Part shown: in pieces, positions 1-29,118 of the stretch
How the letters are laid out: each line of letters starts with the position of its first letter
How positions within the stretch are numbered: position 1 is the stretch's first letter
Origin: a virus
Direction: 5' to 3' (one strand)
Length of the DNA: 29,118 nucleotides
IMG/VR virus record: IMGVR_UViG_3300042319_000555
Span: 1 to 29,118 of that record
Position numbers and translations under genes: made by a program
The notes under the pieces: model-generated
Told to the model about the DNA's origin: nothing
The model's database searches: none
Seen by the model: the letters and a program-made list of their open reading frames with translations, nothing else

Positions 1-127
1 TAAGCTCATGGAGTGGTAAGAGTGTAAGCATGAATCGAAAGACCGCAAAATCCTCGTTTGTTGAAAAACCATTTATACCGGTATTAGGTGGCATTCAACC
101 TGGGATATTAGAGCAATCCTATACCGC
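1..127. repeat. Terminal direct repeat, left copy (circle closure)
   Basis: This segment is identical, base for base, to the last 127 bases of the window. The primase-helicase reading frame runs through the join and stays in frame when one copy is removed. A repeat of exactly 127 bp matches a k-mer length often used by short-read assemblers, so I read it as an assembly overlap on a circular or circularly permuted genome. A true terminal repeat of the virion DNA cannot be excluded from sequence alone. Confidence 0.95.
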
Positions 128-776
128 TGAAAACAAAGAGAATGGATTTGTTGACAGGATGTTAGTAAGTATGCCTGAATTAGAGATTGAAAGCTATAAT
201 ACAAACGAAATGGACGAAGCTACATTATTGTGGTACGAGACGTTTATAATCGGAATTTATGAGCATGTTAAATTCACTTTGATTGAATACGACCAGGACG
301 CTGAAATCCTTGTTAAGAACGCTAAAATGGATTCAGAAGCTAAAATCGAGTGGGAAAGAATCTTTAACGACATTACCAATGTGCAAAATTCAGATGATGA
401 AAACGAGTACATGAAAAGCATGCTACCAAAACAAAAGAGTTATATCCCTCGATTTGCGCTTTTAATACACATTTTAGACTACTTCATGGATGTTAAGCAT
501 AAAGACCCTTACATAGTAAATAAAGACGCAATTTTGAAGGCTGAAAAGCTATCCAAGTATTTTATTCAAATGGCAAAGAAAGTCAAGGTAAATTCGATTG
601 AACATAAAGAGATTAAAGACGTAATTTATAATGCTAAAAATAAGACAAATAAACAAAAATTTGAAGATATGTACATGTCTAATCCTGAATTAGACAAAAA
701 ACGAGTGGCTGAAATGCTAGGATTGTCACGAACTCAGATTTATAGATATATAGCTGAAATTGAGAAAAAAGTGTAA
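1..776 (+). CDS. Primase-helicase (PrimPol/DUF3987), C-terminal part
   Basis: This is the continuation, across the circle junction, of the gene that starts at 27473. The joined gene is 2,295 nt and encodes 764 aa. The first complete codon here begins at base 3, and the ATG at base 30 is internal (residue 517), not a start. The segment holds the second half of the DUF3987 helicase-like domain. It ends in a helix-turn-helix, roughly residues 739-764, with the core RVAEMLGLSRTQIYRYI. That HTH suggests sequence-specific DNA binding by the replication protein. The last sense codon and stop (GTG TAA) are the first copy of the GTGTAAC array that follows, so gene and candidate origin abut. No start or RBS is expected at this edge. 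Confidence 0.93.
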   Translation, partial: SSWSGKSVSMNRKTAKSSFVEKPFIPVLGGIQPGILEQSYTAENKENGFVDRMLVSMPELEIESYNTNEMDEATLLWYETFIIGIYEHVKFTLIEYDQDAEILVKNAKMDSEAKIEWERIFNDITNVQNSDDENEYMKSMLPKQKSYIPRFALLIHILDYFMDVKHKDPYIVNKDAILKAEKLSKYFIQMAKKVKVNSIEHKEIKDVIYNAKNKTNKQKFEDMYMSNPELDKKRVAEMLGLSRTQIYRYIAEIEKKV

Positions 777-1015
777 CATCGTGTAACGTATAGGTTACAC
801 ATACGTTACACACTAAAACGTTGATAATCAACACTTTAAGTAAAAAAGCGTGTAACATGTTACACATTTATAAAAAAAATAAATGAAAAATAAAATAAGA
901 AATAAAATAAAAATTTTCACTTCGTGTAACATGTTACACAAAAAACTCATAACTCATTGATAATCAATGAAAATCGTGTAACGTATCGTGTAACATTTGT
1001 GTAACGTAGTGTAAC
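771..1015. repeat. GTGTAAC iteron array, candidate replication origin
   Basis: Twelve copies of GTGTAAC lie within 245 bp. Forward copies begin at 771, 781, 850, 924, 976, 988, 999 and 1009. Reverse copies (GTTACAC) are at 794-800, 805-811, 859-865 and 933-939. Eleven of the twelve extend to GTGTAACRT. Two pairs form the perfect 16-bp palindrome GTGTAACATGTTACAC (850-865 and 924-939), and 781-791 and 801-811 form an 11-bp inverted repeat. The last four copies are 10-12 bp apart, about one helical turn. Between the palindromes, 866-917 is almost purely A/T, like a DNA-unwinding element. Two further palindromes with core TTGATAATCAA lie at 820-832 and 954-970. Iterons, an A/T-rich element and an adjacent initiator-like gene together suggest an origin. 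A cluster of repressor operators is the main alternative. Confidence 0.75.
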
Positions 1016-1032
1016 ATTTAAAAAAATATAAT

Positions 1033-1536
1033 ATGAACAGAGAAACCAAAAAAAGATTCCTACAAGCCAAGCGTGAACATCTTATCAGAAAATACCCAAC
1101 GTGGACGGAAGATGACATCAAAAGTTTTAGTCATTATACCAAAACTGATAACGGAGCGAATGGCTTAACCAGCTGCATTATTGATTGGATTACATTCAAA
1201 GGCGGTCAAGCTGAAAGAATAAACACAATGGGGCGCAGAGTTGACAATACAAAGATAGTTAAGGATGTTTTAGGCTTTACAAGGGTAGTTGGTTCGGTTA
1301 GCTGGCAAAAGGGTACAGGAACGAAAGGGAGTGCTGATATAAGCGCAACTATTCCTATGGTAGTGAACAACATGAAAGTAGGAGTTAGTGTGAAAATCGA
1401 GGTTAAGTATGGCAAAGATAGGCAAAGCGAGGATCAAAAGAAATATGAACATTCAATCAATGAAGCGGGGGGTATTTATGTCATTGCTCGGAATATTGAT
1501 GAATTTATTGAGTGGTATGATAGCACATTTGGATAA
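1033..1536 (+). CDS. VRR-NUC-like PD-(D/E)XK nuclease
   Basis: A 167-aa protein with a PD-(D/E)XK nuclease pattern in its second half: G99-S100-A101-D102, then the strand KIEVK with E123 and K125, then Q131/Q135 and Y138. Spacing and context resemble VRR-NUC domains, which in phages act as structure-specific or junction-resolving nucleases in recombination and replication. The upstream E61 could be the first acidic ligand. It is the first gene downstream of the GTGTAAC array, so a role in processing replication intermediates, or control by the array, is plausible. The ATG follows an A-rich leader with no Shine-Dalgarno motif. A G6 tract lies inside the gene near 1470. The fold assignment is from motifs only. 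Confidence 0.72.
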   Translation: MNRETKKRFLQAKREHLIRKYPTWTEDDIKSFSHYTKTDNGANGLTSCIIDWITFKGGQAERINTMGRRVDNTKIVKDVLGFTRVVGSVSWQKGTGTKGSADISATIPMVVNNMKVGVSVKIEVKYGKDRQSEDQKKYEHSINEAGGIYVIARNIDEFIEWYDSTFG

Positions 1537-1589
1537 CGTGACTTATATTACACATAACAATCATTAACTAGTAAATTTTATAACACATT

Positions 1590-1796
1590 ATGCAAATAGA
1601 ATTTAAAATTACAGGTGAAGACCAAAACGAATTAATGCCATACTTTCAAGCGCAAAACAGAGATGCTTTTTTATTCGAATTATTTCACAATTTCTTTAGA
1701 CATTGGAAAAATACAGATGGCATGGTTGACATTGAAGATGTTAAAGAAAAGTTATTTGAACTAAAGAATGAACATAATATAATTTTAGTCAATTAA
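1590..1796 (+). CDS. Small hypothetical protein (68 aa)
   Basis: I do not recognise a function. The 68-aa product is acidic and looks mostly helical. It has an aromatic-rich middle (FLFELFHNFFRHWKN) and a C-terminal EDVKEKLFELKNEH helix, compatible with a small protein-binding helical fold. Similar short proteins with a related middle motif are, as far as I recall, common in Bacteroidota phages near replication genes. It lies between the nuclease and the sigma-like gene, with 53-bp and 34-bp gaps. The 3' end of the gene overlaps the predicted promoter of the next gene. Confidence 0.65.
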   Translation: MQIEFKITGEDQNELMPYFQAQNRDAFLFELFHNFFRHWKNTDGMVDIEDVKEKLFELKNEHNIILVN

Positions 1797-1812
1797 TAAT
1801 ACACTAACTTTG
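1783..1812 (+). promoter_or_regulatory. Bacteroidota-type promoter before the sigma-like gene
   Basis: TTTT at 1783-1786, an 18-bp spacer, and TAACTTTG at 1805-1812 match the Bacteroidota promoter form (-33 TTTG-like, -7 TAnnTTTG). Transcription would begin near 1817-1821, right at or before the ATG at 1821 that opens a five-codon reading frame. Assigned by consensus only. Confidence 0.55.
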
Positions 1813-1830
1813 TTTTCCAAATGAACTTAA

Positions 1831-2289
1831 TTGACTGATATAGTACAAGAGTACCCAATACTTATTGAAGCTAGTAAGAAGATTACTAACAACCATGAGC
1901 TACATATGGACTTGTTACACTATGCTTTAGAGGAACTATATTCTAAAAAGAATTACGAGGAAATTATCAATAGTGGTGGGGTAAGGTTTTATGTAGTTCG
2001 TATAATGCTTACTCAATGGCGTTCAAATACAGGCCCATTTTATAAGATGTTTTTCAATCAGAAATCAAATGAAATAAGCGAAGATATAATCGACTATAAA
2101 GAATACGACCATAACGAGCTCGAATATATTAAAGCATTAGAAGACCTGGCATGGTATGATAAGGAACTATTCAAGATATTTTCAGACAAACAACATACGA
2201 TATCAAGCCTATCCAGAGAGACTGGCATACCTCGTTCGAGTGTTGACATTACAATAAAAAAAGTACGCAAAATATTACGCAAAATATGA
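1831..2289 (+). CDS. Sigma-70-like phage transcription factor
   Basis: A 152-aa protein with the layout of small phage sigma-like factors. An N-terminal helical part contains a region-2-like stretch (FYVVRIMLTQWRS). The C-terminal HTH, about residues 123-150 (ISSLSRETGIPRSSVDITIK), resembles sigma region 4. It could direct host RNA polymerase to later phage genes. The start is uncertain: the first in-frame codon after a stop is TTG at 1831. The nearest in-frame ATG (1906) would remove an N-terminal segment that looks genuine. An out-of-frame ATG at 1821 gives M-N-L-I-D-stop, overlapping the TTG. This could be a coupling leader peptide or a one-base indel. The stop overlaps the next gene by ATGA. 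Confidence 0.65.
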   Translation: MTDIVQEYPILIEASKKITNNHELHMDLLHYALEELYSKKNYEEIINSGGVRFYVVRIMLTQWRSNTGPFYKMFFNQKSNEISEDIIDYKEYDHNELEYIKALEDLAWYDKELFKIFSDKQHTISSLSRETGIPRSSVDITIKKVRKILRKI

Positions 2290-2918
2290 GTAGAGTTTTA
2301 GTTATAGGAGACATTCACGAACCATTTTGTTTAGATGGGTATTTAGAACATTGTAAAAAACAATATAAAGACTTCAAATGTGATAAGGTAGTTTTTATCG
2401 GTGATATAATTGATAGTCATTATAGCTCATTTCATAGCACGGATCCTGATGGTTTGAGTGCAATAGATGAGCTCAATGCTTCGATTAAGAAACTTCGCAA
2501 ATGGCATAAGGCGTTCCAAAATGGAACAGTTATAATTGGGAACCATGACAGAATAGTGGCACGAAAGGCATTAGCCAACGGAATAAGCGCAAAATGGATA
2601 AAGGAATTTAAAGACGTACTTGAAGTGCCAACATGGAATTTTACTACTGATAAAGTAATTGATGGAGTTTACTATGTACATGGAGAAGGCGCAACGGCAT
2701 TTATGAAAGCAAAGAACCAATTTCGTTCAGTAGTGGCTGGTCATACACACACGAAATGTTATATCGAATATATTAACAACGTATTCGGAATGCAAGTTGG
2801 TTGCGGAGTGGATGCGAAGGCTTACGCTATGGCTTACGCTAAAAACTATGCACCGCCTCAAATAGCGTGCGGGGTAGTTATTGATGGCAAATTACCGATT
2901 ATAATTAAAATGCAATAA
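2286..2918 (+). CDS. Calcineurin-like metallophosphoesterase
   Basis: A 210-aa protein with the full metallophosphoesterase motif series: GDIH at residues 8-11, GDIID at 39-43, GNHD at 85-88, H132 in VHGE, and GHTH at 152-155. These residues bind two metals and hydrolyse phosphomono- or diesters. The length fits a single-domain enzyme with no extra modules. Substrate cannot be told from sequence; in phages, relatives are suggested to act on nucleic acid ends, nucleotides or cyclic nucleotides, so a counter-defence role is possible but unproven. It is translationally coupled to the sigma-like gene through a 4-nt ATGA overlap. Confidence 0.9.
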   Translation: MSRVLVIGDIHEPFCLDGYLEHCKKQYKDFKCDKVVFIGDIIDSHYSSFHSTDPDGLSAIDELNASIKKLRKWHKAFQNGTVIIGNHDRIVARKALANGISAKWIKEFKDVLEVPTWNFTTDKVIDGVYYVHGEGATAFMKAKNQFRSVVAGHTHTKCYIEYINNVFGMQVGCGVDAKAYAMAYAKNYAPPQIACGVVIDGKLPIIIKMQ

Positions 2919-2935
2919 AATATATATTTACTACT

Positions 2936-3319
2936 ATGAAATGGAAATTTGAAAACATAGACATTATATTCAGTTGTCATGAAGATGACTTTGAACGTAC
3001 AAGCAATTATTCACGCAATAAACTTAACACAAATGATAAAATTATTATTATTGACAATCCTATTGTTCATGTCGATGGGAACAATAGCACTGATATTAGC
3101 ACTAGCAAATACTCACGAAACAAAATAAACACAAATGATAGAATTATTATTATTGACGGCGCTAATATCGATGGGAACGATAGCACTAATCCTGAATCCG
3201 ATATATGCGAAAGTAGTGAAGATATTGTCAATATTGACAAACAGAAATCTAGAAGGAAAGCCACTAAAGTGTCCGACGTGCCTGCCGTTTTGGATAACGA
3301 TGATAGTATTGATAATTAA
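2936..3319 (+). CDS. Asn/Asp-rich hypothetical protein, overlaps membrane genes
   Basis: A 127-aa frame beginning MKWKFENIDIIFSCHEDDFE, then two repeats of about 34 residues (YSRNKLNTNDKIIIID and YSRNKINTNDRIIIID) and a Ser/Asp-rich tail. The repeats come from the 102-bp tandem DNA duplication at 3008-3197. From 3033 on, this frame overlaps two better-looking membrane-protein frames that are in a different phase. The N-terminal 32 residues have no competing gene and a good start context. The rest may be a passive by-product of the overlapped genes, so I am only moderately sure the whole frame is translated. I recognise no function. Confidence 0.45.
   Translation: MKWKFENIDIIFSCHEDDFERTSNYSRNKLNTNDKIIIIDNPIVHVDGNNSTDISTSKYSRNKINTNDRIIIIDGANIDGNDSTNPESDICESSEDIVNIDKQKSRRKATKVSDVPAVLDNDDSIDN
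3008..3197 (+). repeat. 102-bp imperfect tandem duplication
   Basis: Two head-to-tail copies begin at 3008 (TATTCACG) and 3110 (TACTCACG). Each contains an ACACAAATG start context, at 3033 and 3135. The second copy lacks six bases found in the first. The 102-bp period is a multiple of three, so both overlapping frames stay open through the duplication. The copies have diverged at many positions, so this is not an assembly artefact or a very recent event. Confidence 0.85.
3033..3128 (+). CDS. 31-aa small hydrophobic peptide
   Basis: Short frame beginning MIKLLLLTILLFMSMGTIAL and ending in NTHETK. It is essentially one transmembrane helix with a short polar tail. It is the upstream paralogue of the N-terminus of the next membrane protein (MIELLLLTALISMGTIAL), produced by the 102-bp tandem duplication, and has the same ACACAAATG start context. 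The preserved hydrophobicity in both copies supports translation, but at this length the call is tentative. It may be a truncated relic of a duplicated gene or a functional small membrane peptide. Confidence 0.4.
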   Translation: MIKLLLLTILLFMSMGTIALILALANTHETK

Positions 3320-3404
3320 TGGAGCTTCGATATTTAATATTGTTTTGTTTAGTTTTGTCGCTAGTTATCTTGGTGAATTGTTATTCAAAAGACTAACTAC
3401 ATGA
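3135..3404 (+). CDS. Small membrane protein with CPTC motif
   Basis: An 89-aa protein with a hydrophobic N-terminal helix (about 1-20), a polar linker with C46-P-T-C49 just before a tryptophan (CPTCLPFW), and a second hydrophobic stretch (about 51-79). The CPxCxxFW arrangement next to a membrane helix occurs in small phage and bacterial inner-membrane proteins whose role is unclear. Holin or membrane-modifying roles are possible. Its stop overlaps the next start by ATGA, as in neighbouring real genes, which favours this frame over the Asn/Asp-rich frame that covers its first two-thirds. Confidence 0.65.
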   Translation: MIELLLLTALISMGTIALILNPIYAKVVKILSILTNRNLEGKPLKCPTCLPFWITMIVLIINGASIFNIVLFSFVASYLGELLFKRLTT

Positions 3405-3748
3405 GAAAGGTAATTAAACTAAACATATATGATTGTAAGGTAAATTTTATTGTTAGTAATGATATTAACAAAGAAATTAAGAGGATATCCACAAAGAATA
3501 AGCAACCTTTTACGATTGATTATGAAGTTGAAGGAATAGTATTTTATTTCAATTTAAGTGAATATTTCATATTGATTAATGATAATTATTTAAGCCATAA
3601 CACTTTAGCGCATGAAATTTACCATGCAGTAATCAAAGTAACCGAACCACGGGACATAACAGACGAAGAAGCTCAAGCCTGGTTATGTGGAAAGCTAACA
3701 CAAGAGATATATAAATTTTTAGAAACAAACAAAGTAGAAATAAAATGA
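3401..3748 (+). CDS. Small HExxH putative metallopeptidase
   Basis: A 115-aa protein with a zinc-binding HEIYH motif (H71, E72, H75) preceded by TLA and followed 14-15 residues later by Glu residues E89/E90 in DEEAQAW, a possible third ligand as in gluzincins. The surrounding helix pattern (LAHEIYHAV, then AWLCGKLTQEIYKFL) looks like a minimal metallopeptidase core. Bacteroidota phages often carry such a protein a few genes before the terminase. Substrate is unknown; cleavage of a regulatory or structural protein is possible. It is coupled at both ends by 4-nt overlaps. Confidence 0.6.
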   Translation: MRKVIKLNIYDCKVNFIVSNDINKEIKRISTKNKQPFTIDYEVEGIVFYFNLSEYFILINDNYLSHNTLAHEIYHAVIKVTEPRDITDEEAQAWLCGKLTQEIYKFLETNKVEIK

Positions 3749-3960
3749 CAATGGTAATAACGCAAGAAGATAAAGAGATATTAATTGAGAATAGAAAGAT
3801 TATTCTTGATATAACGCACGGATATAAGATGGATGAATTGAAGGTATTATATGACGTACATAATCGAATATATAAGACTAATAAGGTGCCAAATGGGTGC
3901 GGTTCATGTATTAGAAGCGTAATGATATCGTTACAAAAAGCATTGTCTAAAGTATTGTAA
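3745..3960 (+). CDS. CxxC small protein upstream of terminase
   Basis: A 71-aa protein with C52-G-S-C55 followed by a basic helix (IRSVMISLQKALSKVL), preceded by NKVPNG. The motif could bind metal or form a disulfide. Proteins of this size with a comparable NGCGSCIR segment are, from memory, frequent just upstream of terminase genes in Bacteroidota phages. No function is established from sequence. It overlaps the previous gene by ATGA and precedes the small terminase by 22 bp. Confidence 0.6.
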   Translation: MTMVITQEDKEILIENRKIILDITHGYKMDELKVLYDVHNRIYKTNKVPNGCGSCIRSVMISLQKALSKVL

Positions 3961-3982
3961 AATAGTGAAAAAATAGTGAAAT

Positions 3983-4276
3983 ATGGCAAACTTACAAAAC
4001 TTAACACCATTTAAAAAAGGAGAGGTCGCAAACCCAAACGGGCGCCCAAAAGGTAAGCGTAATCGTAGTACAATCTTGAAAGAGTTGTTAGATATGAACG
4101 ACCAAGAATTAAGAATGCACCAAGCACAAATTGAGAAAGCAATTGAGCTGAAAGATACGAATGCTTATAAGGCAGTATTAGATAGTGCCTATGGAGCGCC
4201 AGTTCAACAAGTTGAAAACGATATTACCATAAAGGAATTTGATATCTCTAAACTCTATAATGGAGAAGCACAATAA
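3983..4276 (+). CDS. Putative terminase small subunit (DUF5681-like)
   Basis: A 97-aa protein beginning with the DUF5681-type signature FKKGEVANPNGRPKGKRNRS (about residues 11-30), a basic Gly/Pro segment seen in DNA-binding proteins next to large terminases. A helical region follows (residues 31-68). It lies directly before the large terminase, whose preferred ATG at 4260 lies inside its 3' end (17-nt overlap). Position and basic N-terminus support a role in recognising phage DNA for packaging. Confidence 0.68.
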   Translation: MANLQNLTPFKKGEVANPNGRPKGKRNRSTILKELLDMNDQELRMHQAQIEKAIELKDTNAYKAVLDSAYGAPVQQVENDITIKEFDISKLYNGEAQ

Positions 4277-5474
4277 CATATGGAATTTACTTGGTTCAAA
4301 AAGTAGATATTTCGTAGTCACGGGTGGTCGTGGCTCGGGTAAGTCATTTGAGGTTGGTAGATTCATTACGTTATTATCATTCGAACAAGGTCATAAGATA
4401 CTATTTACGAGGCAAACAATGACTAGTGCGCACTTGTCTATCATACCCGAATTTAAAGAGAAAATTGAGTTATTAAAATTAGAGGACCTATTCAGCATCT
4501 CAAAGAGTGAGATTAAGAATAAGAACTCAAATAGTGAGATATTCTTTAAAGGATTAAAGACATCAAGCGGAGACCAAACAGCTAATTTGAAATCATTGCA
4601 AGGTGTTACGACTTGGGTGCTTGATGAAGCCGAGGAGTTAGTTGACGAAGCGACATTCGATAAAATCAATTTATCAATACGTTCAAACGATAAGCAAAAC
4701 AGGATTATATTAATCCTTAACCCAGCTACAAAAGAACATTGGATATATAGAAAGTTTTTTGAACAAGAAGGTATCAAAGAAGGCTTTAACGGGACTAAAG
4801 GCAATACGACCTACATACATACTACCTACGAAGATAACATCAAGAATTTAGGCGTTTCTTTCTTACAAGAGGTCGAGAAAATTAAGATACACAATCCTGA
4901 CAAATACAATCATGTTATTTTAGGTGGCTGGCTCGAGAAAGCTGAAGGTGTCGTGTTTACAAATTGGGAGTTTGGCACTTTTAATCCAAACTATCTTCAA
5001 ACATCTTTTGGAATGGACTTTGGTTTCTCGATTGATCCCGACGCACTAGCAGAAGTGGCTATTGATGTTAAAAACAAATTGTTATATGTCAAAGAACATA
5101 TTTATCAACGTGGACTTAAAACACATGAATTGAGTAAAATGCTACTTGAAAAGACTAAAGGCGGTTTAATTATAGCGGATAGTGCAGAACCTCGATTGAT
5201 TGACGATTTAAGATTTCAAAAGATAAACATCCAAGCCGTTAAGAAAGGAACGATTGAAAGCGGTATAGTAAGAATGCAAGATTTCAAGATAATAGTTGAA
5301 CCGAATAGTACTAACATAGCAAAGGAATTGAATAATTATTGTTATTTGAACAAAGGTTCGAAACTATATGTGGATAATTGGAATCACATCATAGACGCAA
5401 TTCGATACAATGTTATTTACAACCTTGATAACCCAAGCCGAGGTACATATGGATTTTACAAAAAAGGTATGTAA
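4260..5474 (+). CDS. terL: Terminase large subunit (TerL)
   Basis: A 404-aa packaging motor counted from the ATG at 4260. An upstream in-frame TTG at 4239 lies deeper in the previous gene and is less likely. ATPase: Walker A GGRGSGKS at residues 22-29, Walker B with acidic pair WVLDEAEE at 119-126, and a coupling-type LNPA at 153-156. RNase H-fold nuclease: D253 (FGMDFG), D307 (IIADSAEP) and D379 (HIIDAIRY) form the expected metal-binding triad. Both domains are complete, and the length is typical for PBSX-like/Terminase_3 enzymes. It pumps DNA into the prohead and cuts the concatemer. The portal gene, usually next to terL, lies about 12 kb downstream. Confidence 0.95.
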   Translation: MEKHNNIWNLLGSKSRYFVVTGGRGSGKSFEVGRFITLLSFEQGHKILFTRQTMTSAHLSIIPEFKEKIELLKLEDLFSISKSEIKNKNSNSEIFFKGLKTSSGDQTANLKSLQGVTTWVLDEAEELVDEATFDKINLSIRSNDKQNRIILILNPATKEHWIYRKFFEQEGIKEGFNGTKGNTTYIHTTYEDNIKNLGVSFLQEVEKIKIHNPDKYNHVILGGWLEKAEGVVFTNWEFGTFNPNYLQTSFGMDFGFSIDPDALAEVAIDVKNKLLYVKEHIYQRGLKTHELSKMLLEKTKGGLIIADSAEPRLIDDLRFQKINIQAVKKGTIESGIVRMQDFKIIVEPNSTNIAKELNNYCYLNKGSKLYVDNWNHIIDAIRYNVIYNLDNPSRGTYGFYKKGM

Positions 5475-5501
5475 TTTTACAGATAAATTATATTTATCAC
5501 T

Positions 5502-5972
5502 ATGCAAGGTAGTATTTACGAAATATTAATTAAGGATTTAAAAACATTGTGTTTATCTCATAAGGCGGTTAAGTCGTTCAGAGTAGGCGATATTAGCGCC
5601 ATTGAACAACCGACTGGAAACGATGGAACGAACACAAATTCGTATGAATACATTGCGGTTCACTTGGTACCATCCACGGCAGTCATGAATGGACAATCTA
5701 CTAAATTTGAGTTTGATATGGTAGTGTTTGACCTTTGCAAAGATGATTTAGAATTACAAGTAATAACACAATCTCAATGTTTAGAAATTACACGAGATAT
5801 AATAAGTAAATTTAATCTTACCGATTGGGAAGGCTTTAGATATAACATTCAACTACCTACGACATCAATGATATTTGACGAATCTTTTGTGAACTCCGTG
5901 GCTGGTTATACAACACGAATCATAATCGAAGTAATTAGTCCGTTCACTTTATGCGAAAATCCTTTTAATTAA
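5502..5972 (+). CDS. Putative neck / tail terminator protein
   Basis: A 156-aa mixed alpha/beta protein between terminase and an HK97 gp10-like gene. That slot is usually held by head-completion or tail-terminator proteins. It has an N-terminal helix, a central strand pair (FEFDMVVFDLC) and a C-terminal Ser/Thr-rich strand region (VAGYTTRIIIEVIS). I recognise it only as a type recurrent in Bacteroidota siphophages; the specific role is inferred from synteny. It overlaps the next gene by one base (TAATG). Confidence 0.6.
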   Translation: MQGSIYEILIKDLKTLCLSHKAVKSFRVGDISAIEQPTGNDGTNTNSYEYIAVHLVPSTAVMNGQSTKFEFDMVVFDLCKDDLELQVITQSQCLEITRDIISKFNLTDWEGFRYNIQLPTTSMIFDESFVNSVAGYTTRIIIEVISPFTLCENPFN

Positions 5973-6412
5973 TGGACCCGCAAAAGCTATACATACGACA
6001 AGTTACCAAGGCGCTCGAATCACTCGGGCAAGAAATCTTGAATATAATGAAGGCACAAGCGCCAGTTAAGACTGGTAAGCTAAAGCGGTCAATACGTTAT
6101 AAAGTAGTAACAAAGAATGGTAATCCAGCGTTATCTTTTTACTATATCTATTATGGCGTATATGTAGATTTAGGTACTTATAGCAATGCAGACAAAGCAA
6201 GCTATGGAATGAGTCAATTTATTATGCCTAAATGGAATCCAAAGCCTGGGAAGATTGGCAAAGGAATCATGCCAAGATATTGGACATCATTAAGCAACGA
6301 TGCAACCGAGTTGATTGAATACTTCGCAAGCAAATTGCAAAAGACAGTAGGAGCTGATATAGTGGAATTATTAACAGGCGTAACAACAAAAACAAGTAGA
6401 GCAACATCTTAA
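5972..6412 (+). CDS. HK97 gp10-like neck/tail component
   Basis: A 146-aa protein with the HK97-gp10 family hallmark near the N-terminus: APVKTGKLKRSI (about residues 30-41) followed by strands and a YGVYVDLGT segment. Members of this family connect head to tail in siphophages. The C-terminal part has a conserved-looking MPRYW segment and a final helix. It lies between the putative tail terminator and the tail assembly chaperone, the usual neighbours. Confidence 0.82.
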   Translation: MDPQKLYIRQVTKALESLGQEILNIMKAQAPVKTGKLKRSIRYKVVTKNGNPALSFYYIYYGVYVDLGTYSNADKASYGMSQFIMPKWNPKPGKIGKGIMPRYWTSLSNDATELIEYFASKLQKTVGADIVELLTGVTTKTSRATS

Positions 6413-6416
6413 AATT

Positions 6417-7076
6417 ATGATAAAGAAAATTAACAGCATATCAATCAAAAAGTTCATCGAGATTTCAGACTTAATCAAAGACGATGCAAGTATTCACGAC
6501 CGCATGGAAGTGATACGAATTGTTAGCGAATGCGACATAGAAGAAATTAGAATAATACCAGCCAATGTACTTGATGGAATTTGGAATGACTTTGTAAAAA
6601 ATTGTTTTGACTTAGGAGATGGTTCGATTGATAACATCGTGACCATTGATGGTATTTCGTATGGCTTAATAGACGTTAAGAAATTAAGCGTAGGAGAGAT
6701 GGCAGATATTGACATTCTAAAAAACCATCCTAAATTAAATTTCAATCTACACAAGATTATGGCTATTTTGTATAGACCATTGAAAAGCAAATTGCCTTTC
6801 GTAGTAGAACCATTTAATCCCGATACGTTTGAAGCTCGTGCTGAATTATTCGCAGAGAAAATGCCCGTAAAAGTGGCACTAAACACGGCTATTTTTTTTT
6901 TAAATATATTGGGCAACTTGAAAGAAGTTACAAAGGACTTTTTGGCGAAGCCGAAAGCGGAGAAGAAAAAGAAAATATTGAACGTGCTGACATCCGTTGC
7001 GCTCGAGGTTGGAATGCGTTTATTTACTTCCTTGCTAAAGACGACATCCTCAAAATCGAAGAAGTTACCAAAATAG
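6417..7076 (+). CDS. Tail assembly chaperone, short (unshifted) form
   Basis: A 219-aa protein with the position of a lambda gpG-like tail assembly chaperone: after the neck proteins, before the tail tip and tape measure genes. The body is mainly helical. Near residue 160 the gene contains ten consecutive T, read ATT TTT TTT TTA, containing the slippery heptamer T-TTT-TTA at 6896-6902. A second possible slip site, AAG-AAA-AAG, is at 6963-6971. A reading frame in the -1 phase without its own start overlaps the 3' end and continues to 7138. By analogy with gpG/gpGT, the short form and a -1 shifted 240-aa form would both be made. Confidence 0.75.
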   Translation: MIKKINSISIKKFIEISDLIKDDASIHDRMEVIRIVSECDIEEIRIIPANVLDGIWNDFVKNCFDLGDGSIDNIVTIDGISYGLIDVKKLSVGEMADIDILKNHPKLNFNLHKIMAILYRPLKSKLPFVVEPFNPDTFEARAELFAEKMPVKVALNTAIFFLNILGNLKEVTKDFLAKPKAEKKKKILNVLTSVALEVGMRLFTSLLKTTSSKSKKLPK

Positions 7077-7138
7077 AATTAATCACGGCTTATAATTTTT
7101 TAGCGCACCAAAAGAATAAAAATGATAACACAAATTAA
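6845..7138 (+). CDS. -1 frame extension of the tail assembly chaperone (gpGT-like)
   Basis: Open frame one base behind the chaperone frame, bounded upstream by a stop at 6842-6844 and ending at 7138, 17 bases into the next gene. It has no credible ATG. Its translation beyond the slip sites reads like protein: ...ENIERADIRCARGWNAFIYF, then LAKDDILKIEEVTKIE. The W-rich segment followed by LA..DILK..EVTK resembles C-terminal parts of Bacteroidota phage tail chaperones as I remember them. A -1 shift at either 6896-6902 or 6965-6971 gives a 240-aa fusion. A 5-bp hairpin (AACTT/AAGTT, 6915-6929) lies 12 bases after the T-run and could stimulate slipping. Confidence 0.7.
   Translation: MIRRENARKSGTKHGYFFFKYIGQLERSYKGLFGEAESGEEKENIERADIRCARGWNAFIYFLAKDDILKIEEVTKIELITAYNFLAHQKNKNDNTN
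6896..6902 (+). promoter_or_regulatory. Slippery heptamer TTTTTTA for -1 frameshifting
   Basis: T-TTT-TTA is in the correct phase of the chaperone gene for simultaneous -1 slippage of two tRNAs. It is the same heptamer used by HIV-1 gag-pol. It sits at the end of a T10 run (6892-6901), which could alternatively allow RNA polymerase slippage. Either mechanism would join the chaperone to its -1 frame extension. Confidence 0.6.
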
Positions 7139-8582
7139 CTACGCACCATCTTATCTACAAGGAACATACAATCCGATTATTTGGAGTGTAACGAGTGACG
7201 AAATAGCACAACCAAATTTTTCCTATGTATTTGATGTATATATTAACGGCACATTTGAAATAAGATTAAAAGTTAAACCGAATCCAAGCGGTGCTGGGAT
7301 GGTTGACATTAGTCAGATTTGCCAAGCGTATTTAAAGAACGATAGAATACCCGAAACAGTTATAAATACAACTACTTTTTTTCATTTATTTGCAGACAAT
7401 ACTAATTCAAGTTTACATCTATTTTTAAAAGTTGGTGAGGAGTACGGCGGTACAATATACGATGGTAGTGGTACGGCTGGTGAGCCAGCTTATAATTTGT
7501 GGGCACGCACAATTCAAAATCATTTTAATATCCCAGTGCACGTTTGGAATAGTAGTTTAGAGTTTAGACTTCAACAAGATGGAATGAGTAATGGATATTT
7601 ATACAGCGGTGGCTATGGTTTATTACCATCGCAAACAATAACATACGATTGGGGTGAAGCAATTAATAACAATAAATTGGCATATCCGTTAAGCTATGCA
7701 CCATTAAAACAAAAAGTTTATTATACTGATTTAAACGTTTTATCATTTATAAATTGGACACAATATCCAAATGATTTAGATGATAGTTATATGGCATTTT
7801 GCGTGTTAAGTTATTACGACAAATTTGGCAATCCGATAGTAAGTAATTTGCCAATAAGCATAGATAGTGGGAGCGGTTATTTACAAAAAAATCAATGTAG
7901 TGATGTAGTTACAACTCAATTAGATGCTGAATTTGATATTATTCATGTTCAATGTAGATTAGCTTCATTGATTGAAATTATTAATAGCAAAGGCTATTCA
8001 TATACTATGAGTGAAGGCGAGTATATTGAAGTTCAAATGTACAATCACGCAGTAGGTAATGGATGTTTAGAAAACTTACCTTTGACGCAAATTAGTAGAT
8101 TTACCATGTTAGAAGATTGTGATACATTATATACTCGAGTTCGTTTAAGTTGGTTAAATGATTTGGGCGGTCGTGATTACATGAATTTCACTGCATTCAT
8201 GGAAAAAGATACAACGACTACAAATGATAACTACTATCAAGAATCAATGAATTGGAGCGCATTAAAGCCAGTTACTGAAAACGTAACAAATCCAAACTTT
8301 AATCTACAAACGAAAGGCGGTGAAGTAATATATAACAAGCAAGCCATGACATCGTGGACATTGAATACGGATTGGCTTACCCAGGATGAAGTTAACTTAT
8401 TAGAAGGATTGCAAAAGAGCTCAAATGTTATAGCTTATTTTAATGATAATGCTTACAATGTGTTAGTGCCATATAGTGTGAGAATAGGTCAAACAAGTTA
8501 CAAGACAAAGAATATTAAACAAGTGAAATTAGTACAAGGTGAATTTGAAATATTCTTAAACCAAACGCAAAAGATTAATTAA
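7122..8582 (+). CDS. Tail / baseplate structural protein (486 aa)
   Basis: A 486-aa beta-rich protein beginning MITQINYAPSYLQGTYNPII. It has a segment around residues 36-70 (FDVYINGTFEIRLKVKPNPS, then MVDISQICQAYL) characteristic of a structural family found in Bacteroidota siphophage tail modules. No enzyme motif is seen. Its place before the larger tail-tip protein and the tape measure suggests a distal-tail or baseplate component. The start overlaps the chaperone extension by 17 bases, and the end overlaps the next gene by one base (TAATG). The exact role is inferred. Confidence 0.7.
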   Translation: MITQINYAPSYLQGTYNPIIWSVTSDEIAQPNFSYVFDVYINGTFEIRLKVKPNPSGAGMVDISQICQAYLKNDRIPETVINTTTFFHLFADNTNSSLHLFLKVGEEYGGTIYDGSGTAGEPAYNLWARTIQNHFNIPVHVWNSSLEFRLQQDGMSNGYLYSGGYGLLPSQTITYDWGEAINNNKLAYPLSYAPLKQKVYYTDLNVLSFINWTQYPNDLDDSYMAFCVLSYYDKFGNPIVSNLPISIDSGSGYLQKNQCSDVVTTQLDAEFDIIHVQCRLASLIEIINSKGYSYTMSEGEYIEVQMYNHAVGNGCLENLPLTQISRFTMLEDCDTLYTRVRLSWLNDLGGRDYMNFTAFMEKDTTTTNDNYYQESMNWSALKPVTENVTNPNFNLQTKGGEVIYNKQAMTSWTLNTDWLTQDEVNLLEGLQKSSNVIAYFNDNAYNVLVPYSVRIGQTSYKTKNIKQVKLVQGEFEIFLNQTQKIN

Positions 8583-11239
8583 TGAGATTATACGTTAAAG
8601 AAACAACGGGTTATATATTGTTAGACTTAATGGAAGATAATCCAATTAAGTTGACAATGGCAGTCGCTGACATAATGGATCCGACTGCCAGTCCTTCGAC
8701 ATATTCACAAACATTTAGAGTTCCCAACACGGCTAATAATAATTTGTTTTTTAAGAGTGCATTTAACATCAATGCACAAACTTTTGATGCGACTAAAAAA
8801 ATCGATGCGTATATTGAAGATAGCAACGTGACTATTTCAGTTGGTAATATTAGACTAACTAATATATTCACGAATAACAAAGATAAAAACGTTGAATACG
8901 AGGTTACTTTCTTTGGAGAGGTGTCAGACTTCGCTGCAAAGATAGGAGGTGGATTTATGAATAGTTTGAGCCTATCTCAATACAATCATGAGAAAAGCTA
9001 TGTGAATATTGTAAATAGTTGGAATCTAAATTTGTTTAATGGAGATGTGATATATCCTTTGATTGAATGGGGCTATGATTACTTGGATGGATTGCCAGTG
9101 CAAAATACTTTAGCTTTATTTGATAATCAATTAGCAAAGAAAGGATTTACAAGTAATCAACACCCATTATCGGTAGAACAATTCAAACCCGTAATTCGTG
9201 CTAAAGTTTTACTTGATGCTATTTTTAATGAGAGTGGATATACTTACGAAAGTGATTATTTAAGTGGCTCGGATTTCATGAATCAATACGTTATCACGGA
9301 GCAAACTGATAGAGCAAAAGACACAACTATTTCAAAACTTTCAGTTAGTGGATTATGGCAGCAAGTTTTAACAGCGGGTACAAGTGACATTATTTTACCT
9401 TATGAAGTTTATGATCCTAGTAATTCATTTGACACAACAACAAATAGATTTAAAGTTCCTATTCAGTTCCCAAACCCAGCAGACTATTATATTTTTACTA
9501 TTCAAGGTTGGTTTAGAAATAACTTTTTAACTTCAACTTTATTTTGGTTTGAGATTTACAATGTAACACAAGGTACAACTTCAATACCAACAGCATTCAC
9601 GGCACCAGCTAATAGCTCATATTATTTCAGTGGCACTATCAATATTGATAATTCTTTTGCAGCACTAGGAGACGAATTACTATTTAAGTTTGTGGCACCA
9701 GTTCCATTTGGTGGCTTACCATTAAACAATATTTCAGAAATGCAAGTGTTACAAACAACATCCGTTGGTAATATTGCAGTACTAAATAATTTTTTACCAA
9801 ACAACGTTAAAAATATTGATTTCTTAAAGGCTATAATTGAGAGATACAACCTTGTTTTAGAACCATCAAAAAGCAAAGAAAAACATTTCATTATTACTCC
9901 ATGGGTGGATTGGGTAGAACAAGGAGCGCAAAGAGATTGGACTGATTATGTAGATGGAAATGTAGACATCGTTTCAAGTCCTTTATTCACATCCCAACCA
10001 CGTTCAAACACTTGGAGAGATGACGAAGATAGTGACTATGTTAACTACAATTTCCAAACAGCTACAAAAACAACATACGGCCAATTAGATTTGGATAGTA
10101 ACATTGAAGTTATTACAGGCAATGAAGTAACGCAATCATTATTTGCGCCAACTCCATTACTACCGATTGGTAATTCAAGCGCTGAAACAAGCGCCACGGC
10201 AAACCAAAAGTTAGCAGCGAAATTCTTAATACCGCACATCGCAAAAGATACAACCACGGAGCGTACGCCAATAACTCCGAAATTAAGATTGGTATATTAC
10301 AACGGCATGAGAGCCGCACCATTAGAATGGCACGTTAAAAACGATGCGTTAGTTACTCAACATTGGAATCAATATCCGTTAGTTAGTCAATATAGCGCTT
10401 TAGATACAACGACTATTTTTAGAGATTTAGCATGGCGTAACGCAGCGCCTTTATGGGATATAACGCCAAGTGTACCGAACCCGCCAGCGAGAACATCGAG
10501 CGACCTATGGAATAACTTTTGGCGCAAATGGTATGAATTTACCTATGATAAATACGGGCGCATTGTTGAAATGGATATCGTTTTGGATTATAAAAAAGTA
10601 TGGGATTTAAAATTTAATGATAAAATCTTTATTAAGGATTCGTGGTATATGGTTAACAAAATAACCGATTATCAAGTTGGCAAACCAACGGCTTGCAAAG
10701 TAGAATTAATCCGAGTAGGAGAATCTATTTCGATAGTTCCAAGGCAATTAATAGAAGGTCAATTAATGTGTTACATATCGAATCCCGAGACAATTTGTGA
10801 CGTATATTGTTGCTTTGAAAATGGGGGGGCAAATGTCATGTATTATGAAAGTAATGGGCAAATATTTTTAGATCCAAACGGCAATTTTCCAGCTCCGAGT
10901 GGTGTTTATTCTTATGGCGCTTCAAATACTTTTAGTGTAATAAACGGAATCATTACAACTTACCATGTAACAACTGAATGTGTATGTACAAGACAAGGTC
11001 AAGAAAAATTTGATGCATGTTTTGGAGCTAGCGTTATAGATGCTAGTTGTTGCGTAAACCCATTTCAACCATTTTACGGATTTGCACCTGAATTATATAA
11101 TTGCACAGAAGCGTGGAGCGATATAGCACTAACAACACACGTTCCCGATGGGTGGTATTACAATCCTGGCGAACCTTATGTCGCAAGATATGTGAACGGA
11201 TTATTAACAAATTTAGCTAACGTTGTTAGCTGCATATAA
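8582..11239 (+). CDS. Large tail-tip / baseplate protein with Cys-rich C-terminus
   Basis: An 885-aa structural protein. The N-terminus (IKLTMAVADIMDPTASPSTY, about residues 22-41) matches a Bacteroidota phage tail-tip type as I recall it. The long middle is beta-rich with no visible enzymatic motif. The last 157 residues differ: eleven cysteines (730, 739, 743, 744, 800, 802, 813, 823, 824, 841, 884) and two similar segments, SGVYSYGASNTFSVINGIIT and DGWYYNPGEPYVARYVNGLL. This looks like two copies of an extracellular, possibly disulfide-bonded adhesin domain, so receptor binding is likely. A G7 tract at 10823-10829 begins this region; gain or loss of one G would truncate the protein. Confidence 0.72.
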   Translation: MRLYVKETTGYILLDLMEDNPIKLTMAVADIMDPTASPSTYSQTFRVPNTANNNLFFKSAFNINAQTFDATKKIDAYIEDSNVTISVGNIRLTNIFTNNKDKNVEYEVTFFGEVSDFAAKIGGGFMNSLSLSQYNHEKSYVNIVNSWNLNLFNGDVIYPLIEWGYDYLDGLPVQNTLALFDNQLAKKGFTSNQHPLSVEQFKPVIRAKVLLDAIFNESGYTYESDYLSGSDFMNQYVITEQTDRAKDTTISKLSVSGLWQQVLTAGTSDIILPYEVYDPSNSFDTTTNRFKVPIQFPNPADYYIFTIQGWFRNNFLTSTLFWFEIYNVTQGTTSIPTAFTAPANSSYYFSGTINIDNSFAALGDELLFKFVAPVPFGGLPLNNISEMQVLQTTSVGNIAVLNNFLPNNVKNIDFLKAIIERYNLVLEPSKSKEKHFIITPWVDWVEQGAQRDWTDYVDGNVDIVSSPLFTSQPRSNTWRDDEDSDYVNYNFQTATKTTYGQLDLDSNIEVITGNEVTQSLFAPTPLLPIGNSSAETSATANQKLAAKFLIPHIAKDTTTERTPITPKLRLVYYNGMRAAPLEWHVKNDALVTQHWNQYPLVSQYSALDTTTIFRDLAWRNAAPLWDITPSVPNPPARTSSDLWNNFWRKWYEFTYDKYGRIVEMDIVLDYKKVWDLKFNDKIFIKDSWYMVNKITDYQVGKPTACKVELIRVGESISIVPRQLIEGQLMCYISNPETICDVYCCFENGGANVMYYESNGQIFLDPNGNFPAPSGVYSYGASNTFSVINGIITTYHVTTECVCTRQGQEKFDACFGASVIDASCCVNPFQPFYGFAPELYNCTEAWSDIALTTHVPDGWYYNPGEPYVARYVNGLLTNLANVVSCI

Positions 11240-11252
11240 ACAAAATTAAACT

Positions 11253-13646
11253 ATGGCAAACGAAATAAATATAGGAATAAATACCACATCCGACCTAAGT
11301 GGATTGAATCAAGTAGATGAAAGTGTAAAGAGTTTACGAACCCAACTAAAAGAAGCGCAAGCAAACGTAGCTGCATTGTCTGAAAAATTTGGAGCGACAT
11401 CAAAAGAAGCCGTAGAAGCGGCTAAAAGTGCAGCAAGTTTAAAGGATAGAATCGGTGATGCGAAGTCCTTAACAGATGCGTTTAATCCTGATGCTAAATT
11501 CAAAGCGTTGAGCGGTTCGCTTACGGGCGTAGCGGGTGGATTTAGTGCCATTACTGGGATAATGGGCGTAATGGGTAAAGAGAGCAAAGATGTTGAAAAA
11601 GCTATCTTAAAAGTGCAAAGTGCCATGGCATTCGCTGGCGGTGTTCAAGCTCTAGGAGAAAGTATAGATAGCTTCAAGCAACTAGGAGCAGTTATAAAAT
11701 CCACGACTGTTTTTCAAAGAATTGCAACAGCAGCACAATGGTTATGGAATGCGGCATTAAATGCGAATCCGATTGGTGCGGTTGTGGTAGCTATTACGGC
11801 ATTGATTGGCGTAGGTTATTTAATGATTAAAATGTTTAAGTCGTCTACTGAATCGGTTGAAGCGTCAAAAGAAGCTATTGAAAAAAACAAAAAAGCAGTT
11901 GAAAAAGAAACCGAAGCGCTCGAGGAAAATAGAAAAAAGAAAGAGCAGTTGCAAGATTATGAATTGAGATTGATGAAAGCTCGTGGAAAATCGGATGAAG
12001 CCATTGCAAAGCGTGCTATTGTTTTAGCAAAAGAGAATGAACAGGAAGCATGGAAGGAATACCATTTGAAACGTAGTACTTTAGAAATGGCAAAAAATAC
12101 CATTGCAACGTATGAATCTACACAAGCCAAAGTTGACGACCAAATGGCTAGTGTAACTTGGATGTCTACGGAGTGGGGTTTATTACAACAAAGAAAGGAT
12201 ATTAATAAACAAGATTTAAAGGAAGCTAAAGAAAAATTAAATAGTTTAATATTAGCTAATAATTCAGCGGCTAAAGTAGTAGATGAAGCGCACAATAAAA
12301 GAATATTAGCAGAACAGAATCTAAATGTTATAATAGCACAAAATCAAACCAATGCTAATAAAGAAGCAGCTGAAAACCAAAAGAAAATAGACGATGATAA
12401 ATTAGCAAAGCAAAAAGAATTAAGAGAAAAACAACAAAACGAAAAAAAATCTGATTTAGAAAAGGACAAGCAATTAGCGGAAAAATATACTAGAGAAGAA
12501 GAAGATTTACTTGCAGATACGGAAACTAAAAAAGCTATCTTACTTCATAGAAGAAATAGTGAAGAAATAGCTCAAATGAAAGATTTGAATGCTAAAAAAA
12601 TAGCTTTGCAAAATGAATACGATGCTAATGTTATTCGAATGAATGCGGCTATGGAAGCCGACAAAGAAGCTGAATATAATAAGTCGGTTGAATTCATGAA
12701 TCTTCAAGATGGTAATTTTGAAGTTAGTTTGCAAAAACAATTAGAACATTACGAACATCTAAAAACAATTCAAGAAGACTATGGAAAATCTACGATTGAA
12801 ATAGATAAACAAATTGCAGAAACCAAAGGACAAATTGCAGAAGATAATTATAACAAATCGATTGCAATAATTCAACAAGAAAAAAATGATAATTTAGACC
12901 AACAAAATAATGTGTTAAAGCATTATCAAGATTTACGGGATAAATTAATTTTAAATGGAGAATCTACCATTGCAATCGAAAAAGAAATTGCAGAGCAAAA
13001 AAAATTAATAGCCAAAACTGAATTAGATTACAAAGATTATACGATTAACAAAGGTATTGAAGTTGCGGCACAAGGTGGTCAATTATTACAAGATTTAGCT
13101 GGCAATAGTAAAGCGGCTGCAATCGGTGGAATCGTTTTAGAAAAAGCGGCTTCAATAGCTTCAATCATAGCATCTACATTTGCAACGAATGCCAAGTTTA
13201 CAGGACACCCAGCGTCTATTCTTACATTTGGTGGAGCAGCAGCAGCACCAGTGGCATTGAATACGGCAAGCGGTGCGATTGGTATAGCTTCAATTATTGC
13301 ACAAGCGAGTAAAAGTATAGCAGAAATTAACAATACCAAATCAGATGCAGAAACTCCTGGTAAAACAGCACCATCCAAATTTGCAACGGGTGGATTGGTT
13401 ACTGGCATGGGTACTTCTACAAGTGATAGTATCATGGCTAGATTATCAAATGGAGAATCGGTAATCAATGCAAAATCTACTGCGATGTTTGGAAATTTAC
13501 TTTCTAATATCAATCAAGCTGGTGGCGGTGTAGCGTTTGGCAATCAAAATAACGCAAATCCGATATTTAAGACGTATGTAGTAGCTTCTGAAATGACAAG
13601 TCAAATAGAAGCCAATTTAAAATTAAAACAAATAGCACGTTTATAA
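11253..13646 (+). CDS. Tail tape measure protein
   Basis: A 797-aa protein with tape-measure features: an N-terminal segment typical of the family in Bacteroidota, a hydrophobic stretch around residues 160-195 (NPIGAVVVAITALIGVGYLM), a long charged coiled-coil region (about 200-600), a second Ala-rich hydrophobic region, and a Gly-rich C-terminus (TGGLVTGMGTSTSDSIMARL). Two repeats of about 50 residues lie around 490-600, sharing HY...STI.I.K.IAE..K. Tape measure proteins set tail length; at the usual 0.15 nm per residue this predicts a tail of about 120 nm. It lies after the tail-tip genes, where many siphophages place it before them. Confidence 0.93.
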   Translation: MANEINIGINTTSDLSGLNQVDESVKSLRTQLKEAQANVAALSEKFGATSKEAVEAAKSAASLKDRIGDAKSLTDAFNPDAKFKALSGSLTGVAGGFSAITGIMGVMGKESKDVEKAILKVQSAMAFAGGVQALGESIDSFKQLGAVIKSTTVFQRIATAAQWLWNAALNANPIGAVVVAITALIGVGYLMIKMFKSSTESVEASKEAIEKNKKAVEKETEALEENRKKKEQLQDYELRLMKARGKSDEAIAKRAIVLAKENEQEAWKEYHLKRSTLEMAKNTIATYESTQAKVDDQMASVTWMSTEWGLLQQRKDINKQDLKEAKEKLNSLILANNSAAKVVDEAHNKRILAEQNLNVIIAQNQTNANKEAAENQKKIDDDKLAKQKELREKQQNEKKSDLEKDKQLAEKYTREEEDLLADTETKKAILLHRRNSEEIAQMKDLNAKKIALQNEYDANVIRMNAAMEADKEAEYNKSVEFMNLQDGNFEVSLQKQLEHYEHLKTIQEDYGKSTIEIDKQIAETKGQIAEDNYNKSIAIIQQEKNDNLDQQNNVLKHYQDLRDKLILNGESTIAIEKEIAEQKKLIAKTELDYKDYTINKGIEVAAQGGQLLQDLAGNSKAAAIGGIVLEKAASIASIIASTFATNAKFTGHPASILTFGGAAAAPVALNTASGAIGIASIIAQASKSIAEINNTKSDAETPGKTAPSKFATGGLVTGMGTSTSDSIMARLSNGESVINAKSTAMFGNLLSNINQAGGGVAFGNQNNANPIFKTYVVASEMTSQIEANLKLKQIARL

Positions 13647-14632
13647 TGAATAGAAAATTAATAGAATTAGTAATTAGCGAAGATGGTGGAGTGGATAAGA
13701 TTTCACTCGTTGAAGAACCAGCCATCGAAGTAGATTTCATGTACTTCAAAAAAGAAACTGAAAAATACAGGTTTGATAATGATTTGCAAATTGTTATTGG
13801 GCCGGCCATGATCCCCGACTTGAAAATAATTCGAGTTGACGATAATGGTAATTATTACGATGTAGTATTTAGCAAAGAAACTATTTTGAAAATTGCAAAA
13901 AAATTCATGAAAGAAGCCCGCACGAACGATGTTAATCAAGACCACGAAAATAAAAAGAAAACGGGAACGTATGTTTATGAATCGTGGATTGTAGAAGATG
14001 AAAACGACAAGGCTATACAGAAATATGGTTACGATGTGCCCGTTGGGACTTGGATGGTAAGCATGCAAGTAGAAGACAAAGAGACATGGCAAAGAGTTAA
14101 AAACGGAGAATTAAAAGGCTTTAGCGTTGAAGGTATGTTCGAGGAATATGAGAACGAAGAATTATTCAACAAGATAAAAGGGATCGTGGAATTTGACGAA
14201 GACAAGGCTTTGGAACTTGCGAAAACTTTGGGAATCAAAGCAAGTGATATGGAAGAATTTGACTTGGTAGAAGTAGATGAGAATTTCATACGACCACAAG
14301 GATATAAAGAAGGATTGACTGTCTACAAATACGATGGCCCGCCAGCAGAAAGAATCTTTTGCCGTACTATGTTATCTTTAGAAACGTATTTCACATTCGA
14401 GGAAATCAAAGCAATCGCACAGGCACCAGTTAACCCTGGTTTCGGGCCACGAGGAACGGATATTTACGACATATGGAAATATTCGGGCGGGGCAAATTGC
14501 AAACATTTTTGGCGTAAATATTACATCAATGCTAAAGAGAAAGTGATAAACAAAGGTAGAGCGCCAGGACTTGCGGGAACAGCTCCATGGGATCAACCAA
14601 ATCATGGTTTCTTACCCAATAACAAAAAATAG
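13646..14632 (+). CDS. XkdF-like prohead protease with C-terminal Cys/His domain
   Basis: A 328-aa protein. Residues 1-175 resemble XkdF-type prohead proteases: H100 in NQDHE, the strand YVYESWIVED (E112), VGTWMVSMQVED, and S160 in LKGFSVEG, consistent with a His/Ser protease. The C-terminal part (about 230-300) is distinct: FCRTMLSLETYFT, then GTDIYDIW and SGGANCKHFW with C238, C284 and H286. This resembles C-terminal segments of phage head-morphogenesis (MuF-like) proteins. The enzyme would cut scaffold and capsid precursors. The scaffold-like and capsid genes follow directly. The start is fixed by a TAATG overlap with the tape measure gene. Confidence 0.78.
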   Translation: MNRKLIELVISEDGGVDKISLVEEPAIEVDFMYFKKETEKYRFDNDLQIVIGPAMIPDLKIIRVDDNGNYYDVVFSKETILKIAKKFMKEARTNDVNQDHENKKKTGTYVYESWIVEDENDKAIQKYGYDVPVGTWMVSMQVEDKETWQRVKNGELKGFSVEGMFEEYENEELFNKIKGIVEFDEDKALELAKTLGIKASDMEEFDLVEVDENFIRPQGYKEGLTVYKYDGPPAERIFCRTMLSLETYFTFEEIKAIAQAPVNPGFGPRGTDIYDIWKYSGGANCKHFWRKYYINAKEKVINKGRAPGLAGTAPWDQPNHGFLPNNKK

Positions 14633-14678
14633 TTATTCACAAAAATTGTTAAAAACTTTAAATTAAATATATACAGAT

Positions 14679-15173
14679 ATGTACAAGATTAAATTAAACC
14701 AAATTAGAGCACTTTTAGGCGTAGAGGTGTCTTTAGAGAAATTAATTTTAGCTGATGGGACTGAATTATCTACTGAAAAATTAGAAGTAGGTTTCCCAGT
14801 TTTTGACGCTGAAAATAATCCCGTAGGTGCGGGCGAACACAAATTAGTTGACGGCACAATCTTCATGACAGATGAACTTGGTATCATTACCGAAGTTATC
14901 AGAGTTGAAGAAGAAATGCCCGAAGTAGAGGCACCAGTTGAAGTATCAATTGAAGCGGCACAAGTTGAAGAAGTTGCAGTCGATCCTATGGTGTTAGTTT
15001 ACGAGACTATTATGGAGTTGAGCAATGAGATTGCTAAATTAAAAGAAAAAGTTAGCACATTCTCAAAAGCGCCAGCGGTTGCACCAATCAAAAAAACTGA
15101 TAACGAAGTTATCGAAACAACATTCTCAAAATTAGAAAGATTAAAATCAATTAAAAACCAATTAAAAAAATAA
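14679..15173 (+). CDS. Putative head scaffolding protein
   Basis: A 164-aa acidic protein directly before the capsid gene. Residues 20-75 form a beta-rich part with LADGTELSTEKLEVGFPVFD and HKLVDGTIFMTDELGI. A Glu/Val/Pro-rich linker (about 80-105) follows. The C-terminus is coiled-coil-like (YETIMELSNEIAKLKEKVST) with a Lys-rich end (LERLKSIKNQLKK). An acidic linker plus C-terminal helices next to protease and capsid genes is the pattern of internal scaffolds. A decoration role for the N-terminal part is the alternative. Only 3 bp separate it from the capsid gene, implying co-expression. Confidence 0.65.
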   Translation: MYKIKLNQIRALLGVEVSLEKLILADGTELSTEKLEVGFPVFDAENNPVGAGEHKLVDGTIFMTDELGIITEVIRVEEEMPEVEAPVEVSIEAAQVEEVAVDPMVLVYETIMELSNEIAKLKEKVSTFSKAPAVAPIKKTDNEVIETTFSKLERLKSIKNQLKK

Positions 15174-15176
15174 AAA

Positions 15177-16103
15177 ATGGCATTCGATTTACAATTATTA
15201 CCAAATTATACAGACCAATTATCAACCGACCTTATTAGTGAGGCGTTGTTGAAATCATTTACTACTGACTTCGTTACTATTCAAGCTGGTAAAACTGCGG
15301 GAACTTCTGCAATTAACGTTATGAACTCAAATGTTGACATTATAGATGCAACTTGTGGATTTGCAGCTGGTCAAGTAGGTGGAAACGAAACAGTTTTTTC
15401 TCAAATTCCTTTAGTAGTAGGTTCTAAAATGTTGAAGGAGCAATTATGTCCTGAAGATTTAAGAACTAAATGGACTTCATCTCAATTAAGCGCTGGTGCA
15501 AATCAAGAGACAGTTCCTTTCGCTGAATTAATCGCAAACAACAAAATGGCAAACATTGCTAAGTATGTAGAAAATACAATTTGGCAAGGTGATAATGCTA
15601 ACTTAGATGGTTTATTAGACCAATGTTTGAATGCAAACGGGACTATCAATTCAGCGGGCGCTTATGCACAATGGACTACTTCAACAGCTATTGCAGAGTT
15701 TTGGTTAAACGTAGGTTCATTAACTCCAGCATTACAAACTGAAGATGATTTAATCATGTACACTTCATATGCTAACTATCAAGCGTTAGTTGGTGCATTG
15801 ATTAACACAGGCGCTTCAATAATCGGTACTTTCGCACAAGTTAGCAACGCAAGTGGTGTTAACGCTCCAAGTTCATTCGTTTTCCCTGGTACAAACATTA
15901 CAGTTTTCGCAGCACCTGGTATCAATGATCCAGCTCGTGTAATCTTAGCTCCTAAAAAATACATTTTCTTCGGAACTGGTTTATTAGATGAAATGGACAC
16001 ATTCAAATTCTACTACAATGAAGCTGATGATATCATGAATTTCAATGCTAAATTCAGACTTGGAACAGCGGTTTATGCTTCTCAAGTAGTATCAAACAAA
16101 TAA
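15177..16103 (+). CDS. Major capsid protein
   Basis: A 308-aa protein preceded by a scaffold-like gene and a protease, and followed by a terminator and the tail tube gene. The sequence (MAFDLQLLPNYTDQLSTDLI; later DEMDTFKFYYNEADDIMNFN) fits the HK97-fold capsid type seen in Bacteroidota siphophages. No clear N-terminal delta domain is visible, so the separate scaffold probably supplies that function. The codon choice looks more uniform than in small neighbouring genes (frequent GCA, GTT, TTA), as expected for high expression. The fold is inferred from context and general resemblance. Confidence 0.88.
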   Translation: MAFDLQLLPNYTDQLSTDLISEALLKSFTTDFVTIQAGKTAGTSAINVMNSNVDIIDATCGFAAGQVGGNETVFSQIPLVVGSKMLKEQLCPEDLRTKWTSSQLSAGANQETVPFAELIANNKMANIAKYVENTIWQGDNANLDGLLDQCLNANGTINSAGAYAQWTTSTAIAEFWLNVGSLTPALQTEDDLIMYTSYANYQALVGALINTGASIIGTFAQVSNASGVNAPSSFVFPGTNITVFAAPGINDPARVILAPKKYIFFGTGLLDEMDTFKFYYNEADDIMNFNAKFRLGTAVYASQVVSNK

Positions 16104-16111
16104 TCATAAAA

Positions 16112-16137
16112 AAGGGAGCTAATAACTCCCTTATTTT
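16112..16137 (+). terminator. Hairpin terminator after the capsid gene
   Basis: AAGGGAG (16112-16118) pairs with CTCCCTT (16126-16132) around a 7-nt loop, followed by ATTTTT. The T-run is short, so termination may be partial, letting some transcription continue into the tail tube gene. Confidence 0.75.
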
Positions 16138-16162
16138 TCAACTTTAAAAAATATTAATAAAC

Positions 16163-16729
16163 ATGGCATGTAGCATATTAAACACGATTAACTTGGATTG
16201 TATGAGCGCACTTGGTGGCGTAAATACTATCTACGTTTTTGCGGGTGATAATTTCGAAATCCAAACAGTTACAGCAGGCGAAGTTACTTTGGCTGGTGGT
16301 AGTGGTGATTTCTTTCAATACAAATTTGCAAAAGATACTGCAAAATTAACAGAAACAGCAACGATTTCAAACGCAAACGGAACTGTTTTTTACACAACTG
16401 AATTAAGCGTTAACATCTCAAAAAGAGACGTTGCAAAAAGAAACGAATTCTTATTGTTAGCAAAGAATCGTGAGATTAGAGTTATTGCATTAGATAACAT
16501 GGGTCAATACTGGTTGTTAGGTAACACAAGAGGAGCGGTTTTATCTACTATGGTGGGTGAAGGCGGTCAAGCAATCGGAGATATGAACGGATACACATTC
16601 ACGTTCCAATCAATGGAAGCGGATCCAATGCCAGCATTGAGTTCAGCAAGTAGAAATGCAATCGCAGCAATCGCACCGAATTCAAGTGCAGCAGTAGGTG
16701 GATTTGATTTCAATACTTCAGCTAACTAA
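16163..16729 (+). CDS. Major tail tube protein
   Basis: A 188-aa beta-rich protein with the features of Bacteroidota phage tail tube proteins: a core ELSVNISKRDVAKRNEFLLL (about residues 74-93), then a YWLLGNTRGAVL strand and GQAIGDMNGYTFTFQ before a low-complexity Ala/Ser tail. It is bracketed by two terminator hairpins, like the capsid gene, consistent with high stoichiometry. The lack of any enzymatic motif, and its length, also fit a tail tube. Confidence 0.85.
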   Translation: MACSILNTINLDCMSALGGVNTIYVFAGDNFEIQTVTAGEVTLAGGSGDFFQYKFAKDTAKLTETATISNANGTVFYTTELSVNISKRDVAKRNEFLLLAKNREIRVIALDNMGQYWLLGNTRGAVLSTMVGEGGQAIGDMNGYTFTFQSMEADPMPALSSASRNAIAAIAPNSSAAVGGFDFNTSAN

Positions 16730-16750
16730 TATTAACCTTTAAAAAAATAG

Positions 16751-16781
16751 GGCGGTGCGGTCAATCGCATCGCCTTTTTTT
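16751..16781 (+). terminator. Strong terminator after the tail tube gene
   Basis: GGCGGTGCG (16751-16759) pairs with CGCATCGCC (16766-16774), one pair being G-T, around a 6-nt loop. Seven T follow (16775-16781). The GC-rich stem stands out in this AT-rich genome. Confidence 0.9.
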
Positions 16782-16787
16782 ATTCTT

Positions 16788-17144
16788 ATGATAAATTTAG
16801 TGACAGGATTAAACGAGTTTATAATTTACGGAGATTTCACACAAAATATGAATAGTTATCGAATCCATTTATTCAATGGCTTTGATAGGGTTGAGCACAT
16901 TTGTAAATTAGAAAATAAAACAAGCAGCACAAGATTTGCAGAGTTTACCATTTACATTAACGATGGTATTACAGGAGACTATCATTTGAACGGATTGCCA
17001 TTTGGTAATTTTGATTATACGATTAACATCGAAGATGACATTTACAATCGTGGGCAAGCGTTTTTGGCTGGCGATACAGAAGTACAAAAAATTGAATATA
17101 TATCCGATAATGAAAAAAGCGAAAGCGTAATATATGTAAGCTAA
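16788..17144 (+). CDS. Putative minor structural protein (118 aa)
   Basis: The ATG at 16788 is preferred: the frame extends to a GTG at 16755, but that lies inside the terminator stem. The 118-aa product is beta-rich, with GDYHLNGLPFGNFDYTINI (about residues 62-80), then an RGQAFLAGDTEVQKIEYISD segment. Proteins with this kind of C-terminal stretch occur among Bacteroidota phage virion genes, where they look like small tail or head-surface components. The precise role is unknown. The stop overlaps the next start by one base. Confidence 0.62.
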   Translation: MINLVTGLNEFIIYGDFTQNMNSYRIHLFNGFDRVEHICKLENKTSSTRFAEFTIYINDGITGDYHLNGLPFGNFDYTINIEDDIYNRGQAFLAGDTEVQKIEYISDNEKSESVIYVS

Positions 17145-17341
17145 TGAAAACGATTATAGACACATTAAAAGAGCCCGTAAACGTATTAAACGCAACGACT
17201 TTCGGAGTAAGTTTGACGACATTGCCCGAGGATTTAAAGATAGTTTTCTACATTGTATCAATTATTGCATCAATATTAGTTAGCGTGAAGTATATTTACG
17301 AAATAATTTCATTGCGAAAAAACGCTAAAAAAGATATTTAA
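17144..17341 (+). CDS. Small single-pass membrane protein
   Basis: A 65-aa protein with an amphipathic N-terminal part (about 1-28), one predicted transmembrane helix (about 31-51, rich in Ile, Val and Ser) and a basic C-terminal tail (LRKNAKKDI). The arrangement resembles a class III holin or a small phage inner-membrane protein. It is coupled to the previous gene (TAATG) and lies 6 bp before the portal gene, an odd place for a lysis gene. A holin-like assignment is therefore tentative; a better holin candidate is at 19682. Confidence 0.6.
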   Translation: MKTIIDTLKEPVNVLNATTFGVSLTTLPEDLKIVFYIVSIIASILVSVKYIYEIISLRKNAKKDI

Positions 17342-17347
17342 TAACAT

Positions 17348-18481
17348 ATGAACAATTTTGCATTCAATTCGATTTCACAAATTCAAATAAATTTACCTAC
17401 GTTTTCCGAACGTGGTTCAAAAAAATGGATTAGCTATGGAGAGGATAATTTATATCCTCAATTTATAGCGAGCTTATTTTTGCGTTCTGCTATCAATAGA
17501 ACAGCTATTCAATCAAAGATTGACGCTACCATAGGGAATGGATTAAAGACCACTGATGAGTCTTTAAATTACGTTTTAGTACGTGCGAATCCGATTGACT
17601 CATGGAACGATGTGTTTGAGAAATGTGCACAGGATTATATCACGTTTGGTGGATATGCAATGAACATAATTTGGTCAAACGATGGTAAAACAATAAGCGA
17701 AATTTATCATTTGGATTTCACAAAAGTAAGAAGCGGTAAAATTGAACCAGGTGATGACGCACCAAAAGAATATTTTTATTCTACGAATTGGGAAAATTCA
17801 AATAAATATAAGCCAACACAATATGCAACTTACAACCCTACATTGTCAATCGAACAACCTTCACAAATATTGTATGCGTTTGATTATGAACCTGGCAATA
17901 TTTATTATCCTTTGCCAACGTATGCTGGTTCGATTAATGACATCCAAATTGATATAGAAGTAAGTAAATTTCATATCTCGAATCTTGCAAATAGTTTGAA
18001 TCCTTCTTTGTTTATTAGCTTGAATAATGGAATACCAGCGCCCGAGGAACGTAAAGAGATTTATGATGAATTAACGATGGCTTATCGTGGAACTGAAAAC
18101 GCTGGTAAGGCATTTGTTGCATTTAGTCAAGACAAAGAACATGCTCCCGAGGTTACTCCGATAACAAGCACAAATGATAATTACTACACTACTTTAGAAA
18201 CTCGAATTACAACGAGAATCTTAACAGGGCATAGAATTACAAGTCCGTTATTATTGGGACTTTACAATGGTGGCGCTGGCTTTAGCTCTAATGCTGATGA
18301 ACTTGCGGTGGCCTATGGTCATTTTATTGGGACTTGTATTAGACCAATACAAAAGAGCATGTTAAGAGTATTCAATAATTTAATGTTGAATAGTGGATAT
18401 GATACAACCCTTTACATTATGCCTACAACTATTATCGAACCAACAGCAATACCAACAACAACAACTTCAATCGTAGAATAA
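17348..18481 (+). CDS. Portal protein
   Basis: A 377-aa protein with the sequence style of HK97-type portals from Bacteroidota phages: WISYGEDNLYPQFIASLFLR near residues 27-46, then SAINRTAIQSKIDATIGNGL, an FGGYAMNIIWS strand (about 101-111) and a late helical part (TRILTGHRITSPLLLGL). The portal forms the 12-subunit ring at the capsid vertex through which TerL pumps DNA. The Thr/Pro-rich C-terminus is probably flexible. Unlike most siphophages, the gene lies after capsid and tail tube genes and far from terL. It overlaps the next gene by TAATG. Confidence 0.83.
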   Translation: MNNFAFNSISQIQINLPTFSERGSKKWISYGEDNLYPQFIASLFLRSAINRTAIQSKIDATIGNGLKTTDESLNYVLVRANPIDSWNDVFEKCAQDYITFGGYAMNIIWSNDGKTISEIYHLDFTKVRSGKIEPGDDAPKEYFYSTNWENSNKYKPTQYATYNPTLSIEQPSQILYAFDYEPGNIYYPLPTYAGSINDIQIDIEVSKFHISNLANSLNPSLFISLNNGIPAPEERKEIYDELTMAYRGTENAGKAFVAFSQDKEHAPEVTPITSTNDNYYTTLETRITTRILTGHRITSPLLLGLYNGGAGFSSNADELAVAYGHFIGTCIRPIQKSMLRVFNNLMLNSGYDTTLYIMPTTIIEPTAIPTTTTSIVE

Positions 18482-19068
18482 TGGCAATAACAAACGTACT
18501 TTTCGTATCAGAAACGAAACTAAAATCATATACTTCAATCCATCAATCGGTTAGCCCTGACGATTTGCAACCATTCATCTTACAGGCTCAAGATATTTAT
18601 TTGCAGAATTACTTGGGTGCGACATTTTATCAAGAATTACAAACTCAAATCACGAATAATACATTAACGATTCCAAACAAAAAGATACTTGATGACTTTA
18701 TTGGTGCGATGTTGTGTAATTATGCGCTTTACCATGCTTTACCTTTTTTGAAGTACAAAGTATTTAATAAGTCAATCATGAATAATGATAGCGAAAGTGG
18801 TCAATCGATTGATTTGGAAGCATTGAAATTTTTACAAAATGAAGTTCGTAGTGTAGCTGAAAATTATACTAAAATGATGACTACATACTTAAAGAATAAT
18901 TTAAGCGATTATCCTGCATATAATAGTTATGATTTCCTTGATGGAATAACTCCCGACAAAGGAACGCCTTACTTTAGTGGATTGCAAACAAATTCGAGCT
19001 TCAATTTGGCAAGACGTAGAATAAATAGACGTGGAGATTGTAACGATTGCAACGGATACGAATATTAA
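18481..19068 (+). CDS. Head-tail connector-like protein (DUF6712-like)
   Basis: A 195-aa mostly helical protein with LQAQDIYLQNYLGATFYQEL near residues 34-53, a pattern typical of small connector/adaptor proteins next to portals in Bacteroidota phages (DUF6712-like). The C-terminus is Arg-rich and ends in CNDCNGYEY. It would bind beneath the portal as head-completion protein. Its start overlaps the portal stop by one base, supporting coupled expression. Family naming is from memory of motif and context. Confidence 0.68.
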   Translation: MAITNVLFVSETKLKSYTSIHQSVSPDDLQPFILQAQDIYLQNYLGATFYQELQTQITNNTLTIPNKKILDDFIGAMLCNYALYHALPFLKYKVFNKSIMNNDSESGQSIDLEALKFLQNEVRSVAENYTKMMTTYLKNNLSDYPAYNSYDFLDGITPDKGTPYFSGLQTNSSFNLARRRINRRGDCNDCNGYEY

Positions 19069-19097
19069 AAAATTTAACTAAAAAACAAATATAAAAA

Positions 19098-19382
19098 ATG
19101 ATTGACAATTCAAAATTCATTATTACAAATGAAGTAATCGTAGACAAGTACGACTTAATGATCCAAGCGGATGTAACTGGGACACCAGCTATTTTGCAAA
19201 TTCAAAAAGCTAATTATGGTATTGTATTTATTGGCAACTATACTTCATTAAAATTCTTTATTGATGGGGATAAATTGGTAATTTTAGACAACAACTTTTA
19301 CGGAGAATTTTCAGCTAATAACGTTGACGGATTTAACACGGCGCAAGATTTATTAGTTGCATTAAAATCGGGAATTAACTAA
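19098..19382 (+). CDS. Hypothetical protein (94 aa), post-connector
   Basis: I do not recognise this family. The 94-aa product is beta-rich (IITNEVIVDKYDLMIQADV; GIVFIGNYTSLKFFIDGD) with a short C-terminal helix. It has no cysteine, no signal peptide and no membrane segment. It lies between the connector and the holin cluster, so a minor virion component is a reasonable but unproven guess. The start follows an A-rich leader ending AAAAAATG. Confidence 0.6.
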   Translation: MIDNSKFIITNEVIVDKYDLMIQADVTGTPAILQIQKANYGIVFIGNYTSLKFFIDGDKLVILDNNFYGEFSANNVDGFNTAQDLLVALKSGIN

Positions 19383-19395
19383 TAAAATATAAACC

Positions 19396-19698
19396 ATGAC
19401 AAAATTAATATTACAAGCGGGCCAATTAATTGACGTTATTAACTACAATGAAAATCAATACTTTTCTTTAGTTGTTAGCGAAGATTTACCAATGCCAACA
19501 GCGATTTACAAAGAAGATACATCAATCGGAGTGAACGTACAAAGATTTATCGTAGATAGCGTAATCATTGCAGTTATAAACACTAGCGAAAATTTAACTG
19601 ATAACAATGGTAATGTTTACGAAAGAGTTGAAAGCGCAGCCATCCTTACTGAAAATAATTTTAAACCATTAAAAGAAACAGATGAAACAGAAAATTAA
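19396..19698 (+). CDS. Hypothetical protein (100 aa)
   Basis: A 100-aa beta-rich acidic protein with a hydrophobic central strand (FIVDSVIIAVINTS) and an acidic tail ending LKETDETEN. I recognise no motif. The last 17 bases overlap the start of the holin gene in another frame, suggesting coupled translation. A virion-associated or lysis-accessory role would fit the position only. Confidence 0.58.
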   Translation: MTKLILQAGQLIDVINYNENQYFSLVVSEDLPMPTAIYKEDTSIGVNVQRFIVDSVIIAVINTSENLTDNNGNVYERVESAAILTENNFKPLKETDETEN

Positions 19699-19903
19699 AC
19701 ATTGGTACGAATCAAAAACAATCGTTATGAATATCCTGGTATCAATTACAATGGTAATGGCTTTATTGCCTACATTGTTTACTGATTTGCAATTGGATGA
19801 AAATTTAAGCCTTCGATTGACCGTTTTAGTAGGATTTATAACGAATGTAATTAACATCGTTTTACGTTTTATTTCTACTGATAAAATAAAGCGTAATGCC
19901 TAG
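19682..19903 (+). CDS. Putative holin
   Basis: A 73-aa protein with two hydrophobic helices (about 14-33 and 46-64), a WYESKTIVMNIL segment before the first helix, and a basic tail (RFISTDKIKRNA). The SKT...N start and NIVLRFISTDKI end are what I associate with small Bacteroidota phage holins. Two transmembrane segments would make it class II-like. It would form lesions in the inner membrane to release the endolysin encoded just downstream. Confidence 0.7.
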   Translation: MKQKIKHWYESKTIVMNILVSITMVMALLPTLFTDLQLDENLSLRLTVLVGFITNVINIVLRFISTDKIKRNA

Positions 19904-20117
19904 TTCAATCATAACTGCAAAGTTTGATTTGATGCGGTTAAATTTGCCTAAAAATAGCGAATTTACACTTGATAACAATACGATTAAGGTAAAGCATAGC
20001 GACATAACTTTAAAGTCTGAAATCGAGGTACAAATTCGGAAAGTAACTGCATCAATCGGAGCTGAAATAACAGACAAGTCAACAAGCGCAAGAATAAAGT
20101 TTGAAGTCAAATTTTAA
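19896..20117 (+). CDS. Hypothetical protein between holin and endolysin
   Basis: A 73-aa protein of alternating beta strands (AKFDLMRLNLP, TLKSEIEVQIRKVTA, SARIKFEVKF). No signal peptide, membrane segment or known motif is seen. It overlaps the holin gene by 8 bases and ends just before the endolysin, placing it in the lysis cassette. A holin partner or spanin-like role cannot be claimed without a membrane anchor. Its 3' end carries the promoter-like sequence of the endolysin gene. Confidence 0.55.
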   Translation: MPSSIITAKFDLMRLNLPKNSEFTLDNNTIKVKHSDITLKSEIEVQIRKVTASIGAEITDKSTSARIKFEVKF

Positions 20118-20129
20118 TATATATTTTTG
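20100..20129 (+). promoter_or_regulatory. Bacteroidota-type promoter before the endolysin
   Basis: TTTG at 20100-20103, an 18-bp spacer and TATTTTTG at 20122-20129 match the Bacteroidota promoter form. The predicted start of transcription, about 20134-20137, falls at the endolysin ATG, so the transcript would be nearly leaderless. Confidence 0.55.
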
Positions 20130-20136
20130 TAATAAC

Positions 20137-20613
20137 ATGAAACCGAAAATATTTAGTCAAGCAGAAATGGTAAAGTACTTTGGCAAAGCAAATGCTGAAG
20201 GGACTTATTTAACCATGATTGATTTGCCTTATACAATGTACTATGATAGGCAACCAGTTAAGCGAATGAGATGCCACAAAAAAGTAGCTCAAGCGTTTAC
20301 TAATGTATTCAATGAATTATTGAGTAGTTACGGAGAGCGCAAAATAAATGAATTGGGAATTAATGACTTTGGCGGTTGTTTTAATTACAGATTGATGAGA
20401 GGTTCAAGAACTAAACTTTCAGCTCATTCATGGGGCACGGCTATTGATTTGGATCCTAACAGAAATACATTAAAAGAAAATCATAAAACAGCACGTTTTG
20501 CACGAGCAGATTATAAAGCTATGATTGACATATTTGAAAAACATGGCTTCGCTTCATTGGGTAGATTAATGGATAAAGATTGGATGCACTTTCAGTACGG
20601 ATTACCGATTTAA
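20137..20613 (+). CDS. Endolysin, M15-type peptidase
   Basis: A 158-aa protein from the ATG at 20137. An in-frame TTG at 20101 would put the promoter-like sequence inside the gene, so it is less likely. It carries the zinc-binding signature of M15 (VanY / L-Ala-D-Glu endopeptidase-like) enzymes: SAHSWGTAIDLDPN with H97 and D104, and WMHFQ with H151. It would cleave peptidoglycan peptide stems. There is no signal peptide, so export would depend on the holin two genes upstream. This is the last gene of the late region, and a strong terminator follows within 40 bp. Confidence 0.88.
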   Translation: MKPKIFSQAEMVKYFGKANAEGTYLTMIDLPYTMYYDRQPVKRMRCHKKVAQAFTNVFNELLSSYGERKINELGINDFGGCFNYRLMRGSRTKLSAHSWGTAIDLDPNRNTLKENHKTARFARADYKAMIDIFEKHGFASLGRLMDKDWMHFQYGLPI

Positions 20614-20648
20614 CTCGTTTTTTTCATAATTAAAATTTAGTGTTTTAG

Positions 20649-20679
20649 GCTCAATGTTTCTACATTGGGCTTTTTTTTT
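20649..20679 (+). terminator. Strong terminator ending the late region
   Basis: GCTCAATG (20649-20656) pairs with CATTGGGC (20663-20670), with one T-G pair, around a 6-nt loop. Nine T follow (20671-20679). It separates the lysis genes from the early promoter at 20743. Confidence 0.9.
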
Positions 20680-20742
20680 AAAAATTTATAGCCTTTATTC
20701 ATGCGCCTTTCAGAGAATTAACAAAAATAATTTGCAAAATAA

Positions 20743-20777
20743 TTTGGTAGTACGAAATAGCGGTGTATATTTGCACT
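20743..20777 (+). promoter_or_regulatory. Early promoter P1 with shared upstream box
   Basis: TTTG (20743-20746), then GTAGTACGAAATA (20747-20759), six variable bases and TATATTTGCACT (20766-20777). The -7 element TATATTTG fits the Bacteroidota consensus. The same box, with the same 6-bp gap, recurs at 22521. The first small early gene begins 26 bp after the element. Confidence 0.85.
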
Positions 20778-20803
20778 ATCAATAACAATTAAAAACAATA
20801 ATT

Positions 20804-20977
20804 ATGACAAACACATTAAACATCGCACAATTAGAAAACAAAATTTCAAACATGAAAAAAGATGGTAAATACACTACTAACTTTTTATTGGTTTTTGGTT
20901 CAATAAAAAATTTAGAATTAAAGAGCGAAGATATCTTAATAAGAATGGATGATTTTTTAACTAAAAAAGGATTCTAA
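20804..20977 (+). CDS. Small early protein (57 aa)
   Basis: First gene after promoter P1. The product starts MTNTLNIAQLENKISNMKKD and ends DDFLTKKGF. It looks like a small helix-strand-helix protein, with no cysteine and no membrane segment. I do not recognise it. The ATG follows an AAT/A-rich leader (AACAATAATT), and the next ATG begins two bases after its stop. As a leading early gene it is a candidate host-takeover or anti-defence protein, on position only. Confidence 0.7.
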   Translation: MTNTLNIAQLENKISNMKKDGKYTTNFLLVFGSIKNLELKSEDILIRMDDFLTKKGF

Positions 20978-20979
20978 TA

Positions 20980-21297
20980 ATGATAATAGAAACACTTGAA
21001 GAAGCGGCCCAAAAACATACGACTAATTTTGAAACTAGGATTGCTTTTAAATTGGGAGCTGAATGGCAAAAACAAAAAATATATAGCAACCAAGATTATA
21101 TAAAATGGGATATAGATTTTAATTACGCTTATAATAGTTTTTTATTATCGGGAGATTACAACGGGCATAGATTTACAATAGGAGTTGTTGACGCTTTTTT
21201 TAATATTCCTTTAATGTATGCTAAATGGAGAATAACTAAAAAATATAAAATATTATACCCTGAAAGATTTAAAAATAAACAAAAACAAAAACAATAA
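20980..21297 (+). CDS. Hypothetical early protein (105 aa)
   Basis: A 105-aa protein with an N-terminal helix (LEEAAQKHTTNFETRIAFKL), an aromatic-rich middle (YIKWDIDFNYAYNSF) and a strongly basic C-terminus (ERFKNKQKQKQ). The basic tail could bind nucleic acid. No domain is recognised. It lies in the tightly packed P1 gene run with 2-bp gaps on both sides. Confidence 0.65.
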   Translation: MIIETLEEAAQKHTTNFETRIAFKLGAEWQKQKIYSNQDYIKWDIDFNYAYNSFLLSGDYNGHRFTIGVVDAFFNIPLMYAKWRITKKYKILYPERFKNKQKQKQ

Positions 21298-21299
21298 TT

Positions 21300-21512
21300 A
21301 TGATTACACTAACACAACAAACAAGCGAGCAAAACACATTAACTCAAAACCATTTGGATATGGTTACAATGAATGAAGTTAAAAAAGTAAATTTAGTATG
21401 CCAATTAGAAAGACTTGAAATCGAGATGCAACAACCAACAAAGGACTGGGATAAAATCGCATTCTTAAAAACTGATATTGCTAGATTAAAAAACTACTTA
21501 AAAAATAATTAA
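21300..21512 (+). CDS. Hypothetical early protein (70 aa)
   Basis: A 70-aa protein, Gln/Thr-rich at the N-terminus. A probable helical hairpin follows, from VKKVNLVCQLERLEIEMQQ to DKIAFLKTDIARLKNYL. The second half suggests a coiled coil and oligomerisation. Unknown function. It is packed between neighbours in the P1 run with 1-2 bp gaps. Confidence 0.63.
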   Translation: MITLTQQTSEQNTLTQNHLDMVTMNEVKKVNLVCQLERLEIEMQQPTKDWDKIAFLKTDIARLKNYLKNN

Positions 21513-21513
21513 T

Positions 21514-21735
21514 ATGGAAAAGCAACAAACAGCGGTTGAGTGGTTGGAATCTTTATATTATCCACATTACATACCAAAAGATATTTTTAAACAAGCCAAA
21601 GAAATGGAAAAGGAGCAAATGAAAGAAACTTTTAAATTATTATTAAAAGCCCATGTTGATTGGACAGTTTTTTCTAATAAAATTTTAGATGAAACATTTG
21701 AAGATTATTATAACGAAACTTTTAAAAACAAATAA
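21514..21735 (+). CDS. Hypothetical early protein, TAVEWLE type
   Basis: A 73-aa protein beginning EKQQTAVEWLESLYYP, followed by FKQAKEMEKEQMKET. This TAVEWLE plus AKEMEKEQ pattern is common, from memory, in small proteins of Flavobacterium-type phages and prophages; no function is known. It supports a flavobacterial host. A perfect TTATCCACA lies in the gene at 21558-21566, which I treat as chance. Confidence 0.68.
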   Translation: MEKQQTAVEWLESLYYPHYIPKDIFKQAKEMEKEQMKETFKLLLKAHVDWTVFSNKILDETFEDYYNETFKNK

Positions 21736-21736
21736 T

Positions 21737-21931
21737 ATGAAAGAATTATTAAAAAGATTAATAATAGGGTGTATAGGTTTTTTATTTATATATTTAATAT
21801 GTTCATTTTATAATGTAACATTTGATATATCAAAATGGAGCAAAGAAACTAGATTTATATCTTGTTTATTAGGTTCATTTTCATTCATAATGTTTTCTAC
21901 ATATCCTAATTACAATTTTAAAAATAATTAA
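21737..21931 (+). CDS. Small two-helix membrane protein
   Basis: A 64-aa protein from the ATG at 21737. The frame is open further upstream (ATG at 21689), but that would overlap the previous gene by about 47 bases where other genes abut. Two hydrophobic segments (about 8-25 and 38-54) flank a polar loop, with a short C-terminal tail. An early-expressed membrane protein of this size could alter the host envelope or act in superinfection exclusion; nothing more specific can be said. Confidence 0.6.
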   Translation: MKELLKRLIIGCIGFLFIYLICSFYNVTFDISKWSKETRFISCLLGSFSFIMFSTYPNYNFKNN

Positions 21932-21932
21932 T

Positions 21933-22109
21933 ATGGAAATAGTAAACACAACCATCGTAACATCGGTAGCAGAAATCAAAGAGCTCATTCAGTATTGTTT
22001 GGTGCATGACTTTGAAGGTCAAATAAACCTCACATTTGATGACGACAAAATAATAGTTTCAGAACCATCGAAAGAAATAGCGCCCGATTATATTTCATTT
22101 AAACTTTAA
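21933..22109 (+). CDS. Small early protein (58 aa)
   Basis: A 58-aa acidic protein: MEIVNTTIVTSVAEIKELI, then a QINLTFDDDKIIVSEP strand region. It looks like a compact alpha/beta domain. The ATG directly follows the previous stop by one base, and the stop lies 4 bases before the next ATG, so it is part of the same gene run. No family recognised. Confidence 0.65.
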   Translation: MEIVNTTIVTSVAEIKELIQYCLVHDFEGQINLTFDDDKIIVSEPSKEIAPDYISFKL

Positions 22110-22113
22110 GCAC

Positions 22114-22293
22114 ATGAAAACAGGACAACAAATAAGAATTAAAAGCACTCAAGAAGTAGGCACAATAACTGAAATCAATGGAGAATCCGTTAAGGTTTAC
22201 GTGGTCAAACGTGGCACATTTAGATATTTAAAATCTAATTTAGAACCAGTAGATAGAATCCCAAAAAGCGACTGCATAGAAAACACACATTAA
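22114..22293 (+). CDS. Small SH3/KOW-like basic protein (59 aa)
   Basis: A 59-aa protein resembling a minimal SH3-like or KOW barrel: TGQQIRIKSTQEVGTITEIN, GESVKVYVVKRG, then YLKSNLEPVD. The pattern of short strands with a G-x-I turn is typical of such barrels, some of which bind nucleic acids or ribosomal proteins. The function is not known, and the resemblance is only at pattern level. Confidence 0.62.
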   Translation: MKTGQQIRIKSTQEVGTITEINGESVKVYVVKRGTFRYLKSNLEPVDRIPKSDCIENTH

Positions 22294-22296
22294 GAC

Positions 22297-22503
22297 ATGG
22301 AAAATAATAAGAAACTAGGACGTAAAAGTATTTACATAAACCCTAAAAACAACACGCTAAAGACGTATAGAAGTAACAATCACAAGCTACTTGACATCGT
22401 CAATAAATTGATACAAAACAAAAACAGGATCAATCCTCAAAAGCTAACTGATAAACAACGTCAAGACATTAGCGAAACCATTAACGAATTATTATTTATA
22501 TAA
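22297..22503 (+). CDS. Basic hypothetical protein (68 aa)
   Basis: A 68-aa strongly basic, Asn/Lys-rich protein (LGRKSIYINPKNNTLKTYRS) ending in a helix (LTDKQRQDISETINELLFI). It could bind nucleic acid. It is the last gene before the second early promoter, 14 bp upstream of its TTTG. I see no terminator between the two, so P1 transcripts probably read on. Confidence 0.62.
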   Translation: MENNKKLGRKSIYINPKNNTLKTYRSNNHKLLDIVNKLIQNKNRINPQKLTDKQRQDISETINELLFI

Positions 22504-22517
22504 TTCTTAAAATAAAT

Positions 22518-22551
22518 TTTGTAGTACGAAATAAAGAAGTATATTTGCACT
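22518..22551 (+). promoter_or_regulatory. Early promoter P2 with shared upstream box
   Basis: TTTG (22518-22521), GTAGTACGAAATA (22521-22533), six variable bases and TATATTTGCACT (22540-22551). It is nearly identical to promoter P1 at 20743, including the exact 6-bp gap between box and -7 element. It drives the recombination/replication genes. Confidence 0.85.
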
Positions 22552-22578
22552 CTATTAAACATTTAAAAAATAAAAATT

Positions 22579-22908
22579 ATGAAAAGAAAAACAACATTCA
22601 ACACCGAGAAATTTTTAAAGCTATCTCAATTCTTATGTGACAACGAATACACATTTGATGAAATGCGTGGAATCTTATTTGAGTATGCAAATGAGACCGC
22701 CATGATTGATTTGGATTTAACAATTGAGAATAGAACTATGAGCACATTTGTTGAAATGGCTATCGAGGATCCAAACATGGATTACCAATTTAAAATCTTT
22801 ACTCAATGCTTTGTAAGACGTGAATACGATGTAATGAGCGAAGCCGAGGAAAAGGAATATTGGGACGAGGAACAATTTAAAAGCGACCTTTGGAATATAG
22901 GATATTAA
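22579..22908 (+). CDS. Acidic early protein (109 aa)
   Basis: First gene after promoter P2. The 109-aa product is strongly acidic towards the C-terminus (MSEAEEKEYWDEEQFKSDLW) and mostly helical. An acidic, possibly DNA-mimicking character, combined with a leading position after a strong early promoter, would fit an inhibitor of host defence or DNA-binding proteins. That is speculation; no family is recognised. Confidence 0.68.
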   Translation: MKRKTTFNTEKFLKLSQFLCDNEYTFDEMRGILFEYANETAMIDLDLTIENRTMSTFVEMAIEDPNMDYQFKIFTQCFVRREYDVMSEAEEKEYWDEEQFKSDLWNIGY

Positions 22909-22913
22909 TTAAC

Positions 22914-22929
22914 GGGGGGTAAAACCCCC
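22914..22929 (+). other. GGGGG-TAAAA-CCCCC hairpin
   Basis: A stem of five G-C pairs (22915-22919 with 22925-22929) and a 5-nt loop, with an extra G at 22914, just after the acidic early gene and 20 bp before the annealing protein. There is no T-run after it, so it is not a standard terminator. It may protect or stall mRNA ends. Confidence 0.6.
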
Positions 22930-22948
22930 ACTAAAAACAAAATAAATT

Positions 22949-23635
22949 ATGAATAAAGAACTAGCAAAACAAACCAAGGCTACTATAACAAGCCTATTCA
23001 AACAATTAGATTTAGACGTTGTACCATTAGAGCAACTAAATGTTATCTTGTCAACACCACCGCCAGCAACCTGGGTAAAACAACACCCGTTTATTAAAGG
23101 TTATAATTACTTGCCGATTGATAAAGTAGAATATCTTTTAAGACGTTGTTTCAAAAAGTATCAAATTGAGGTAATTAAGACGGCCCAATTATTTAATGCT
23201 ATTGAGGTAACCGTTCGTGTTCACTATCTTAACCCAGCGACCAACGAAATGATGTATCACGATGGCGTAGGAGCTCAAGAATTGCAAACTACGAAAGGAA
23301 GTGGCAATCTCAATATGGATATGAGTAACGTAAATAAAGGTGCAGTTATGATGGCTTTGCCAATAGCGAAATCAATTGCCATCAAAGACGCATGTGACCA
23401 TTTTGGAGATTTATTCGGAGCTAATTTGAATAGAAAGGATATTGTGCAATTTACGGGCGATACGGAGCTTTTAAGCGCTGAAGGTATACACAATAGCAAA
23501 GAGAAAGAACGTGTCGAAAAACACATTCAAAATGCGAATAACGTAGAAACTTTGGTACAAGTTGAAAATCTTATCGAGAAATACGATTTAAGTATTATTT
23601 TTAACTCCAAAAAAGAATTATTAAATGGAAAATAA
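22949..23635 (+). CDS. Rad52-like single-strand annealing protein
   Basis: A 228-aa protein with the order of Rad52/Sak-type annealing proteins: YLPIDKVEYLLRRCF (about residues 54-68), central strands with VTVRVHYLNPATNEMMYHDG (about 90-109), and helix ALPIAKSIAIKDACDHFGDL (about 136-155), matching the Rad52 'A..AlKrA...FG..fG' pattern. It would anneal complementary single strands during phage recombination and concatemer formation. The exonuclease partner gene overlaps its 3' end by 11 bases. The C-terminal 60 residues look like a helical interaction tail. Assigned by motif order only. Confidence 0.72.
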   Translation: MNKELAKQTKATITSLFKQLDLDVVPLEQLNVILSTPPPATWVKQHPFIKGYNYLPIDKVEYLLRRCFKKYQIEVIKTAQLFNAIEVTVRVHYLNPATNEMMYHDGVGAQELQTTKGSGNLNMDMSNVNKGAVMMALPIAKSIAIKDACDHFGDLFGANLNRKDIVQFTGDTELLSAEGIHNSKEKERVEKHIQNANNVETLVQVENLIEKYDLSIIFNSKKELLNGK

Positions 23636-24317
23636 AATCTTATTTCGTTGCAGTGGCACAGGTTCATTAATGAACGAACCTAAATTGAAAGCAGATAAAG
23701 AAGCTGGCAATCTTTCAGAAACCGCAAAGACTTTCGTTGAAGACAAGTGGCTATTTGATACGTTCGGATTTGCCGAACTACTCAAAAACGACTACATGGA
23801 TAAAGGAAACGAATGTGAACAAGATAGCATGGATTTGGTTAGTCAAGTAGTGCCTGGTGGATTTCGTTCACGATATAATACGAAGTTACAAAATGACTAT
23901 GTTATAGGAACTCCCGACATCGTGTTAACTGATTGTGTTGAAGACATCAAAACTTCATGGAATCTAAAGACTTTTTTCAATGCTGAATTATCAAAGATGT
24001 ACTACGCACAGGCCCAGTGTTATATGTGGCTAACTGGGAAAGAAAAGTATCGTTTGATTTACGCCCTGGTGCCAACACCTCAACACATGGTCCTAAATGA
24101 ATGCGAGAAACTTTCATGGAAGTACGGCAAAAATTACGACAATGAAGACTATATTGCTCAAACACAACAAATTCAACGTAATAACGATTTGATTAAAGAT
24201 TTACCCATTGAAAAACGAGTTAAGGTATTTGCTTTTGATTATGATCCAGCATACATTGAATTATTAAAAATTAAAATCGAGAAAGCTCGAGAATATTACA
24301 ACACATTAAAACTATAA
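23625..24317 (+). CDS. YqaJ-like PD-(D/E)XK recombination exonuclease
   Basis: A 230-aa nuclease with the lambda exonuclease/YqaJ layout: an N-terminal GTGSLM motif, E63/E65 in KGNECEQ, GTPD at residues 95-98 (catalytic D98), EDIK with D107 and K109, and a QAQCYMWLTG helix (Q129/Q131 and Y133). These are the expected acidic triad, lysine and glutamine/tyrosine helix. It would resect 5' strands to produce the single strands annealed by the overlapping upstream gene product. The pair forms a complete two-component recombination system. Confidence 0.85.
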   Translation: MENKILFRCSGTGSLMNEPKLKADKEAGNLSETAKTFVEDKWLFDTFGFAELLKNDYMDKGNECEQDSMDLVSQVVPGGFRSRYNTKLQNDYVIGTPDIVLTDCVEDIKTSWNLKTFFNAELSKMYYAQAQCYMWLTGKEKYRLIYALVPTPQHMVLNECEKLSWKYGKNYDNEDYIAQTQQIQRNNDLIKDLPIEKRVKVFAFDYDPAYIELLKIKIEKAREYYNTLKL

Positions 24318-24319
24318 TT

Positions 24320-24526
24320 ATGAAAGAAAAATTTGAATTTATTTACAACACTGTAAAAAATAACATGGAAAAATTAGATAAAAAACTAATTAATGTTGAA
24401 CAAGCAAAAGCTATGGCTTCATTGGCTAAACAAGCTAACAATGTGTTAGTTACTCAATTAGATGCTGGCAAGTTTATAGCTAATATTAAAGACGCAAAAA
24501 TACATTTAGATGAAGTTGGATTATAA
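24320..24526 (+). CDS. Small helical protein downstream of exonuclease
   Basis: A 68-aa mostly helical protein with INVEQAKAMASLAKQANNVL (about residues 24-43), a pattern I associate with small phage proteins near recombination genes in Bacteroidota. It could be a DNA-binding or partner subunit; no function is established. The gap to the exonuclease stop is two bases, and the next gene overlaps it by 17 bases. Confidence 0.65.
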   Translation: MKEKFEFIYNTVKNNMEKLDKKLINVEQAKAMASLAKQANNVLVTQLDAGKFIANIKDAKIHLDEVGL

Positions 24527-24947
24527 TACTTTAGAAGTTTTTAAACATACACAAAGCCCTTATGAAATATGGTGCTTTGAAAATGTTGGGACTTTAGGCT
24601 TTCAACTTCATCAATTTAGAAAAGGATTTTTAAAACGTAAAAATGTTAATGGGTATAAAAAAACAAATAAAAATACTCCTATTATAATTGATAAATTGAT
24701 AAATTCTTTTGATAGAAAAATAAAAAATATCTCAATATTTACAGATAATGTAAAAGATGAATACTTTGAAAGAATCAAACGTATTTTTGATGAACATTAT
24801 AACGATACTTTTGAACCTAAAAAAAGTAAAAAGACTTGTTATTTTGAATATTTAGCTGATAATTATATCCTATATAAAAAAAATTATAAATCAAAAACAT
24901 TTAAAGAATTTAAAAGTAGTGGACTTTTAAAAAATTATAAAAATTAA
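24510..24947 (+). CDS. Lys-rich hypothetical protein (145 aa)
   Basis: A 145-aa basic protein, more A/T-rich and Lys/Asn-rich than its neighbours (KRKNVNGYKKTNKNTPIIID), with repeated Phe/Tyr-Lys patterns near the end (FKEFKSSGLLKNYKN). No domain recognised. The different composition suggests separate acquisition. The basic charge suggests nucleic acid or membrane contact, but this is weak. It starts inside the previous gene and is followed by the DnaA-IV-like gene after 11 bp. Confidence 0.6.
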   Translation: MKLDYNTLEVFKHTQSPYEIWCFENVGTLGFQLHQFRKGFLKRKNVNGYKKTNKNTPIIIDKLINSFDRKIKNISIFTDNVKDEYFERIKRIFDEHYNDTFEPKKSKKTCYFEYLADNYILYKKNYKSKTFKEFKSSGLLKNYKN

Positions 24948-24958
24948 AATTATAAATT

Positions 24959-25315
24959 ATGAAAAACGAAATACAAAAACACATCAAAACGCTAACAGCA
25001 TACGAATATACTTTGCTGAATACCATTTGCGACTATTCAAAGATTAAACTTGATGATTTAGTTGGTCAAAAAAGACATCGAAAGTTTGTAAACGCTCGAA
25101 AGGTTGCAAGCTATCTTCTCAAAAAGAATGGTTACACGCTTCAAAACATAGGACAAATAATTAGCTTAATACCTAAAGACCATACCAGCATAATGTATAA
25201 CATACGTTTAGCTGAAAGCCACTATCAATTTGAACCATTATTTAAAAACATTGTAGATAGTGTAGGCAATGTAGTAATTAAACAAGATTTCACGGCTTTA
25301 AAACACATCAAATGA
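24959..25315 (+). CDS. DnaA domain IV-like DNA-binding protein
   Basis: A 118-aa protein that looks like the DNA-binding domain IV of the bacterial initiator DnaA without its ATPase: NARKVASYLLKKNGYTLQNI (residues 45-64) followed by IGQIISLIPKDHTSIMYNIR (64-83), matching the DnaA signature 'a..va.yl....t..sl..IG..fg.kDHtTV..a'. The key DHTS is at residues 74-77. It could bind the phage origin, DnaA boxes in host or phage DNA, or the host DnaA loader. The start of the next gene overlaps its stop (ATGA). No AAA+ motifs are present anywhere in it. Confidence 0.75.
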   Translation: MKNEIQKHIKTLTAYEYTLLNTICDYSKIKLDDLVGQKRHRKFVNARKVASYLLKKNGYTLQNIGQIISLIPKDHTSIMYNIRLAESHYQFEPLFKNIVDSVGNVVIKQDFTALKHIK

Positions 25316-25800
25316 TTGAGTTAAACGAATACATCAAACAGAATCCTCAAATGAAATTAGAGCAGATTTCGAGGTTATATGGAGTTAGTGTTAGTGCAAT
25401 AAGCAAACGTAGAAAAACGCTTGGAATTAAGCACGAAACTGGCGAGCTTTGTAAAAAGATAGCATCAATGCTAGATAAACGAAATATCGAGATAGCAAAG
25501 GAATTAAAATGCTGTCAAAGATTAGTTGCATGTGTAAGATTTAAGAATAATAAAGAAAAAAGAATGAACAGAAAAGTAGAATTGAATCCCGAACAAATAA
25601 AGATAGTAAAGGCAAATTATGATAAGATAAGCATTGATAAGCTTGCTAAATTAGTAGGAGTGACTAAAAACATCTTGCGTTCACGAATGATTGAAATGAA
25701 GTTATATAATGAGAAATCAAAGGTTAACTTTTATGGCTACGATTTAGACAACGGCAACGGATATTTCGATATTGATAAATATATAAAAATTATGTACTAA
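25312..25800 (+). CDS. Multi-HTH DNA-binding protein
   Basis: A 162-aa protein with up to three helix-turn-helix-like units: residues 16-37 (LEQISRLYGVSVSAISKRRK), about 44-76 (weaker), and 106-131 (IDKLAKLVGVTKNILRSRMI). It is basic and ends with an aromatic tail (GYFDIDKYIKIMY). Likely a phage transcription regulator, perhaps acting at the paired early promoters or the GTGTAAC sites. It is coupled to the DnaA-IV-like gene (ATGA) and to the next gene (TAATG). It is the best candidate regulator in the replication region. Confidence 0.7.
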   Translation: MIELNEYIKQNPQMKLEQISRLYGVSVSAISKRRKTLGIKHETGELCKKIASMLDKRNIEIAKELKCCQRLVACVRFKNNKEKRMNRKVELNPEQIKIVKANYDKISIDKLAKLVGVTKNILRSRMIEMKLYNEKSKVNFYGYDLDNGNGYFDIDKYIKIMY

Positions 25801-26159
25801 TGGATCCGAAATATTTAAAAAGTAACACCGACATCACTCTAATCCTTACCTATGCAACGCAAATAAGCAGACTTTGTGAGAATGTTATCTTGGACATGCA
25901 GTTAACAAAGAATCTTAAAAAAGATTTCACAGACTCCATGAATGCAGCGCTTAGAATCCACAAGATTATAGCCAGTATTACTAATTACGAAATGCGAAAA
26001 GAGATACATGAGCGAACTACGAACAATTACGATACAGGAGCATTTGATAATATCATGTTCACAATAGGTCAAATGTCGGACGAACAACGTAATTTAGCAG
26101 ACGAAATAATGAGCGAAATATTAAATAACACATTAAAAATAAATAGAAACAATGAATAA
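25800..26159 (+). CDS. Helical hypothetical protein (119 aa)
   Basis: A 119-aa, almost wholly helical protein (ITLILTYATQISRLCENVIL; EIHERTTNNYDTGAFDNIMF; LADEIMSEILNNTLKINRNN). No known motif. It lies between the HTH gene and the lipoprotein gene with overlaps at both ends (1 and 8 bases), so it is probably co-translated. An accessory replication role is possible by location only. Confidence 0.65.
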   Translation: MDPKYLKSNTDITLILTYATQISRLCENVILDMQLTKNLKKDFTDSMNAALRIHKIIASITNYEMRKEIHERTTNNYDTGAFDNIMFTIGQMSDEQRNLADEIMSEILNNTLKINRNNE

Positions 26160-26358
26160 GATAATATTAATTTTAGCTATAATTACAACAATGTCATGTC
26201 AAGATGATATAGTAATAAATAAAACACTTGAAAATTTAAAAGTTGAACCTATTATGGGAATACCGAATTATGGATTGAGTAGAATTATAATAGATGATAC
26301 AACTACAATTCTTATGTATAAAGGGTATCAATCGGTAAGTATAATACAATTAAAATAA
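26152..26358 (+). CDS. Small putative lipoprotein
   Basis: A 68-aa protein with a short signal peptide, MNKIILILAIITTMS, followed by C16-Q-D-D. The lipobox (T-M-S-C) is relaxed but compatible with Bacteroidota lipoproteins, and acidic residues right after the cysteine resemble the lipoprotein export signal that sends Bacteroidota lipoproteins to the cell surface. The mature part is only about 53 residues and beta-rich. A phage lipoprotein in an early region suggests superinfection exclusion, as known for several phages; here this is inference. It overlaps the previous gene by 8 bases. Confidence 0.65.
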   Translation: MNKIILILAIITTMSCQDDIVINKTLENLKVEPIMGIPNYGLSRIIIDDTTTILMYKGYQSVSIIQLK

Positions 26359-26367
26359 CCAGAGAAA

Positions 26368-26511
26368 ATGAATAAAAATTTAAAAGGGTTTGAATACCTA
26401 AATAAAACAAAAAGCGACAAAGGAAAAACATTTGAGACAAAAGAAATCGATGTCGCTAAAATGAAAGCGGTAAGAATTGATAAAAAAACAATTAAATTAA
26501 TAAAGAAATGA
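26368..26511 (+). CDS. Very small basic protein (47 aa)
   Basis: A 47-aa Lys-rich protein (MNKNLKGFEYLNKTKSDKGK; then IDVAKMKAVRIDKKTIKLIK). The start follows GAGAAA, and the TGA stop overlaps the next ATG (ATGA), the same coupling used by real genes around it. This supports translation despite the small size. Possibly nucleic-acid binding; function unknown. Confidence 0.6.
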   Translation: MNKNLKGFEYLNKTKSDKGKTFETKEIDVAKMKAVRIDKKTIKLIKK

Positions 26512-26732
26512 CACCGAAAGAGAAAGCAAAACAATTATATGATAGTTTTGAAGATGATTTAATGGAATCCGATGTTTATTTTTTAGAAGCTGCAAAAAAA
26601 AGATGTGCATTAATAGCAGTTAATGAAATAATTGATATTTTTGAAAATATTGATGATATACAAGGATGGTACTATTCATATTGGGAATCAGTTAAAATTG
26701 AAATAGAAAAAACCGAAATAGAAAAACTTTAA
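26508..26732 (+). CDS. Hypothetical protein, TPKEKAKQL type
   Basis: A 74-aa acidic helical protein beginning TPKEKAKQLYDSF, then AAKKRCALIAVNEIID and a W-rich end (GWYYSYWESVKIEIEK). From memory, small proteins with the TPKEKA...CALIAV.EII...YW..VK pattern are common in flavobacterial phages and prophages; their role is unknown. It supports the host assignment. Confidence 0.7.
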   Translation: MTPKEKAKQLYDSFEDDLMESDVYFLEAAKKRCALIAVNEIIDIFENIDDIQGWYYSYWESVKIEIEKTEIEKL

Positions 26733-26751
26733 CAATTAAAAACAAATAAAC

Positions 26752-27096
26752 ATGAGTACAATGATTAGTGGGTATATCACCCTAGACAAATTAAAAGAAA
26801 TCGTAAAGGTTTGCGAAAGCAAAAACGAAACAGGCTTTAAATTTACAGCCTCTATTTCAGACCAGTCAAACCAATACGGACAAAATGTGAGCTTCTTTGC
26901 AGAGCAAACTAAAGAACAACGAGATGCGAAAGTAAATAAGTATTATTTCGGAAATGGAAAAGTATTTTGGACTGATGGGAAAATTAGTTTAGGAACTAAA
27001 GACCAGCCAATCCCAACGAGCGAAATAAAGTATCAAGGTGGCAAAGTTGAAGATGTCAGAGTATTACAGGCTGAATCGGATGACTTGCCGTTTTAA
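26752..27096 (+). CDS. SSB-like protein with acidic DDLPF tip
   Basis: A 114-aa protein with a beta-rich core (about residues 5-95) and C-terminal SDDLPF (109-114). An acidic tip ending in Pro-Phe is the partner-binding tail of bacterial SSB proteins (consensus DDDIPF), which recruits replication and repair enzymes. Size and position between recombination genes and the primase-helicase fit a phage single-stranded DNA-binding protein. The core does not obviously show the classic SSB fold signature, so it may be a divergent OB-fold family. A promoter-like sequence overlaps its end, and a structured RNA follows. Confidence 0.68.
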   Translation: MSTMISGYITLDKLKEIVKVCESKNETGFKFTASISDQSNQYGQNVSFFAEQTKEQRDAKVNKYYFGNGKVFWTDGKISLGTKDQPIPTSEIKYQGGKVEDVRVLQAESDDLPF

Positions 27097-27120
27097 GTCA
27101 AAAAATAATATGTAAATTTG
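27091..27120 (+). promoter_or_regulatory. Promoter for the kissing-loop RNA / primase operon
   Basis: TTTT (27091-27094), an 18-bp spacer and TAAATTTG (27113-27120) match the Bacteroidota promoter form, the same spacing as the promoter at 1783. Transcription would start near 27125-27128, just before the first hairpin of the structured RNA. It overlaps the last codons of the SSB-like gene. Confidence 0.6.
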
Positions 27121-27126
27121 TAAAAT

Positions 27127-27220
27127 ATACAAGATGTCGCATATCTTTAATTTAACTTTTTTATAGTCCTTTAGAATTTAGCATGATGCGACCGTGCTAT
27201 TTTCTATAAGGACTTTTTTT
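27127..27220 (+). ncRNA. Kissing-loop small RNA / attenuator with intrinsic terminator
   Basis: Two hairpins have exactly complementary 7-nt loops. Hairpin 1: AAGAT (27131-27135), loop GTCGCAT (27136-27142), ATCTT (27143-27147). Hairpin 2: AGTCCTT-TAGAA-TT-TAGCATG (27165-27185), loop ATGCGAC (27186-27192), CGTGCTA-TT-TTCTA-T-AAGGACT (27193-27214), giving 19 pairs with one 2x2 internal loop and one bulged T. Seven T end at 27220. The loops can form a 7-bp kissing interaction within one molecule or between molecules. With a promoter just upstream, this looks like a small RNA of about 94 nt, or an attenuator controlling the primase-helicase gene pair downstream. The boundaries are predicted. I do not recognise it as a known RNA family. 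Confidence 0.75.
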
Positions 27221-27224
27221 ATTT

Positions 27225-27476
27225 ATGATTAACATCGAAGAAACAAAAAGAGATTACGAAGTATTAAAAAGTTTACATGACCTTTATTGGGCATTATTGT
27301 ATTCAAATTTTAAAAATCATTTATTTGTAGAAAGTGTCTACAAAAATTTTATGGAACATCAAATGATTGCTATTGGTTATGTTGACTTATTATTTAAGCC
27401 AAGTAAAAAATTTATTACATTTGAAAAATATTGTAAAAAATATTTCGGGCACAAATTAAAAACAGATAAATTATGA
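27225..27476 (+). CDS. Hypothetical protein before the primase-helicase
   Basis: An 83-aa aromatic-rich protein (LHDLYWALLYSNFKNHLFVE; then EKYCKKYFGHKLKTDKL), probably helical. No domain recognised. The ATG comes four bases after the terminator T-run of the structured RNA, so its translation depends on read-through or an alternative RNA fold. The stop overlaps the primase-helicase ATG by ATGA, linking the two genes. It could be a loader or regulator of the replication protein. Confidence 0.65.
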   Translation: MINIEETKRDYEVLKSLHDLYWALLYSNFKNHLFVESVYKNFMEHQMIAIGYVDLLFKPSKKFITFEKYCKKYFGHKLKTDKL

Positions 27477-29118
27477 TTACATTAGACAGATGTCTTAGAT
27501 TGCTCGAAAGTGGTTTATCACTAGCTACTTTAAGCGAAAACAAACAAGCCAATTTTAGTTGGAAACCAAACCAACAAACACCACTATCAAAAGAGGAATT
27601 TGCAAAGCGCTATCATTACCAGGGCGGGATAATGCTGAAAAGCGGTGAGCAAATGAAAGCGACATCAAACATTGCATTGATTACAGGCTACAATAACATT
27701 GAAGTTATTGACGTGGACTTGAAAGTTTTTGCAACTTTGCCGGAACAGACTAACTTTTGGAATGAGCTTCACGATTATTTGAAATCGAACATTGATGACT
27801 TTGATTTGAAGTTTGTTATTTACAAAACTAAAAACCAAGGTTATCATATTATTTATAAGTGCAATACCATTGTAGGTAATTCAAAGATAGCAAAATTAAA
27901 AGGACATAAAGAATGCGTAATTGAATCTCGTGGAATAGGCGGTTATGTAGTCGTTTATGATAATCAAATTAGCAAATTAGACTATCTCGAAATAAAGGCT
28001 ATCACAGAACGTGACAGGCAAATATTGTGGGATATTTGTAAAACTTACAACTATGTTGAAGAAAGCGAAACGATACAACCCGAAAAGAAAGAAGTTAAAG
28101 AGTATGCAGAAAACGAAATCACTCCATGGAAAGACTACAACGATAAAATTGACATCTTTGATGTTATTGGTTCGGACTTCAAGATAGTTAAGAAACTTGC
28201 TAACCATTACATAATTTTACGCCATGGAGCTACGAGTGTGCAAAGCGGTTATGTTTATAGAAACTCTAATTGCATGTACTTATTTTCGACTGGAACTATA
28301 TACCCAAACGAAAAACTAATAAGTCCTTTCAGTGCGTATGCAATAAAATATCATAACGGCAATTATAAAGAAGCCGCAAAGGATTTATACAATCAAGGAT
28401 TTGGGAGCCGTATCGTAACTAAAAAGAAAGCTATTGAAGACAAAGAAATAATAAACATCAATGCAGACGATTTGAATTTCCCTATTGACATTTTCCCTCA
28501 AGACATTCAAGAGTACATGATTGAATGTAATAAAACTTTAGATAGCTCGATTGATTACATGGGGTGCTCAATGTTGTGGTTACTTTCAGTTATTGTAGGT
28601 AATTCAATTCAAATCGAGGTTAAGCGTGGATGGTACGAAACTTGTAATGTTTGGATTGCTATCGTTGGTAAGGCGGGCTTAGGTAAAACTCCAAGTATTA
28701 GCAATATTATTTATCCATTGCAGAAAATCAATTCAAAAAGAATCAAAGAGTATATCAAACAATACGATAAATATGAAGCCTATTCAAAGTTAACCGCAGA
28801 TGAACAAAAGCAAAAAGAGGAAACAAAGAAGCCTATTAAAAATCAATTCATTGCTAATGATATCACTTTGGAAGCCCTAGTCGATTTACATCAAGAATCA
28901 AAAAACGCAGTCGGAGTATTCAAAGATGAACTTGCTGGATGGTTCAAAGATATGAATAAGTATAGAGCGGGATCCGACCTTGAATTTTGGCTAAGCTCAT
29001 GGAGTGGTAAGAGTGTAAGCATGAATCGAAAGACCGCAAAATCCTCGTTTGTTGAAAAACCATTTATACCGGTATTAGGTGGCATTCAACCTGGGATATT
29101 AGAGCAATCCTATACCGC
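27473..29118 (+). CDS. Primase-helicase (PrimPol/DUF3987), N-terminal part
   Basis: First 548 residues of the 764-aa replication protein; the rest continues at base 1. Residues 60-165 resemble a PrimPol (archaeo-eukaryotic primase) domain: D80-V-D82 in VIDVDLK, H125 in NQGYHIIY, and ESRGIGGYVVV at 151-161. Residues about 210-320 form a linker domain with PFSAYAIKYHNGNYKEAAKD. The DUF3987 helicase-like domain follows, with Walker A GKAGLGKT (399-406) and Walker B-like VFKDE (D485, E486). It would lay primers and unwind DNA at the phage origin, using a host DNA polymerase. The start is set by the ATGA overlap with the upstream gene. The frame leaves the window open, as expected for a circle. 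Confidence 0.9.
   Translation, partial: MITLDRCLRLLESGLSLATLSENKQANFSWKPNQQTPLSKEEFAKRYHYQGGIMLKSGEQMKATSNIALITGYNNIEVIDVDLKVFATLPEQTNFWNELHDYLKSNIDDFDLKFVIYKTKNQGYHIIYKCNTIVGNSKIAKLKGHKECVIESRGIGGYVVVYDNQISKLDYLEIKAITERDRQILWDICKTYNYVEESETIQPEKKEVKEYAENEITPWKDYNDKIDIFDVIGSDFKIVKKLANHYIILRHGATSVQSGYVYRNSNCMYLFSTGTIYPNEKLISPFSAYAIKYHNGNYKEAAKDLYNQGFGSRIVTKKKAIEDKEIININADDLNFPIDIFPQDIQEYMIECNKTLDSSIDYMGCSMLWLLSVIVGNSIQIEVKRGWYETCNVWIAIVGKAGLGKTPSISNIIYPLQKINSKRIKEYIKQYDKYEAYSKLTADEQKQKEETKKPIKNQFIANDITLEALVDLHQESKNAVGVFKDELAGWFKDMNKYRAGSDLEFWLSSWSGKSVSMNRKTAKSSFVEKPFIPVLGGIQPGILEQSYT
28992..29118. repeat. Terminal direct repeat, right copy (circle closure)
   Basis: Right-hand copy of the 127-bp repeat, identical to the start of the window. 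It lies inside the DUF3987 helicase part of the primase-helicase gene, just downstream of its Walker B-like region. A coding position is an unlikely place for natural virion ends, which supports an assembly overlap over a biological terminal repeat. Confidence 0.95.

Follow-up and report, generated by a model that had tools for sequence, protein, structure and literature searches.

Complementary, hypervariable hairpin loops in a putative attenuator leader ahead of a Bacteroidota phage replication operon

Two hairpins with complementary loops lie between a promoter box and the replication operon of a Bacteroidota phage, which raises the question of whether they form a regulatory RNA and, if so, upon which molecule it acts. 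The virus assembly record that carries them, the whole of which was analysed and is referred to here as the window, consists of 29,118 bases with a 127-nt terminal direct repeat. This repeat indicates that the record is circular, and therefore that the primase-helicase gene is split over its two ends. The features of the locus are as follows.

26752-27096: 114-aa ORF upstream of the leader element (ORF list)
27113..27120, + strand: Bacteroidota -7 promoter box TAAATTTG (sequence)
27131..27147, + strand: hairpin 1 (H1), 5-bp stem, close to where the transcript is predicted to begin (sequence, folding)
27136..27142, + strand: loop X, GTCGCAT, the exact complement of 27186-27192, covarying with X' in homologues
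27165..27214, + strand: hairpin 2 (H2), with a 12-bp lower stem, a 2x2 internal loop and a 7-bp upper stem (folding)
27186..27192, + strand: loop X', ATGCGAC, the apical loop of H2 (sequence, folding)
27214..27220, + strand: U-tract of the presumed intrinsic terminator (sequence; U-tract also in homologues)
27225..27476, + strand: 83-aa ORF of unassigned function, the first gene after the element (ORF list)
27473..29118, continuing at 1-776 of the window, + strand: primase-helicase, Prim-Pol/DUF3987 (Pfam and PHROG searches)

Loops X and X' are exact reverse complements, as the original prediction held, and the presence of an element with matching loops is confirmed. H1 is composed of AAGAT (27131-27135), the loop, and ATCTT (27143-27147). 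Folded alone, it closes two extra weak pairs (U-A and G-U) and keeps a 3-nt loop; the claim that both stems close at the loop borders thus fails for isolated H1, and the 7-nt H1 loop is a state that kissing would need to favour. H2 had been described as a 19-bp stem. The hairpin and its loop stand, but the 2x2 internal loop divides the stem into a lower segment of 12 bp, which contains one bulge, and an upper one of 7 bp. The first T of the T-run (27214-27220) pairs with A27165, and only 4 nt separate the end of the run from the ATG (27225) of the first gene of the primase operon, in agreement with the prediction. The -7 part of the anticipated Bacteroidota-type promoter is likewise present. 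In Flavobacterium psychrophilum the -7 box occupies -12 to -5 (PMC9723704), and here transcription is predicted to start at about 27125. A linker of roughly 17 nt joins H1 to H2, so that about 43 nt (27142 to 27186) separate X from X' within the same molecule. The 131-nt region folds with a z-score of -4.56, with 0 of 200 shuffles equally good, and the window has a single match to the full descriptor (-7 box, H1 and a terminator holding X'), against none in 20 dinucleotide shuffles.

Related phages were collected through the primase, giving 245 loci and 2.74 Mb of primase-linked sequence. These were searched with a descriptor comprising the -7 box, H1 with loop X, 14-48 nt, and a terminator-like hairpin holding X'. 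The search yielded 76 distinct elements with 61 different X sequences, against 3 in the reversed-sequence control, whereas a comparable amount of sequence from unrelated virus contigs and Cellulophaga phages gave isolated, chance-like matches only. Other loop pairs found upstream of the primase operon include CTGGTAC/GTACCAG, CTAGTCC/GGACTAG, GTAGGAGC/GCTCCTAC and GCATCAC/GTGATGC. A -7 box together with an X/X' pair is present in 72 of 104 distinct primase leaders, compared with 41 of 454 controls. No element was detected in the remaining third or so (32/104); some of these leaders contain X/X' but depart from the usual promoter or spacing, and others contain another kind of element or lack one.

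Pattern scans for scaffolds A and B returned same-allele loci only, and the pattern for scaffold C was too loose, returning unrelated contigs that then served as background. Isolated phages gave no DNA match to the window; by protein, their best matches are Cellulophaga primases of only about 30% identity, and neither Cellulophaga phi38:1 nor the first 49 kb of phi17:2 contains the element. Among host genomes of the Psychroflexus family, one of 299 matched the model, on a contig that carries a primase homologue.

The descriptor itself selects for complementarity, and a covariance model was therefore built from one scaffold with the X-X' pairs left out. The model gave 25 hits, weak ones included, of which 23 were checked; the loops match in all 23, a match being a perfect complement of at least 6 bases between the 5' loop region and H2, and 14 of these hits were absent from the model-building set. 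In the modelled scaffold all 63 cells of the X-X' helix are paired, and three of its seven pairs have changed on both sides; the H1 and H2 stems also show compensatory changes. Covariation over the whole structure is 0.446, against 0.140 for shuffled alignments (0/500). In a second scaffold both checked stems are invariant and the X-X' helix alone varies, each time on both sides, which argues that diversification is concentrated in this ‘address’. For 47 elements the own loop partner ranks best of 52; one X-X' pair is broken in each of two loci (L356 and L369). Covariation in homologous loci had been named as one test of the original prediction, and its detection supports an RNA-level element with kissing-type complementary loops.

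The anatomy of the element was then compared across 52 distinct examples. The -7 box lies 3-7 nt from the start of H1 in 34 of them, most commonly 5, and this spacing, taken with the -12 to -5 position of the box (PMC9723704), places H1 at the 5' end of the RNA. In 51 of 52 elements the 8 nt past the final G/C of the stem contain at least five T; the next start codon is no more than 30 nt away, likewise in 51 of 52. The element thus combines two hairpins bearing complementary, covarying apical loops, as in kissing-hairpin regulators, with what is, by sequence, an intrinsic terminator or attenuator: a G+C-bearing stem and a U-tract between promoter and gene. The attenuator-like placement ahead of the replication operon, as originally proposed, is supported. 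A two-sided interior loop is found in H2 of 43 of the 52 elements, compared with 81 of 184 control terminator-like hairpins, and interior loops are a reported design principle of kissing antisense regulators (PMC4878617).

Several variants of H2 recur. In six loci (L262, L325, L333, L337, L354 and L212) its internal loop is AGTA/GAA (AGUA/GAA in RNA), resembling the bulged-G (sarcin-ricin) motif, and the H2 of other elements have TGC/AAT in common. A further scaffold, near primase starts in L252, L316, L318, L320 and L338, carries an additional, third hairpin within its linker, and its H2 is closed below the U's by G-C pairs (GAG/CTC, GAC/GTC); these pairs weaken a pure terminator reading of that scaffold. 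In L002, leader allele B upstream of the primase at 3384 has X = GTGAGAA with its partner TTCTCAC far 3' in a large branched H2, so that the address can also sit outside a simple apical loop.

The prediction had placed the element upstream of the primase operon. It is indeed there, but it also precedes several other phage genes, with different loops. The next gene is the primase for 22 of the 52 distinct elements; the others include a small ORF before the primase, and genes for DUF3127, NUMOD4-HNH, MUG113/T5orf172 and DUF3223 proteins, some further ones appearing recombination-like or helicase-like by eye. In some phages, between two and four elements that differ in their loops are present ahead of several kinds of gene, and stretches of about 15 kb contain as many as four, no two with the same X. 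Several different addresses per stretch would be expected, since cross-talk, if harmful, would be avoided. One scaffold occurs before NUMOD4/HNH-type genes in four loci (L321:11018 and 13117, L327:11370, L334:10364 and L339:11046), each time with its own address, and may have been carried along with the homing endonuclease genes.

Leaders are exchanged as modules. When phages whose primase genes are about 91% identical are compared, leaders within one allele are 97-99% identical, whereas identity between alleles is 52-58%, random sequence giving 56%. Leaders that are random between alleles and near-identical within them must have moved as cassettes, and this modular exchange, together with the hypervariable loop, suggests a role in specificity. 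The pattern is what selection for distinct specificities would give, although drift plus recombination would also be compatible with it. Taken together, these comparisons of homologous loci show a conserved leader of two hairpins and a terminator, sited before the start codon, with loops that are complementary yet hypervariable and modules that are exchanged.

From this arrangement we infer that transcription terminates, that a short RNA arises, that the loops kiss and act in trans, and in which direction expression would shift. The reading that we favour, and hold tentatively, is a promoter-leader attenuator that gates the replication operon, in which the terminated RNA would act on leaders of the same kind via X-X'. 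RNA polymerase would start near 27125 and transcribe H1, the linker and then the terminator hairpin H2. Most transcripts would end as RNAs of about 95 nt, at 27214-27220, and readthrough past the terminator would allow expression of the 83-aa protein and the primase-helicase. X in H1 and X' in the terminator loop would constitute a private recognition pair. The terminated RNA, bearing both loops, could kiss a nascent leader of the same kind by X-X' and alter the frequency of termination, and expression of the replication genes would then track the number of identical templates, which would serve copy-number control or immunity against superinfection by a phage that shares the address. Should the short RNA promote termination, the outcome would be negative feedback on the replication genes.

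Orthogonality of the loops, cassette exchange, interior loops, and linker lengths unrelated to cis geometry all favour action in trans over the main alternative, in which X and X' kiss only within one nascent RNA. There, a locked pseudoknot would change the efficiency or timing of the terminator, possibly with a protein or ion as ligand, and the loops could drift freely as long as they pair. We regard this as possible but somewhat unlikely. X and X' always share one leader, the observed covariation fits cis pairing as well as trans, and on a simple length estimate the typical linkers of 13-25 nt permit a cis kiss in 43 of 52 elements. Being about 43 nt apart on one molecule, the loops could also pair fast in cis and outcompete trans pairing. 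However, the linkers of the other 9 elements look too short, linker length does not rise with the span of the kissing complex (rho = -0.36), and drift poorly explains near-identical same-allele leaders between phages that differ by 9%.

A stand-alone regulatory sRNA, with its own promoter and terminator and with other phage or host targets, while the downstream genes are transcribed from elsewhere, is improbable. The predicted start, the intrinsic terminator and the length near 95 nt are usual features of sRNAs (PMC7366714), but in nearly every element (51 of 52) no more than 30 nt separate the terminator from a start codon, several copies with differing loops occur per phage, and X' has no second same-strand target in the window. 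Still less credible is translational control, in which the U-tract would be incidental and the hairpin pair would structure the 5' UTR at the start codon, much as pseudoknots do in plasmid rep genes under their control: the ATG is close to the element and the stem pairs of one scaffold's H2 continue below the U's, yet the T-rich tract directly after the stem in 51 of 52 elements is the signature of an intrinsic terminator. That a phage repressor binds X and X' as an inverted repeat in DNA, or that they arose by chance, is very improbable, for although X and X' are inverted repeats near a promoter, they are located in loops whose stems show compensatory changes, in 61 different sequences, and in 76 elements against the 3 of the control.

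The leader attenuator acting in trans is our tentative reading of the locus itself, and a wider proposal builds upon it: a large undescribed class of phage leader RNAs, with a private loop-loop address for each operon, in which the terminated leader is its own trans-acting counter and modules are swapped to avoid cross-regulation or the superinfection immunity of relatives. This wider proposal is doubtful at present. If true, this group of Bacteroidota phages would control its replication genes, and others besides, by RNA alone, as a counterpart of repressor-operator immunity groups at several operons per genome. It would also provide dozens of natural, mutually distinct kissing-loop addresses and a ready-made set of orthogonal RNA attenuators, and would render phage-phage interference and copy control directly testable in an under-studied phylum. 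A conservative reading would still add a class of RNA element that is missing from Rfam 15.

In the window, no Rfam 15 covariance model matched at its gathering score, that of the c4 antisense RNA (RF01695) included. A 601-nt region searched with E up to 10 gave only unrelated sub-threshold matches, and 14 homologous loci gave one tRNA only. A literature search, partial in its coverage, found no description of this element. By analogy, the nearest functional likenesses are the leader RNA of satellite phage P4 and plasmid attenuators of the pT181 type, and the earlier comparison with loop-loop control of plasmid rep genes is supported; the original interpretation as a whole is partly supported.

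The P4 operon also encodes a primase-helicase (alpha). Transcription of the P4 replication genes is halted when a leader-derived RNA base-pairs with sequences in the leader (PMC4825925). CI RNA and seqA-seqC thus resemble the present element in that the leader of a phage replication operon holds its own complementary segments, with control exerted in P4 by premature termination. In contrast, CI RNA is released by processing and has two pairing sites, whereas the element has one partner, uses the apical loop of the terminator itself as an address and totals about 95 nt. The + strand of the window contains a single GTCGCAT (27136), with no downstream site of the P4 type, and neither sequence nor Rfam searches related the element to CI RNA.

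The pT181 and pIP501 attenuators likewise place a 5' hairpin and an intrinsic terminator ahead of a replication gene. Specificity in such antisense attenuators is determined by kissing loops together with interior loops (PMC4878617). Their regulator is an RNA antisense to the leader, and an anti-terminator masks one arm of the terminator, whereas X and X' of the present element share a strand. A classical anti-terminator of this type was tried and rejected, as pairing of the leader (outside X) with the first 11 nt of H2 averaged -4.40 kcal/mol observed and -4.48 shuffled. Given the lack of a second target, an anti-terminator or an Rfam match, the element fits neither the P4 nor the pT181 type as a family. 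In ColE1, RNA I and RNA II have fully complementary 7-nt kissing loops, with compatibility groups. Orthogonality in such systems has been described (PMC9458437). ColE1 controls a primer by a true antisense RNA, unlike the element. Antisense loops of the c4 RNA confer heteroimmunity on phages P1 and P7 (PMC12197685); c4 differs in that it blocks translation of an antirepressor, and its Rfam model is without a match here.

Around the element, the 83-aa ORF overlaps the primase start with its stop codon (ATGA). It has no match in Pfam or PHROG, and its predicted structure is all-helical, a helical hairpin of low confidence (pLDDT 64). This ORF (27225-27476) is kept with the leader allele of the window and is missing from the other two alleles. 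The 114-aa ORF upstream of the leader, also without a Pfam or PHROG match, is taken as SSB-like from its position. A DnaA C-terminal DNA-binding domain (PF08299) is present in a 118-aa protein encoded at 24959-25312 of the window, which may have a link to the initiation of replication. The ORFs searched revealed no integrase, and lysogenic immunity is therefore not evident.

A different leader element was observed directly upstream of the primase in L021 (4914-5000). Rfam searches of four loci that carry it (L014, L019, L021 and L041) gave no match to it. It contains a CAGG...CCTG hairpin with a U-run, and its loop TATACGTTA pairs with the downstream TAACGTATA in an arrangement resembling an H-type pseudoknot. 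A conserved core surrounds GTTGG...ATCCGTAAAAGTT, and elements of this type are also present in L014, L016, L019, L020, L022-L027, L041 and L042.
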